From Lysobacterales bacterium (GTDB taxonomy: Bacteria > Pseudomonadota > Gammaproteobacteria > Xanthomonadales > Xanthomonadaceae): a stretch of DNA of 64,000 bases. The position numbers and the translations under genes are program-made. Every line of letters begins with the position of its first letter. Within the stretch, counting starts at the first letter, position 1. This document shows, one piece after another, positions 1 to 64,000 of the stretch. The stretch spans positions 124,001 through 188,000 of the forward strand of contig JAEKKX010000008.1 of NCBI GenBank assembly GCA_019510125.1, written 5' to 3'. The notes under the pieces were generated by a model, which worked only from the letters and a program-made list of their open reading frames with translations, made no database searches and was not told the DNA's origin.

Positions 1-2575
1 CGGCGCGATCTTCTCGGAGTCGCTGTACGGCACGCCGATCCATCCGGTGACGTCGCAGATGCTGCAGGCGCTACAAGGCGCCTACAGTTTCGTGCTGATC
101 ATCATCGTGCTGTTCTATGCAGGCGAGCTGGTGGCCAAGGAGCGCAGTGCGAAGATCCACGAGGTGACCGATGCCATGCCGGTGCCCAACTGGGTGCCGC
201 TCGCGGCGAAATTCGCCGCGCTGGTCGCGGTGATCGCCTGTTTCCAACTGTTGGGCGGCCTGGTCGCGATCCTCATCCAGCTCGTCAAAGGGCACACGCA
301 GCTCGAACTCACGGTCTACGCCAAGACCCTGTCCCTCAACAGTATCGTGTTCGTGCTGATGGGCGGCCTCGCGCTGTGCCTGCAGGTGTTCACCAACAAC
401 AAATACGTCGGCTATGCGCTGCTGATCCTGGTGCTGATCGGGCAGCTCGTGCTCGGCATGCTGGATTTCAACCAGAATCTCTACAACTACGCCGGCGCGC
501 CCGATGCGCCGTATTCCGACATGAACGGATACGGCCATTTCCTCGGAGCCCGCCTCTGGTTCCAGGGGTACTGGGGCCTGTTCCTGCTGGTCCTGCTGCT
601 GCTTTCGGCGGCGCTGTGGGTGCGCGGCGTCGGTGGCAGTCCGCGTGAGCGCCTGCGTCTGGCGCGGAAGCGGCTGAGCGGGCCGCTGGGCGTCGCGACC
701 GCAGTCTCGCTGCTGGCGTTCCTGGCGGTCGGCGGCTATCTGTTCTGGAACACCAATATCCGCAACGACTACCTGTCCCCGGACGACACGCTCGACCTGC
801 GTGCGCGGTACGAGCGCGAATACAAGCAATACCAGCACCTGCAGCAGCCGAAGATCATCGCCACCGCGATCGAGGTCGATTTGCGGCCAGAAATCCAGAC
901 GATGCGCGCCACCGGCACCTATCGGGTGCGCAATCCCTACGCGAAGCCGATCACCGATCTGCATATCAGCATGATGGACGACAAGTCGCTGGTCGACATC
1001 GACATGGGCGGCGCGACCCTGATCAAGCACGACGCGCCGCTGGGCTACCGCATCTATCGGCTGAAGTCGCCGATCCTCCCGGGCGCCGAACGCATCATCA
1101 CCTTCAAGGTGGAGGTCGCGCCGAACGGCATCACCAACGATCTGGCGCAGACCCAGGTCGTCGACAACGGGACGTTCTTCAACAGCCGATCCTTCCCGAC
1201 GTTCGGGTACAGCGACGACGCCGAGATCCAGGACCGGAACGAACGCCGCAAGCGGAATCTCGGCGAGCCGCGGCGCATGCCGAAACTGGAGGACCAGGCG
1301 GCGCGCGCAAGCACCTATCTGACCGACGACGCGGACTGGATCGATTTCAGGACCACGATCTGCACCGCGCCGGACCAGATCGCGCTGTCGCCGGGCTACC
1401 TGCAGAGGGAGTTCATGCGCGATGGCCGCCGCTGCTTCAGCTATGCGATGGACCGGCCGATGCTGGACTTCTACTCCTATCTGTCGGCGCGCTGGCAAGT
1501 GAAGAAGGGGCGCTACAGGGACATTCCGATTGAGGTCTACTACGACGCAAAGCACGCGTACAACGTCGATCGCATGATCGAGGCGGTGCAGAAGTCGCTG
1601 GCTTACTACGAGACCCACTTCACGCCCTATCAGCACCGTCAGGTGCGGATCATCGAGTTTCCGAGTTTCAAGAACGACGACAAGTTCGCGCAATCGTTCG
1701 CCAACACCATCCCGTATTCGGAGTCGGTGGGATTCATCGCCGATCTGAGCGACAAGGATGCGGTGGACTACGTCTTCTACATCACCGCGCACGAAATCGC
1801 GCACCAGTGGTGGGCGCACCAGGTGATTGGCGCCAACATGCAGGGCGCGACCGTGCTGTCGGAATCGCTCGCGCAGTATTCGGCGCTGATGGTGATGGAG
1901 AAGGAATATGGCCGCGGCAGGATGCGCAAGTTCCTCAAGTACGAACTGGACAACTACCTGTCCGGCCGCGGCGGCGAAATCGTCGAGGAGCTGCCGCTGT
2001 ACCGGGTCGAGAACCAGCCCTACATCCACTATCGCAAGGCGTCGCTGGTGTTCTACCGGCTGCGGGACGAAATCGGCGAGGACGCGCTGAATCGCGCGCT
2101 GAAGAAATTCCTGCAGGACAAGGGCTATCAGCAACCGCCTTACACGACGTCGGTCGAATTGCTGGACTACATCCGCGCCGAGGCCGGCCCGCAGCACGAG
2201 GCGCTGATCGCCGACCTGTTCGAGAAGATCTGCTTCTACGACAACCGCGTCGAAAGCGCGACCGCGAAGAAGCGCGCCGACGGCAAGTATGAGGTCGTGC
2301 TGGAGCTGCATGCCGCCAAGCGCTACGCCGACGGCAAGGGCAAGGAAACCCCGGGCAAGCTCGACGACTGGATCGAAGTCGGGGTGTACGCGAAGGCGGC
2401 GTCGGGCAAGGAAGCGGACGAGAAGCCGCTCTACCTGCAGCGCCACCACGTCACCGCCGAACGGACGACGCTGCGCCTCGTGGTCGACGGCGAGCCGTAC
2501 GAGGCCGGCTTCGATCCCGACAACAAGCTCATCGACCGGGTGCCGGTCGACAATCGCCGCAAGATCGACCTCTGA
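1..2575 (+). CDS. ABC-2-type permease fused to M1 family metallopeptidase (5' partial)
   Basis: The reading frame is open to the left edge, so the true start lies outside the window; an internal GTG at 47 gives 842 residues. The first ~240 residues from that GTG hold several hydrophobic segments like an ABC-2 transporter permease. The C-terminal ~550 residues are an M1-type peptidase with the zinc motif HEIAHQWW at about residue 582 and a following acidic stretch LSESLAQY that would supply the third zinc ligand. Family knowledge: such permease-peptidase fusions occur in proteobacteria and Bacteroidetes, usually beside an ABC ATPase gene that would lie upstream. The substrate is unknown. The peptidase domain follows a last helix near residues 215-235, so it is probably extracytoplasmic; this topology is inference. 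Confidence 0.85.
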   Translation, partial: GAIFSESLYGTPIHPVTSQMLQALQGAYSFVLIIIVLFYAGELVAKERSAKIHEVTDAMPVPNWVPLAAKFAALVAVIACFQLLGGLVAILIQLVKGHTQLELTVYAKTLSLNSIVFVLMGGLALCLQVFTNNKYVGYALLILVLIGQLVLGMLDFNQNLYNYAGAPDAPYSDMNGYGHFLGARLWFQGYWGLFLLVLLLLSAALWVRGVGGSPRERLRLARKRLSGPLGVATAVSLLAFLAVGGYLFWNTNIRNDYLSPDDTLDLRARYEREYKQYQHLQQPKIIATAIEVDLRPEIQTMRATGTYRVRNPYAKPITDLHISMMDDKSLVDIDMGGATLIKHDAPLGYRIYRLKSPILPGAERIITFKVEVAPNGITNDLAQTQVVDNGTFFNSRSFPTFGYSDDAEIQDRNERRKRNLGEPRRMPKLEDQAARASTYLTDDADWIDFRTTICTAPDQIALSPGYLQREFMRDGRRCFSYAMDRPMLDFYSYLSARWQVKKGRYRDIPIEVYYDAKHAYNVDRMIEAVQKSLAYYETHFTPYQHRQVRIIEFPSFKNDDKFAQSFANTIPYSESVGFIADLSDKDAVDYVFYITAHEIAHQWWAHQVIGANMQGATVLSESLAQYSALMVMEKEYGRGRMRKFLKYELDNYLSGRGGEIVEELPLYRVENQPYIHYRKASLVFYRLRDEIGEDALNRALKKFLQDKGYQQPPYTTSVELLDYIRAEAGPQHEALIADLFEKICFYDNRVESATAKKRADGKYEVVLELHAAKRYADGKGKETPGKLDDWIEVGVYAKAASGKEADEKPLYLQRHHVTAERTTLRLVVDGEPYEAGFDPDNKLIDRVPVDNRRKIDL

Positions 2576-2585
2576 GCCCGGACAC

Positions 2586-2609
2586 GCGGCGGCGCACCCG
2601 CGCCGCCGC
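2586..2609. terminator. Hairpin between convergent genes
   Basis: Perfect 10-bp inverted repeat (GCGGCGGCGC / GCGCCGCCGC) with a 4-nt loop in the 42-bp gap between two convergent genes. No T-tract follows on either strand, so termination is inferred from position and stability. Confidence 0.45.
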
Positions 2610-2617
2610 CGGTCGCG

Positions 2618-2935
2618 TCAGCGCGGCTTCGGCGGCAACGGGAACGGGGTCACCACTTTCTCGCCGGCGGCGTCGCGGATCGCGGACTGGCCCTTCTTCT
2701 CGACCTCCTCGATGCGGACGATGCTCTGCATCGGCAGGTGCAGCACCCGGGTCCCGGCGAATTCCTCGCGCAGGCGCTCCTCGGCGGTGTCGACCAGCAG
2801 GCCCTCGTGCAGGTCGAACACCAGGTCGGCGACCTCGACGAATCCCCACAGCCCGCCGCTGTTCACCCGCCGGGCGTACAGCTCGTAGATCTTGCCGTGG
2901 TTGTGGAAGGTGACCTTGTAGAGCGTCCTGGACAT
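2618..2935 (-). CDS. DUF1820 family protein
   Basis: A 105-residue protein starting MSRTLYKVTFHNHGK, matching from memory the small conserved DUF1820 family of gammaproteobacteria in length and opening. It has no signal peptide or membrane segment and ends in a proline-rich tail. It carries a mid-protein stretch GLWGFVEVADLVFD that is typical of the family. Function is unknown. ATG at 2935 was chosen because the family begins there; the frame stays open upstream, but only as GC-driven extension. It is convergent with the permease-peptidase gene and follows the rhomboid gene on the same strand after an 89-bp gap. Confidence 0.8.
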   Translation of the reverse strand: MSRTLYKVTFHNHGKIYELYARRVNSGGLWGFVEVADLVFDLHEGLLVDTAEERLREEFAGTRVLHLPMQSIVRIEEVEKKGQSAIRDAAGEKVVTPFPLPPKPR

Positions 2936-3024
2936 GGCGGGAGCGGGGGTATGTGGTGGGCGAGGGCGGGAAGCTTCCGGGAATGCGGGCGCGGGCGCGC
3001 CGGCGCAAGGGCCCGGCGGGCGGG

Positions 3025-3717
3025 TCAGAACCCGCGGTCGTGGCGCAGGCGGCGGGCGATCGCGCTGCGCGCCGCGGTGGCGAACAGGATGCCGAACAGG
3101 AACCCGGCGATGTGCGCGCTCCAGGCGACGGTGCCGAACGCCGGGCCGATGTAGGCGAACCCGACCTGCAGCGCGGCCCAGACGCCGATCAGCAGCGAGG
3201 CCGGCACCCGGATGAATTCGAGGAACAGGCCCAGCGGCAGGACCACGCCCAGCCGCGCCCGGGGGAACAGCGCCAGGTAGGCGCCGATCACCGCCGAGAC
3301 CGCGCCGCTGGCGCCGATCAGCGACCGCTCGGGGCCGCCGATCGTGAACACCGTGGCGAGGTTGGCCACCGCCCCGCCCAGCAGGAACAGCGCCAGGAAC
3401 CGCCACGGCCCCATCGCCCGCTCCGCCGAGAGGCCGAAGATCAGCAGGAACACCAGGTTGCCCAGCAGGTGCGCCCAGTCCGCATGCAGGAACAGCGCGG
3501 TGAACAGCCGCAGCCAGCGGCCGTCCGCCCACAGCGCGTGGAAGGTCTCGGCCGCGACCGGGCCGCCGGTCAGCGCGCCCCAGTCCAGCAGCAGCGCGGC
3601 CTGGCGTCCCTCCGGACGGGTCCCGACCCAGAGGAAGGCCGCCGACAGCGCGGCGCAGACCAGCGGCGTGGCCCAGCGCGGGCCGGCCCGGCGGCGGACG
3701 GGAAGCTGAACGAACAT
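3025..3717 (-). CDS. Rhomboid family intramembrane serine protease
   Basis: A 230-residue polytopic membrane protein. The catalytic serine motif GASG is at residues 135-138 (Ser137), the catalytic histidine of the last helix is in SAHIAGF (His202), and the H-x3-N motif of the second helix is WAHLLGN (His83, Asn87). These fit a six-helix bacterial rhomboid that cleaves membrane-spanning substrates within the inner membrane. The ATG at 3717 (MFVQLP) was preferred over an in-frame start at 3765, because the extra 16 residues are very basic and have no homologue that I recall. Substrate unknown. The divergent fadL-type gene begins 213 bp away. Confidence 0.85.
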   Translation of the reverse strand: MFVQLPVRRRAGPRWATPLVCAALSAAFLWVGTRPEGRQAALLLDWGALTGGPVAAETFHALWADGRWLRLFTALFLHADWAHLLGNLVFLLIFGLSAERAMGPWRFLALFLLGGAVANLATVFTIGGPERSLIGASGAVSAVIGAYLALFPRARLGVVLPLGLFLEFIRVPASLLIGVWAALQVGFAYIGPAFGTVAWSAHIAGFLFGILFATAARSAIARRLRHDRGF

Positions 3718-3784
3718 CGTGGAACGCGGGGCCTTCCGGATTCGACGGGTCCGGCATGAAACCACATCGGATCGCCGAACGGGG

Positions 3785-3834
3785 TTGTTAGCGTTCGGTT
3801 AATGGGCGCGGTATAGTGCGTACGGCGTCGTACG
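3785..3834 (+). promoter_or_regulatory. Candidate promoter and inverted-repeat operator before the FadL-type gene
   Basis: A good -10 match TATAGT lies at 3812-3817; upstream T-rich hexamers (for example TTAGCG at 3788) could act as a weak -35. Directly after the -10 is an inverted repeat CGTACG-GCGT-CGTACG at 3819-3834, placed where a repressor would block transcription start. The AT content is higher than in the surroundings. Confidence 0.4.
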
Positions 3835-3929
3835 TCGGGAGGGGGCTTCCGGCAGGTACGGTACGGGCGAGGAACAACGTCCGGCCGCACGGCGCAGACC
3901 ACAATCCTGTCCACGGAGACGCAAGCACC

Positions 3930-5291
3930 ATGCACACCCACTCTCGTATCGTCCAGATGTCCGCGCTCGCGCTGGGCATCGCCGGCGCGCTGGCCTTCGG
4001 TCAGGCCCATGCCTCGGGTTTCCAGCTGAAGGAAAACAGCGCCAAGGCCCTGGGTCGCGCGTTCGCCGGCTCCGGCATCGCCCCGGGCGACGCCTCGGTC
4101 GTCGCCAACAACCCGGCCGCGATGACCCGCTTCTCGGGCACCACCGTCCAGGCCGACGTCACCATCATCGACCTCAACGCCAAGTTCAACGGCGGCGGTT
4201 ACGCCGGCCGCGGCACGCCCTACGCGCAGCCGCTCACCGGCGGCGACGGCGGTGAAGCCGGCGACGTCACCCCGGTGCCGGCGCTGTCGGTCATCCACAA
4301 GTTCGACAACGGCCTGGCCGTCGGCGCCATGGTCAGCGCGCCGTTCGGTCTGAAGACCGAATACGACGCCAACTGGGTCGGCCGCTACTCGGCGATCAAG
4401 TCGGAAGTGAAGACGGTCGACCTGACCCTCTCCGGCGCCTACGAAATCATCCCCGACCGCTTCTCGGTCGGCGTCGGCATCGTCTACGAGCGCGGCGAAG
4501 CCGAGCTGTCGAAGGCGGTCGATTTCGGCACCGCGCTGTTCGCCAACCCGGCGACCCGTCCGCTGCCGTTCGCCCGTCCGCAGGCGCGCGACGGCAAGGC
4601 CGTCGTCACCGGCGACGACCACAGCTTCGGCTGGATCGTCGGCATGACCTTCCGCCCGACCGACACCCTGTCGTTCGGTCTGTCGCACCGCTCCGAGATC
4701 GACCACGAGCTCGACGGCAAGGTCGACTGGACCGTGCCGGCCGACGTGGCCACCGTGTTCGCGTCCAGCCCGGCCAGCGCCTCGCTGTTCAAGGACGGCG
4801 GCGCCACCGCCAAGCTCACCACGCCGAGCGTGACCTCGCTCAGCGCGATGTGGCAGGTGACCGACACCTTCGCGCTGATGGGCGACTTCACGCAGACCGA
4901 TTGGCATTCGCTGCGCGAAGTGCGCATCGACTTCGACAATCCCGACGCCGATTCGGTCGAGCCCTTCAACTGGGGCGACACCCGCTTCTGGTCGATCGGC
5001 GCCGAGTACAAGCTGTCCGACGCCTTCACCCTGCGCGGCGGCTACGCCTACGACGAGACCCCGACCACGTTCCACACCCGCACCCCGCGCCTGCCCGACG
5101 AAGACCGTCGCTGGTACTCGCTGGGCCTGACCTGGAACGTCAGCGACAGCCTGGAACTGAATGCGGCCTACACCCGCATCCAGCCGGACAAGCCGAAGGT
5201 CGGCATCATCGACACGCAGGGCCACGTGCTGTTCGGCAGCTACAGCAGCGACGTGAACCTGTTCGGTCTGTCGGGCCAGTACAAGTTCTGA
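3930..5291 (+). CDS. FadL/OmpP1-family outer membrane protein
   Basis: A 453-residue precursor. A signal peptide of about 28 residues ends at AHASG, and the mature protein opens with the family-typical GFQLKENSAKALGRAFAG. It continues as an amphipathic beta-barrel ending in a terminal phenylalanine (QYKF), the outer-membrane assembly signal. FadL proteins carry long-chain fatty acids or other hydrophobic compounds across the outer membrane. ATG 3930 was chosen over the longer frame (from 3816) because it gives the signal peptide and has GGAGAC 9 bp upstream. The gene stands alone, with its own candidate promoter and a strong intrinsic terminator. Ligand not determinable. Confidence 0.9.
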   Translation: MHTHSRIVQMSALALGIAGALAFGQAHASGFQLKENSAKALGRAFAGSGIAPGDASVVANNPAAMTRFSGTTVQADVTIIDLNAKFNGGGYAGRGTPYAQPLTGGDGGEAGDVTPVPALSVIHKFDNGLAVGAMVSAPFGLKTEYDANWVGRYSAIKSEVKTVDLTLSGAYEIIPDRFSVGVGIVYERGEAELSKAVDFGTALFANPATRPLPFARPQARDGKAVVTGDDHSFGWIVGMTFRPTDTLSFGLSHRSEIDHELDGKVDWTVPADVATVFASSPASASLFKDGGATAKLTTPSVTSLSAMWQVTDTFALMGDFTQTDWHSLREVRIDFDNPDADSVEPFNWGDTRFWSIGAEYKLSDAFTLRGGYAYDETPTTFHTRTPRLPDEDRRWYSLGLTWNVSDSLELNAAYTRIQPDKPKVGIIDTQGHVLFGSYSSDVNLFGLSGQYKF

Positions 5292-5315
5292 TCGCCCGCG
5301 CGATCGACGGTTCGG

Positions 5316-5341
5316 AAAAACCCCGCTTCGGCGGGGTTTTT
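5316..5341. terminator. Bidirectional intrinsic terminator
   Basis: CCCCGC-TTCG-GCGGGG stem with a UUCG-type tetraloop, flanked by AAAAA on the left and TTTTT on the right, so it works in both directions between the convergent FadL-type and GST genes. Confidence 0.93.
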
Positions 5342-5397
5342 CTTTGCCTGCGGCAGGCGTCGGGGCGGGCGCGGCGCGGGCGTGCGGACCAGGACGC

Positions 5398-6069
5398 TCA
5401 GTCGGGCCGTGCTTCCGGCGGCGGCGCATCGAAGCGGTACGGCGTCGCCTGCGCCGACGGGCGGTCGCGGCAGGCGTCGGCGAAGGCGACGAGCCGCGGC
5501 ATCGCGGCCAGGTCGAGCGGATTGCGGAACGGCAGGTGCTCCAGCAGCGCGAACAGGCCCAGGTCGAACAGCGCGATGCGATCGGTCGGCAGCGTCGCGC
5601 GGATCGCGGGCCACGCCCGGTCCAGCCACGCCAGGCAGCCGACCAGGCTCGCGCGACGCTTGCGCGAGGTCGCATCGGGCGGGCGCTTCGAGACGATTTC
5701 GTGGAACACGACCTCGACCTGCGCCGCCATCGCGTGCGCCAGCACCTCGTGCGCGTTCATGCACAGCGGGTCGCGCGCGTCCTCGGGCAGGAACACCCGC
5801 GCGGCGTCCCCCGGCGTCCGCCGCGCCAGCCAGCGGCAGGCGTTGGCGCTGCCCCAGACCACCGCGTCGCCGTCGCGCAGCGCCGGCAGCTTGAGCGCGG
5901 GGTTGCCGCCGTAAGTCGCCGGGTCGTCGCTCATCAGGTCGTGGATCGGCGCGAGCGTGTAGGCGATGCCGAGTTCATGGGCGAGCATCCGCACCTGGCG
6001 GGTGTAGTGCGAGCTCTGCCGGCCGAGGATTTCGATGCCGGGCCGTGGCGCGGGCGGGGCGGCGGACAT
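5398..6069 (-). CDS. Glutathione S-transferase family protein
   Basis: A 223-residue soluble protein. The N-terminal thioredoxin-like fold has the active-site region ILGRQSSHYTRQVRM and the cis-proline loop NPALKLPAL used for glutathione binding. An all-alpha C-terminal domain follows (about residues 90-205). Family members conjugate or reduce electrophiles with glutathione in the cytosol; the substrate is not predictable here. ATG at 6069. The gene is convergent with the FadL-type gene across the intrinsic terminator. Confidence 0.82.
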   Translation of the reverse strand: MSAAPPAPRPGIEILGRQSSHYTRQVRMLAHELGIAYTLAPIHDLMSDDPATYGGNPALKLPALRDGDAVVWGSANACRWLARRTPGDAARVFLPEDARDPLCMNAHEVLAHAMAAQVEVVFHEIVSKRPPDATSRKRRASLVGCLAWLDRAWPAIRATLPTDRIALFDLGLFALLEHLPFRNPLDLAAMPRLVAFADACRDRPSAQATPYRFDAPPPEARPD

Positions 6070-6284
6070 GGGCGTGCCTGTGGTCGTGGCCAGCCCCGAT
6101 CTTAGCGAACGCGCCGACCGCGCCCCGCCACCGCGCCGGCGGCGCGCGCCTCCGGGCCGGGCCCGCGCCTGCGTGCGCCCGAACGCACGTTGCGTGAACG
6201 CTGCGCGGATGCGGCCGCACCCTGCGGCGCGGCCGGCGCGCCGGCTGGGCTAGAATGCGGGCTCCGCGCAGGACAGACCGTGCC

Positions 6285-6476
6285 ATGACCGCCCAGCCCG
6301 CCCAAGCCAACGCCCAGCAACGCTACGAAGTGCGCCGCAGCGACCTGCCGCTGAGCTGCCCGACCCCGGAGATGGCGCTGTGGAACTCGCATCCGCGGGT
6401 CTACCTGGCGATCGAGGCCGAAGGCGGCGCCTCCACCTGCCCGTACTGCGGCGCGCAGTACGTCCTGATCGATTGA
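6285..6476 (+). CDS. Zinc-finger (CHCC) domain protein
   Basis: A 63-residue protein with the ligands Cys25, His36, Cys52 and Cys55, the spacing of the zf-CHCC family related to the NDUFS6 subunit of mitochondrial complex I. The bacterial members are small zinc proteins of unclear role. ATG 6285 (MTAQPAQ) was chosen; the frame extends 10 codons upstream without a better start. It lies 17 bp before the GT4 gene, so it is probably the first gene of the lipopolysaccharide transcript. Confidence 0.8.
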   Translation: MTAQPAQANAQQRYEVRRSDLPLSCPTPEMALWNSHPRVYLAIEAEGGASTCPYCGAQYVLID

Positions 6477-6493
6477 CCGTGGCCGCCGGCGCC

Positions 6494-7645
6494 ATGTCGC
6501 GCCGCCCCACCGTCGTCCAGTTGCTGCCGGCCCTGGCATCGGGCGGGGTCGAGCGCTCCACGCTGGAGATCGCCGACGCGCTGGTGCGCGCCGGCCATCG
6601 CGCGGTCGTGGTCTCCGCGGGCGGGCGCCTGGTGCCGACCCTCGAAGCGCTGGGCGCCGAACACGTCACCCTCGACATCGGCCGCAAGTCGCCGCTGACC
6701 TTCCGCCACGTGCTGCGCCTGCGCCGGCTGTTCGCCGAGACCGGGGCGGACATCGTGCACGCGCGCTCGCGACTGCCGGCGTGGCTGGGCTGGCGCGCGC
6801 TGCGCGGGATGCCGGCGGGGGCGCGGCCGCGGTTCGTCACCACCGTCCACGGGCTGAACTCGCCGTCGCGCTACAGCCGGATCATGGTCCGCGGCGAGCG
6901 CGTGATCTGCGTGTCGGACACCGTGCGCGCCTACGTCCTGCGCCACTATCCCGACACCGATCCGGCGCGGCTGCGTGTCATCCCGCGCGGGATCGACCCG
7001 GCCGCGTTCCCGCGCGCGCCGCTGCCCGATCGCGCGGCGCGGCTGCGCGTCGCCGCCGCGTTTCCCGCGCTGGGCGGCGACGGTCCGCTGCTGCTGCTGC
7101 CCGGCCGCGGCACCCGGCTCAAGGGCCACGGCGACGCGCTGGCGCTGCTCGCCGCGCTGCGCGGCGCCGGCCGCGACGCGCGGCTGTGGATGCCCGGCGC
7201 GCGTGAGGACGGGCGCGAGGCCTACATCGCCGAACTCGAGGCCGAGGCCGCGCGGCTGGGCATCGCCGACGCGCTGGCGATGACGCCGCCGACCGCCGCG
7301 ATCGCCGACGCCTACGCCGCGAGCGACCTGGTGCTGCAGGTGTCGCGCAAACCGGAGTCGTTCGGGCGCACGGTGATCGAAGCGCTGTCCGTCGGTCGCC
7401 CGGTGCTGGGCTGGGCGCACGGCGGCGTCGGCGAACTGCTGGACGCGCTGTTCCCGGCCGGCGCGGCGGCGCCGTTCGACGCCGACGCGCTGCATCGCGC
7501 CGCCGTGGCGCTGCTCGATGCCGGCGCGTCCGTTACGATGCCTGCGTGGCCGCTGCCGCAGGCGCTGGCCGCGATGCAGGCCGCGACCCTGGCCTGCTAC
7601 GACGCGCTGCTTTCCCCTTCGACAACGGACGCCGACACCCGATGA
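6494..7645 (+). CDS. Glycosyltransferase family 4
   Basis: A 383-residue GT-B fold enzyme. The N-terminal acceptor domain has the glycine-rich opening LLPALASGGVERSTLEIA. The C-terminal nucleotide-sugar domain has LLLLPGRGTRLKGH and the EX7E-like stretch SRKPESFGRTVIEALSVGRP, typical of GT4 enzymes. It probably adds a sugar to lipopolysaccharide core or O-chain at the cytoplasmic face. ATG 6494 was chosen because the following sequence matches GT4 N-termini. Its stop overlaps the next start as ATGA, so the two genes are translationally coupled. Sugar and acceptor specificity cannot be read from sequence. Confidence 0.87.
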   Translation: MSRRPTVVQLLPALASGGVERSTLEIADALVRAGHRAVVVSAGGRLVPTLEALGAEHVTLDIGRKSPLTFRHVLRLRRLFAETGADIVHARSRLPAWLGWRALRGMPAGARPRFVTTVHGLNSPSRYSRIMVRGERVICVSDTVRAYVLRHYPDTDPARLRVIPRGIDPAAFPRAPLPDRAARLRVAAAFPALGGDGPLLLLPGRGTRLKGHGDALALLAALRGAGRDARLWMPGAREDGREAYIAELEAEAARLGIADALAMTPPTAAIADAYAASDLVLQVSRKPESFGRTVIEALSVGRPVLGWAHGGVGELLDALFPAGAAAPFDADALHRAAVALLDAGASVTMPAWPLPQALAAMQAATLACYDALLSPSTTDADTR

Positions 7646-8961
7646 CCGCCATCCCCACCGCCGACGCGCCGCACGCGCCCGCCGGCTGGCGTTGGGCGCC
7701 GTTCTGGGTGATCGCGTTCGTCGCCCTGTGGCCGCTGCCGGGCGTGTCCCAGGGTGTGCTGGCGGTGGGCGCGCTGATCGCGATCGGCCGGCTGCTGTAC
7801 GTGCGCTTCCGCGGCGGCGCCGCGCTGCTCAGCCCGCAGGCGTGGGCGCTGACCAGCGTGCTGTTCATCACCTACTGGCTGCCGGAGCTGTTTTCCGCGT
7901 TCGACGCGATCGATCGCCTCGACGCGCTGCGCGCGGTCGCGGTCGACCTGCGCTACCTGCCGTTCCTGTGGCTGGCCGCGGCCGCGGTGGCCGGCGCGCG
8001 CGATCGCCGCATCACCTTCGTCGGGCTGGCGGTCATCGTCGGCCTGTGGACCGTGGATGCGCTGGTGCAGGCGGCCGCCGGCGCCAGCCCGATGTTCGCC
8101 GCGCTGGAGGCCGCCAAGCGCGCGATCAGCGGCCACGGTTTCTGCTCCGCCGAGGAAGTCGCCGCGCTCGACCGGCTCAGCGGCGCGTTCGGGCCCTGCA
8201 ACCTCAAGCTCGGCGTGGTCCTCGCCAGCCTGTCGCCGTTCGCGCTGCATGCGGCGGCGGCGCGCTTCGGTCGCCTCGGCTGGCTGGCCGCGGCGACGAC
8301 GATCGGCGTCGCCATCCTGCTCGGCGGCTCGCGGGCGTCCTGGGTCACCTACGGCCTGGTCCTGCTGCTGTCGGGCTGGCACCTGCTGGGCTGGCGCCGG
8401 CTGCTGGCGGTGTTCGCGGTCGGCGCGGCGCTGCTGGCGACGCTGGCCGTGGTCTCGCCGCAGGTGCGCGAACGGGTCGAGCGCACCGCGTTCGTGTTCA
8501 GCGCCGACGCCGACGGGGTCGACAGCGCGCTGTCCGGTCGCGCCCGGATCTGGGGCGCGGCGCTGTGCATGGCGAAGGCGCATCCGCTCAACGGCGTCGG
8601 TCCGCGCCAGTTCCGGCTGGCGTTCGCGGGCTGCGATCCCGCCTCGGGCGAACGCGCGGCCTGGGGCGTCGGCCCGGCGTTCCACGCGCACCAGATCGTG
8701 CTGGAGATCCTCAGCGAGACCGGCGCGATCGGGCTGCTGCTGTGGCTGGCCGGCCTCGCCCTCGCGCGCCGCGCCTGGCGCTATGCCGAACCGGCCGCGC
8801 GCGAAGCGGCGTATCCGGCGATGCTGGCGCTGGCGGTGACGGTGTTCCCGCTCAACACCCACCTGGCCTTCTATTCGAGCTTCTGGGGCAGCGCGACGCT
8901 GCTGCTGGCGGCGCTGTTCGCCGGCAGCCTGCTGGGACGCGAACGCAGCGTCGGCGGCTGA
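7642..8961 (+). CDS. O-antigen ligase family membrane protein
   Basis: A 439-residue polytopic membrane protein with about ten hydrophobic segments and one large periplasmic loop, the layout of the Wzy_C/WaaL family. The loop carries SGRARIWGAALCMAKAHPL and a conserved GVGPRQFR motif, with a following His (FHAHQIVLEIL) as in ligases. It likely joins O-chain or another glycan to lipid A-core at the periplasmic side. It overlaps the GT4 gene by ATGA and sits in a lipopolysaccharide gene group, which supports this. A Wzy-type polymerase cannot be excluded by sequence alone. Confidence 0.83.
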   Translation: MTAIPTADAPHAPAGWRWAPFWVIAFVALWPLPGVSQGVLAVGALIAIGRLLYVRFRGGAALLSPQAWALTSVLFITYWLPELFSAFDAIDRLDALRAVAVDLRYLPFLWLAAAAVAGARDRRITFVGLAVIVGLWTVDALVQAAAGASPMFAALEAAKRAISGHGFCSAEEVAALDRLSGAFGPCNLKLGVVLASLSPFALHAAAARFGRLGWLAAATTIGVAILLGGSRASWVTYGLVLLLSGWHLLGWRRLLAVFAVGAALLATLAVVSPQVRERVERTAFVFSADADGVDSALSGRARIWGAALCMAKAHPLNGVGPRQFRLAFAGCDPASGERAAWGVGPAFHAHQIVLEILSETGAIGLLLWLAGLALARRAWRYAEPAAREAAYPAMLALAVTVFPLNTHLAFYSSFWGSATLLLAALFAGSLLGRERSVGG

Positions 8962-8991
8962 TCGTCCGCGGCCGCCGGCGACGCACGCCCT

Positions 8992-9936
8992 TCAGCGGCC
9001 GCCCGGCCCGCGGATCGCCGCGCGTACCGCGGCGACGACCTCCGCCAGCGGAAGCGACGCCAGCGGCGAAGCGCCGAGGCGATGCAGGCCTTCGCGCTCG
9101 CCGCTGGCGTGGAAGCTGGGATTGGCGTCGTCGAGCAGCAGCACCGACGGCACGCCCATGCAGGTCGCCAGGTGCAGCGGACCGCTGTCGTTGCCGACCA
9201 CGCAGGCCGCGGCGCGCGCGATCCCGGCGAGCCGGCGCAGGTCCACCGCGCGCGCGCCGTCGCGCAGCACGCAGCCGGCGTAGCCTGGACCGAGGTCGGC
9301 CTCGTCCGGCCCGGGCACCGTGACCACGCGGCCGCCCTCCGCGACCAGCGCCTGCGACAATTCCGCGAACCGCGGCCAGCGTTTGTGGGGGTTCCGCGCC
9401 GAGGCGCCGGGCAGCAGAAGCACGAACGGCCCGGTGGCCGGATCGAGGCCCGCGCGCTGCAGCAGCGCGGTCGCGTCGGACGCCATCCAGGTCGGCGTCG
9501 GCCGCGCCGCATCGCGCACGCGCACGCCCGCGTCCGCGAGCTGGCGCGCGTGCAGGGCCGGCACGCCGCCGTCGTCGCGCGGCGCGTTGCGCGCCATCGC
9601 CGACCAGTGCGGGGCGCTGTCGCCGGCGAGCCAGCGCCGGTAGAACGCCGTGCGCCGCGAATTCTGCAGGTCGTAGACCCGGGCGTAGCGGCCGTCGAGG
9701 AAGCGCCGGCGCCAGGCCAGCATCGCCCCCAGCCGCCAGCGCGGCGCGTTGTCGTCGACGGCGACCGCGTCGACCCACGGGCACTCGCGCATCAGCGCGG
9801 CGTAGGGCGCGCGGGTGAGCAGGGTGACGTGCGCCCGCGGGTGATGCGCGCGGATGTCCTGCAGCGCGCCGTCGGCGAGCACCAGGTCGCCGAACGCACC
9901 GAGCTTGAGCACGAGCACGCGCTCAGTCGTAGACAC
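8992..9936 (-). CDS. Glycosyltransferase family 9 (heptosyltransferase-like)
   Basis: A 314-residue GT-B protein. It opens ERVLVLKLGAFGDLVLADGA (the R-x4-G-D-x3-P/T region of ADP-heptose transferases) and has the C-terminal donor-binding motif GNDSGPLHLA, followed by MGVPSVLLL. The family transfers heptose to lipopolysaccharide core. The GTG at 9936 is taken as the start because it lies just before the conserved beta-strand; it overlaps the upstream acyltransferase gene by 14 bp. A GTG at 9918 is an alternative. It is convergent with the O-antigen ligase-like gene. Confidence 0.85.
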   Translation of the reverse strand: MSTTERVLVLKLGAFGDLVLADGALQDIRAHHPRAHVTLLTRAPYAALMRECPWVDAVAVDDNAPRWRLGAMLAWRRRFLDGRYARVYDLQNSRRTAFYRRWLAGDSAPHWSAMARNAPRDDGGVPALHARQLADAGVRVRDAARPTPTWMASDATALLQRAGLDPATGPFVLLLPGASARNPHKRWPRFAELSQALVAEGGRVVTVPGPDEADLGPGYAGCVLRDGARAVDLRRLAGIARAAACVVGNDSGPLHLATCMGVPSVLLLDDANPSFHASGEREGLHRLGASPLASLPLAEVVAAVRAAIRGPGGR

Positions 9937-10834
9937 GCGCGCCGTCCGGCTGGCGCTTGAAGCGCCGGTGGATCCACAGGTACTGCTCCGGCGCGGCACG
10001 GGCCATGGTTTCGATCGCGCCGATGACCCGGGCGGTGTCGGCGACGGCGTCCTCGGACGGGAAGGCCTCGAACGCCGGCCAGAAGCGCAGGGTGTAGCCG
10101 CCGTCGTCGCGGCGCGCGTGCTCGAACATCACCACCGCCGCGCCCGACAGCCGCGCGAGCTGGTGGGTCGAGGCCAGGCTCTTCGCCGGACGGCCGAAGA
10201 ACGGCACGTACACCGCTTCGCCGCGGCTGGGGTCCTGGTCGGGCGCGTACCACAGCAGCCCGCCGCGCTTGAGGTGCTTCACCGCGCCGCGCACGTCCTG
10301 CTTGGCGAACATCGCCGCGGCGTAGCGCGAACGCCCGCGCAGCACCGCCCATTCCATCGCCGGCTGCGGGTAGGGCCGGTACATGCCGGCCAGCGGCACC
10401 GCGTCGCAGGCCAGGCGCGCGCTCATCTCCAGGGTGGTGAAGTGGCCGGAGACCACGATCACCCCGCGCCCGGCGGCGCGCGCGGCCTCGATGTGTTCGA
10501 CGCCTTCGATCCGCAGCCCGTGCCGCTGCGGCGCGACCGAGCCCCACCAGGCGCGGCCGAACTCGAACAGCGAGATGCCCAGCGCGCGGAAGTGCCGGCG
10601 CAGCAGCGCGGCGCGCGCGGCGGCGTCCAGCCCGGGGAAGCACAGGTCGAGGTTGCGCGCGGCGATCCGCCGGCGCTCGCGCAGCAGCAGGCGCAGCGCA
10701 TCGCCGGCGGCGCGGCCGAGGGCGCGCTGCAGCGGCCAGGGCAGCCGCGCGAGCAGCGCCAGCGCGCCGATCCCCGCCCACGCGGGCCAGGAGGCGGGCG
10801 ATCGCGGCGGCGGGGCGTCGAACGGGAAGGGCAT
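9923..10834 (-). CDS. lpxL: LpxL/HtrB-type lipid A acyltransferase
   Basis: A 303-residue membrane-bound acyltransferase. Residues ~18-35 form a short N-terminal hydrophobic anchor. The catalytic HX4E motif reads HFTTLE, followed by MYRPYPQPAMEW and WYAPDQDPSRG, all typical of LpxL/LpxM proteins. The enzyme adds a secondary acyl chain to Kdo-lipid A at the inner membrane. It is divergent from waaA (51 bp apart), which makes the Kdo-containing substrate, and overlaps the GT9 gene downstream. Whether it acts as LpxL, LpxM or LpxP is not decided by sequence. Confidence 0.87.
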   Translation of the reverse strand: MPFPFDAPPPRSPASWPAWAGIGALALLARLPWPLQRALGRAAGDALRLLLRERRRIAARNLDLCFPGLDAAARAALLRRHFRALGISLFEFGRAWWGSVAPQRHGLRIEGVEHIEAARAAGRGVIVVSGHFTTLEMSARLACDAVPLAGMYRPYPQPAMEWAVLRGRSRYAAAMFAKQDVRGAVKHLKRGGLLWYAPDQDPSRGEAVYVPFFGRPAKSLASTHQLARLSGAAVVMFEHARRDDGGYTLRFWPAFEAFPSEDAVADTARVIGAIETMARAAPEQYLWIHRRFKRQPDGARVYD

Positions 10835-10885
10835 GCGGCATTGTAAGCGGCGTCCGGCGGGCCGGGCCGGTTATCCTGTGCCGCT

Positions 10886-12205
10886 ATGCGGGCCGGCCCC
10901 TTCGAACGCGCGATCGAACGCACCCTGCGCGGCCTGTACTCGGCCGTGCTGTACCTGCTGCTGCCCGTCACCGTCTACCACCTGATCTGGCGCGGATTCC
11001 GGCAGCGCGCCTACCTGCTGCGCTGGAACGAGCGCTACGCCCGCTACGGCGCCGCCTCCGCGTCGGGCGTGCCGCACCTGTGGGTGCATGCGGTCTCGGT
11101 GGGCGAGGTCAACGCCGCCGCGCCGATGATCCACGCGCTGCTGCGCGAGCACCCCGGCCGCCGGCTGCTGGTCACCACCATCACCCCCACCGGTTCGGAG
11201 CGGGTCAAGGCGCTGTGGGGCGAACGCGTCGCCCACGTCTACCTGCCCTACGACCTCACCGGCGCGGTGTCGCGGTTCCTGCGCCGGTTCCGGCCGGTCG
11301 CCGGGCTGATCGTCGAGACCGAGCTGTGGCCGAACCTGCTGTTCGCCTGCCGCGACCACGGCGTGCCGACCTACCTGGTGAACGCGCGGCTGTCCGAGCG
11401 CTCGCTGCGCGGCTATCGCGCGCTGCGGCCGCTGGTCGGCCGCGCGCTGCGCACCTTCCGCACCATCGCCGCGCAGTCCGAGGGCGACGCCGGGCGCTTC
11501 GCGAGGCTCGGTGCGCGCGCCGACCAGATCGCGGTGTTCGGCAACCTCAAGTTCGACGTGCGCATCGACACCCGGGCGATCGACGCCTTCGCCTCCGCGT
11601 TCCGCGCCCGGGTGCCCGGGCGCCCGACGTGGATCGCCGCCAGCACCCATCCCGACGAGGAAGCGCAGGTGCTCGCCATCGACCGGGCGCTGCGCGCGCG
11701 CTGGCCCGACCTGCTGATGCTGTGGGCGCCGCGCCATCCCGAACGCTTCCGCCCGGTCAGCCAGTTGGCGATCGCCGCCGGCCTGCGGGTCGCGACGCGC
11801 ACCCTCACCCTGGAGCCGGACGCCGGCGACGCGGTGTTCGTGATCGACACCCTGGGCGAACTGCAGTCCTTCTACGCCTGCGCCGACGTCGCCTTCGTCG
11901 GCGGCAGCCTGCAGCCGGTCGGCGGCCACAACCTGCTGGAACCCGCGGCGGTCGGCGTGCCGATCGTGACCGGCCCGCACCTGCACAATTTCAGCGACAT
12001 CGCCGCGCAGTTGCTCCGGGTCGACGCGGTGCGCATCGCCGACGATGCCGCAGGCGTGGGCCAGGCCCTGGAAGCGCTGCTGGCCGACCCCGCCGAGCGC
12101 GCGCGGATGGCCGAAGCCGGACGCACGCTGGTCGAACAGGGGCGCGGCGCGCTGCGGCGCACGCTCGACCTGATCGCAGGATTGCCGCCGGCGCAGGCGC
12201 GCTGA
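10886..12205 (+). CDS. waaA: 3-deoxy-D-manno-octulosonic acid (Kdo) transferase
   Basis: A 439-residue GT30 enzyme. An N-terminal membrane anchor (residues ~10-35) precedes WVHAVSVGEVNAA, the family signature with the catalytic acidic residue; GLIVETELWPNLLF and the CMP-Kdo-binding stretch GGSLQPVGGHNLLEPAA follow. It transfers Kdo from CMP-Kdo to lipid IVA at the cytoplasmic face. ATG 10886 gives the usual family length. The gene is divergent from lpxL. A long tandem-repeat tract starts 20 bp after its stop. Confidence 0.95.
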   Translation: MRAGPFERAIERTLRGLYSAVLYLLLPVTVYHLIWRGFRQRAYLLRWNERYARYGAASASGVPHLWVHAVSVGEVNAAAPMIHALLREHPGRRLLVTTITPTGSERVKALWGERVAHVYLPYDLTGAVSRFLRRFRPVAGLIVETELWPNLLFACRDHGVPTYLVNARLSERSLRGYRALRPLVGRALRTFRTIAAQSEGDAGRFARLGARADQIAVFGNLKFDVRIDTRAIDAFASAFRARVPGRPTWIAASTHPDEEAQVLAIDRALRARWPDLLMLWAPRHPERFRPVSQLAIAAGLRVATRTLTLEPDAGDAVFVIDTLGELQSFYACADVAFVGGSLQPVGGHNLLEPAAVGVPIVTGPHLHNFSDIAAQLLRVDAVRIADDAAGVGQALEALLADPAERARMAEAGRTLVEQGRGALRRTLDLIAGLPPAQAR

Positions 12206-12224
12206 ACCGCGCGCAGGGCGTCGA

Positions 12225-12476
12225 TCGCGCGGATCGCCCTGCGTGAAGCGACACTCCGGACCGGGACGTCCGGACCGACACGTCCGAACCGCAGGGCCCG
12301 GATCGCAGGGCCTGACTCGCAATGCGTGACTCGCGATGCGTGACACGCGAAGCGTGACTCTCGAAGCGTGACTCCAGAAGCGTGAACCACGACGCGCGAT
12401 TCGCGGTGCGTGATTCACGACAGCCTGCCCGCGATATGTCACCCGCGACGCTTGAATCGCAACGCCGGGATCGATC
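12225..12476. repeat. Degenerate 14-bp tandem repeat, 18 units in strict phase
   Basis: The tract divides into 18 consecutive 14-bp units without a single insertion or deletion. Central units (12323-12392) read TGCGTGACTCGCGA, TGCGTGACACGCGA, AGCGTGACTCTCGA, AGCGTGACTCCAGA, AGCGTGAACCACGA; outer units drift further. Fourteen is not a multiple of three and no gene fits, so the array is non-coding. It fills most of the 482-bp gap between waaA and the small secreted protein gene; 12477-12687 shows nothing else I recognise. Confidence 0.85.
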
Positions 12477-12687
12477 GCGGCGTTCGATGCGAACGCGGGA
12501 TTTTCCGCGTCGTTTCGGCGCGCCCTATGCGCGCAGCCGAATCCATCGAAACGTCGTCGCGCGAACGAAGACGCACGTGACGTCGATCAATTCCGCCTCC
12601 GCGCGGCAGCGCTACAACACCGTCGCGGGACGTTCCGCGATCGCGCGAAAGCCCCGCACCGAATCACGTCACTTCAGGAGACTCCCC

Positions 12688-12927
12688 ATGTCACGCTTCT
12701 TCTTCGCCGCCCTCGCCGTGGTCGTGTTCGCCTTCGGCATCGCGTTCCCCAGGCCCGCCGCGGCGGCTTCGCTGCCGGCGTGCACCCTCGACAACCTGTG
12801 GGCCGTCGAGCAGATCCAGACCGACTTCCCGGGCGGCTTCAGCATCGACTACTACCTGTGCATGCCGAACGGATGGCTGCTGGTCGGCACGTTCCTCTGC
12901 ACCGACGGCAACTGCAGTTCCGACTGA
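12688..12927 (+). CDS. Small secreted cysteine-containing protein, unknown
   Basis: A 79-residue protein with a clear Sec signal peptide (MSRFFFAALAVVVFAFGIAF, cleavage near AAAAS). The mature peptide is ~50 residues and has four cysteines (CTLDNL, YYLCMPNG, FLCTDGNC), which suggests disulfides. ATG 12688 is set by AGGAG 7 bp upstream; the open frame upstream of it is repeat-derived and not protein-like. No family is recognised. It stands alone between the 14-bp array and a hairpin shared with tolC. Confidence 0.7.
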   Translation: MSRFFFAALAVVVFAFGIAFPRPAAAASLPACTLDNLWAVEQIQTDFPGGFSIDYYLCMPNGWLLVGTFLCTDGNCSSD

Positions 12928-12956
12928 CGGCCCTGCGATCGACAGGCCGGAAACGA

Positions 12957-12982
12957 GGACGGGCCGCGATTGCGGCCCGTCC
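12957..12982. terminator. Hairpin between convergent genes
   Basis: Perfect 11-bp stem GGACGGGCCGC / GCGGCCCGTCC with loop GATT, between the secreted-peptide gene and tolC. It has no T-tract; a terminator role is inferred from its position. Confidence 0.55.
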
Positions 12983-13018
12983 CGGAACGACGACATGGCG
13001 TCGGATCAGGTCGACGGA

Positions 13019-14416
13019 TCAGGGATCGATCTTCGACGCCGCGTCCGCGGTCAGCAGCCGGTTCACGTCCTTGAGGTCTTCCACGTCCAGCGTGCCCGCG
13101 GACTGCTCCAGCAGCAGCCGGTTCTGCAGGAAGTTGTAGCGCGACAGCGCGTATTCGCGTTCGGCGTTGAACAGGGTCTGCTGGTTGTTCAGCACGTCCA
13201 GCACGGTGCGGGTGCCGACTTCCAGGCCGATCTGCGAAGCCTCGTAGGCGCTGCGCGCGGCGAACACCGACGCGCGGCGCGCCTCGACCTCGCTGATGCC
13301 GGCGACCAGCGACTCGTAGGCGTTGCGGGTGCTGCGCACCAGCGCGCGCTTCTGCTGCTCGAGCTGGTCGGCGGTGATGTCGCGCTGGGCGATCGCCGAG
13401 CGCACCTGCGACTGGGTCGCGCCGCCGGCGAAGATCGGCACCGACAGGGTCAGGCCGATGCCGCGCGAGCGGCTCTCGTTGTCGAACGCGGTGGTCGCGC
13501 TCGTGAGGTTGTTGGTCTGGTCGCCGTCGGTCCGGGTCTTGCCGTAGTTGCCGCCGAGGTACAGCGTCGGCAGATGGCCGGCGCGGGCGCTGGTCACGTC
13601 GCTCTCCGCCGAGCTCACCCGGTATTCCTGCGCCTTCAGCGAAGGATTGTTGTCCAGCGCGGCCTGCACCCAGCCGTTGGCGTCCAGCGAGGACGGCAGC
13701 GCCGGCTGGAAATCGGCCGGCAGCGCCTTGAGCGGGCCCGGTTCGCGGCCGGTGATCTCGGCCAGCGCGCGATAGGCGTCGTCCAGCGCATTGCGGGTGA
13801 CGATGGTGTTGGCGCGCGCGGCCTCGTACTGGGCCCGGGCCTCGTGCACGTCGGTGATCGGCGCCAGCCCGACCTCCAGCCGCTTGTCGGCGAAGTCGAA
13901 CTGCTTCTTGAGCGCCTGTTCCTGCGCCTCGGCCGCGGCGAGGGTTTCCATCGCCACCAGCACGTTGAAGTAGGCGGCGGAGGTGCGGGTCATCAGCGAA
14001 TCGCCCGCGGACTTGAGCTGGAAGTCGCCGGCGGTGGCCAGCGCGTTCTGGCTGCGCACCCGGCTGAACAGGGCGCCGTCCCAGACCACCTGGCGCAGGT
14101 TGACGCCGTAGTCGCGGGAGGTGGTCGTGCTCTCGCTGTCGCTGACGACCAGGCTGTTGGCGAAGACCTGCGAGCCGTTGCTGTCGTTCTTGGACCGGTT
14201 GTACGACGCGCTGCCGCTGAGCTGCGGCAGCAGTGCGGCGCGCGCCTGCACCGCGCCCTCGCGCGAAAGCACCTGGGTGGATTCGGCGGCGGAGAACTGC
14301 GGGTCGCTGTTGCGGGCGGCCTCGTAGGTCTGCAGCAGGTCGTCGGCGGAGGCCACGGCCGGCAGCAGGGCGGCCAGGGCGAAGGCGAGGGCGTGGGCGA
14401 GGGGGCGGCGGGTCAT
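13019..14416 (-). CDS. tolC: TolC family outer membrane channel protein
   Basis: A 465-residue precursor with a signal peptide ending ...AVASAD, followed by DLLQTYEAARNSDPQF, the classic TolC N-terminus. Two internally repeated halves of long amphipathic helices follow (NNPSLKAQEYRV and RALVRSTRNAYESLV regions). It forms the trimeric outer-membrane exit duct for tripartite efflux and type I secretion. The second of two close ATGs (14416) was chosen because GAAGG lies 6 bp before it; the first, at 14422, directly abuts that site. It follows the Pcm-like gene on the same strand (52-bp gap). It could be the exit duct of the RND pump at 16110-20443, whose operon has no outer membrane factor. Confidence 0.92.
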   Translation of the reverse strand: MTRRPLAHALAFALAALLPAVASADDLLQTYEAARNSDPQFSAAESTQVLSREGAVQARAALLPQLSGSASYNRSKNDSNGSQVFANSLVVSDSESTTTSRDYGVNLRQVVWDGALFSRVRSQNALATAGDFQLKSAGDSLMTRTSAAYFNVLVAMETLAAAEAQEQALKKQFDFADKRLEVGLAPITDVHEARAQYEAARANTIVTRNALDDAYRALAEITGREPGPLKALPADFQPALPSSLDANGWVQAALDNNPSLKAQEYRVSSAESDVTSARAGHLPTLYLGGNYGKTRTDGDQTNNLTSATTAFDNESRSRGIGLTLSVPIFAGGATQSQVRSAIAQRDITADQLEQQKRALVRSTRNAYESLVAGISEVEARRASVFAARSAYEASQIGLEVGTRTVLDVLNNQQTLFNAEREYALSRYNFLQNRLLLEQSAGTLDVEDLKDVNRLLTADAASKIDP

Positions 14417-14468
14417 GGGCATCCTTCGGTTGATCGGTCCGCGGGGAATCCGGCCTGTGGATTCGGGA

Positions 14469-15125
14469 TCAGAGCCGGAACTGCGGTGCCGGCGCGCCGC
14501 CGGCCAGGTAGGGGAGCTCGGTTTCGAACAGCGATTCGACGACGAAGCCGCCGTCGGCGGCGGGGCGCACCAGGGCGGCCTCCATCGCCGGCGCGCGGCC
14601 GTGGATCACGAACATCCGGCCGCCGGGACGCAGCCAGCGCACGAACCGCGCGGGCACGACGTCGACCGCGCCGCCGACGCAGATCGCGTCGAACCGGCGG
14701 TCGGTGTCCCAGCCGAAGGCGTCGGCGGTCTCGATCCGGACGTTGGCGATGGCCTGCGCCTGCAGCCGGCCGCGCGCGGCCTCGGCGAGGTCGGCGTGCC
14801 GCTCCAGGCTCACCACGTCGCGGGCCAGCGCGCCGAGGCAGGCGGTGAGGTAGCCGCTGCCGGCGCCGATCTCCAGCACGTCCTCGCCGGCGTCGATCGA
14901 CAGCGCTTCCAGCGCGCGGCCTTCGATCACCGGCTTGAGCATCGCTTCGCCGTGGCCGATCGGCAGCGCCAGGTCGGCATAGGCCAGCGCGCGATGCGCC
15001 TCCGCGACGAAGCGCTCGCGCGGGAGGCGGGCGAGGGTCTCGAGCACGCGGGGCTGGAACACGTCCCACGGCCGGACCTGCTGCTCGACCATGGTTTCTC
15101 GGGCTTTGGCGAAATCGATCGTCAT
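14469..15125 (-). CDS. Protein-L-isoaspartate O-methyltransferase family protein
   Basis: A 218-residue SAM-dependent methyltransferase. Motif I is VLEIGAGSGYLTACL (residues ~83-97); the N-terminal half has the Pcm-like MVEQQVRPWDV and IGHGEAMLKP stretches. Pcm repairs isoaspartyl residues, but this subgroup, lying beside tolC in xanthomonads, is often shorter and diverged from E. coli Pcm, so the true substrate is uncertain. It is probably cotranscribed with tolC. ATG 15125 fits the family start. Confidence 0.82.
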   Translation of the reverse strand: MTIDFAKARETMVEQQVRPWDVFQPRVLETLARLPRERFVAEAHRALAYADLALPIGHGEAMLKPVIEGRALEALSIDAGEDVLEIGAGSGYLTACLGALARDVVSLERHADLAEAARGRLQAQAIANVRIETADAFGWDTDRRFDAICVGGAVDVVPARFVRWLRPGGRMFVIHGRAPAMEAALVRPAADGGFVVESLFETELPYLAGGAPAPQFRL

Positions 15126-15294
15126 CGGTGGGTCTCTTGCGACGGGTGCGGCGGAAGGGGGCTGGGGCAGCCGCCAAGTTTACCGGCAGGACCGTCGCAT
15201 CGCAGGATCGGCGTCGTTTCCGGGGGCGCGCTCAGGATCGCCGGAAGCCGGCGGCCCGACTGAGTGCCGGAAGTCACCGGGACCACCGGTGCCG

Positions 15295-15319
15295 CGCACG
15301 GCCGTTGGGCGGCCGTGCG
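15295..15319. terminator. Inverted repeat after the TetR gene
   Basis: Perfect 10-bp stem CGCACGGCCG / CGGCCGTGCG with a 5-nt loop, 38 bp past the stop of the minus-strand TetR gene and before the Pcm-like gene. It lacks a T-tract. Confidence 0.35.
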
Positions 15320-15356
15320 GCGACGCGCCGGCGACCCCCTCCGGCGCAGCCCCGGG

Positions 15357-16022
15357 TCACCCGGCGCGCTCCGCGGCGTAGCCGCGCAGGAACAGTTCCA
15401 CGGTCGCGTCGACATGGCGGTCGATGTCCATCTCCGTCGCCCCGCAGCTCATGCCGCACAGCAACTGCATGTGGAGGTCGCCCTTGACCAGGCACAGGAA
15501 CTGGGAGGTCGCGGCGGAGAGGTCGGCGATGGCCAGTTCGCCGCGCGCGACCCGCGCCCGGAGGAATTCGGTCAGCCCGTCCTTCACCGCCTGCGGACCG
15601 GCCTGCCAGAACAGTTCGCGGATGTTGGTGTCGCCGGTGCCGGGGGCCATCATCATCCGGTGCATCGCGACCGCTTCCTCGCTGGTGATCAGGGCGAGGA
15701 AGGCGTGGGCGATCGCGGTGAGCTGCGCGCGCAGGTCGCCTTCCAGACCGGAGAGGAACAGCGTCGGCGGCATCTGCTCCTCGCACTTGGCGCGGACCGC
15801 GGCGCTGAACAGCGATTCCTTGTCGCCGAAGTGGCTGTAGACCGTCAGCTTCGAGACCCCGGCCTCGGCCGCGATCTGGTCCATGCTGGTGCCGTCGAAA
15901 CCGGTCTGGGTGAACAGGCGCTTGGCCGCGTCGAGGATCGCGGCGCGCTTGCCGAGATCCTTGGGGCGTCCGGGGCCGGCCTTGGCGGCGTCGGCGGCGT
16001 TTTCGGGGCGGGAAGACATCAT
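15357..16022 (-). CDS. TetR/AcrR family transcriptional regulator
   Basis: A 221-residue regulator. The N-terminal helix-turn-helix region spans residues ~20-70 (RAAILDAAKRLFTQTGFDGT, then AGVSKLTVYSHFGDKESLF), and the C-terminal ligand domain looks like TetR_C_7/AefR-type. It is transcribed divergently from the RND efflux operon 87 bp away, the standard arrangement for a local repressor that is released by a pump substrate. ATG 16022 or the adjacent 16019 may be used; AGAGG lies just upstream. Confidence 0.9.
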   Translation of the reverse strand: MMSSRPENAADAAKAGPGRPKDLGKRAAILDAAKRLFTQTGFDGTSMDQIAAEAGVSKLTVYSHFGDKESLFSAAVRAKCEEQMPPTLFLSGLEGDLRAQLTAIAHAFLALITSEEAVAMHRMMMAPGTGDTNIRELFWQAGPQAVKDGLTEFLRARVARGELAIADLSAATSQFLCLVKGDLHMQLLCGMSCGATEMDIDRHVDATVELFLRGYAAERAG

Positions 16023-16109
16023 CCTCTGAATACTAGACTAATTGGTTTGTTATTTATACGATACCCGCCGGTTCATTAATTCCGGGCAACCCGGAGCAGG
16101 CGGACGGCC
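16023..16109. promoter_or_regulatory. Divergent TetR-RND promoter and operator region
   Basis: An 87-bp gap, much richer in A+T than its surroundings, separates the regulator and pump operons. It contains an imperfect palindrome ACTAATTGGT (8 of 10 symmetric) around 16037-16046 and an AT-rich stretch TTATTTATACGATA suited to a -10 element. TetR binding here is inference from the arrangement. Confidence 0.5.
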
Positions 16110-17258
16110 ATGGCGGTGAACGTGTCGCGGATGCTGCGGTGGACAGCGGTGGGAGGAGCGGCCCTGACGCTCGCGCTGGCCGGATGCGGCGGCCAGCAGG
16201 CGGCGCCGCAAGCGCCCAGATCGGTCCTGGTGGCGCATCCGGAAGCGGCCTCCACCGCGGGTCCGGGCGCCACCGTCGCCTATGCCGGCGACATCAGGGC
16301 GCGCGAAGAGAGCACGCTGTCGTTCCGGGTGCCGGGGCGGCTCGCTCGCCGGCTGGTCGATACCGGGACCGTCGTCCATCGCGGTGACCTGCTGGCCGAA
16401 CTCGATCCGGACGACCTGCGCCTGCAGAACGAGGCCGCCCAGGCCCAGCTCGCGGCGGCCGAAGCCCAGTTGGCGCGCGCCCGCGCCGACCACGCGCGTT
16501 TCGTCGCGCTCGCCAGGGACCAGTTGGTCAGCCGTTCGGCGCTCGACCAGCAGACCGAGGCGCTGCGGGCGGCCGAAGGCCAGGCCCGCGCGGCGCGCGC
16601 GCAGCGCGACGTGAGCGCCAACCAGCGCGGCTACACCCAGTTGCGCGCGCCGGCCGACGGCGCGATCGGGCAGCGCATGGCCGAGGCCGGGCAGGTGCTC
16701 GGCGCCGGGCAGCCGGTCTTCAGCTTCGTCGCCGAGGGCGTGCGCGAGGTGGCGTTCGCGGTTCCCGAGGCCCGGCTCGCCGACGTCCATCCCGGCCAGC
16801 CGGTGCGGGTGCAGTTGTGGAACGGCAGCGGTGCGCCGCTGGCCGGCACGATCCGCGACATCGCGCCCAGCGCCGATCCGCTCACCCGGACCTACGCCGC
16901 GCGGGCCACGCTCGCGCCCGAGGCCCAGGACGCGGTCGCGGTGGGCCAGAGCGCCCGCGTCTACATCGGCGCCGCGGACGCCGGTGCGGCGGCGCTGCGG
17001 GTGCCGCTGCCGGCCGTGCAGCGCGACGCCCGCGGCCGCACCGTGGTCTGGGTGGCGGACACGAAGGCCGGCCGGGTCCGGCCGGTGCCGGTCACCGTCG
17101 GCGCCTATGCCGCCGACAGCGTGCCGGTGCTCTCCGGCCTGAAGCCCGACGACTGGGTAGTGATCGCCGGCGCCCATCTGCTGGCGCCCGACCAGGCGGT
17201 GGTGGCGGTCGATCGCGGCAACCGTCCGGTCGCCGACCGCCCCGTCGTCGCGCGCTGA
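16110..17258 (+). CDS. RND efflux periplasmic adaptor (membrane fusion) lipoprotein
   Basis: A 382-residue HlyD/MFP protein. A lipobox LALAGC gives an N-terminal lipid anchor at the inner membrane. The usual halves follow: barrel-sandwich sequence DIRAREESTLSFRVPGRL, an alanine-rich alpha-hairpin (residues ~105-175), and beta-barrel and membrane-proximal domains. It links the RND pump to the outer membrane channel. It is the first gene of the pump operon, with the pump start 14 bp after its stop. Confidence 0.92.
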   Translation: MAVNVSRMLRWTAVGGAALTLALAGCGGQQAAPQAPRSVLVAHPEAASTAGPGATVAYAGDIRAREESTLSFRVPGRLARRLVDTGTVVHRGDLLAELDPDDLRLQNEAAQAQLAAAEAQLARARADHARFVALARDQLVSRSALDQQTEALRAAEGQARAARAQRDVSANQRGYTQLRAPADGAIGQRMAEAGQVLGAGQPVFSFVAEGVREVAFAVPEARLADVHPGQPVRVQLWNGSGAPLAGTIRDIAPSADPLTRTYAARATLAPEAQDAVAVGQSARVYIGAADAGAAALRVPLPAVQRDARGRTVVWVADTKAGRVRPVPVTVGAYAADSVPVLSGLKPDDWVVIAGAHLLAPDQAVVAVDRGNRPVADRPVVAR

Positions 17259-17272
17259 GCGGAGGCTCGGAC

Positions 17273-20200
17273 ATGCGTCGATTCAACGTCTCCGAATGGG
17301 CGCTCGCGAACCGGGCGCTGGTGCTGTACGCCATGCTGCTGCTGGCGGTGATCGGCGCCTGGTCCTATCGCCATCTCGGCCAGTCCGAGGACCCGCCGTT
17401 CACCTTCAAGGTGATGGTGGTGCGCACCATGTGGCCCGGCGCCACCGCCGAGGACGTGGGCCGCGAGGTCACCGACCGGATCGAGAAGAAGCTGATGGAG
17501 ACCGGCGACTACGAGCGCATCGTCTCGTACTCGCGACCGGGCGAATCGCAGGTCATCTTCATGGCCCGCGATTCGATGGTCAGCCGCGAACTGCCGCAGT
17601 TGTGGTACCAGGTCCGCAAGAAGGTCGGCGACATCCGCCAGACCCTGCCGGAGGGCGTGGTCGGGCCGTTCTTCAACGACGAGTTCGGCGACACCTTCGG
17701 CAACATCTACGCGCTCACCGGCGACGGTTTCGACGATGCGCTGAAGAAGGACTACGCCGAACGCCTCGAGCTGCAGCTCCAGCGGGTGCCCGACGTGGCC
17801 AAGGTCGAACTCGTCGGCACCCAGGACGAGAAGATCTGGATCGAACTGTCGAACACCAAGCTCGCCACGTTCGGCGTGCCGCTGACCGCGGTGCAGGAGG
17901 CGCTGGCCGCGCAGAACGCGGTGACCCCGGCCGGTTTCTTCGAGACCCCGACCGACCGCGTCCAGTTGCGCGTCGACGGCGCGTTCCGCTCGGTGCAGGA
18001 GATCCGCGATTTCCCGATCCGCGCCGGAGACCGCACCCTGCGCCTGGGCGACATCGCCACGGTCACCCGCGGCTACGCCGACCCGGCGCAGCCGCGGATG
18101 CGCTACATGGGCAAGGACGCGATCGGGATCGCGGTCGCGATGAAGCCAGGCGGCGACATCCTCAAGCTGGGCGAGGCGCTGGAACAGGAAACCGGCATCC
18201 TGCAGCGGCAGTTGCCGGTGGGCCTGGAACTGCACCGCGTCGCCGACCAGCCCGCGGCCGTCCACGACTCGGTCGGCGAATTCGTGCGGGTGCTGGCCGA
18301 GGCGGTGATCATCGTGCTGCTGGTCAGCTTCTTCTCGCTGGGCTTGCGCACCGGACTGGTGGTGGCGGTGAGCATCCCGCTGGTGCTGGCGATGACCTTC
18401 GGCGCGATGCACTACTTCGGCATCGGCCTGCACAAGATCTCGCTGGGCGCGCTGGTGCTGGCGCTGGGCCTGCTGGTGGACGACGCGATCATCGCGGTGG
18501 AGATGATGGCGATCAAGATGGAGCAGGGCTTCTCGCGCATGCGCGCGGCGGCCTTCGCCTACGAGACCACCGCCTTCCCGATGCTCACCGGCACGCTGGT
18601 GACCGCAGCCGGGTTCCTGCCGATCGCGACCGCCGATTCCAGCACCGGCGAATACACCCGCTCGCTGTTCCAGGTGGTCACCCTGGCGCTGCTGGTGTCG
18701 TGGATCGCCGCGGTGCTGTTCATCCCGTACCTCGGCGACAAGATGCTGCCGGACCCGCACGCGGTCGCGAAGCCCGGTTCGCTGCCGGCCCGGGTGCGCG
18801 CGTTCCGCGAGCGCCTGGCCGATCGCTGGCCGCAGTACGCCGGGCTGCTCGCGCCGGCGCCGGTCGCGGACGCCCACGGCCACGATCCCTACGGCACCGC
18901 GTTCTACCGTCGCTTCCGGGCGCTGGTGCGCGCCTGCATCCGCCACCGCTGGCTGGTGATCGGCGCGACCCTCGCCGCGTTCGCGCTGTCGATCTTCCTG
19001 TTCCGCTACGTGCCGCAGCAGTTCTTCCCCGATTCCACCCGGCTGGAACTCATGGTCGACGTGGAGCTGGCCGAAGGCAGCTCGCTGACCGCGACCGCGG
19101 ACGCCGTGCATCGCATCGAACAGCGGCTGCAGGGCCGCAAGGACATCGACAACTACGTCGCCTACGTCGGCACCGGCTCGCCGCGGTTCTACCTGCCGCT
19201 GGACCAGCAGTTGCCGCAGACCCATTTCGCGCAGTTCGTGGTCCGCGCCAAGGACATCGCCGGGCGCGAGGCCCTGCGCGACTGGATGATGGGCGACCTC
19301 CGCCGCGAGTTCGCGCAGTTGCAACTGCGCGTGACCCGGCTGGAGAACGGGCCGCCGGTGGGCTATCCGGTGCAGTTCCGGGTATCCGGCGAGCACGTCG
19401 AACGGGTGCAGGCGCTCGCCCGGCGGGTGCTGGAGAAGGTCCGCGCCGACCCAGACGTGCTCAACGTCAACCTCGACTGGGACGAGCCGAGCAAGGTCGT
19501 GAAGCTGGTCATCGACCAGGATCGCGCCCGGGCCATGGGCGTGTCCTCGCAGCAGGTCGCGGCGTTCCTCGCCAGCGCGCTGTCCGGGCAGCACATCAGC
19601 ACCTACCGCGAGGACAACGAGTTGATCGAGATCCTGCTGCGCGGTCCGGCCGACGAACGCGCCCGGCTCGACCTGCTCGGCAGTCTCGCGGTGCCCACCG
19701 CCAACGGCGGCAGCGTGCCGGTGATGCAGATCGGGCACCTGGAATCGACGTTCGAGAACGGCGTGATCTGGCACCGCAACCGGCTGCCGACCGTGACCGT
19801 GCGCGCGGACATCGTCAACGGCCCGACGCCGCCGACGGTGGTGGCGCGGATCCTGCCGACGCTGGAGGAGATCCGGAAGGACCTGCCGGACGGCTACCTG
19901 CTGGAAACCGGCGGCACGGTCGAGGATTCGGCGCGCGGCCAGGATTCGATCAAGGCCGGCATGCCGCTGTTCGTGCTGGTGGTGGTGACCCTGCTGATGC
20001 TGCAGTTGCGCAGCTTCCCGCGGGTGCTGCTGGTGCTGTCCACCGCGCCGCTGGGCATCATCGGCGCGGCGACCTTCCTGCTGGTGTTCCGGGTGCCGTT
20101 CGGATTCGTGGCGATGCTCGGGGTGATCGCGCTGTCGGGCATGATCATGCGCAACTCGGTGATCCTGATCGACCAGATCGAGCAGGACATCCTCTCCGGG

Positions 20201-20443
20201 CACGACCGCTGGACCGCGATAGTCGAAGCCACCGTACGCCGCTTCCGGCCGATCGTGCTGACCGCGCTGGCCGCGATCCTGGCGATGATCCCGCTGTCGC
20301 GCAGCGCCTTCTTCGGGCCGATGGCGGTGGCGATCATGGGCGGCCTGATCGTCGCCACCGCGCTCACGCTGCTGTTCCTGCCGGCGCTGTACGCGGCCTG
20401 GTTCCGGGTGCGCCCGGACGAGGCTGGCGCCGCCAAGGCCTGA
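17273..20443 (+). CDS. RND family efflux pump permease
   Basis: A 1056-residue inner membrane proton antiporter with 12 predicted helices and two large periplasmic loops. Helix 4 carries the paired aspartates of the proton relay (GLLVDDAIIAVEMM); the C-terminal half has MLGVIALSGMIMRNSVILID. The N-terminus lacks the usual long HAE1 opening but matches AcrB-like pumps of the second type (NVSEWALANRALV). GGAGG lies 8 bp upstream of ATG 17273. Substrates are unknown. It forms one transcript with the adaptor and depends on an outer membrane channel encoded elsewhere. Confidence 0.93.
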   Translation: MRRFNVSEWALANRALVLYAMLLLAVIGAWSYRHLGQSEDPPFTFKVMVVRTMWPGATAEDVGREVTDRIEKKLMETGDYERIVSYSRPGESQVIFMARDSMVSRELPQLWYQVRKKVGDIRQTLPEGVVGPFFNDEFGDTFGNIYALTGDGFDDALKKDYAERLELQLQRVPDVAKVELVGTQDEKIWIELSNTKLATFGVPLTAVQEALAAQNAVTPAGFFETPTDRVQLRVDGAFRSVQEIRDFPIRAGDRTLRLGDIATVTRGYADPAQPRMRYMGKDAIGIAVAMKPGGDILKLGEALEQETGILQRQLPVGLELHRVADQPAAVHDSVGEFVRVLAEAVIIVLLVSFFSLGLRTGLVVAVSIPLVLAMTFGAMHYFGIGLHKISLGALVLALGLLVDDAIIAVEMMAIKMEQGFSRMRAAAFAYETTAFPMLTGTLVTAAGFLPIATADSSTGEYTRSLFQVVTLALLVSWIAAVLFIPYLGDKMLPDPHAVAKPGSLPARVRAFRERLADRWPQYAGLLAPAPVADAHGHDPYGTAFYRRFRALVRACIRHRWLVIGATLAAFALSIFLFRYVPQQFFPDSTRLELMVDVELAEGSSLTATADAVHRIEQRLQGRKDIDNYVAYVGTGSPRFYLPLDQQLPQTHFAQFVVRAKDIAGREALRDWMMGDLRREFAQLQLRVTRLENGPPVGYPVQFRVSGEHVERVQALARRVLEKVRADPDVLNVNLDWDEPSKVVKLVIDQDRARAMGVSSQQVAAFLASALSGQHISTYREDNELIEILLRGPADERARLDLLGSLAVPTANGGSVPVMQIGHLESTFENGVIWHRNRLPTVTVRADIVNGPTPPTVVARILPTLEEIRKDLPDGYLLETGGTVEDSARGQDSIKAGMPLFVLVVVTLLMLQLRSFPRVLLVLSTAPLGIIGAATFLLVFRVPFGFVAMLGVIALSGMIMRNSVILIDQIEQDILSGHDRWTAIVEATVRRFRPIVLTALAAILAMIPLSRSAFFGPMAVAIMGGLIVATALTLLFLPALYAAWFRVRPDEAGAAKA

Positions 20444-20445
20444 CG

Positions 20446-20514
20446 TTTTTTTCGCATCCGGGCCGCCCCGCGGCTCCCTCCCCCTCCCACCGCGGGCGGC
20501 CCGGGTCGCGAAAA
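20446..20514. repeat. Large imperfect hairpin downstream of the RND operon
   Basis: Arms TTTTCGC...GGGCCGCCC..GCGG and CCGC.GGGCGGCCC...GCGAAAA pair with two small bulges around a pyrimidine-rich loop. It begins 3 bp past the pump stop codon. A 3'-end processing or termination role is likely, but the T-run lies on the 5' side. Confidence 0.5.
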
Positions 20515-20591
20515 CCAGGCGGATTCGCCAAGCTCCGCTTAAGCGAGGACGCGCAGGCTGCCGTCATCTTCCCGATGAAAGGCGTCGCGCC

Positions 20592-20750
20592 ATGCATCCC
20601 GAACTCGCCCGTTTTCTCCGCCAGCTCGCGCGCGTGCTCGCCGTCTGCGGCCTGGTCATCGCCACTGCGGTGTTCGTGACCCTGCCGTGGAGTCTCGGTC
20701 GTTCGCCCGGCGCCGCCGGGGCGCCGGGGATCGAACGGCACATGACCTGA
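20592..20750 (+). CDS. Possible small single-pass membrane protein
   Basis: A 52-codon open frame starting MHPELARFLRQLARVLAVCG, followed by a hydrophobic stretch (VIATAVFVTLPWSL) that would form one membrane helix, then a short polar tail. GAAAGG lies 9 bp upstream of the ATG, and a 10-bp palindrome CGCTTAAGCG (20536-20545) lies in its leader. It is separate from the RND operon and convergent with thrC. No family is recognised and it may be spurious in this GC-rich sequence. Confidence 0.4.
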   Translation: MHPELARFLRQLARVLAVCGLVIATAVFVTLPWSLGRSPGAAGAPGIERHMT

Positions 20751-20844
20751 GCGCCGGCCCGCGACGCGGCGAGCGATCCGCAACCGGGCCGCGGCCGCGC
20801 CGCCGATCGAAGCCTCGGCCGACCGCGCTTCGGCCTGCCGCCGA

Positions 20845-22161
20845 TCAGCCGTCGAGCAGCCGCGCGCGCAGCGCCGCATCGTCGACGGCCAGCGGCTCGC
20901 CGTGCGCGGGGCGGGCCAGGCCTTCGGCCAGCGCCGGTGGCACCTCGACGGCATGGCCGACCAGCGGCTCGACGATGCTGTCGAACTTCGCCGGATGCGC
21001 GGTGGCGACCACCGCCCACGGCCGCGCGTCGCCGTCCGCGCGCAGGCGCTCGAGCACGTGCAGGCCGCAGGCGGTGTGCGGGCAGGGCACGACGCCGTGG
21101 CGCGCGGGCGCGGCGGCGATCGTTGCGCGGATCGTGGCGTCGTCCACGGCTTCGGCGCGCAGCGCGGCGCGCAGCGCGGCGTCGTCGGCGAACCAGTGGC
21201 GCAGGCGCTCGAAGTTGCTCGGCGCGCCGACGTCCATCGCGTTGGCGAGCGTGGCCTTCGTCGCCTCCGGTGCGTAGTCGCCGCCGGCGAAGAAGCGCGG
21301 CAACACGTCGTTGGCGTTGGTGGCGAGGACGATGTCGCCGATCGGGAACCCCATCCGCTGCGCCAGCAGCGCGGCCGCGGCGTTGCCGAGGTTGCCGGTG
21401 GGCACGATCAGGTCGAGCGCCTCGCCGCGGGCCGCGAAGAAGTTGCGCGCGGTGTGCGCGTAGTAGGCCACCTGCGGCAGCAGGCGGCCGAGGCTGATGC
21501 TGTTGGCCGAGGTCAGCGCCATGCGCTCGCGCAGGTCGCGATCCGAAAGCGCGGCCTTGGCCATGCGCTGGCAGTCGTCGAACGTGCCGGCGACGCGGAA
21601 CGTGCGCACGTTGTCGCCCCAGCATTCCAGCCCGTGGGCCTGGCGCGGCGAGACGCGACCGTCGGGATAGAGGATCACCACCGCGAAGCCGGGCCGGCGA
21701 TGGAACGCGCCGGCCACGGCCGCGCCGGTGTCGCCGGAAGTCGCGACCAGGATCGTGGTGGTCGGCGCGTCCGCCGCGCGCAGCGCCGACAGGCATTCGG
21801 CGAGGAAGCGCGCGGCGTAGTCCTTGAACGCGGCGGTGGGGCCGTGGAACAGCTCCAGCAGGAAATCGTCGCCGCCATCGTCATTGCCGTCGCCGCGCAG
21901 CGGGCGCAGCGGCGCGTCGAACGCGTACGCGCGCGCGCACAGCGCCGGCAGCGCCTCGCGCAGCGCCGAGTCCCCGAAGTACGGCGCCAGCGCCTGCGCC
22001 GCGGTGGCGGCGAGCGTTGGCGAGGCGGTGCGGGTGATCGCCGGATCGAGGACCGGGACGGTAGCGGGCACGTACAGACCGCCGTCCGGGGCGAGGCCGG
22101 CGATCAGCGCGGCGTCGATGCCGGTGGGCGGGGTGCCGCCGCGGGTGCTGACGAACCTCAT
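20845..22161 (-). CDS. thrC: Threonine synthase
   Basis: A 438-residue PLP enzyme that converts O-phosphohomoserine to threonine. The Schiff-base lysine is in [15 protein letters not shown], the phosphate-binding stretch is [11 protein letters not shown], and [12 protein letters not shown] follows. The N-terminus [12 protein letters not shown] is typical of the E. coli-type enzyme. It is the last gene of thrABC and overlaps the thrB stop by ATGA, so it is translationally coupled. Probably controlled by the thr attenuator upstream of thrA. Confidence 0.97.
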
Positions 22162-23102
22162 GCGGCGCGCTCCGGCAGCACGTCGGCGCGCGGCCCCGCG
22201 ACCGGCGACACGTGCGCGCGCGCCGCGTAGCCGGCGTCGGCGAACGCGGCGCGCATCGCCGGCGCGGCGGCGTCGGCCTGCGCCTTCGACGCGAACCACG
22301 CGAACACGCTCGGGCCGGCGCCGGAAATGCTCGCGCCCAGCGCGTCGTGGGCCAGCGCGGCGGCCTTCACCGCGTCGAAGCCGGGGATCAGCGGCGCGCG
22401 GCGAGGTTCGACCAGCCGGTCGTGCAGGCCGTCGCGGATCAGCGCGAGGTCGCCGCGCTGCAGGCCGGTGAGGAACAGCGCGAGGTGCGTGCTCTGTTCG
22501 ACGAACTGCGACAGCGGGTAGGGCGCGGCCAGCGCGGCGCGCGCGCGGCGCGTCTCCAGCACCTGGTCGGGATGCACGACCACGCAGTGCAGGCCCGCGG
22601 GCACCGCGAGCGGGATCATCCGGTCCAGCGTCGCCAGCACCACGCCGCCGAGCAGCATCGGCGCGACGTTGTCGCCGTGGGCGCTGCCGCTGGCGACCGA
22701 TTCGCCGGCCAGCGCGAACGGATACAGCGCGTCGCGCGACAGCGGCGCGTCGAGCAGCGCGTTCGCCGCGACCAGCGCGGCCACGCACGACGCCGCCGAG
22801 CCGCCGAGGCCGGAGCCCAGCGGGATGCCCTTTTCCAGCGTGACCTCGAATCCGAACGACAGCGCCCGCGCCTCGCGCAGCGCGATCAGCGCGCGGCCGG
22901 CGGTGTTGGCCTCGGCCGCGAGCGGCAGCGCATCGACCCCGGCCACGTCGCCGTGGATCGCGACGATGCGCACCTCCGGCGCGTCGATCCGGCGCACGCT
23001 GGCGATGTCGCGCGGGCCTTCGATCGCGTGGCCGAGCAGGTCGAAACCGACGCCGATGTTGCCGACGCTGGCGGGCGCGAACGCGCGGACCGCGCCGCTC
23101 AT
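22158..23102 (-). CDS. thrB: Homoserine kinase
   Basis: A 314-residue GHMP-family kinase that phosphorylates homoserine. The ATP loop is [17 protein letters not shown]; the N-terminal [16 protein letters not shown] and C-terminal [14 protein letters not shown] are family motifs. It overlaps thrA by ATGA upstream and thrC by ATGA downstream, giving strict translational coupling in the threonine operon. Confidence 0.97.
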
Positions 23103-25645
23103 GCCGCGGCTCCCGCGGTGCGCGCGCCCAGGGTGGCCGCGATCGCCAGGATGTCGCCGAACACGCCGGCGGCGGTCACGTCGGCGCCCGCGCCCGGACC
23201 CTGCACCACCAGCGGGTTGTCGGCGTAGCGGCGGGTGCGGAACTGGATCAGGTTGTCGGTGAGCCGGCTGTGCAGGCTGGCGTGGCCGGCCTCGGGCATC
23301 GCCAGCCCGACCCGGGCGCGGCCGTCGGCGTCGAGCTGGGCGAGGTAGCGCAGGCCGCGGCCGGCGGCGCGCGCCGCGTCGAGCCGCGCCTGCATCGGCG
23401 CGTCGAGTTCGGGCAGGCGGGCCAGGAATTCCTCGCGCGACACGTCGCGCAGCGCTTCGGGCACCAGGCTTTCGATCTCGATGTCGGCCAGCGACAGGGT
23501 CGCGCCGGCCTCGCGCGCGAGGATCACCAGCTTGCGCGCGACGTCGGTGCCGCCGAGGTCGTCGCGCGGGTCCGGCTCGGTGTAGCCCAGCGCCTTCGCC
23601 TCGGCGACCAGGGTCGAGAACGGCACGCTGCCGTCGTAGCGGTTGAACAGCCACGCCAGCGTGCCCGAGAGCACGCCCTCGATGCCGGTCAGCGCGTCGC
23701 CGGTGTCGAGCAGCGAACGCAGGGTCGCGATCACCGGCAGGCCGGCGCCGACGGTGGCCTCGTAGCGGAACAGCGCGCCGTGCTGCTCGGCCTCGCGGAT
23801 CGCGAGGTAGCGGGCGCGGTCGCCGCTGCCGGCGTGCTTGCTCGGGGTGACCACGTGGATGCCGGCGGCCAGCCAGGCGGGGTAGTGCGCGGCGATCGCG
23901 TCGCTGCCGCTGCAGTCGACGATCAGCGCGTGCGGCAGGTGCTCGGCGCGGACGTGGGCGACGAAGCGGTCGAGGTCGAGCGGCTCGGCATGCTCGAGCG
24001 CCGCGTGCGCCTGCGCCGGATCGAGCCGGTCGGCCAGCGCCATCTTGCGGCTGGAGACCACCGCGCGCAGGCGCAGGTCGAGGCGGTGTTCGGCGCGGCG
24101 GCCGCCGGCGAAGCGCGGCATCGCCTCGGCGAGCTGCGCCAGCAGCGCGCGGCCGACGTTGCCCGGGCCGATCACGCCCACCGACAGCGTCGCCGGCGAC
24201 AGCCAGAAGGCGCTGTGCGCCGCGCGCAGGCCGCGCACGGCGTCGGCGTCGGCCACCGCGACCGAGATGTTGCGTTCGCTCGCGCCCTGGGCGATCGCGC
24301 GGATGTTCACCCGCGCACGGGCGAGGCCGGCGAACAGCCGCGCCGACACGCCCGGCTGGCCGACCATGCCGTCGCCGACCGCGGCGAGCACGGCGATGTC
24401 CGGCGTGATCTCCACGCCTTCGACCTGGCCGTCGGCGATGGCCTCGGCGAACGCCGCCTCGACCGCGGCGCATCCGCGCGCGGCCTGCGCCGCGGGCACG
24501 ATGCAGCAGATCGAGTGCTCGCTGGAGCCCTGCGAGATCATGGTCACCGACACGCTGGCGTCGCGCAGCGCGGCGAACATGCGCTCGGCGGTGCCGGGGA
24601 CGCCGATCAGGCCGGCGCCGGTGAGTTCGAGCACGGCCATCCCGCGGACCACGCTCAGGCCCTTGACCGGCGTTTCGTGGCTGGCCGGCGCATCGGCGGA
24701 GATGCGGGTGCCGGCGGCCGCGGGGTTGCGCGAATTGCGGATCACGATCGGCAGCCCGGCCTGCATCGCCGGCGCCATCGTCTGCGGATGCAGCACCTTG
24801 GCGCCGAAATACGCCAGTTCGCAGGCCTCGGCGTAGGACATCGCCGACAGGCAGACCGCGTCCGGCACCAGCCGCGGGTCGGCGCTGAGCACGCCGTCGA
24901 CGTCGGTCCAGATGGTCAGTTCGATCGCGTCGAACAGCACCGCGAAGATCGCGCCGGAGTAGTCGCTGCCGTTGCGGCCGAGGGTCGCCGGCCGGTCGTC
25001 GCCGTCGCGCGCCACGAAGCCGGTGACCACCACGTCGGCCTCGGGATGGCGCGCGCGCCACGCGGCGAAGCGTTCGCGGGTGCGCGGCCAGTCGACCGCC
25101 ACGCCGAGTTCGCCCGGATGCACCGACAGCACGTCGCGCGCGTCGAGCCGGGCCCAGCCCGCGGCCTCGCCGCCGAGCGCCGCCTGCAGCAGCCGCGACG
25201 ACCAGACTTCGCCCAGTCCCTGCACCGCGGCGAGGTCGTGCGCGGGCAGCGCGTCGCCGGCGCGCGCCTCCGCGAGCCGGGCGAGCAGCGCCGACAGTGC
25301 GGAGAATTCGGCGTCGAGCCAGCCGAGCGTGCCGTGCGCGTCCTGCGGATCGAGCCGGCGGGCCTCGGCGAAATGGCGATCGCGCAGCCGCGACCAGCCG
25401 TCCAGCCAGTCGGCATCGGCCGCCGCCGCGTGGGCGAGGGCGGTCAGCGCGTCGGTGACGCCCTGCATCGCCGAGACCACGACCGCGCGCGGCCCGGGCG
25501 CGTCGGCCAGCAGCGTGGCGACGTGGCGGAAGCGTTCGGCGTCGGCGACGCTGCTGCCGCCGAACTTGTGGGCGCGGTGGCGCGCCGGGGACGCCTCGGC
25601 GGCGGGGGATGCGGCGGCGAGATCCATGGGGGCGGGTGAATCCAT
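23099..25645 (-). CDS. thrA: Bifunctional aspartate kinase / homoserine dehydrogenase I
   Basis: An 848-residue two-headed enzyme. The aspartokinase domain (residues ~25-300) starts with [14 protein letters not shown]. Two ACT regulatory domains follow (~310-470). The homoserine dehydrogenase domain begins at [16 protein letters not shown] (~484) and carries the catalytic-domain stretch [14 protein letters not shown]. It catalyses the first and third steps from aspartate to threonine; by family, threonine inhibits it. ATG 25645 has GGAG close upstream; an internal ATG at 25627 is an alternative. The 25-residue Ala/Pro-rich N-terminal extension before the kinase is longer than in E. coli. Confidence 0.97.
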
Positions 25646-25692
25646 ATGAGGCTCCGGGTGGAGCCCCGCGTTCCGGAGTGCGCGGTGACCGT

Positions 25693-25718
25693 CCCCGCGC
25701 CCTTCGGAGGGTGCGGGG
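25693..25718 (-). terminator. thr attenuator hairpin
   Basis: On the transcribed (minus) strand CCCCGC-A-CCCT pairs with AGGG-C-GCGGGG around a 4-nt loop, between the leader-peptide stop and thrA. Its 5' arm contains CCCGCACC (plus-strand 25710-25717), the exact complement of GGTGCGGG at the end of the leader peptide gene (25757-25764), so two structures exclude each other. No strong U-tract follows the stem, so the exact termination mode is uncertain. Confidence 0.65.
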
Positions 25719-25734
25719 CGTGGGGTCGAAAGAG

Positions 25735-25881
25735 TCAGTCCGTCTCGCCGCCGCAGCCCGCACCACCGGTGGTGATACCGGTACCGGTCGTGCGGGTGGT
25801 GGTCGAGGTCGCGATCGACGCGGCGCCGCGTCCGCGCGGATGGCGGAAGGCGGCGACGGCGTGGACGGCGGCGAAGGACAT
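25735..25881 (-). CDS. thrL: thr operon leader peptide
   Basis: A 48-residue peptide whose C-terminal half is almost all threonine plus one regulatory isoleucine: [19 protein letters not shown], then AGCGGETD. The E. coli ThrL ending ITTGNGAG is closely similar. Ribosome stalling on this threonine run would signal low threonine (and isoleucine) and favour thrABC transcription. ATG 25881 is proposed; a frame from 25917 would begin inside the -35 hexamer. No Shine-Dalgarno sequence precedes the ATG. Confidence 0.82.
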
Positions 25882-25888
25882 CGGGCAG

Positions 25889-25917
25889 GTGTAAACGATC
25901 GGGTGGCGGGGCGTCAA
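25889..25917 (-). promoter_or_regulatory. Candidate thr operon promoter
   Basis: On the minus strand TTGACG (25917-25912), a 17-bp spacer, then TTACAC (25894-25889) as a weak -10. The leader ATG begins 7 nt after the -10, which puts the predicted transcription start at or next to the ATG. Confidence 0.5.
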
Positions 25918-25958
25918 ATGGTTTGTGGGTGCGGGCCGCGACGCCCCTTCCCTTTCCC

Positions 25959-26150
25959 GTAGGAGCGACGTCAGTCGCGACAGCCCTGTCGCGACATATG
26001 CGTCGCGACAGGGCTGCGTAGGAGCGACGTGAGTCGAGACAGGTGAGTCGCGACAGGGCTGCGTAGGAGCGACGTGAGTCGCGACAGGTGAGTCTCGACA
26101 GGGCTGCGGAAAGGGCTTCCGCGATTCGTCGCGACTGACGTCGCTCCTAC
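25959..26150. repeat. Cluster of GTAG-headed REP palindromes
   Basis: Three forward copies of a 23-bp element beginning GTAGGAGCGACGT (25959-25981, 26018-26040, 26063-26085) and one inverted copy (26128-26150) lie between the thr promoter and the end of leuB. A perfect 15-bp inverted repeat (25981-25995 with 26002-26016, loop ATATGC) sits between the first two, and fragments reading GTCGCGACAGG recur. The GTAG head resembles REP elements mobilised by RAYT transposases in Stenotrophomonas and relatives. Confidence 0.85.
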
Positions 26151-26181
26151 GGGGAAACGGCAGGGGCGGGCAGGCGGGGGC

Positions 26182-27264
26182 TCAGTCGCGCAGGGTCACC
26201 GCGACGCAGTCGATCTCCAGTCGCGCGATCACCGCCGCGGTCATCGCCTCGGTGCCGAGCGCGGCGCCGGCCGGGGCCAGGTCCGCGGTCAGGGCGCCGC
26301 CGTCGATCGCGTCGGCCACCGCCTTCTCGATGCACTGGGCCTCGGCCTCCAGTCCCAGCGAATGGCGCAGCAGCAGCGCCGCGCTGAGGATCGCGCCGCA
26401 GGGATTGGCGATGCCGCGCCCGGCGATGTCCGGCGCGGAGCCGTGGATCGGTTCGTACACCCCCAGCCGTCCCTCGCCCAGCGAGGCGGACGGCAGCAGG
26501 CCCATCGAGCCGGCGAGCATCGACGCCTCGTCGGTGAGGATGTCGCCGAACATGTTCTCGGTGACGACCACGTCGTAGTCGCGCGGGCGCGAGATCAGAT
26601 GCATCGCCATGCTGTCGACGAGCTGGTGCTCGAGCGTCACGTCGGGGAATTCGTCGCGGGCGACGCGGGTCGCGACCTCGCGCCACAGCCGCGAGGTCTC
26701 CAGCACGTTGGCCTTGTCGACCGAGACCACGTGCCTGCGGCGGCCGCGCGCCAGGGTGCAGGCGCGGCGGACCACGCGCTCGATCTCCGCGACCGAGTAT
26801 TCGCACAGGTCGCTGGCGCCGGCGTCGGTGCGGGTGCGCGCGCCGAAATACACGCCGCCGGTGAGTTCGCGGACCACGATCATGTCCACGCCGACCAGCA
26901 GGTGCGACTTGATCGGCGAAGCCGAGAGCGTGACCGGATGGGTGCGCACCGGGCGCAGGTTGGCGTACAGGCCGAGCGCCTTGCGCAGGCGCAGCAGGCC
27001 CTGCTCCGGGCGCACCGCGCCGGTGCCCCATTTCGGGCCGCCGACCGCGCCCAGCAGCACCGCGTCGGCGCGGCGGCAGGCCTCGAGGGTGGCGTCGGAG
27101 ATCGGCGCGCCCTCGGCGTCGATCGCGGCGCCGCCGATCGGGCGGGTGTCGAAGCGGAAGTCGTGGCCGTAGCGGCGGCCGGCGGCCTGCAGCACGGCCA
27201 CCGCCGCGGCGGTGACCTCCGGACCGATGCCGTCGCCGGGCAGGAGGACGATGTCAGCGCGCAT
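26182..27264 (-). CDS. leuB: 3-isopropylmalate dehydrogenase
   Basis: A 360-residue NAD-dependent decarboxylating dehydrogenase of leucine synthesis. It opens [20 protein letters not shown]. The substrate-binding arginines lie in LYANLRPVR and [12 protein letters not shown], the catalytic lysine in [12 protein letters not shown], and the metal-binding stretch is [15 protein letters not shown]-terminal [12 protein letters not shown] contacts NAD. ATG 27264 was preferred to 27273 because GAAGG lies 8 bp before it. It overlaps the leuD end by 11 bp and is the last gene of the ilv-leu cluster. Confidence 0.97.
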
Positions 27265-27841
27265 GGGAAGCACCTTCGAAGCGTTGGATGTGGGGAAGTT
27301 GGCGGAGCAGGTAGCCGAGCTGGTCGACGCCCTCGAGCAGGCAGGTGCGCGCGAAGCCGTCGATCGGGAAGCCGAACGCGCGGCCGTCGGGGAGGGTGAC
27401 CGTGGCCGCGGCCACGTCGATGTCGAGTTCGAGGCCGGGCTGCGCCAGCAGCGCGTCGACCACCGCCTCGTCGAGCACGATCGGCAGCAGGCCGTTCTTG
27501 AGCGCGTTGCTGCGGAAGATGTCGGCGATCTCGGCGCTGACCACCGCGCGCAGGCCGGCGTCGCGCAGCGCCCACGGCGCGTGCTCGCGCGAGGAGCCGC
27601 AGCCGAAGTTGCGGCCGGCGACCAGGATCTGCGCGCCCTGCGCTTCGGGGCGGTTGAGCGGGAAGTCGGGGTCGGGCGACCCGTCCTCGCGCCAGCGCCA
27701 GTCGTTGAAGGCGTGGCGGCCGAGGCCTTCGCGGGTGGTGGTGGTGAGGAACCGCGCCGGGATGATCCGGTCGGTGTCGATGTTGCGCTCCGGCAGGCAG
27801 ACGGTGCGCGATTGCAGGCGGACCAGGGCGTCGGCGCTCAT
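27254..27841 (-). CDS. leuD: 3-isopropylmalate dehydratase small subunit
   Basis: A 195-residue partner of LeuC in the isomerisation of isopropylmalate. It has the swivelling-domain motif [18 protein letters not shown] and [13 protein letters not shown]. It overlaps leuC by ATGA upstream and leuB downstream, so the three are coupled. Length matches the E. coli-type subunit. Confidence 0.97.
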
Positions 27842-29379
27842 GCGGCATGCTCCTGGGCGGCATGCTCCCGGGCGACGTGCTGCTGGGCAACGTGCTCCTG
27901 CACGGCGTCGCGCGACAGCGTGCGCGGGTCGACGACGTGGCCGGCCACCGCGCAGGCGGCGGCGGTCAGCGGCGAGGCCAGCACGGTGCGCGCGTCGCGG
28001 CCCTGGCGGCCCTCGAAATTGCGGTTGCTGGTGGAGACGGCCAACTGGCCGGGACCGACCAGGTCGCCGTTCATCGCGATGCACATCGAGCAGCCGGGCT
28101 CGCGCCATTCGGCGCCGGCGGCGCGGACGACGCGGTCGATGCCTTCGGCCTCGGCCTCGCGCTGCACCTGCACCGAGCCGGGCACCACCAGCATCCGCAC
28201 CCGCGGATGCACGCGGCGGCCGCGCAGCACCGACGCGACCTGGCGCAGGTCGCCGAGACGGCCGTTGGTGCAACTGCCGACGAACACCACGTCCACCGGC
28301 TGGCCGGCCACCGGCGCGCCGCCGGCGAAGCGCATGTAATCGAGCGCGCGCTGGGCGTCGGCGTCGTTCGCTACCGGCACGTCGGCGTCGATCGCGACCA
28401 CCTGCCCCGGATGCGTGCCCCAGGTGACGGTCGGCGCGATGGCGGCGGCGTCGATGCGCACGGTGCGGTCGAAGCGCGCGCCCGCGTCGCTGCGCAGTTG
28501 CGACCAGCGCGCGACCGCCGCCTTCCAGTCGGCGCCGCGCGGCGCGCGCGGGGTCGTCGCCAGCCACGCGAAGGTGGTCGCGTCCGGCGCGATCAGGCCC
28601 GCGCGCGCGCCGGCCTCGATCGACATGTTGCAGACGGTCATGCGCTCTTCCATCGACAGCGCGCGGATCGTGCTGCCGCGGTATTCGATGACGTGGCCGG
28701 TGCCGCCCGCCACCCCGATCGCGCCGATCACGTGCAGGATCAGGTCCTTCGCGGTGACCCCCGGCGCGAGCGCGCCTTCGACCTCGATCGCCAGCGTCTT
28801 CGGCTTGCGCTGCAGCAGGCACTGGGTCGCGAGCACGTGGCCGACCTCGCTGGTGCCGATGCCGAACGCCAATGCCCCGAAGGCGCCGTGCGTGGCGGTG
28901 TGGCTGTCGCCGCAGACGATCGTCGCGCCCGGCTGGGTCAGGCCCAGCTCCGGGCCGATCACGTGGACGATGCCGCGATGGTCGCTGCCGAAGTCGAACA
29001 GCTCGACGCCGTGCTTCGCGCAGTTCGCGCGCAGCGTCTCGACCTGTTTCTCGGCGTCCGCGGTGTAGTAGGCATGGCGGCCGTCGGCCTGCGCCGGGGT
29101 GGTCGGCGTGCTGTGGTCGAGGGTGCCCTTGGTGCGGTCGGGGCGGCGCACCGTGAGGCCGCGCGCCTCGAGTTCGGCGAAGGCCTGCGGCGAGGTGACC
29201 TCGTGGATCAGGTGCAGGTCGATGTAGAGCACGGCGGGGGCGTCGGCGGTCTCGGGGACGACGACGTGCGCGTCCCACAGTTTGTCGAACAGGGTCTTGG
29301 GCGCGGGGGCGTTCGGCGCCTGGGCGTTCGGCGCCGGGTCGTTCGGGGCTTGATCGTTCGTGGCTTGGTCGGAGGACAT
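27838..29379 (-). CDS. leuC: 3-isopropylmalate dehydratase large subunit with repeat-bearing ends
   Basis: A 513-residue aconitase-family subunit. The [4Fe-4S] cysteines lie in [13 protein letters not shown] and [13 protein letters not shown]; active-site stretches [14 protein letters not shown] and [15 protein letters not shown] are present. The normal N-terminus ([13 protein letters not shown]) is preceded by about 27 residues of repeated A/P/N (QAPN, APNAP), and the C-terminus ends in an imperfect repeat of EHVAQ/EHAAQ units. Both are unlike usual LeuC ends and look like short tandem duplications. ATG 29379 has no clear Shine-Dalgarno sequence; a start within the repeat cannot be excluded. 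Confidence 0.95.
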
Positions 29380-29406
29380 GGGCTTTGCGGTGCGGGGAGG
29401 AGGGGA

Positions 29407-31061
<1,655 letters not shown>

Positions 31062-31062
<1 letters not shown>

Positions 31063-32243
31063 CAGGCGATGGCCTCCAGTGCGGGGGATTCGGGGAAAGC
31101 AGACGCCGCGTCGGGCGCGGCGCGGCCCGGCGACGCCAGCCGGACGACCGCGGGAGAGATCGCGGTGGTCCGGCCGGCGCGCGGGGTGGGGGACGGGGCC
31201 GCGCCGACCGGTGCGCGACCGGCGGCGGGCAGGCGCTCGGCGTCCTGGGTGCGCCGGCGCGGCTTGCGCGGCGCGCGCGGGCGCACGTCGGCGAGCAGTT
31301 GTGCGAGCACGACGGCGTCGATGTTGCCGCCGGAGACGACCGCGCACTTGCGCTTGCCGGCGACGCGGCGGCCGGCGGCCAGCGCCAGCGCGCCGGCGCC
31401 CTCGGCGATCAGGTGTTCTTCCAGCGCCAGTCGCACCAGGGTTTCGCGCAGTTCGGCCTCGCGCACGATCACCAGGTCGTCGAGCAGGTCGGCCAGCACC
31501 TGCCGGGTCAGGACGCCGGCCTGCTTCACGCGCACGCCGTCGGCCAGCGTCGCCGCCGGTGCGATCGGCGACGGGTCGCCCTTCAGCGCGCGATGCATCG
31601 CATCGACGTGTTCGACCTGCGCGCCGACGATGCGCACGCCCTGCGCCTTCAAGGCGAGTGCCACGCCCGCGGCGAGACCGCCGCCGCCGATCGGCACCAG
31701 CACCACGTCCGGCGACAGCGGCGCGATCTCCATGCCGACCGTGCCCTGGCCGGCGATCACGTCCGGATCGTCGAACGCCGACAGGAAGCGGTAGCCGTGC
31801 TTCTCGGCCAGTTGCATCGCGAACAGCCGCGCCTCGTCGAAGGTGTCGCCGTGCTGGCGCACGGTCGCGCCCCAGTGGGCGACGCCGGCGACCTTGGTCT
31901 CCGGCGCGCCGTGCGGCATCACCGCGATCGCCGGCACGTTCAGCCGGTACGCGGCCCAGGCCAGGCCCTGCGCATGGTTGCCGGCGGAGGCCGCGATCAC
32001 CGGACGGTCGTCGCCGCGCTCGCGCGCGGCCAGCAGCGCGTTGAGTGCGCCGCGCACCTTGTACGAGCCGGTGCGCTGCAGGTTTTCGAGCTTCAGCCAG
32101 CAGCCGAAACGTTCGGCGTGGTGCAGCGGCGTCGGCGGCAGGTAGCGCCGCAGCCGTGCCTGCGCGGCGAGGATGTCGCCGGCCTGCACGCTGGGCGGGT
32201 TGCGAACGGGCGCATCGCGGACCGGGCCGACGTCGCTGTCCAT
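31062..32243 (-). CDS. ilvA: Threonine ammonia-lyase (no ACT domain)
   Basis: A 393-residue PLP enzyme that deaminates threonine to 2-ketobutyrate for isoleucine. The PLP lysine is in [16 protein letters not shown]; the phosphate loop is [16 protein letters not shown]. The catalytic domain ends near residue 320, and the rest is a Pro/Ala/Arg-rich tail with no ACT-like regulatory domain, unlike the 514-residue E. coli IlvA. Feedback inhibition by isoleucine is therefore not supported by sequence. It follows ilvE by 2 bp and overlaps leuA by 1 bp, so its place in the ilv-leu transcript supports a biosynthetic rather than catabolic role. Confidence 0.93.
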
Positions 32244-32245
32244 GT

Positions 32246-33163
32246 TCAGACCTCGGTCAACCACGCCGACGCGTGGCTGTCCTCGCCGCGGACCGCGCCC
32301 GCGTAGGCGGCGGCGATCTCGCGCGAGACCGGGCTGCCGTCGGCGTAGCGGCGGCCGTCGATCTCGGCGATCGGCGACACCTCCGCGGCGGTGCCGCAGG
32401 CGAACACCTCGTCGGCCTCCAGCAGCTCCGCGACGGTCACCGGGCGCGATTCGGCGCCGGTCAGCGCCAGCAGCGTGTCGCGGGTGATGCCCGGCAGCGC
32501 GTCGCGATGCTCGACCGCGGTCACGCGGCCGTCGCGCACCAGGAAGAGGTTGGCGCCGGTGCATTCGACCACGAAGCCGGCGTCGTCGATGAACATCGCC
32601 TCGTCGAAGCCGCGCGCCTTCACTTCGCGCTTGGCGAGGATCGAATTGACGTAGGCGCCACACAGCTTCAGCGGCGGCAGCGCCGAGGCCGGATTGCGCC
32701 GCCACGACGAGGCCGAGACGCGAGTGCGGTTGCCGTTGAGATGGACGTTGGTGGACGAGGTGGCGACCATCAGGTGCTGCGGATGGCCGGCCACGTCGAG
32801 GCCGAAGCTGCCGTCGCCGTACCACGCCAGCGGCCGGATGTAGGCGTCGGTCTGGCGGTTCGCGCGCAGCGTCGCCAGCACCGCTTCGGTGGCCTGGGCC
32901 ACGTCGAACGCCATCCCGAGCAGTTCGGCGCCCTTGCGCATGCGCTCCAGGTGCTCGGGCAGGCGGAAGACGGCCGCGCCGCGGCGGGTGGCGTAGGCGC
33001 GGATGCCCTCGAACACGCCGCTGCCGTAGTGCAGCGCGTGGGTGTGCGCGCTGGCCTGTGGCGTGCCGACATCGACCAGCGCGCCGTCGAACCACAGCTT
33101 CAGCGGCGCGGCGACCGGCTGCGGTGCGGCGGTCGGAAGTTCTGCGACGACGCTCAACTGCAT
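32246..33163 (-). CDS. ilvE: Branched-chain amino acid aminotransferase
   Basis: A 305-residue class IV PLP aminotransferase that makes valine, leucine and isoleucine from their keto acids. The substrate region is [17 protein letters not shown], the PLP lysine is in [17 protein letters not shown], and C-terminal [18 protein letters not shown] is the family signature. An N-terminal stretch of ~20 residues precedes the fold. The start at 33163 overlaps ilvM by 10 bp. Confidence 0.95.
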
Positions 33164-33390
33164 GGCTGCACCTGCACGTCGAGGCAGTCGTAGAGCTTCG
33201 CCAGTTGCTGGTGCAGGCTGTCGGCCGGGCGCTCGCCCTCGACTGTCATCTGCAGGTGCCAGCGGTCGCCATCGGCGCGGGCTTCGCCCTCGACGGTCAG
33301 CGGCCGGAAGCCGCGGCGTTCGGCGGTGCCGAGCACCCGGGTGAGCGCGCCTTCGGACTGGCGCAGGGTGAGATCGAGTCGGTAGCGCAT
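33154..33390 (-). CDS. ilvM: Acetolactate synthase small (ACT) subunit
   Basis: A 78-residue single ACT-domain protein (RYRLDLTLRQSEGALTRVLG; later [15 protein letters not shown]). Family knowledge: IlvM-type small subunits stabilise the IlvG catalytic subunit and set its valine sensitivity. It lies 14 bp after the ilvG stop and overlaps ilvE. Length matches E. coli IlvM (87) closely. Confidence 0.9.
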   Translation of the reverse strand: MRYRLDLTLRQSEGALTRVLGTAERRGFRPLTVEGEARADGDRWHLQMTVEGERPADSLHQQLAKLYDCLDVQVQPCS

Positions 33391-33404
33391 GGGGGCGTGA
33401 CTCC

Positions 33405-35309
33405 TCAGGAAGCGGCGGGGGTGGGATGCGGGGCGGCGTCGCCGGGCGACGACGGCGCAGATGACGGCGCCGACGAGGGCGATGCGGACGCGTCGTCCGT
33501 GGTGGCATGCGCCGCATCGGCCTGCGGCGCCGGCGCGCTCGCGGGGAGGCGCGCGACCGGGGTGCCGGCGGCCTGCAGCGCGGCGATGTCCGGATCGGCG
33601 GCGTCGACCAGCGCCTGCACGGCGTCGGCATCGTCGTGCGCGTCCAGCATCTGCGCGTTGTTGTGGTTCGGCGGCACCAGCGGCCAGACGTTCGCGTTCT
33701 GGTCGATCGCCACGTGCAGCAGCGCCGGGCCGGGCGCGGCCAGCAGCGCGTCCAGCGCGGCGTCGACGTCCGCGGCGCGGTCCACGTGCAGCGCCTGCAG
33801 CCCGAACGCCTGCGCCAGCGCCAGGAAATCCGGGTTGTCGGACAGGTCGATCTCGGAGTAGCGGCGCTCGAAGAACAGCTCCTGCCACTGCCGCACCATG
33901 CCCAGCGCCTGGTTGTCGATCAGCACGATCTTGATCGGCAGCCGGTAGCGCGCGACGGTCGCCAGTTCCTGCACGTTCATCAGGAACGAGCCGTCGCCGC
34001 TGACGCAGATCACCTGCGCCGACGGGTCCTGCATCTGCGCGCCGATCGCCGCCGGCAGGCCGAAGCCCATCGCGCCCAGCGCGCCGCTGGTGAGGTGTTT
34101 GCGCGGGTCGTCGAACGCCCAGTGCTGCGCCACCCACATCTGGTGCTGGCCCACGTCGCAGGCGACGATCGCCTCCGGCGCGCGCGCCGACAGCCGCTTC
34201 AGCAGCGCCGGGGCGTACACGCCATCGCCGGGCGCGTCGTAGCGCGGGGCAGTCTTCGCCTTCACCGCGATGCAGGCGTCGCGCCAGGCCAGCCGGGTGG
34301 CGCCGTGGCGGGCGTGCAGGTGGGCGGCGGCCGCGGCCTGCATGCGGCGCATGCTGATCGCGATGTCGCCGCGCACCGGCGCGTCGGCGACGCGCAGCTT
34401 GCCCAGTTCGCAGGCGTCCACGTCCAGGTGCACGACGCGCGCGTTGGGCGCGAACTCGGCCAGCTTGCCGGTGGCGCGGTCGTCGAAGCGTGCGCCGACC
34501 GTGAACAGCAGGTCGCAGGCCTGCACCGCCAGGTTCGCGGCGCGGCTGCCGTGCATGCCGAGCATGCCCAGGTTCAGCGGATGCGCGTCGGGCAGCGCGC
34601 CCAGGCCCTTCAGGGTCAGCACGGTCGGGATCTGCGACGCCTCGACGAACTGGCGGAACGCGTCGACCGCGTCGCCCAACGCGATCCCGCCGCCGGCGTA
34701 GATCAGCGGCTTCTGCGCCAGCGCCAGTTGCGCCAGCGCGGCATGCAGCGAGGCGTCGCTGGCGCCGGGCACGGCCTCCACCGGCGCCGGCGCGTGCGTG
34801 GGCAGGTGCGAGGCGTCGGACACCTGCACGTCCTTCGGCAGGTCGATCAGCACCGGCCCCGGGCGGCCTTCGCGCGCCAGCCGGAACGCTTCGCGCAGCA
34901 CGGTCGGCAGTTCGTTGACGCTGCGCACCAGGAAGTTGTGCTTGACGATCGGCAGGGTCATGCCGAACACGTCGAGCTCCTGGAACGCGTCGGTGCCCAT
35001 CAGGTGGGTGGCGACCTGGCCGGTGATGCAGACCATCGGCACCGAGTCCAGCATCGCGTCGGCGATGCCGGTGACCAGGTTGGACGCGCCCGGGCCGGAG
35101 GTCGCGACGCAGACGCCGACCCGCCCGCTGGCCCGCGCCCAGCCGTTGGCGGCGAGCGCGGCGCCCTGCTCGTGGCGCACCAGCACGTGTTTGAGGGGCG
35201 ATCCATGCAGGGCGTCGTAGAAGGGCATGATCGTGCCGCCGGGATACCCGAACAGCGTGTCCACGCCTTCCGCCAGCAACGCCTGCACCAGCCAGCGGGC
35301 ACCGTTCAT
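33405..35309 (-). CDS. ilvG: Acetolactate synthase large subunit
   Basis: A 634-residue ThDP enzyme that makes acetolactate or acetohydroxybutyrate. The ThDP-activating glutamate is in VLVRHEQGAALAANGWARA, FAD/pyrimidine-binding GLGALPDAHPLNLGMLGMHG follows, and the Mg-ThDP motif is GDGSFLMNVQELATVARYRL. About 60 residues rich in Ala, Pro, Ser and Asp extend past the usual C-terminus. The start ATG overlaps the ilvC stop by one base. Confidence 0.96.
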   Translation of the reverse strand: MNGARWLVQALLAEGVDTLFGYPGGTIMPFYDALHGSPLKHVLVRHEQGAALAANGWARASGRVGVCVATSGPGASNLVTGIADAMLDSVPMVCITGQVATHLMGTDAFQELDVFGMTLPIVKHNFLVRSVNELPTVLREAFRLAREGRPGPVLIDLPKDVQVSDASHLPTHAPAPVEAVPGASDASLHAALAQLALAQKPLIYAGGGIALGDAVDAFRQFVEASQIPTVLTLKGLGALPDAHPLNLGMLGMHGSRAANLAVQACDLLFTVGARFDDRATGKLAEFAPNARVVHLDVDACELGKLRVADAPVRGDIAISMRRMQAAAAAHLHARHGATRLAWRDACIAVKAKTAPRYDAPGDGVYAPALLKRLSARAPEAIVACDVGQHQMWVAQHWAFDDPRKHLTSGALGAMGFGLPAAIGAQMQDPSAQVICVSGDGSFLMNVQELATVARYRLPIKIVLIDNQALGMVRQWQELFFERRYSEIDLSDNPDFLALAQAFGLQALHVDRAADVDAALDALLAAPGPALLHVAIDQNANVWPLVPPNHNNAQMLDAHDDADAVQALVDAADPDIAALQAAGTPVARLPASAPAPQADAAHATTDDASASPSSAPSSAPSSPGDAAPHPTPAAS

Positions 35310-36364
35310 CACGCAGTCTCGGCGATCGGGTCGGGTTGCGCGGCCGGCGCGGCCGCGGCGGCGGGAGCGGAGGCCTGCGCGGACGCCTGGCCCTGCTGCA
35401 GCCACTGCATCTTCGCGCGCAGTTCCCTGCCGACCTTTTCGATCGGGTGGTCCTTGTCGGCCTGCTGGTAGCGCTTGTAGTTCGGCAGGCCGGCGTCGTA
35501 TTCGGCCACCCACTTCTGCACGAAGGTGCCGTCCTGGATCTCGCTCAGGATGTCCTTCATCCGCGCCTTGGTCTCGGCGTTGATCACCCGCGGACCGCTG
35601 ACGAAGTCGCCGTACTGCGCGGTCTCGGAGATGAACTCGAGCATGCGGGTGATGCCGCCTTCGTAGAACAGGTCGACGATCAGCTTGAGCTCGTGCAGGA
35701 CTTCGTAGTAGGCGATCTCCGGCTGGTAGCCGGCCTCGACCAGCGTCTCGAAGCCGGCCTGCACCAGCGCACTGGCGCCGCCGCAGAGCACGGCCTGCTC
35801 GCCGAACAGGTCGGTCTCGGTCTCTTCCTTGAACGTGGTCCTGATCAGGTTGGCGCGGGCGCCGCCCAGGCCGCCGGCGTAGGTCTTCGCCAGATCCTCG
35901 GCGCGGCCGCTGCGGTCCTGGTGCACGGCGTAGATGCAGGGCACGCCGCGGCCGATCTCGTACTCGCGGCGCACCAGCGCGCCCGGGCCCTTGGGCGCGA
36001 CCAGCACCACGTCGAGGTCGGCGCGGGGCGAGATCATGCCGAAGTGCACGTTCAGACCGTGCGCGAACAGCAGGCAGGCGCCGGGCTTCATGTGCGGCGC
36101 CAGCACGTCGGCGTAGAGCTTCTTCTGCACCATGTCGGGGGTGAGCACGGCGACGAGGTCGGCCTGCGCCGCGGCCTCGGCCGGCGACTTCACGGTGAAG
36201 CCGTCGGCGAGCGCCTTGACCTCGGTGGGGCCGCCCGGACGCAGGCCGACCACGACATCGAAGCCGGAATCGCGGAGATTGAGGGCGTGGGCGCGGCCCT
36301 GGCTGCCGTAACCGATCACGGCAATCTGGGGCCGGGCGATGTGAGGCTTGGCGGAAGCGTTCAT
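35309..36364 (-). CDS. ilvC: Ketol-acid reductoisomerase (class I)
   Basis: A 351-residue NADPH enzyme. The Rossmann motif is [20 protein letters not shown]; the knotted C-terminal domain carries metal ligands in [17 protein letters not shown] and [14 protein letters not shown]. The last ~30 residues are an alanine/glutamine/proline tail outside the class I fold. By family it also uses acetohydroxybutyrate for isoleucine. It lies 66 bp after ilvD and overlaps ilvG. Confidence 0.97.
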
Positions 36365-36430
36365 GGCGATGTCTCGTTGGAGGAAGAGGGGAGGGGAGGG
36401 AGATGCAATGCGTGAGAGAAGGGGGGAAGG

Positions 36431-38170
36431 TCAGGCGGGTTCGGGCGCGACGAGCGCGGCGTCGATGCGTTTCGCGTCGGCGGCCGCGGCGTCGAGCAGG
36501 CCGGGCGAGGTCACCGCGCCGCGCGAAGCCGAGCGCACGTCGCGCGCGTACTTCGCCAGCACGCCGTGGCGCACGCGCGGGGCGATGCGCGCCGGCGCGC
36601 GCGAGGCGAGGTCGGCGGCGACGTCGAGCCGGCGCGCAACGACGTCGATCGTCACCGTGTCGCCGTCGCGCAGCCGCGCGATCGGGCCGCCGTGCGCGGC
36701 TTCCGGCGAGATGTGACCGACCATGAAGCCGTGGGTCGCGCCGCTGAAGCGGCCGTCGGTGATCAGCGCCACGTCGTTGCCCAGGCCCTGGCCGACCAGC
36801 GCCGCGGTCACCGCCAGCATCTCGCGCATGCCGGGGCCGCCGGCCGGGCCCTCGAAGCGGATCACCACCACGTCTCCGGCGCGGATCTCGCGCGCCTGCA
36901 CCGCGGCGAACGCGGCGTCCTCGCTGTCGAACACGCGCGCCGGGCCGGTGTGCTGCTCGCGGCCGTGGCCGGCGAGCTTGACGATGCAGCCCTCCGGCGC
37001 GAGGTCGCCGTAGAGGATCGAGTAGCCGCCGCGCGGCTTGATCGGATCGGACACGGGACGCACGACATCCTGCGTGGGGGAGGTCGTCGCGGCGTTCGCG
37101 TCCGCGAAAAAGCTGCGGCCGGCGATCGTCGGAATATCCTCGATCAGACCGGCCGCGATCAGCGCCTGCGCCACCAGTGCGGTGCCGCCTTGTTGGAACA
37201 TCTCCGCCGCCGTGTAGCGGCCGCCCGGTTTCAGGTCGGCGATCACCGGCGTGCTGGCGCTGGCGGCCTCGAATTCCTCCAGGTCGAACGCCACCCCGGC
37301 CTCGTGCGCGATCGCCAGCAGGTGCAGCGCGGCGTTGGTCGAGCCGGCCGTCGCCGACACCGCACGCGCGGCGTTGCGCAGCGCGGTCGGGGTCAGCAAC
37401 CGGCGCGGCGTCGGGCCGCCGTCGCGCAGCAGCCGCATCACCCGCTCGCCGCAGCGCTCGGCGGCCTTCGGCTTGTCGGCGTGGACCGCCGGGATGTCGT
37501 TGTCGCCCAGCGCCGACAGGCCGAGGAAGGTCAGCACCATCGCCATCGTGTTGGCGGTGAACTGGCCGCCGCAGGCGCCGGCGCCGGGGCAGGCGCGGCG
37601 CTCGATCTCGCCGAGTTCGGCGTCGTCGATGCGGCCCGCCGAATGCGCGCCCACCGCCTCGAACACGTCCTGCACGGTCAGCGCGCGCTCGCCTTCGCCG
37701 CCGTCGGCGTGCTTCGTCTTGCACTTGCCCGGCAGGATCGTGCCGCCGTAGAGGATCACCGTCGGCACGTCGAGCCGCGCCGCCGCCATCGCCGCGGCCG
37801 GGATGGTCTTGTCGCAGCCCACCAGCAGCACCATCGCGTCCAGGCAGTGGCCGGACACCGCCAGCTCGATCGAATCGGCGATCGTCTCGCGCGAGGCCAG
37901 CGAGGCGCGCATGCCGTCGCTGCCCATGGCGATGCCGTCGGTCACTGCGATGGTGTTGAACTCGATCGGCGTGCCGCCGGCCGCCTGCACGCCGCGGCGC
38001 ACGTCCTGCGCCAGGTCGCGCAGGGTCAGGTTGCACGGGGACACGTCGGACCAGGTGTGGATCACGCCGACGAAGGGTTTGGCGATGGCGGCGTCGTCCA
38101 GCCCGGTCGCGCGCAGCATGGCGCGGGCGGGGGCGCGGGCGGGGCCGGATTTGATCGCGTCGCTGTGCAT
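36431..38170 (-). CDS. ilvD: Dihydroxy-acid dehydratase
   Basis: A 579-residue Fe-S dehydratase in the valine and isoleucine branches. Cluster cysteines appear in [16 protein letters not shown] and [19 protein letters not shown], and the C-terminal swivelling domain has [21 protein letters not shown] 38170 (MHSDAIKSG) gives the usual length; GAAGG lies 12 bp upstream. It is the first structural gene of the ilv-leu cluster, just after the attenuator hairpin (50 bp). Confidence 0.96.
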
Positions 38171-38219
38171 CGGGTGGTGGATCCTTCGGAACGATTCGGA
38201 AATTGCCGGGCCCAGAAAG

Positions 38220-38255
38220 CGAAACCCCCGCGCCTTTTCAGGTGCGGGGGTTTCG
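38220..38255 (-). terminator. ilv attenuator terminator
   Basis: Minus-strand stem CGAAACCCCCGC / GCGGGGGTTTCG with small internal pairs, loop GAAAA, followed by the U-rich run CUUUCU. Its 5' arm includes CCCGCACCTG (plus-strand 38240-38249), the exact complement of CAGGTGCGGG ending the leader peptide gene (38290-38299), so terminator and anti-terminator compete. Confidence 0.88.
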
Positions 38256-38285
38256 TTTGAACCCGGGGTCGTGTGTCGCGCAACC

Positions 38286-38447
38286 CTATCCCGCACCTGT
38301 AGGCGTGGTAATAAGGACGACGACGAGGACGAGCGCTGCGAGCGCGAAACCCGCTGCGAGGAAGCGGACGCGCGCCGCGTCCGCACGGGTCCGCGCCGCG
38401 GCGATGGCGGTCGGTCGGTGCGGGCGATGGATGTTGCGCTGCGTCAT
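38286..38447 (-). CDS. ilv operon leader peptide
   Basis: A 53-residue peptide ending in a run of regulatory residues [19 protein letters not shown]. Leucine, valine, isoleucine and threonine codons are packed just before the stop, as in the E. coli IlvL leader. Stalling there would free the anti-terminator pairing described for 38220-38255 and open transcription of the ilv-leu genes. ATG 38447 is chosen; an earlier in-frame ATG at 38483 lies inside the -35 box. No Shine-Dalgarno sequence is visible, and the start lies 7 nt after the candidate -10. Confidence 0.8.
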
Positions 38448-38454
38448 GGCTGCA

Positions 38455-38483
38455 GGGAAACACGGTCTTTCGCGCGATGTCAA
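38455..38483 (-). promoter_or_regulatory. Candidate ilv-leu promoter
   Basis: On the minus strand a perfect -35 TTGACA (38483-38478), a 17-bp spacer, then a weak -10 TTTCCC (38460-38455). The leader peptide ATG starts 7 nt after it. Between this element and the divergent gene at 38778 nothing else is recognised. Confidence 0.6.
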
Positions 38484-38777
38484 CCCCTGTCCCCGCGATG
38501 GCGCGCGATGCGCCGGCGCCGACCGCCTCCCCGCGACGCCAAACCCATGCGAATCAAGGCGCTAGCGACGTCGTCGCGACCATCGACGAAAGTCGAAGAC
38601 GACGTCGGCGACGGTCCGTCCGCGCCGACTGAAAGCGTATGCAGCGCGGGGACTGCGCGGAAACGCGCTTCGCCGCGCGCCCGACGGTCCCGCGTGACGC
38701 CCGCCCGAATGCGGGGCTAGACTCGCCCTGCAACGCGTTGACCGACGCCCTCGGTCGGATGCCAGCACGAGGTCGCA

Positions 38778-40616
38778 GTGAAGCCGACCGATCCACGGGA
38801 CCCGGACACCTTCCACCGGGTCGTCGACTGCCAGTGGGCCTGCCCCGCGCATACGCCTGTCCCCGAATACATCCGCCTGATCGCCGCGGGCCGCCCGGCC
38901 GACGCCTACATGGTGAACTGGCGCAGCAATGTCTTCCCCGGGATCCTCGGCCGCACCTGCGACCGTCCCTGCGAGCCGGCGTGCCGGCGCGGGCGGGTGG
39001 AGGAAAACAACGGGGCCGTGCCCGGCGAAAGCCGTCCGGAGCCGGTGGCGATCTGCCGGCTCAAGCGGGTCGCCGCCGACCTCAAGGGCGACGTCTCCGC
39101 GCGGATGCCGAAGCCGGCCGAACGCCCCAACGGCCGGCGCATCGCCTGCGTCGGCGCCGGGCCGTCGTCGCTGACCGTCGCCCGCGACCTCGCGCCGCTG
39201 GGCTACGCGGTGACCGTGTTCGAGGCCGACCCCAAGGCCGGCGGCTTCATGCGCACCCAGGTGCCGCGCTTCCGCCTGCCCGAGGAGGTGATCGACGAGG
39301 AGACCGGCTACGTGCTCGACCTCGGCGTCACGTTCCTCGGCAACCACCGCATCACATCGATGCGCGACCTGCTGGCGCAGGGCTTCGATGCGGTGTTCGT
39401 CGGCAGCGGCGCACCGCGCGGGCGCGACCTCGACATTCCCGGCCGGCAGGAGGCCGCGGCGCAGATCCACGTCGGCCTGGACTGGCTGGCGAACGTCTAC
39501 TTCGGCCACGTGACGAAGGTGGGCAAGCGGGTGATCGTGCTCGGCGGCGGCAACACCGCGATGGACTGCTGCCGCTCGGCGCGCCGGCTCGGCGGCGAGG
39601 AGGTCAAGGTCATCGTCCGCTCCGGCTTCGACGAGATGAAGGCCAGCCCGTGGGAGAAGGAGGACGCGATGCACGAAGGCATCCCGATCCTCGACTGCCG
39701 GGTGCCCAAGAGCTTCGTCCACGCCAGCGGCCGGCTCACCGGCATGACTTTCGAGAAGGTCCGCGCCGAGTACGACGCCAGCGGCCGCCGCAAGCTGGTG
39801 CCGACCGGCGAGGAGGACGAGTTCCACGCCTGCGACGAGGTGCTGATCGCGGTCGGCCAGGAGAACGCCTTCCCCTGGATCGAGCGCGACCTCGGCATCG
39901 ACTTCGACCAGTGGGGCATGCCGGTGGTCGACAAGGTCACGCACCAGTCGACCCTGCCGCATGTGCTGTTCGGCGGCGACGCGGCGTTCGGGCCGAAGAA
40001 CATCATCTGGGCCGTCGCCCACGGCCACGCCGCCGCGGTCAGCATCGACCGGATGCTGCACGGCGAGGATCCGAAGCAGCGACCCGCGCCCGACGTGAGC
40101 CTGCTCTCGCAGAAGATGGGCATCCACGAGTGGAGCTACGACAACGCGGTCTCCGACGACGAGCGCTACAAGGTGCCGTGGTCGGAGGCGGCGAAGAAGC
40201 TCGACAGCATCCGGGTCGAGGTCGAGCTGGGCTTCGACGCCGCGACCGCGCTCAAGGAGACCCAGCGCTGCCTCAACTGCGACGTGCAGACGGTCTTCAC
40301 CAAGGACAAGTGCATCGAGTGCGACGCCTGCGTCGACATCTGCCCGACCGACTGCATCACCTTCACCGCGAACGGCGACGAGGCCGATCTCCGCGCCCGG
40401 CTGACCGCCCCGGCGCTCAACGCCGACCAGCCGCTGTACGTGTCCGAGCCGCTGAAGACGCACCGGGTGATGGTCAAGGACGAGGACGTCTGCCTGCACT
40501 GCGGCCTGTGCGCCGAACGCTGCCCGACCGGCGCCTGGGACATGCAGAAGTTCCTGTTGCTCGAAACCCAGGCCGGCCCCCGCTGCCGCGACGCCAAGAA
40601 GAAGGAGGCGGCATGA
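38778..40616 (+). CDS. GltD-like FAD oxidoreductase with C-terminal 2x[4Fe-4S] ferredoxin domain
   Basis: A 612-residue flavoprotein. An N-terminal Fe-S domain (CQWACPAHTPVPEY and CDRPCEPACRRGRVE) is followed by two Rossmann motifs for FAD and NAD(P) (CVGAGPSSLTVARDL; VIVLGGGNTAMDCCRSARRL) and two ferredoxin clusters (CIECDACVDICPTDC; CLHCGLCAERCPTG). It resembles the glutamate synthase small subunit and related NAD(P)H:ferredoxin modules. It overlaps the oxoacid oxidoreductase alpha gene by ATGA, so it probably passes electrons between the oxidoreductase and NAD(P). GTG start, with ACGAGG upstream. Confidence 0.88.
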   Translation: MKPTDPRDPDTFHRVVDCQWACPAHTPVPEYIRLIAAGRPADAYMVNWRSNVFPGILGRTCDRPCEPACRRGRVEENNGAVPGESRPEPVAICRLKRVAADLKGDVSARMPKPAERPNGRRIACVGAGPSSLTVARDLAPLGYAVTVFEADPKAGGFMRTQVPRFRLPEEVIDEETGYVLDLGVTFLGNHRITSMRDLLAQGFDAVFVGSGAPRGRDLDIPGRQEAAAQIHVGLDWLANVYFGHVTKVGKRVIVLGGGNTAMDCCRSARRLGGEEVKVIVRSGFDEMKASPWEKEDAMHEGIPILDCRVPKSFVHASGRLTGMTFEKVRAEYDASGRRKLVPTGEEDEFHACDEVLIAVGQENAFPWIERDLGIDFDQWGMPVVDKVTHQSTLPHVLFGGDAAFGPKNIIWAVAHGHAAAVSIDRMLHGEDPKQRPAPDVSLLSQKMGIHEWSYDNAVSDDERYKVPWSEAAKKLDSIRVEVELGFDAATALKETQRCLNCDVQTVFTKDKCIECDACVDICPTDCITFTANGDEADLRARLTAPALNADQPLYVSEPLKTHRVMVKDEDVCLHCGLCAERCPTGAWDMQKFLLLETQAGPRCRDAKKKEAA

Positions 40617-42454
40617 CGGCCGGCCACGCAGCACTGCAGTCGATCAACGATTTCGTCGTCAAGTTCGCCAACGTCAACGGTTCGGGATCGGCCTCGGCGA
40701 ACGAGCTGTTCGCCAAGTCCATCCTGCGCATGGGCGTGCCGGTCAGCCCGCGCAACATCTTCCCGTCGAACATCCAGGGGCTGCCGACCTGGTACGAGGT
40801 GCGCGTCTGCGAGGCCGGCTGGCTGGGCCGTCGCGGCGGCGTCGACCTGATGGTCGCGATGAACCCGCAGACCTGGGACGCGGATCTCGCCGAGATCGAG
40901 CCCGGCGGCTACCTCGTGTACGACAACAGCAAGCCGCTGCCGCGCTCGAAGTTCCGCGAGGACGTGCAGGTGATCGGCATCCCGCTGACCGAGATCTGCA
41001 ACGCGACCTACAGCGACCCGCGCCAGCGCCAGTTGTTCAAGAACATCATGTACGTCGGCGCGCTCAGCGCGCTGCTGGACATCGATCCGGCCGAGATCGA
41101 GCGCCTGATCGGCGAGCAGTACAAGGGCAAGGAGAAACTGCTCAAGCCGAACGTCGAGGCGCTGCACCTCGGTCGCGACTGGGCGCTGCGGCATCTGGCG
41201 TGCCCGCTCGGCCTGCGCGTGCAGCGCGCCGACAAGGTCGGCGACCGCATCTTCGTCGAAGGCAACGCCGCTGCGGCGCTGGGCTGCGTCTACGGCGGCG
41301 CCACGGTGTGCGCGTGGTATCCGATCACGCCGTCGTCGTCGCTGGCCGAGGCGTTCCAGAAGTACTGCCAGAAATACCGCATCGCCGAGGACGGCGCGAA
41401 GAAATACGCGATCCTGCAGGCCGAGGACGAGATCGCCTCGATCGGCATGGTCGTCGGCGCCGGCTGGAACGGCGCGCGCGCCTTCACCGCGACCTCGGGG
41501 CCGGGCGTGTCGCTGATGAACGAGTTCATCGGACTGGCGTACTTCGCCGAGATCCCGGTCACCATCATCGACGTGCAGCGCGGCGGCCCGTCCACCGGCA
41601 TGCCCACGCGCACCCAGCAGTCCGATCTCCTCGCCGCGGCCTACGCCTCGCACGGCGACACCCGCCACGTGCTGCTGCTGCCGGAGGACCCGCACGAGTG
41701 CTTCGCGTTCGCCGCCGATGCGCTGGACCTCGCCGACCGCCTGCAGACGCCGGTGTTCGTGATGACCGACCTCGACATCGGCATGAACCAGCGCCTGTGC
41801 GCGCCGTTCGCGTGGGACGACAGCCGCGTCTACGACCGCGGCAAGGTGCTGAGCGCGGAGGACCTGGAGGCAGGCAAGGAGTTCGCGCGCTACAAGGACA
41901 TCGACGGCGACGGCATCCCGTACCGCACCTATCCCGGCACGCATCCGGACAAGGGCGCGTACTTCACCCGCGGCACCTCGCGCAATCCGCAGGCGCAGTA
42001 TTCCGAGCGCGGCCCCGATTACGTCTACAACATGCAGCGGCTGCTGCTGAAGTTCGATACCGCGCGCGACCTGGTGCCGCAGCCGGTGTTCGATCGCGGC
42101 GATGTGCCGGCGCGGCACGGCGCGCTGTTCTTCGGCTCGACCAGCCCGGCGATGGCCGAGGCGGTCGACCGGCTGCGCGGCGACGGCATCGCGATCGACA
42201 TCGTGCGGGTGCGCGCCTATCCGTTCCCGGAGAGCGTGCGCGCGTTCATCGACGCGCACGAGACCGTTTTCGTCGTCGAGCAGAACCGCGACGGCCAGTT
42301 GCGGCTGCTGCTGATCGACCAGTTCGGGATCGATCCCGCTCGGCTGGTCGCGGTGCTGCACTACGACGGCACGCCGATCACCGCGCGCTTCATCGCCGAC
42401 GCCATCGCCGCGCGCCTCGGGCGCAGCGGCGCGCAACAGGACAAGGTGGCCTGA
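40613..42454 (+). CDS. 2-oxoacid:acceptor oxidoreductase, alpha subunit (gamma-alpha fusion)
   Basis: A 613-residue subunit. Residues ~1-190 match the gamma domain (GSGSASANELFAKSILRMGVP) and the rest the alpha pyrimidine-binding domain (FVEGNAAAALGCVYGGA, CAWYPITPSSSLAEAF, SGPGVSLMNEFIGLAYFAE). With the beta subunit it oxidatively decarboxylates a 2-oxoacid (2-oxoglutarate or a branched-chain/aryl oxoacid) using ThDP and CoA, reducing an acceptor. Substrate not resolvable by sequence; 2-oxoglutarate is the usual annotation. Coupled to both neighbours. Confidence 0.88.
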   Translation: MTAGHAALQSINDFVVKFANVNGSGSASANELFAKSILRMGVPVSPRNIFPSNIQGLPTWYEVRVCEAGWLGRRGGVDLMVAMNPQTWDADLAEIEPGGYLVYDNSKPLPRSKFREDVQVIGIPLTEICNATYSDPRQRQLFKNIMYVGALSALLDIDPAEIERLIGEQYKGKEKLLKPNVEALHLGRDWALRHLACPLGLRVQRADKVGDRIFVEGNAAAALGCVYGGATVCAWYPITPSSSLAEAFQKYCQKYRIAEDGAKKYAILQAEDEIASIGMVVGAGWNGARAFTATSGPGVSLMNEFIGLAYFAEIPVTIIDVQRGGPSTGMPTRTQQSDLLAAAYASHGDTRHVLLLPEDPHECFAFAADALDLADRLQTPVFVMTDLDIGMNQRLCAPFAWDDSRVYDRGKVLSAEDLEAGKEFARYKDIDGDGIPYRTYPGTHPDKGAYFTRGTSRNPQAQYSERGPDYVYNMQRLLLKFDTARDLVPQPVFDRGDVPARHGALFFGSTSPAMAEAVDRLRGDGIAIDIVRVRAYPFPESVRAFIDAHETVFVVEQNRDGQLRLLLIDQFGIDPARLVAVLHYDGTPITARFIADAIAARLGRSGAQQDKVA

Positions 42455-42455
42455 C

Positions 42456-43511
42456 ATGACCTACCTCGCCAAGCCGAAGCTGCACCATCCGACCCTGGCC
42501 TGCAACGCGATCGGGTTCACCCGGCGCGACTACGAAGGCAAGATCAGCACGCTGTGCGCGGGCTGCGGCCACGACTCGATCTCCGCGGCGATCATCCAGG
42601 CCTGCTGGGAGCTGGATATCGAGCCGCACCGCGTCGCCAAGCTGTCGGGCATCGGCTGCAGCAGCAAGACGCCGGACTACTTCCTCGGCCAGTCGCACGG
42701 TTTCAACACCGTGCACGGGCGGATGCCGTCGGTGCTCACTGGCGCCAACCTCGCCAACCGCGACCTGATCTACCTCGGCGTCTCCGGCGACGGCGATTCG
42801 GCCTCGATCGGCATCGGCCAGTTCGTGCACGCCATCCGCCGCGGCGTGAACATGGCCTACATCGTCGAGAACAACGGCGTGTACGGTCTGACCAAGGGCC
42901 AGTTCTCGGCCACCGCCGACCAAGGCTCGGTGTCGAAGAAGGGCGTCGCCAACACCGACAGCCCGCTCGACCTGGTGACGATGGCGCTGCAGCTCGGCGC
43001 CACCTACGTCGGCCGCGGCTTCTCGGGCGACAAGAAGCAACTGGTACCGCTGATCAAGGGCGCGCTGTCGCATCGCGGCGCGGCGTTCATCGACGTCATC
43101 AGCCCGTGCATCGCGTTCAACAACCACGCCGGCAGCACCAAGAGCTACGACTACGTGCGCGAGCACAACGACGCGGTGAATTTCCTCGACGTGATGCCGC
43201 AACGCAGCGAGATCGCGGTCGACTACGCCGACGGCGAGACGCTGGAGATCGCGCAGCACGACGGCTCGCTGCTGCGCCTGCACAAGCTCGACGGCGCCTA
43301 CGACCCGCGCGACCGGATCGCGGCGATGAACCTGATCCAGCAGCGCCACGCGCGCGGCGAGGTGGTCACCGGCCTGCTGTACGTCGATCCCGAGGCGCCG
43401 GACCTGCACGGCCACCTCGGCACCGTCGCCCGCCCGCTGAACACGCTGGAGGCCGCCGACCTCAATCCCGGCGCCGTGGCGCTGGAGAAGATCAACGCGG
43501 CGCTGCGCTGA
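42456..43511 (+). CDS. 2-oxoacid:acceptor oxidoreductase, beta subunit
   Basis: A 351-residue ThDP-binding subunit. ISTLCAGCGHDSISAAIIQA and LSGIGCSSKTPDYFLG carry the cluster/ThDP-linked cysteines; LGVSGDGDSASIGIGQFVHAIRR is the Mg-ThDP motif, and NNGVYGLTKGQFSAT follows. The start is one base past the alpha stop. It lacks a long C-terminal Fe-S extension, so the ferredoxin domain encoded in the first gene is the likely electron acceptor. Confidence 0.9.
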   Translation: MTYLAKPKLHHPTLACNAIGFTRRDYEGKISTLCAGCGHDSISAAIIQACWELDIEPHRVAKLSGIGCSSKTPDYFLGQSHGFNTVHGRMPSVLTGANLANRDLIYLGVSGDGDSASIGIGQFVHAIRRGVNMAYIVENNGVYGLTKGQFSATADQGSVSKKGVANTDSPLDLVTMALQLGATYVGRGFSGDKKQLVPLIKGALSHRGAAFIDVISPCIAFNNHAGSTKSYDYVREHNDAVNFLDVMPQRSEIAVDYADGETLEIAQHDGSLLRLHKLDGAYDPRDRIAAMNLIQQRHARGEVVTGLLYVDPEAPDLHGHLGTVARPLNTLEAADLNPGAVALEKINAALR

Positions 43512-43547
43512 GGCCGCGCCACCGCGCGCCGAACGCATTCACGGTCG

Positions 43548-43643
43548 TCGAGACGCCTCGTGCGGACTCATCTCGGTGCGGACTCATGGGGTGTCGGCTC
43601 AGGGTGTGCTGGCGCATTGCATGCTGGTTCATGCCGCACCGGT
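43548..43643. repeat. Degenerate 14-16-bp tandem repeat
   Basis: Near-repeats such as GTGCGGACTCAT, GTGTCGGCTCA, GCATGCTGGTTCA and CGCACCGGTTCATG follow each other with spacing of 14-16 bp in the gap between the oxidoreductase operon and a lipoprotein-like gene. No coding frame or terminator is seen. Confidence 0.45.
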
Positions 43644-43934
43644 TCATGGCGCGCGCTCAATCCCGCCCTTGCGGGGAATCCGGCCGAGTTCGTCGATCAC
43701 CGCCTTCGGTGCGCGCAGACGGATCTGGACCGGGAATGATTCCTGGACGACGACGTCCTTCACCAGGCCGCGCTGCTCCAGGTCGCGCACCTTCGCCAGG
43801 ACCGGGTCCGGCGTCTCGGCACTGCCGACGATCAGCGCGGTTTCCATCGGCGGGGTTTGTGCGGTCGGGCGATCGCCCGCCATGCCGCAGCTCGTGGACA
43901 GGAGCAGTACCAGCGGGAACAGGAATCTCGTCAT
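43644..43934 (-). CDS. Small lipoprotein-like secreted protein, unknown
   Basis: A 96-residue protein. A hydrophobic signal ends in a lipobox-like LSTSC, so a lipoprotein or periplasmic protein is likely. The rest is a compact region with DPVLAKVRDLEQRGLVKDVV and PVQIRLRAPKAVIDELGRIP, reminiscent of small inhibitor-like or propeptide-like domains, but no family is recognised. It lies 100 bp downstream of the secreted protease gene on the same strand, so a protease-partner role (for example an inhibitor) is possible but unproven. Confidence 0.65.
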   Translation of the reverse strand: MTRFLFPLVLLLSTSCGMAGDRPTAQTPPMETALIVGSAETPDPVLAKVRDLEQRGLVKDVVVQESFPVQIRLRAPKAVIDELGRIPRKGGIERAP

Positions 43935-44034
43935 GGGCGGCCTCGTGCTGTAGTCGATCCGATCGGGGGAAGCGCGGGATGCGCCGCCCGCGCGGCGCAT
44001 CCCGGGGTTGCGGAGAACGCGGACGCGCCGCGTC

Positions 44035-45033
44035 TCAGTTGGGGTAGGTCGCGATCCAGTTCTGGAGCGTGCTGTACACGGTACTGGTGATCCGCGTGCC
44101 GCAATTCTGCGACGGCGATCCGGTCGTGTGGATGCCTCGGACGGTGACGCCGCCACCGTCGGCGATCCCGCTGCCACTCTGCCCGCCGGCGGTGTCGATC
44201 GTGTAGCACAGCCGGTAGGCGCCGCTGGTGGACACGCTGCCGGAGTGGGTCCACATCGTGCCGGTGGGCTTGTCGCCCGGGTAACCGGTGATGACGTGGG
44301 TGCCGCCGGAATAGACGCCCCAGGCGGAATTGCCGCCATGCGGCGCCGCGCTGAGCACGATCATCCCGTAGTCGTAGTTCGAATCGGCGCTGCTGTGCCA
44401 TGCGCTGGTGGTGACGGCGCGCGTCCATGTCTGCGTGCCCCAGGGCGCGTAGCTTCCGTTCTGCGCCACCGTGAAGTTCAGGCTGGAGTACCAGGTGCCG
44501 GCGCCGTTGGACACGCAGTGCCCGGCCGTCAGCACGTGCTTCGGCGTGATCAGCGTGCCGGTGCAGCCGATCGCGATGCGACCGATGTGCCAGTACGGCG
44601 AAGCGACCGTGTTGGTGATCTGCACGCGGTTGTCGACGCCGATGACGGCGCTCGGGGTGAACATCGTCTTCGCGCCGGACAGGGGCAGGACCGGGGGCGC
44701 GCCGAAGGTCGTGGCGTTGCGGCCGAGGCGTTCCAGGTCCTTGATGGCCTTCTCGAAGATGGCGACGTCCTGCGGATCCATCCTCGATTCGTACTGGTCC
44801 CCGTTGGGCGTGACCATGACCGCGCTGAGGCCGGCGGCCCTTTCCTGCGGTGTCTGCAGGGCGGCAGGCCTGCTCGCGCCGTACTCGGGCAACGCCTGCG
44901 TCACCAGGTTGTCGCCGCGCAGGAAGACCGCCTTCCCGGGCAGTGGCTTGAACGAATTCCTGCTCGCATCGGCCGCGTGCACCGTCGGCGTCGCGATCAA
45001 GAGCATCACACACAGGGCATGCATGCGTTTCAT
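44035..45033 (-). CDS. Secreted V8-like (S1B) serine endopeptidase
   Basis: A 332-residue precursor. The signal peptide ends at TVHAAD; a propeptide region to ~residue 120 follows, then a trypsin-fold domain with the triad His172 (TAGHC), Asp221 (NYDYG) and Ser286 (GQSGSG), plus the cysteine pair around GCTG. The fold and triad spacing fit glutamyl endopeptidase/V8-like proteases. ATG 45033 has AAGGAG 7 bp upstream. It is probably a secreted hydrolase; cleavage specificity is inferred from family only. Confidence 0.9.
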   Translation of the reverse strand: MKRMHALCVMLLIATPTVHAADASRNSFKPLPGKAVFLRGDNLVTQALPEYGASRPAALQTPQERAAGLSAVMVTPNGDQYESRMDPQDVAIFEKAIKDLERLGRNATTFGAPPVLPLSGAKTMFTPSAVIGVDNRVQITNTVASPYWHIGRIAIGCTGTLITPKHVLTAGHCVSNGAGTWYSSLNFTVAQNGSYAPWGTQTWTRAVTTSAWHSSADSNYDYGMIVLSAAPHGGNSAWGVYSGGTHVITGYPGDKPTGTMWTHSGSVSTSGAYRLCYTIDTAGGQSGSGIADGGGVTVRGIHTTGSPSQNCGTRITSTVYSTLQNWIATYPN

Positions 45034-45352
45034 GACGAACTCCTTATCGATCTGTGGGTGTTTTCCTCCGCAGGGCGTGCATGTGGTTCCATTCGCCCTG
45101 CGAACACGACCTTAGGAGCGGCGTGCCGGAGGGTCAATCGTCGCAGCCTGCATGGCCCGTGCATCCGCGGTCGCAGATGGCGGTGCGAATGTGGATGCGC
45201 GTGCGACGGCGACGAACGGGATCTTCGTCCAACTGGCGTCGATGCGCGATGCGGTCGATAGTCGTCGTCATTCGCGACCGATGCCGTTGCGTCGTCTCGC
45301 GCGCGATTCGTGAACATGGCATCGGTAAAAGGGAAAGCGTTCCCGCATCGCA

Positions 45353-45389
45353 TCGCGATCGCTTCCTTCCGATCCGGAAGCGATCGCGA
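45353..45389. repeat. Perfect 14-bp inverted repeat
   Basis: TCGCGATCGCTTCC (45353-45366) and its exact complement (45376-45389) form a hairpin with a 9-nt loop in the ~550-bp gap between the protease promoter and the TPP riboswitch. A smaller GGGAA-AGCG-TTCCC repeat lies at 45331-45344. The rest of 45100-45584 holds no gene that I can support. Confidence 0.7.
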
Positions 45390-45584
45390 CGCCGGCGAGA
45401 CGCCGTATCGACGACGTTCGGCGGATGCCCCGTTCGTCGCCGGACTTCGTGCATTGAGAGTGCATTCAGTCTCGTGCCGCGCGCGACCGTCCCGGGCGCA
45501 TCGTTCCGACCGGCGGGCCCCGGCGGTGGCGCCCGGCCGGGGGCGCTGGCGGCGGAGGGGGAAAGAATGGTTCAATGCCGGTTC

Positions 45585-47690
<2,106 letters not shown>

Positions 47691-47693
47691 CCG

Positions 47694-47723
47694 GCCGACG
47701 GCGGCGCGATGCCCGCCGTCGGC
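47694..47723. terminator. Hairpin between thiC and the convergent oxidoreductase gene
   Basis: Perfect 11-bp stem GCCGACGGCGG / CCGCCGTCGGC with an 8-nt loop, 3 bp past the thiC stop and before a convergent gene. It lacks a T-tract. Confidence 0.55.
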
Positions 47724-47738
47724 GGCGGCCCGCGGGCG

Positions 47739-49142
47739 TCAGCCCGGCCGGGCCGTGCGCGCGGGCGGGGCGGCCTTGGCCGCGAGGGTGCGGGCGGGGG
47801 CCGGTGTGCGCAGACGCTTGGCCAGCGCGTAGACCGCCGCGCGCAGTTCGGCGATCGCGGTCATTTCCCAGCTCTCGCCGCGGGCCAGCGCGCCGATGCA
47901 GTACAGGCCGTCGACCGGGCGATCGCGGGCGTCGATCACTTCGCTGGCCGCGGTGACGCGCAGGCCCAGGCCGAGCGGGTCGGCGGCGATGGTGCCGGTG
48001 GCGTAGAGGTGCTGCACCAGCGGATGGGTGGTGCGGGTGATGTCGGTATCGAGGCCGGTCGCGCGCACCAGGCCATCGAACAGGCCTGCGTCGGCGGTGT
48101 CGCTGCCGCGCAGCCGATACAGGGCCGAGACCCGATCGCCGGCGACGCCGGCGCGGAGCAGGCGGCCGGCGATGACGCGCAACTGGCCGCTCGCGCGCAT
48201 CGCGTCCACTTCGGCGGCGACGCGCGGCGCCATGCGGTGGCGATGCACTTCCCAGTGCGAGCGCAGGTGGCGCAGGAAGCGGGCGCGCTGCACCGGCGAC
48301 AGCCCGCGCCAGAACGTCTGCGTGTGCCGGCGCATGGCGTCGACCAGCGGGCGCCAGTCGTCCACGATCTGTGCGACCGAGCGCAGCGCCGAGACCAGTG
48401 CGCGCAGTTCCTGCGATCGCAGCGCATGCAGCACGCTGGGCGGCAACTCGATCGGGTCGGCCGCCTCCACCGTATGGCGCAGCGGCAGCAGCCCGTGCCG
48501 CGAGAGCGCGACGATCTCGCCGCGGTGTTCGCGGCGGTGCAGCGTCGCCAGCACGTCCACCATCGTCAGGCCCGTGCCCACGATCAGCAGCCGCGCGTCG
48601 GGATCGATCCGCTGCAGTTCGCCTTCTTGCCACGGCGACGCGATGTAGCGGGCATGACGCGCCAGGCGCGGGCCGACGCCGGCGAGCCGCTGCGGCGGAA
48701 GCGCGCCGACCGCGAGCACCACGACATCGCTGGGGAAGCTCGCGCCATCGTCCAGGTGCACGCGGAAGCCGCCGCCGGGCAGGCGATCGATCTCAACGAC
48801 CTCGTGTTCCAGCGTGGTGAGGTTGGTCGAGGTGGCCTCGGCCTCCTGCAGGCGATCGAGCAGGTACTCGCCGTAGGCCATGCGCGGCAGGAATTCGTCG
48901 CAGGCGCGCGGCGAGAGGTGGAGCCACTGCGCGAATTCGGCCGGCCTGGCCGCATCGGCGCCGAGCTGCCCCGCGCGGGTGTTGAGCAGGTGCTCGCTGC
49001 GCGCATCGCCATAGGCGACGCCGCAGCCGAAGTTGCCGGGGGCGCCGACCAGGCACAGGTCGACGTCGGTGTCGTACGAGGTGGCGAGTGCGGTGGCGAG
49101 CGTTGTGCCGGTGAATCCGGCGCCGACGATGGTGATGCGCAT
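47739..49142 (-). CDS. FAD/NAD(P)-binding oxidoreductase (FAD_NAD-binding-9 type)
   Basis: A 467-residue flavoprotein with an N-terminal MRITIVGAGFTGTTLATAL dinucleotide fold, a second motif DARLLIVGTGLTMVDVLATL, and a YCIGALARGESWEMTAIAELR C-terminal FAD stretch. It resembles the SidA/IucD-like and HI0933-like groups often annotated only as FAD/NAD(P)-binding. ATG 49142 was chosen because GGAGGAA lies 5-6 bp upstream and the fold starts immediately; the frame extends upstream without support. The reaction is unknown. It stands alone, convergent with thiC. Confidence 0.85.
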   Translation of the reverse strand: MRITIVGAGFTGTTLATALATSYDTDVDLCLVGAPGNFGCGVAYGDARSEHLLNTRAGQLGADAARPAEFAQWLHLSPRACDEFLPRMAYGEYLLDRLQEAEATSTNLTTLEHEVVEIDRLPGGGFRVHLDDGASFPSDVVVLAVGALPPQRLAGVGPRLARHARYIASPWQEGELQRIDPDARLLIVGTGLTMVDVLATLHRREHRGEIVALSRHGLLPLRHTVEAADPIELPPSVLHALRSQELRALVSALRSVAQIVDDWRPLVDAMRRHTQTFWRGLSPVQRARFLRHLRSHWEVHRHRMAPRVAAEVDAMRASGQLRVIAGRLLRAGVAGDRVSALYRLRGSDTADAGLFDGLVRATGLDTDITRTTHPLVQHLYATGTIAADPLGLGLRVTAASEVIDARDRPVDGLYCIGALARGESWEMTAIAELRAAVYALAKRLRTPAPARTLAAKAAPPARTARPG

Positions 49143-49368
49143 CCGGGCTTCCTCCGTGGGGGTGGAAGCAGTCTGCGCAGCGGCATGCACGGGATGTGTG
49201 AAAAATTGGTTCTCGCCGGGACGCCTGCGCGCCCGGCCTTTTTTTGCGACGACTGCGGAAAAAGCGGCTGATTTCAGGGTGATCGCGCCGCGCACATGAC
49301 GCGAAGTGATGCGCTCATGCCGCGATGTGGCGATCCGCGCGCGCCGCAGGGCGGGCCCGGAGGCCGCG

Positions 49369-50592
49369 TCACCCGCCGACGACGTCGAACGTCAGTCCCG
49401 CCTTCGCCCGCAGCCGTTCCGCCAGCGGCATCCCCATCGCCGCACCCGGCGTCCACACGCCGCCCGGCGTGTGCGTGCGGTCGAGGTCGCGGGCGAGGCA
49501 CAGCGCCGCTTCGGCGATCATCTTCGAGGTCGAGCCGTAGCCGGGGTCGCGATCGCCGGTCACCTCGGTGGCCAGCCTGCGGCCGTCCGCGGTCTCGCCG
49601 AAGAACCGCACCGCATAGCGGCCCTTCTCGCGCTGCTCGGCGTTCGGCCCTTCGCCCGGCTTCGGCAGGGCGAAGCGGGCGAGCAGGGCGCGGGTGGGCG
49701 CGAAGGCGAGCAGGGCGTTCTGGATCTTCGCCTGGCGCAGCATCTTCTTCGCGCGTCGCTCGCCGGCCGGGCCGTCGCCGGTCAGCATGCGCTCGCTGTA
49801 GACGAAATCCTTGCCCCACGGGTGCCCGAGCAGGGCGTGGCTGCGGTGGACGTTCTTGGTGTTGATCGTCGCCATCACGAACGGCGCGGTCCAGCCGCCG
49901 GCGAGCGCATCGTGCTCGGCCACGAAATCGTTGGGCTGGCGCGCGCCCTTGAAGCCCGGTGTCAGCGCGAACGGGTCGAACAGCACGCGCTTGAGCGACG
50001 GGTCGGCCTTGGTCGCCTCGAAGGTCGCGAGCATGCTGGCGATGGTGCCGCCGGAGAACGTGCCCTTCATCGTCTTCACGCGGCCGTGGACGCGCACCAG
50101 CGGCGCGCCCAGGCGCGCCTGCGCTTCGTGCTGCGCATGGACGACGCCCAGATCGAACGGGATGGAGTCGAAGCCGCAGGAGAACACGATGCGCGCGCCG
50201 CTGGCCCGCGCCACCGGCTCCAGTTCGGGGATCATCCGCGCCATCCAGCCCGGCTCGCCGCAGAGATCGACGTAGTCGGTACCGGCCGCAGCGCAGGCGC
50301 GGATCAGCGGTTCGCCGTGGCGCTGGTAGGGGCCGACGGTGGTGATGACGACCCTGGCGCGGCGCACGAGCGCCGCCAGGGCGTCGGCGTCGGCCGCGTC
50401 GGCGACCAGCAGCGGGACCGCGGGGGCGATGCCGAGCGCATCGCGGACCTCGGCGAGCTTCGTCGCGCTGCGGCCGGCCATCGCCCAGCGCACATCGCCG
50501 GCATCGCCGCAGGTCCGGTGGAGGTAATCGGCGACCAGCCGACCGGTGAAGCCGGTGGCGCCGAACAGGATGAGGTCGAAGTCGCGGTCCAT
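49369..50592 (-). CDS. Saccharopine dehydrogenase-like NADP-binding protein
   Basis: A 407-residue protein with a Rossmann opening FDLILFGATGFTGRLVADYL, followed by VVITTVGPYQRHGEPL and CGEPGWMARMIPEL, then a C-terminal region of the trans-acting enoyl reductase/saccharopine dehydrogenase-like family. The role is not established; related proteins reduce lipid or polyketide intermediates. ATG 50592 (MDRDFDLILF) was chosen; a start 15 bp upstream adds nothing recognisable. Transcribed alone, between two genes on the same strand. Confidence 0.82.
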   Translation of the reverse strand: MDRDFDLILFGATGFTGRLVADYLHRTCGDAGDVRWAMAGRSATKLAEVRDALGIAPAVPLLVADAADADALAALVRRARVVITTVGPYQRHGEPLIRACAAAGTDYVDLCGEPGWMARMIPELEPVARASGARIVFSCGFDSIPFDLGVVHAQHEAQARLGAPLVRVHGRVKTMKGTFSGGTIASMLATFEATKADPSLKRVLFDPFALTPGFKGARQPNDFVAEHDALAGGWTAPFVMATINTKNVHRSHALLGHPWGKDFVYSERMLTGDGPAGERRAKKMLRQAKIQNALLAFAPTRALLARFALPKPGEGPNAEQREKGRYAVRFFGETADGRRLATEVTGDRDPGYGSTSKMIAEAALCLARDLDRTHTPGGVWTPGAAMGMPLAERLRAKAGLTFDVVGG

Positions 50593-50659
50593 GCGCCATG
50601 ATGGCATGGAACCCGGGCCGTCCGCGCAGGCGCGCCGGGGCGCCTGCGCGGACGGGCGC

Positions 50660-51712
50660 TCACTCGGCGACGACCGAGCCGCTGCGCGGATAGATGCGGT
50701 AGTTGCGGGCCGTGCCGTTGTTGCGGACCCGGATCTCGTCGCCGGCCACGCCGTCGAGGTTGGCGTAGTTCAGCAGCGACCACCAGGTGCCGAACGTGCC
50801 GGAGCCGTTGATGTACTGCACGGTGCCGGTGCGCGGGTAGACGATGTTGATGTTGCCGTCGCTGCGTGCGACCGCGATCTCGTTGCCGGTGGTGCCGTCG
50901 AACTGGCGCACGCCGTCGTTGAGGATCGCGTACTGGGCGTTGATGATGTAGTTGCTCATCGACCCGGTGACGTAGCTGTAGACGCTGATGTAGTTGGGCA
51001 GGATCAGGATCAGTTCGGCGCCGGGGCTGCCGTTGAGGTCGCTGACGCAGTTGGGGATGCCCGGATCGTTGCAGATCGCCCAGCTTCCGCTGCTCACCGG
51101 CGTGCTGCTCATGCTGCGCGTGCGGTAGTTGTAGACGCGCAACGCGGAGCCGTTGGCGATCGGGATCTCGGCGCCGGGCTGGCCGTCGAGGTCCTTGATG
51201 CCGTAGACCGCGATGGCGTAGGTGCCGGACATCGGCTGCGAGCTGGTGCTGCGCGCCCGATGGTCGACGATCTTCAGGGAATCCGACGCCACGATCACGA
51301 TCTCGTTGCCGGCGACGCCGTTGAGGTCGGTGATGCCGCCGGGCGATGCGGCCCACGAGCCGGTGCTGATCTGGTAGTTGTAGCTGCTGCGCGAATTGTG
51401 GTTGATCACCATCAGCGCGCCGCCGATGTTGATCGGGATCTCGGCGCCAGGGGTGCCGTCGAGGTCCTGCACGCTCGTGAAGTTGCCGTACAGCAGGGCC
51501 CACGAGCCGCCGCTGACCTGGTAGTTGTAGCTGCTGCCGTTGGTGCTCTTGACGGTGATGTACGAGCCGTTGTTGTAGACGGTTTCGGCGATGCCGTCGC
51601 CGTCGAGGTCTGCGCTGCCCATCAGGACGCCCTGTGCGGACGCGGCGCCAGGCAGCCATGCGCCGGCCACGCAGGCCAGCGAGAACAGCAGTGCGCGGAA
51701 TGAACGTGTCAT
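50660..51712 (-). CDS. Secreted protein with seven FG-GAP-like (Asp-rich) repeats
   Basis: A 350-residue precursor with a signal peptide ending PGAASAQG. Seven spaced copies of an Asp-rich motif follow: DLDGDGIAET, DLDGTPGAEI, DLNGVAGNEI, DLDGQPGAEI, DLNGSPGAEL, QFDGTTGNEI and NLDGVAGDEI, about 45-50 residues apart. The DxDGxxxxE pattern resembles calcium-binding FG-GAP/VCBS blades of a beta-propeller. Between them lie Ser/Tyr-rich strands with SYNYQVSGGSW. Likely an exported or surface protein; binding partner unknown. No neighbour suggests a pathway. Confidence 0.8.
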   Translation of the reverse strand: MTRSFRALLFSLACVAGAWLPGAASAQGVLMGSADLDGDGIAETVYNNGSYITVKSTNGSSYNYQVSGGSWALLYGNFTSVQDLDGTPGAEIPINIGGALMVINHNSRSSYNYQISTGSWAASPGGITDLNGVAGNEIVIVASDSLKIVDHRARSTSSQPMSGTYAIAVYGIKDLDGQPGAEIPIANGSALRVYNYRTRSMSSTPVSSGSWAICNDPGIPNCVSDLNGSPGAELILILPNYISVYSYVTGSMSNYIINAQYAILNDGVRQFDGTTGNEIAVARSDGNINIVYPRTGTVQYINGSGTFGTWWSLLNYANLDGVAGDEIRVRNNGTARNYRIYPRSGSVVAE

Positions 51713-51983
51713 GGGGTGCTCTCCTTGAGCGGGTGTCGATGCGCCGGACCGGCGCATTCGTCCGTGACGAAGCGGACGCGGGCTTCCCGCGGTCGGCGAT
51801 GCGGGTCGTGGCGGGTTTCCGACGAACGGGTCGCGGTTTGCGCGCCTCGTCACATTCCCGCCGGCGCCGCCGGCCACGTCGCGCGGCCATCCGCCGCACG
51901 ACCGCGTCGCAAGCCTGATTCGCAGCGTCGATGGGATCGGCGGGAATGAACGACGCGGTCGCGCGCGCAGGCGACGCTGCGGA

Positions 51984-52529
51984 TCACTCGGCGTAGGCGT
52001 ACACGAAGTACAGGTGCATCACGCCCAGCGCCGCCAGCAGGCAGCCGGCGCAGATGTGCAGGGCGGTGGTCCACTGGCCCCAGGTGCCCAGCCGCTTCGC
52101 CGGCAGCAGGTTGAGCAGCGCGCCGGCGGCCACCACCAGCATGGTCACGGCGAACGTCGCGTGCAGGAAGCCGGCATGGGCGAACCCGGCGTGCATCACC
52201 AGCAGCACGAGCATGGTCAGGCCGAGGAAGCGATGCGCCAGTTGCAGCGCGCGCTGCGCGCCGCCGCCGATCAGCCGGCGCTTGATCAGGGCCAGCGAGA
52301 GATCGAAGGACAGCAGGCCGACCAGGCAGTAGCCGGTCACCTGCTTGTAGGCGTGCAGGCGCTGCAGCGCGACCAGCGATTCCACCCGCGGGCCCCACAG
52401 CCACGCGATGCACGCGATCGAGACGCCGCACAGCGCGGTCCACGAGGCGACGACCAGCGCCGTCTGGTACGCGCTGCGCGGGGCCTTGGGCCGCGTCGCG
52501 AGGGCCGGGCTGTCCGTGGTCGCGTTCAT
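51984..52529 (-). CDS. Cytochrome b-like membrane protein
   Basis: A 181-residue protein with four to five hydrophobic helices. Histidines in and near the helices (AYKQ preceded by LHAY, HRFLGLTML, MHAGFAHAGFLH, ALHICAG, MHLYF) suit b-type heme ligation, as in cytochrome b561 or ferric-reductase-like domains. It is the last gene of the redox operon and its start overlaps the end of the DUF3365 gene by ATGA. It probably passes electrons in the inner membrane; quinone or other acceptor unknown. Confidence 0.75.
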   Translation of the reverse strand: MNATTDSPALATRPKAPRSAYQTALVVASWTALCGVSIACIAWLWGPRVESLVALQRLHAYKQVTGYCLVGLLSFDLSLALIKRRLIGGGAQRALQLAHRFLGLTMLVLLVMHAGFAHAGFLHATFAVTMLVVAAGALLNLLPAKRLGTWGQWTTALHICAGCLLAALGVMHLYFVYAYAE

Positions 52530-53446
52530 GGCGCGCTGCCCGACTTGCCGGGCGCGGCCGCGCCGTCCTGCGCGCGCTTGTCGCCGCCGCCGCGCGCGCC
52601 CGCGAGTTCGCGTCGGGCCGGGGCGCGCAGGTCGAGCAGCAGGTTGAGCGAGGCGATCGAATTCTGGGCTTCGACCCGGTCGCGGAAGGTGCCGGCATCG
52701 GGGACGAACAGGCCGTCCTTCGGCCACTGCGGGCCGACCTTCGGCCGTTCCTTGTCGTCGAAGCCGGCGGTCTTCTTCAGGTAGGCGTCGTAGGCGTCCA
52801 GCGCCGAGGCGCGGTAGGCGGCGAGGATCGCGATCACTTCGTCGGTCGAGAGCTTGTCGCGCGGGAACGACCAGGTCGTGGCGCCCATCACGTCGTTCTG
52901 CTTCCAGTCCTTGCGCGGACTCTTCGGATGGTCGTTGTGGCAGGTCACGCAGGCCGGCGCCGAGGCGATGTCGGCGAACATCGCGGTCTGCCGGCCGGTG
53001 CTGGCGTCGAGGAAGAACTTCGGCTGGCGATCCTTCTCGATCTGCTCGAAGTAGGTCTGCTGCGCGCCCTTGAACTTGTTGGTGACCTCGATCGGGTAAC
53101 TCGAACCCAGGAACAGGCTCAGCTCGGGGACGCGCTGCTGCAGGCGGTTGGCGGTCTCGCGCAGCAGCAGCGCGGGCAGCGGGCCGGCATGCACGTCCTT
53201 CCGCTTCCAGTCCTCGTGGAACCTGAGGCCGGCCTTCTGCCCCGGGGTCACGATTTCCGCGGTGTAGATCTTGCGGATCGACGCGTTCTCGGCGTTGAGC
53301 AGGCGGAACAGCGTCTCGACCGGCACGTCGCGCGCACCGACGCTGTCCTCGTCGAGGTCGGCCGGCGCGGTCGCGAACAGATAGATGCCGACGACCGCCA
53401 GTGCGGCCAGCGCGATCGCGGAACGGGGAATCCTGGTGAGCGTCAT
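52526..53446 (-). CDS. DUF3365-type (Tll0287-like) monoheme protein
   Basis: A 306-residue protein with an N-terminal hydrophobic anchor (residues ~9-26) and a periplasmic domain that ends in a single c-type heme motif CVTCH (Cys166, Cys169, His170) followed by NDHPKSPRKDWKQNDVMGA, the DUF3365 signature region. The C-terminal ~80 residues add an alpha-helical tail. The frame overlaps the membrane gene by ATGA and the upstream fusion gene by ATGA. Likely a sensor or electron-transfer heme protein on the periplasmic side. Confidence 0.8.
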   Translation of the reverse strand: MTLTRIPRSAIALAALAVVGIYLFATAPADLDEDSVGARDVPVETLFRLLNAENASIRKIYTAEIVTPGQKAGLRFHEDWKRKDVHAGPLPALLLRETANRLQQRVPELSLFLGSSYPIEVTNKFKGAQQTYFEQIEKDRQPKFFLDASTGRQTAMFADIASAPACVTCHNDHPKSPRKDWKQNDVMGATTWSFPRDKLSTDEVIAILAAYRASALDAYDAYLKKTAGFDDKERPKVGPQWPKDGLFVPDAGTFRDRVEAQNSIASLNLLLDLRAPARRELAGARGGGDKRAQDGAAAPGKSGSAP

Positions 53447-55029
53447 GGCGAATCCTCCGGAGTCCTGGCCTTCACCACGCGTTCGCCGTAGGGCGAGGCC
53501 CCGGTGCCGAGATACGCCTGGATGGCCTCGGGCGGGATCGCGTCCTCCAGGTCGCGGGGCGGGGTGTGGTGATGGTTGCCGTGGAAGTCGTGGCAGCCCA
53601 GGCACGTGTCCCAGCGCTTGTCGCGGATCAGCGCCGCGTGCGTGGGCCGGGTCGGGTCGTCCTTGACCTGGGTGTCGGCATGGCAGCTCGCGCAGAAGCG
53701 CGCGTCGGTGCGGCTGATGCGCGTGCCGGTATGCTCGCGATGGCAGCTCACGCACTGCTGCGGCGCGAGCGCGCGCCGGGCCGCTTCGAAGCGCGGCTCC
53801 AGGAACCGGTGCGCGGGGTGGCGGTCGTCGGGATTGTCGTGGCAGCCGATGCAGGTGGCGTTGTCGACCGCGCGCTTGCCGAATTCGGCGCCGTCCGGGC
53901 GCAGGCCGAGCAGGTGCTTGGTCTTCGCCTGCAACTGCTGGCGGAGCGTGCCCGGCGCCTCGCGGTGGCAGTCGGCGCATTCGAGCTTGTCGTGGCCCGG
54001 ATTGTGCGCGTCGTTCGGCACGAAGGTCGCCAGCGCCGGCGCGAGCAGCAGCAGCGGCGCGAAGGCCGCGGCCAGGCCCGCGGCGTAGGCCAGCCGGCGG
54101 ATGCTGCGCGGCGGCCGCACTTTCGATTTGAGGAAGAACGCCTCGACCCGCACGTCCGCATCCGGCACGCCGGCCTTGCGCAGGCCCTCGACCACGTTGC
54201 GGGTGTAGGCCTCGGGTCCGCAGACGTAGAAGCGCGCGCCGGGGAACAGCGACACGGTGTCGGCGATGTCCTCGTCGTCGATGTAGCCGTCGACGTCGTC
54301 GGCGCGCAGGTGGCAACTGATCTCGCCGCTGCTGGCGGCGGAGGATTCGATCCTGTCGGCGTAGACCATGTCGCCGCGATAGGCCGCGCTGTAGTCGATG
54401 TGCAGGCCCTGCCCGGGCTGCCGGCCGCTGAGCAGCGACAGCGCGAGGGTCACGCCGACGCCGGCGACGAACGCGACCACGGTGCGTCCGTCCGCGGGGT
54501 CGGCCTGGCCGGCGGGCGCCGCGATGCGCATCGGGATCGCGGCGAAGATCGTCTCGTCGGCGTCGAGCAGGCGGGTGGTCAGCTCGCCGTAGGGCAGGCG
54601 GCGCATCGCGATGCCGACCCGGTTGCCGTCCCCGGACTGGTCGACGATCGTGTAGGTCCGGGTCACCCACTCGTCGTCGATCCACGCCTGCAGCACCACG
54701 TGCTGCGCGGGACGCGCCTTCGGATAGGGCGGATAGCCGGCGAGCTGCAGGTCGAGCTGCACGATGTTCCGCTGCGGGAACCGGCCGTCGGTGAGCACGG
54801 TGCGGGTCGCGTTCGCCACTTCGTACCATGGCGATTCGCCGAGCATTTCCTGCAGCAGCGGGCGGCAGCAGCCGCAGTGCACGCCGCAGCCGAGCTGGCT
54901 GCCGAGGGATTCCAGCGTCGACGCCGGCGCGGTGGCGATGGCGGCCTTGATCCGCGCCCGGCCGACGCCGGCGCAATGGCAGACGAGATCGTCCTGATCG
55001 GTGCCCTCTCGTTTCGGTAGTGCGTCCAT
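53443..55029 (-). CDS. BFD [2Fe-2S] + FNR-type reductase + transmembrane + pentaheme c fusion
   Basis: A 528-residue fusion. A BFD-like [2Fe-2S] domain uses Cys17/Cys19 and Cys52/Cys55. An FNR-type domain (~75-305) has the flavin motif TRTYTIV, an NAD(P)-loop-like VAFVAGVGVTLALSLL and the FYVCGPEAY motif. A basic run (RPPRSIRR) precedes one helix (~313-336), giving an N-in topology, and five CxxCH motifs at 351, 393, 426, 446 and 476 bind periplasmic hemes. It should move electrons from cytoplasmic NAD(P)H (or the reverse) to periplasmic c-type hemes. It is the first gene of a three-gene operon. Confidence 0.87.
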   Translation of the reverse strand: MDALPKREGTDQDDLVCHCAGVGRARIKAAIATAPASTLESLGSQLGCGVHCGCCRPLLQEMLGESPWYEVANATRTVLTDGRFPQRNIVQLDLQLAGYPPYPKARPAQHVVLQAWIDDEWVTRTYTIVDQSGDGNRVGIAMRRLPYGELTTRLLDADETIFAAIPMRIAAPAGQADPADGRTVVAFVAGVGVTLALSLLSGRQPGQGLHIDYSAAYRGDMVYADRIESSAASSGEISCHLRADDVDGYIDDEDIADTVSLFPGARFYVCGPEAYTRNVVEGLRKAGVPDADVRVEAFFLKSKVRPPRSIRRLAYAAGLAAAFAPLLLLAPALATFVPNDAHNPGHDKLECADCHREAPGTLRQQLQAKTKHLLGLRPDGAEFGKRAVDNATCIGCHDNPDDRHPAHRFLEPRFEAARRALAPQQCVSCHREHTGTRISRTDARFCASCHADTQVKDDPTRPTHAALIRDKRWDTCLGCHDFHGNHHHTPPRDLEDAIPPEAIQAYLGTGASPYGERVVKARTPEDSP

Positions 55030-55351
55030 GCGTCCCCTGTCGGCCCTTCGCCGCCAGCGAGGCGGCAAGTCCGGCGCGTCGACGCCGGGCGCCGCCGCGA
55101 TCCGAAGGCCGGCCCGGTTCGTTCCTGAACCCGGCCGGTGCGCGGGCCTCCTGTCGATCGATCGCCGCGCGATTCATGGCGTCGATCACCCGCGGGGATA
55201 TGGTTAACCTCCCGCGCGCGCTTTTTCAAGGTGGCGGAAGGGGGGCGAACATCGACTTTGGTCGCGAATCGGCGTTCCGCCTCGATGCGCGAGAACCATT
55301 AGCATGATGCCGCGCACTCTTCCGCGCCGCCGCAACTCCACAGGACCCGTC

Positions 55352-56869
55352 GTGCCCAATCCGATCTTCGACCGGCTGTTCGCTCCGCTCGCGGACAGCC
55401 CCGTTCCGTTCCTGCAGCTTGCCGATGGCGCGACCGTCTCCGGCGATGCGTTCCTGGCGATGGTGCATCGCGGCGCCGGCGCGCTGCGTGCGCTCGGCGT
55501 GCGGCCGGGCGACCGGGTGGCCGCGCAGGTCGCGAAGACCCCGGAGGCGCTGGCGCTGTACGGCGCCAGCATCGCCGCCGGCGCGGTGTTCCTGCCGCTC
55601 AACACTGCGTACACGCCGACCGAGATCGACTTTTTCGTCGGCGACGCCGCGCCGCGGGTGCTGCTGGCCGATCCGGCGAAGGCCGGGGCGCTGGCGCCGG
55701 TCGCGGCCAGGCACGGGGCGGCGCTCGCGACCCTGGACGCGCACCGGTGCGGCGATTTCCGCACGCTGTGCGATGCGCAGCCCGATCGCGGCGAGGTCGC
55801 CGACCGCGACGCCGACGACCTCGCCGCGCTGCTCTACACCTCCGGCACCACCGGGCGCTCCAAGGGCGCGATGCTCAGCCACGGCAACCTGCTGTCGAAC
55901 GCTTCGGCGCTGGCGGCGGAGTGGCGGTTCACGGCCGACGACGTGCTGCTGCACGCGCTGCCGATCTTCCACACCCACGGCCTGTTCGTCGCCTGCAACG
56001 TGTCGCTGCTCAGCGGCGCGTCGATGCTGTTCCTGCCCGGCTTCGACCTCGACGCGATCCTGCGCCTGCTGCCGCGCGCCACGGTGCTGATGGGGGTGCC
56101 GACGTTCTACACCCGGCTGCTCGACGACCCCCGCTTCGACCGCGACCTCGTCGCCCACATGCGCCTGTTCGTCTCCGGCTCGGCGCCGCTGCTGGCGGAG
56201 ACGCACCTTGCGTTCGAGGCACGCACCGGGCACCGCATTCTCGAACGCTACGGTATGACCGAAACCAACATGATCGCGTCGAACCCGTACGACGGCGAGC
56301 GCCGCGCGGGCACGGTCGGGCGCGCGCTGCCGGGCGTGGACGTGCGCGTGTGCGATCCGGCGAGCGGTGCGCCTATGCCCGCCGGCGAGACCGGCGTGGT
56401 CGAGGTGCGCGGCCCGAACGTGTTCCGCGGCTACTGGAACCTTCCCGACAAGACCCGAGAGGAGTTCCGCGACGACGGATTCTTCGTCACCGGCGACCTC
56501 GGCGTACTGGGCGACGACGGCTACCTCACCCTCGTCGGCCGGCAGAAGGACCTGATCATCAGCGGCGGCTTCAATGTGTATCCGAAGGAGGTCGAGCTGC
56601 TGCTGGACGAGATGCCCCGCGTGCTCGAATCCGCGGTGGTCGGCGTGCCGCATCCGGACTTCGGCGAGGCGGTGCTCGCGGTGCTGGTGCCGCAGCCGGG
56701 CGCGGACATCGACCTCGCCGCGATCGACGCCGCGCTGCGCGAGCGACTCGCGCGCTACAAGCAGCCGAAGGCGCTGGAGGTCTTGCCGGAGCTGCCGCGC
56801 AACACCATGGGCAAGGTGCAGAAGAACCTGCTGCGGGAGCGGTTCGCGCATCGTTTCGCAGCAGGCTGA
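55352..56869 (+). CDS. AMP-dependent acyl-CoA synthetase (MatB-like)
   Basis: A 505-residue ANL-family enzyme. AMP/ATP motif LLYTSGTTGRSKGAMLSH, the A5-A8 motifs RYGMTETNMIASNPYDG and GDLGVLGDDGYLTLVGRQKD, and the C-terminal catalytic lysine region PRNTMGKVQKN are all present. The order and the short N-terminus resemble malonyl-CoA synthetase (MatB), which activates malonate, but substrate residues were not checked. GTG 55352 (VPNPIFDRLF) has CAGGAC just upstream and matches MatB N-termini; an ATG at 55304 is the alternative. The 322-bp gap before it (to 55030) holds nothing else I recognise. Confidence 0.87.
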   Translation: MPNPIFDRLFAPLADSPVPFLQLADGATVSGDAFLAMVHRGAGALRALGVRPGDRVAAQVAKTPEALALYGASIAAGAVFLPLNTAYTPTEIDFFVGDAAPRVLLADPAKAGALAPVAARHGAALATLDAHRCGDFRTLCDAQPDRGEVADRDADDLAALLYTSGTTGRSKGAMLSHGNLLSNASALAAEWRFTADDVLLHALPIFHTHGLFVACNVSLLSGASMLFLPGFDLDAILRLLPRATVLMGVPTFYTRLLDDPRFDRDLVAHMRLFVSGSAPLLAETHLAFEARTGHRILERYGMTETNMIASNPYDGERRAGTVGRALPGVDVRVCDPASGAPMPAGETGVVEVRGPNVFRGYWNLPDKTREEFRDDGFFVTGDLGVLGDDGYLTLVGRQKDLIISGGFNVYPKEVELLLDEMPRVLESAVVGVPHPDFGEAVLAVLVPQPGADIDLAAIDAALRERLARYKQPKALEVLPELPRNTMGKVQKNLLRERFAHRFAAG

Positions 56870-56931
56870 TTGCGGGCTGCCACCGTCCCGCACGGGTCCT
56901 GGAACATCGTGACGCATCCGCAACACGGGGG

Positions 56932-57002
56932 CGGTAGAGCGGCCTTCAGGCCGCTGTTCTTTTGCGATGCCATGAAGCAGCGGCCTGAAGGCCGCTCTAC
57001 CG
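56932..57002. repeat. Inverted pair of GTAG-type REP palindromes
   Basis: A perfect 25-bp inverted repeat, left arm beginning CGGTAGAGCGGCCTTCAGG (56932-56956) and right arm 56978-57002, with a 21-nt loop. Each arm is itself palindromic (GCGGCCTTCAGGCCGC). This is a second REP family, different in sequence from the one at 25959-26150. Confidence 0.85.
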
Positions 57003-57039
57003 GGGCGTGGGTCGAACGAAACGGTGCGAATGCTGGTCC

Positions 57040-57066
57040 GCAGGGCGGGCCAAGGGCCCGCCCTGC
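57040..57066. terminator. GC-rich hairpin
   Basis: Perfect 12-bp stem GCAGGGCGGGCC / GGCCCGCCCTGC with loop AAG, 40 bp past the stop of the convergent minus-strand gene group. It may act as a terminator; no T-tract. Confidence 0.45.
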
Positions 57067-57105
57067 GCGATTAGCGAGGAAGACGAGGGATCGGCGGCGC
57101 GACGC

Positions 57106-57447
57106 TCATCCGCCGAGACGCTCCAGCCGGTATCGCAGGCGGCGAACGAGCTGGCTGCGGCTCGCGTTCGGTACCCGGGCTTCGAGGCGGTCGATCTCGT
57201 TGCGCAGCGCCGTACTCTCACGGATGCGGTCGACATGGGTCTGCACGTCCCTATCAAATTGCCGTTGCGCAAGCCATGCGCGCAATGCCGACCACTCACG
57301 ACGCTTCCGCCTGGGCGGTACGGGAATCCTGTAGCCGAGGTAGACGCACAGGCGTCCGCAGTTCTGGCAGGGCACGTCGCCGACGTACTGGGTATGGCGA
57401 CGCACAGCGCTGCGGCAGTCGAAACACACCCAGGCGGCGGTTCCCAT
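57106..57447 (-). CDS. Zinc-ribbon protein, unknown
   Basis: A 113-residue protein. A four-cysteine zinc ribbon (Cys8, Cys11, Cys27, Cys30) in the first 32 residues is followed by a basic, helix-rich region with RRKRREWSALRAWLAQRQ. A nucleic-acid or protein contact is plausible but unproven. ATG 57447 lies 8 bp past the stop of the HEAGH gene, so the two are probably cotranscribed. No named family recognised. Confidence 0.6.
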   Translation of the reverse strand: MGTAAWVCFDCRSAVRRHTQYVGDVPCQNCGRLCVYLGYRIPVPPRRKRREWSALRAWLAQRQFDRDVQTHVDRIRESTALRNEIDRLEARVPNASRSQLVRRLRYRLERLGG

Positions 57448-57455
57448 CGCTTTGC

Positions 57456-57977
57456 TCAGGCCCGCAGCCAGCGCAGCATCCGCGGATACTGCACGTCGCC
57501 CGGTTCCGGTGTGAAGCCGCGGGCGGCGGTCATGCCGCTTTCGCACAGGCCGCGCAGGCCGGGCACGATGCCGACGGCGTACATCTGCAGCACCGCCGCG
57601 GACTGGCCGTGGTAGCCGCCTTCATGCATCAGCACGTCGGGAGGCAGGCCGATCGCCTGCACCGCCGCCCAGGCCCAGGCCATCGCCTCCTGCTCGCCGG
57701 CATGCGCGACGTCCTGCTCCTCGGCGAGGTCGTCGCTGGCGCGCGCGCGCAGCGCAGGGGGCAGCACGGCGAGGTGGCCGGCCTCGTGGAGCAGGTCGCC
57801 GGGCCACTGCAATCTGTCGGGATCGACGATCAATCCGCCGTCGCGGATCACGATGCCGGGCAGGAAGCTGTCAGGCGGCAGCGGCGCCTCGCTCACCGGC
57901 AGGCCGATGCCGGCGAGGAAATCGAGGATCGGCCGATAGTGCGCGGCGTGCGCCATCGCGGGCGGCGGCGCGCTCAA
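57456..57977 (-). CDS. HEAGH-containing putative metalloprotease-like protein
   Basis: A 173-residue soluble protein. LLHEAGHLA (His64, Glu65, His68) is a zinc-metalloprotease motif like that of ImmA/IrrE and related gluzincins, within a mainly alpha-helical fold. A later ALxxLCESGMTAARGF stretch is conserved-looking but unassigned. No signal peptide. It starts by ATGA overlap after the acidic membrane gene. Proteolysis is inferred from the motif only. Confidence 0.7.
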   Translation of the reverse strand: MSAPPPAMAHAAHYRPILDFLAGIGLPVSEAPLPPDSFLPGIVIRDGGLIVDPDRLQWPGDLLHEAGHLAVLPPALRARASDDLAEEQDVAHAGEQEAMAWAWAAVQAIGLPPDVLMHEGGYHGQSAAVLQMYAVGIVPGLRGLCESGMTAARGFTPEPGDVQYPRMLRWLRA

Positions 57978-58261
57978 TCGCCACCTCCGCCGCCGTCACC
58001 CCCACCGTCGCCACCGCCGCTGTCGCCGCCGGCATCGCAGTCGTTGCCGCCGGCGTCCTGGCCGTTGTCGGTGTCGCAGTTCCCGGCGTCGTACAGGCGC
58101 GGGTCGGGGCTGTCGGAGAACGAGGACATCGTGCTCGTGCCGCTGTCGCCGTACCGGGTGTCGGTCGTGGACGACGACGACGTGCCGGTGCGGGCGGCGT
58201 TCCTGGCGAGGACGACGACGAGGACGACGATGGCAACGACGACGAGGACGAACAGGGTCAT
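57974..58261 (-). CDS. Small membrane protein with Asp/Gly-rich tail
   Basis: A 95-residue protein. A very hydrophobic N-terminal helix (LFVLVVVAIVVLVVVLA) is followed by a Ser/Thr linker and an Asp/Gly/Asn-rich tail ending in repeated GGGDGG. The acidic tail is low-complexity. It is the first gene of the three-gene group 57106-58261 and overlaps the HEAGH gene by ATGA. Confidence 0.6.
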   Translation of the reverse strand: MTLFVLVVVAIVVLVVVLARNAARTGTSSSSTTDTRYGDSGTSTMSSFSDSPDPRLYDAGNCDTDNGQDAGGNDCDAGGDSGGGDGGGDGGGGGD

Positions 58262-58366
58262 CGCGGGACGGCCCGGAAGGACGGAAGCCGAGACGTTAAC
58301 GCATCGGCGCGACCTTGCCGAGTGCGTGCCCGGGGCGGTGGTCCGCCCCGCGGTGTCGCCTGCGCC

Positions 58367-59883
58367 TCAGGGCAGCCGCGCCAGCGCGAAATCGCCGCGT
58401 CCGCTGGCGGCGGTGATCAGCGCCAGCACCCGGGTCGCTTCGTCGCCGACCATGTCCCACGTGAACCGCCACGTCCAGTTGTGGTCGCCGACGGTGCCGG
58501 GGACGTTCATGCGGTGCGCGGCGTCGAGCCCGAGCACGTCCTGCAACTGGCAGACGGCGAGGTTGGCGACCGAGTTGCAGCAGGCGCGGATCATCGCCCA
58601 GTGGATGTCGGCGTCGTTCGCGGGCAGGTAGCTGCCCGCGTAGGCGCGCTCGTGGGCGCTGGCGGCGTCCCACCAGCCGCGCGCGGTGTGGTTGTCGTGG
58701 GTGCCGGTGTAGGCGACGAACGGCCGGCCCCAGTTGTGCGGCAGGTATTCGTCGCCGGCGTCGCCGCCGAAGCCGAACTGCAGGATCTTCATGCCCGGGA
58801 AGCGCAGCGCGTCGCGCAGGTCGTGGACGTCCTGGGTGATGAAGCCCAGGTCCTCGGCGACGATCGGCAGCGGGCCCAGCACGCGTTCGATCGCGTCGAA
58901 CAGCGGCTTGCCCGGCCCCGGCACCCAGGTGCCTTCCTCGGCGGTCGGGCAGGTCGCGGGGATCTCGTAATAGCCGGCGAACCCGCGGAAATGGTCGATG
59001 CGGAACACGTCGGCCTGGTCCAGCGCGCGGCGCAGGCGCGCCGTCCACCAGGCGAAGTCCTCGGCGGCCATGCGGTCCCAGCGGTACAGCGGATTGCCCC
59101 AGCGCTGGCCGGTCGGCGCCATCGCGTCCGGCGGGCAGCCGGCGACGATGGTCGGCTGGCACTGGTCGTCCAGCGAGTAGAGATCCGGTCGCGACCAGCA
59201 GTCGGCGCTGTGGTGCGCGATGAAGATCGGCAGGTCGCCCATGATCGCGATCCCGCGCGCGTTCGCGTAGGCCTTCAGTGCGAGCGCCTGGGTGTCGAAG
59301 CACCACTGCACGAACGACCAGAAGCCGATCTCGTCGCCGTGCGCGAGCCGCGCCTGCGCGAGCGCGGTCGCGTCGCGCGTGCGCAGCGCCTCGGGCCAGT
59401 GCCACCACGGCCGGCCGGCGTGCGCGGTCTCCAGCGCCATGAACAGCGCGTAGTCGCCCAGCCAGTGCGCCTGCGCCTCGCGGTAGTGCGCGAACGCGGC
59501 CTGCTCGACCGGATCGTGCTTGGCGAGGAAGCCGGCGTGCGCGGTCCGCAACTGCGCCTGGCGCCAGGTCAGCACCTTGCCGAAATCGACCCGCCCGGCG
59601 TCGAAGCCGCCTGCCGGCGGCGTCGGCGCCGCCAGCCAGCCGGCGGCGACCAGTGGCTCCAGCGCCACCATCAGCGGGCTGCCGGCGAACGCGGACACGC
59701 TCTGGTAGGGCGAGTTGCCCGGTCCGATGGGATTGGTCGGCAGCCACTGCCAGATGCGCTGCCCGGCCGACTGCAGCCAGTCGACGAAACGATACGCGTC
59801 CGGGCCGAAATCGCCGATGCCGTGCGGGCCGGGCAGGGAGGTGACGTGCAGCAGCACGCCGGCCGCGCGCTGTTCGAGATCGA

Positions 59884-59887
<4 letters not shown>
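58367..59887 (-). CDS. malQ: 4-alpha-glucanotransferase
   Basis: A 506-residue GH77 enzyme that disproportionates maltodextrins. The nucleophile aspartate is in DVFRIDHFRGF, the acid/base glutamate in IVAEDLGFIT, and the third catalytic aspartate in YTGTHDNHTARG. N-terminal AAGVLLHVTSLPGPHGIGDF is the family opening. AGGAG lies 9 bp upstream, and the start overlaps the glgX stop by ATGA. It is last in the glg operon, so it probably handles the oligosaccharides released by GlgX. Confidence 0.96.
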
Positions 59888-62030
<2,143 letters not shown>

Positions 62031-62034
<4 letters not shown>

Positions 62035-64000
62035 GCCGGCAGCAGCACCAGCGTCGCCAGCGGCGGCAGGGTCAGCGCCAGCGCGCCGTCGGTCGCGTGC
62101 AGCGCGGCCGCGCCGTTGCCGGCGTCGCTGCCGCCGTAGTGGCGCGAGTCGGTGTTCAGCGCCTCGCGCCAGTGCGCCGGGGCGTCGGCGGGCAGCGGCA
62201 CCCGGTAGTCGTGGCGCGGCACCGGCGTGAAGTTGCAGACCACCAGCGCCAGGCCGCCGTCGCCGTCGCGGCGCAGCCACGCGAACACCGACTGGTCGCG
62301 ATCGTCGGCCACCCGCCACTCGAAGCCGGCAGCGACGCCGTCCAGACGATGCAGTGCCGGGGTGTCGCGATACAGCCGGTTGAGGTCGCGCACCAGGTCG
62401 CGCATGCCGGCGTGGCGGCGGCCCTCGACCGAGGCGTCGTCGAGCAGGTGCCACGGCAGCGCCTCGTCGTGCCGCCACTCGTGCGGCTGCGCGAACTCCT
62501 GGCCCATGAACAGCAGTTTCTTGCCCGGATGCCCCCACATGAAGCCGAGGTAGGCGCGCAGGTTGGCGAACTTCTGCCAGTCGTCGCCCGGCATCTTGCC
62601 CAGCAGCGAACCCTTGCCGTGCACCACTTCGTCGTGCGACAGCGGCAGCATGAACTGCTCGCTGAAGGCGTACACGAGGCCGAAGGTCATCCGGTCGTGG
62701 TGCCAGCGCCGGTGCACGGGGTCCTCGTGCATGTAGCGCAGCGTGTCGTTCATCCAGCCCATGTTCCATTTGAAATGGAAGCCGAGGCCGCCGACGTGCG
62801 TGGGCGCGGAGACGCCGGGGAAACTGGTCGATTCCTCGGCGGTCGTGATCGCGCCGGGCACGTCGCCGCCGACCATCGCATTCATGGTCTGCAGCAGCGA
62901 GATCGCCTCGAGGTTCTCGCGGCCGCCGAACGCGTTGGGCACCCATTCGCCTTCGTTGCGCGAATAGTCGCGGTAGAGCATCGACGCCACCGCGTCCACG
63001 CGCAGGCCGTCGAGGCCGTACTGCTCCAGCCAGTGCAGCGCGCTGCCGACCAGGAACGCGCGCACCTCGGTGCGGCCGAAGTTGTAGATCAGCGTGCCCC
63101 AGTCGCGGTGCTCGCCTTCCTTCGGGTCGGCGTACTCGTACAGCGCGGTGCCGTCGAAGCGGGCGAGGCCGTGCGCGTCCTTCGGGAAGTGCGCGGGCAC
63201 CCAGTCGACGATCACGCCCAGGCCGTGCACGTGGCAGGCGTCGACGAAGCGGACGAAGCCTTCCGGGGTGCCGAAACGCGACGTCGGCGCGAACATGCCC
63301 AGGGTCTGGTAGCCCCACGACCCGTCGAACGGATACTCGCTGACCGGCAGCAGCTCGATGTGGGTGAAGCCGAGGTCGGCGGCGTAGGCCGGCAGGCGTT
63401 CGGCCAGCGTGTCCCAGTCGAGGAAGCCGCCGTCCTCGGCGCGCATCCACGAGCCGGCATGCACTTCGTAGACGCTGATCGGCGCGTGGCGATCGTTGGC
63501 CGCGGCGCGTCCGGGCGGCAGCGCGCGCGGCGGCATCGGCGCGGCGACGCGGCTGGCGGTGCCGGGGCGCAGCTCGGCGGCGCGCGCGAACGGATCGGCG
63601 CGCACGTGCAGCGCGCTGTCGGCACCGAGGACCTCGAACTTGTAGAGGTCGCCGACGCCGGCGTGCGGCACGAAGATTTCCCAGACGCCGGCGGTGTGGC
63701 GCAAGCGCATCGGATGGCGGCGGCCGTCCCAGGCGTTGAAGTCGCCGACCACGCTGATCCGGCGCGCGTTCGGCGCCCACACCGCGAAGCGCACGCCGTC
63801 GACGTCGCCGACCCGGCCCGGATGCGCGCCGAGGAACTGCTGCGGCCGCAGTTCGCGACCGTCGCGGAAATCGGCCAGCCGCGCTTCGTCGAGCTGCGGG
63901 CCGCAGGCGAAGGCGTCGGCGTACACGCCTTCGGTCCCGTTCGCCCAGCGCACCTTCAGCCGGTACTCGAAGCGCTTGCGGCGCAGCGGCACGCGGGCCT
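62031..64000 (-). CDS. glgB: 1,4-alpha-glucan branching enzyme (5' partial)
   Basis: The gene runs past the right edge, so the N-terminal carbohydrate-binding domain is missing from the window. The visible part has the CBM48 stretch [20 protein letters not shown], the GH13 motifs [32 protein letters not shown] (nucleophile) and ITTAEEST, and [14 protein letters not shown]. It adds alpha-1,6 branches during glycogen synthesis. Its stop overlaps the glgX start by ATGA. The GTG at 63990-63992 is only an internal codon. Confidence 0.95.

Follow-up and report, generated by a model that had tools for sequence, protein, structure and literature searches.

The three overlapping genes A, B and C of the window, a 64,000-nucleotide stretch of DNA from a Lysobacterales bacterium, probably form an electron conduit from NAD(P)H to the periplasm. 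All three lie on the minus strand, as do the features given below: gene A (53443..55029, 528 aa; assigned from Pfam and NCBIfam matches, motifs and hydropathy) encodes a BFD [2Fe-2S] domain, an FNR-type reductase, one membrane helix and a pentaheme cytochrome c; gene B (52526..53446, 306 aa; Pfam, alignment and tree) a Tll0287-like (sCache_heme) monoheme c protein; and gene C (51984..52529, 181 aa; family profile, alignment and hydropathy) a predicted diheme b membrane protein. A sequence-only reading had placed these genes at the same coordinates and on the same strand, as rechecking of the open reading frames confirmed, and both of the ATGA junctions by which it had coupled A to B (53443..53446) and B to C (52526..52529) are present. 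The conduit from NAD(P)H to periplasmic hemes that it had proposed is backed by the sequence evidence, to which a role for C is now added. A promoter scan returned 0 matches (0.1 expected), and two terminator-like sites (1.5 expected) were found on the opposite strand.

The earlier description of gene A as a single frame holding BFD, FNR, a membrane helix and five CxxCH motifs held up in Pfam, motif and hydropathy scans. The BFD-like [2Fe-2S] domain (residues 15-64, 54838..54987) is indicated by both its profile (Fer2_BFD PF04324, 36 bits against a cut-off of 26) and its conserved cysteines, which are retained in all nine genus rows that cover them, the window included. The FNR-type FAD/NAD(P) reductase (about residues 72-300, 54130..54816) is assigned from Pfam, NCBIfam, solved relatives and motifs: FAD_binding_6 (PF00970) scores 20.1 at residues 105-156, slightly under its cut-off of 21.1, NAD_binding_1 is absent from the Pfam matches listed for A, and the NCBIfam flavohemoprotein (residues 101-298, E 5.6e-11) and PaaE reductase (residues 106-301, E 2.8e-9) models align, both being full-length models whose cut-offs lie far above the scores of A. 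PF00970 exceeds its cut-off in five relatives (L056, L084, L038, L036 and L093). The flavin and nucleotide motifs expected of the FNR superfamily can be recognized as RTYT at residue 124, GVGVT at 190 (GVGVTL fits the compared motif at five of six positions) and CGP at 270; RTYT, GVG[VI]T and CGP occur in all 10 genus rows, so the motifs whose loss would have counted against the earlier reading are kept. Of the two hydropathy peaks of A, that at residue 193, within the NAD-binding GVGVT stretch, is taken as a buried strand, and that at residue 328, after KSKVRPPRSIRR, as the single membrane helix (about residues 318-338, 54016..54078), the presumed cytoplasmic side of which is basic. The c-type heme motifs (about residues 343-490, 53560..54003; Pfam, pentaheme profile and motif scan) start at residues 351, 393, 426, 446 and 476, with three Pfam c3-type or CxxCH models above their cut-offs; neither NCBIfam nor Pfam offered a full-length family model for this part, and the best match of the pentaheme profile among solved structures was octaheme nitrite reductase (E 0.0037). 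ActA of Alternative complex III is also a pentaheme protein with one helix; an ActA identity for the heme part was considered and set aside, as no ActB- or ActC-like neighbours stood out in the loci read by eye.

Gene A is neither a chance reading frame nor a frameshift. The probability that an assembly or annotation error merged two genes is practically negligible: pentahemes are mostly separate proteins (65 of the 80 best related loci), as such an error would have it, but each of the 10 other genomes sampled from the window's genus has a match to the fusion, and every part of A is under purifying selection (whole-gene dN/dS 0.27-0.33 against three relatives), which contradicts the assembly frameshift named beforehand as a refutation, just as the genus matches dispose of confinement to a single genome. 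One of these matches, at a contig edge, begins only at residue 78 (G006), and another, in a genome 75% complete, contains a TAA (G009). At E<=1e-20, A had no match in 24 genomes from the family's other genera, nor in 24 from the order. The exact BFD-FNR-pentaheme fusion was encountered in Lysobacteraceae only; the operon itself is widespread.

Gene B carries both marks of a Tll0287-like protein, namely a profile match above cut-off (PF11845, 33.9 bits against 24.1) and a CxxCH motif, so that its earlier designation as a DUF3365 monoheme protein was sound. CVTCH at residues 166-170 is followed or preceded by no further cysteine, the N-terminus is hydrophobic by eye, and CxxCH is present in 77 of 77 B rows, a set that excludes the short B proteins of L030 and L060. 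One column of a gapped alignment, which was not anchored on Tll0287 itself, holds cysteine in 20/20 ordinary stand-alone Tll0287 proteins and a gap in 26/26 B rows, and 73 of the 77 B rows have no cysteine from residue 30 to CxxCH. We infer that this column marks the axial heme cysteine; the B heme thus seems to be without the axial cysteine of ordinary stand-alone Tll0287 proteins, and so B may bind a small ligand. B proteins form a single clade (support 100/99), separate in the tree from eight longer, signalling-type rows. Across 30 rows, 31 columns of B are invariant, 28 of them outside CxxCH; mean column identity is 47% for B and 48% for the pentaheme, so B is no better conserved. Searches of solved structures gave a best E of 0.22 with B alone; the B profile matched nothing but glutamate receptors (best E 0.2) and did not recover a solved Tll0287 structure. 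Stand-alone Tll0287 proteins were judged redox-like and their function left as 'redox-related', Tll0287-like domains were described as frequently sensory, and a member without the cysteine bound NO tightly when tested (PMC12889525).

Gene C had been called histidine-rich, which is true and understates the case, since four histidines are invariant across the C family. These form two H-x13-H pairs in 69/69 family rows (H99-x13-H113 and H158-x13-H172 in the window) and, together with the remaining topology signs, suggest an unnamed family of predicted diheme b proteins. The window protein has five hydropathy peaks, and lysine plus arginine average 4.19 and 2.17 in the predicted inner loops of the family and 0.89 and 0.13 in the outer loops; these features put the pairs on predicted helices 3 and 5, the helices being assigned by hydropathy alone. 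A profile of 18 C rows that left out the window and its genus recovers the window protein at 42.6 bits. Ferric_reduct (PF01794) matches 23 of the 69 members at E<=0.01 (best 6.3e-6) and not the window C, DUF4405 matches 1/69, and Pfam matches in the family are stray and weak; neither the window C nor the family profile matched any solved structure. The single helix of A is not enough to take electrons through the membrane, a task that most likely falls to C.

The co-conservation that had been looked for as support extends across several phyla. In the survey of the best 80 related loci, B shares the locus with the pentaheme in 78 and C in 76; three of the four loci without C stop at a contig edge. 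Input modules vary between BFD-FNR, FNR-Fer2 and cNMP-BFD-FNR, and some loci have none close by. A fusion joins FNR to the pentaheme in 15/80 best loci, and FNR and C share one frame in six loci (L041, L051, L056, L068, L084 and L093, the last being the same place as L143), FNR being N-terminal in L093. In L030, the B and C matches lie in a single 190-aa frame that has no CxxCH. The examined stretch holds no FNR in 27/80 best loci, which implies that the core is able to draw on a different donor. A parallel gammaproteobacterial system, which comprises a Pyr_redox-BFD-C flavoprotein, a decaheme protein and B, has, judging by its domains, the same logic as the pentaheme operon: 7/7 such loci combine a flavoprotein bearing C at its end with the decaheme and a B-type protein, and Pyr_redox_2 and BFD were confirmed by Pfam in both loci scanned.

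As proposed, A, B and C would assemble in the membrane into a single complex through which electrons from NAD(P)H in the cytoplasm reach the periplasm. NAD(P)H would be oxidized on FAD by the FNR part of A, and single electrons would pass through the BFD [2Fe-2S] cluster to C, first to its inner heme b (H99/H158) and next to its outer one (H113/H172), which would reduce the pentaheme part of A; this in turn would reduce the monoheme of B. B would be the outlet, and NO is the leading candidate for a small ligand that B may reduce or retain. The domains, the invariant histidine pairs, the charge and hydropathy signs of topology, the gene linkage and the fusions of FNR to C and to the pentaheme are read from the sequences, and from them the cofactor loading, the order of electron transfer, the formation of a complex and the terminal substrate are deduced.

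Several known systems resemble parts of this arrangement. NOX and SpNOX of the ferric reductase superfamily likewise run from NAD(P)H through FAD and two hemes b to an outer acceptor, and NOX is characterized by His-x12/14-His motifs on TM3 and TM5, six TM helices and a C-terminal FAD/NADPH region with H(PSA)F[TS][LIMV] (PMC5676040). C has x13 spacing in 69/69 members, in pairs that hydropathy alone assigns to helices 3 and 5, whereas it has five predicted helices rather than six; the FNR module has an RxYT flavin motif (RTYTI on A in the window) and occupies a separate chain or the N-terminus; the operon includes a [2Fe-2S] cluster; and its acceptors are multiheme and Cache-heme proteins instead of oxygen. 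MsrPQ/Fre also combines a separate cytoplasmic flavin reductase, a diheme b membrane protein and a periplasmic acceptor, but in the operon the acceptor is a pentaheme plus a Tll0287-like heme protein and the reductase is linked or fused; no MsrP-like partner was found among the window neighbours scanned or, by eye, beside the core in the listed loci. PepSY, DUF4405 and FezC are small conserved-histidine membrane proteins that bind heme b for extracytosolic electron transfer and differ from C in being tied to flavinylated proteins (PMC11334425). B shares with sCache_heme (DUF3365/Tll0287) proteins (PMC12889525) the domain, the CxxCH motif and a stand-alone form, yet it has its own clade and a tie to the conduit and seems to lack the presumed axial cysteine, and hence the Cys/His heme of the Tll0287-type redox subgroup. 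The heme part of A has c3-type motifs like those of DmsE/MtrA, NrfB and NrfH, with weak matches to the NrfB and DmsE models and to octaheme nitrite reductase, but differs in that an NAD(P)H module is fused to it in the window. Among solved structures, those of flavohemoglobin Hmp are closest to the FNR part (E 2.5e-5), and some loci of the operon have a globin partner; A, unlike Hmp, has no globin domain, and its electrons appear to exit the cytoplasm.

What B does at the end of this chain admits several readings. A serious contender, held at rather less than even confidence, is that B has no chemistry of its own and merely relays electrons to soluble periplasmic cytochromes and whichever reductase or oxidase is at hand. 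The chain of multiheme and monoheme proteins, the redox-like verdict on stand-alone Tll0287 proteins in PMC12889525, the conservation of B at no more than pentaheme level and neighbours that differ by lineage all favour such a relay, as do the cytochrome c biogenesis genes seen by eye in 15 Aquimarina-type loci, the NorB-like genes with a monoheme c in L028 and L037 and an oxidase cluster, also by eye, at L084; the 28 of 31 invariant B columns outside CxxCH and the apparent want of a cysteine ligand are no more than suggestive against it. It is decidedly improbable that the conduit instead sets the heme state of B, which would signal redox or NO to a partner. The sensory habit of Tll0287-like domains and tight NO binding by a member without the cysteine, both from PMC12889525, fit such a sensor, together with the fusions of cNMP-binding domains with the input modules of L056 and L084 and the CRP-type genes in 8 loci, the query's own among them; but Pfam found no signalling domain in the three proteins or in the six frames scanned beside them in the window, the B clade stands apart from the longer, signalling-type rows, and a complete NAD(P)H conduit is costly for sensing. 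Similarly remote is a quinol dehydrogenase made of the pentaheme, B and a quinol-fed C, with FNR modules as later additions or running in reverse. MsrQ-like diheme proteins can use quinol, and the 27 loci without FNR would suit this arrangement, but fusions link C or the pentaheme to NAD(P)H modules of several kinds.

NO chemistry at B is a tentative idea and on balance unlikely; NO is the leading guess because some lineages show globins and linkage to nitrate assimilation. A globin is present in 5/7 decaheme loci and in 32/80 best pentaheme loci, two of these 32 matches (L074 and L090) being larger proteins on the opposite strand about 4 kb from the core; the globins were 53% identical in the single pair compared, and none occurs in the 11 genomes of the window's genus. 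As a general partner the globin was rejected (5/36 system genomes, chosen for having no globin in the locus, versus 7/59 relatives). NasA was found in 11/11 system genomes versus 21/138 others (Fisher p 9e-9) in one family sample, which was built around a genome chosen because it carries the system, and this test is uncorrected for kinship; nitrate assimilation was rejected as a general role, with NasA in 0/11 genomes of the window's genus. Denitrification was rejected both via NirK (above cut-off in 1/6 system genomes, no association) and via NorB (8/11 genomes of the genus versus 12/24 of other family genera, no association), as was replacement of Hmp, which is too rare (3/149 over cut-off, including one system genome). 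A still more doubtful elaboration would make the operon a hitherto undescribed kind of membrane-bound NAD(P)H:periplasmic reductase of NO or another small N-oxide, in which an open-site heme-Cache B would be catalytic and would draw its electrons through a multiheme wire from an FRD-like diheme b protein; the NAD(P)H modules would be exchangeable, and in some lineages a cytoplasmic globin would act on the same NO.

In agreement with the earlier remark that its domain order is not known as a named system, no name for this operon, which has relatives in several phyla, was found in the open-access literature. If the proposed conduit is correct, it would supply a function for a group of stand-alone Tll0287-like proteins called 'redox-related' in PMC12889525, would extend NOX-like wiring to multiheme cytochromes, and would allow the terminal substrate to be tested with three genes expressed in E. 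coli. Several phyla would then share a modular wire from NAD(P)H to periplasmic heme that bypasses the quinone pool.

The fusion of a BFD-like domain, an FNR-type reductase, a membrane helix, and five CxxCH motifs in one reading frame, which the sequence-only reading had described, is a real gene. Gene A (53443-55029, minus strand) encodes 528 aa comprising a BFD [2Fe-2S] part (residues 15-64), an FNR part (about residues 72-300), a single membrane helix assigned by hydropathy at about residue 328 and preceded by a basic stretch, and the five CxxCH motifs; a second hydropathy peak, at residue 193, falls within the NAD-binding stretch. The frame is borne out by matches in 10/10 further genomes sampled from the genus (in one case from residue 78 only, at a contig edge) and by dN/dS values against three relatives of 0.27-0.33 over the whole gene and 0.18-0.39 in each part. 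The BFD cysteines and the flavin/nucleotide-binding motifs RTYT, GVG[VI]T, and CGP, whose presence the earlier reading had left to be checked, are conserved in the rows spanning them (the L019 row ends before the BFD part). By contrast with the genus, 0/24 genomes from the family's other genera and 0/24 from the order gave a match to the fusion. The proposed coupling of A to B and then to C also held, both junctions being ATGA overlaps on the minus strand. In one genus member (G009, locus L012; 62% identity, 75% complete), a TAA lies within the A match, reflecting decay or an assembly error.

Gene C (51984-52529, minus strand) drew no match from Pfam or NCBIfam at E values of up to 1, and its product scored 42.6 bits with a profile built without the window or its genus. 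Two H-x13-H pairs (H99, H113, H158, and H172) occur in 69/69 aligned family members, and hydropathy indicates five helices. With segment borders set by hand, mean positive charges were 1.90 at the N-terminus, 4.19 in the 2-3 loop, and 2.17 in the 4-5 loop, and on the outer side 0.89 in the 1-2 loop and 0.13 in the 3-4 loop; this distribution would therefore place the His pairs on helices 3 and 5, with one inner and one outer heme. C is likely a membrane electron-transfer step, a predicted diheme b protein, and 23/69 members weakly match a ferric reductase model. According to the available text of PMC5676040, the His pairs of NADPH oxidases (NOX) sit on the same two helices; however, five helices are counted in C, and the flavin motif departs from that of NOX, and for these reasons C is not classed as a NOX.

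Gene B (52526-53446, minus strand) encodes a Tll0287-like (DUF3365) monoheme protein in which 31 columns are invariant across 30 rows (all but three of them, 28, lie outside CxxCH), with a mean column identity no higher than that of the pentaheme part (47% vs. 48%, the latter from 35 rows). A 54-row tree, whose bootstrap had not settled, gathers B into one clade (100/99) that excludes both the ordinary stand-alone members and eight longer rows of signalling type. A column holding Cys in 20/20 ordinary stand-alones is a gap in 26/26 B rows, and 73/77 B rows have no Cys from residue 30 to CxxCH. The available text of PMC12889525 reports fast nitric oxide (NO) release by a stand-alone member with an axial Cys, and likewise by its Cys-to-Ala variant, and tight NO binding by a signalling member without the axial Cys; since the variant still released NO fast, Cys loss alone need not create an NO site, and a stand-alone without the Cys, as in B, is a combination that this text does not treat. 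To judge from these sequence features, B may have a role beyond relay.

The distribution of the operon is broader than that of the A-type fusion. Scanning GTDB contigs turned up 229 related places, of which the best 80, many of them MAGs, were retained. Among these best 80 of 229, the pentaheme part is present in all 80 (five CxxCH in frame in 79, three in L083), and B-type and C-type matches, mostly adjoining it, occur in 78 and 76, respectively, in agreement with the expectation that the three genes are conserved together across genera. Three of the four loci without C (L021, L060, and L079) stop at a contig edge, and L033 is without an intact C. Titles within this best-80 set include Lysobacteraceae, Methylococcaceae, Bacteroidota, Kofleriaceae and other Myxococcota, Methylomirabilota, Chloroflexota, Planctomycetota, Gemmatimonadetes, and Sulfurovum. 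The FNR-pentaheme fusion is found in 15 of the same 80 (9 Lysobacteraceae, 6 others); a separate FNR match lies within 5 kb in 38, and none occurs in the available stretch of 27. At L030:6738-7310, the B and C matches fall together in a 190-aa frame that lacks CxxCH and adjoins an intact pentaheme gene, indicating decay or an assembly error. L049, L058, and 13 other Aquimarina-type loci repeatedly carry genes that by eye resemble those for cytochrome c biogenesis (ResB/CcsA), along with a small monoheme lipoprotein. Downstream of C in the window, 50660-51724 encodes a repetitive protein (DLDGDG and NNGSY repeats, no Pfam match), and similar proteins were clustered from five relatives.

The flavoprotein module varies. 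In the Bacteroidota fusions scanned by Pfam (L036, L057), a Fer2 cluster follows FNR in place of BFD. FNR and C share one frame in L041 (FNR match split across two frames), L051, L056, L068, and L084; in L056:866-3409 and L084:4822-7401, Pfam additionally places two cNMP-binding domains ahead of BFD-FNR and the C-type diheme b domain, possibly forming a cNMP-controlled NAD(P)H conduit. At one place (L093/L143), a 465-aa BFD-FNR-C protein is followed by the pentaheme protein and then B. The C profile matches 11/274 sampled genomes of the class, the window's own included, and 7 of these 11 (gammaproteobacterial; L139-L142, L144-L146) are built differently, with a 640-693-aa flavoprotein that has C at its end, followed in 7/7 by a decaheme protein and a B-type Tll0287 protein; both flavoproteins scanned carry Pyr_redox_2 and BFD by Pfam. 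Some of these loci also encode a monoheme c. Given the FNR-C and Pyr_redox-C fusions, two flavoprotein types therefore seem to feed a common C-multiheme-B chain.

Several neighbourhoods hint at NO. A single-domain globin match is present in 32 of the best 80 of 229 loci (30 lie inside the cluster; almost all carry a Bacteroidota title) and in 5/7 decaheme loci (four PF00042, one PF01152), and the sole globin pair compared between the two groups is 53% identical. Among 149 genomes sampled from the family to which the Zobellia locus L046 belongs (C in 11, NasA in 32), NasA accompanies C on the same contig in 11/11 genomes (Fisher p 9e-9, uncorrected for kinship, centre genome included). In two Methylomirabilota loci (L028:1-5182, where the protein was called by Pfam, and L037:2-1945), NorB-like genes on the same strand stand directly upstream of pentaheme-B-C, together with a monoheme cytochrome c, which we take as a possible link to NO dismutation. 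Nevertheless, globin and NasA were each found in 0/11 genomes of the window's genus, globin in only 5/36 system genomes picked for having none in the locus, and NorB and NirK showed no association with the system; NO is for these reasons kept as a lead rather than a result, and NO reduction by the system as a new enzyme class is improbable.

No published name for such a conduit was found in the open-access literature searched. A-B-C quite probably constitutes a transmembrane NAD(P)H conduit resembling the ferric reductase domain superfamily, with a multiheme and heme-Cache outlet, in which electrons would pass from NAD(P)H through FAD and [2Fe-2S] to the hemes b of C, the hemes c of A, and finally the monoheme protein B.
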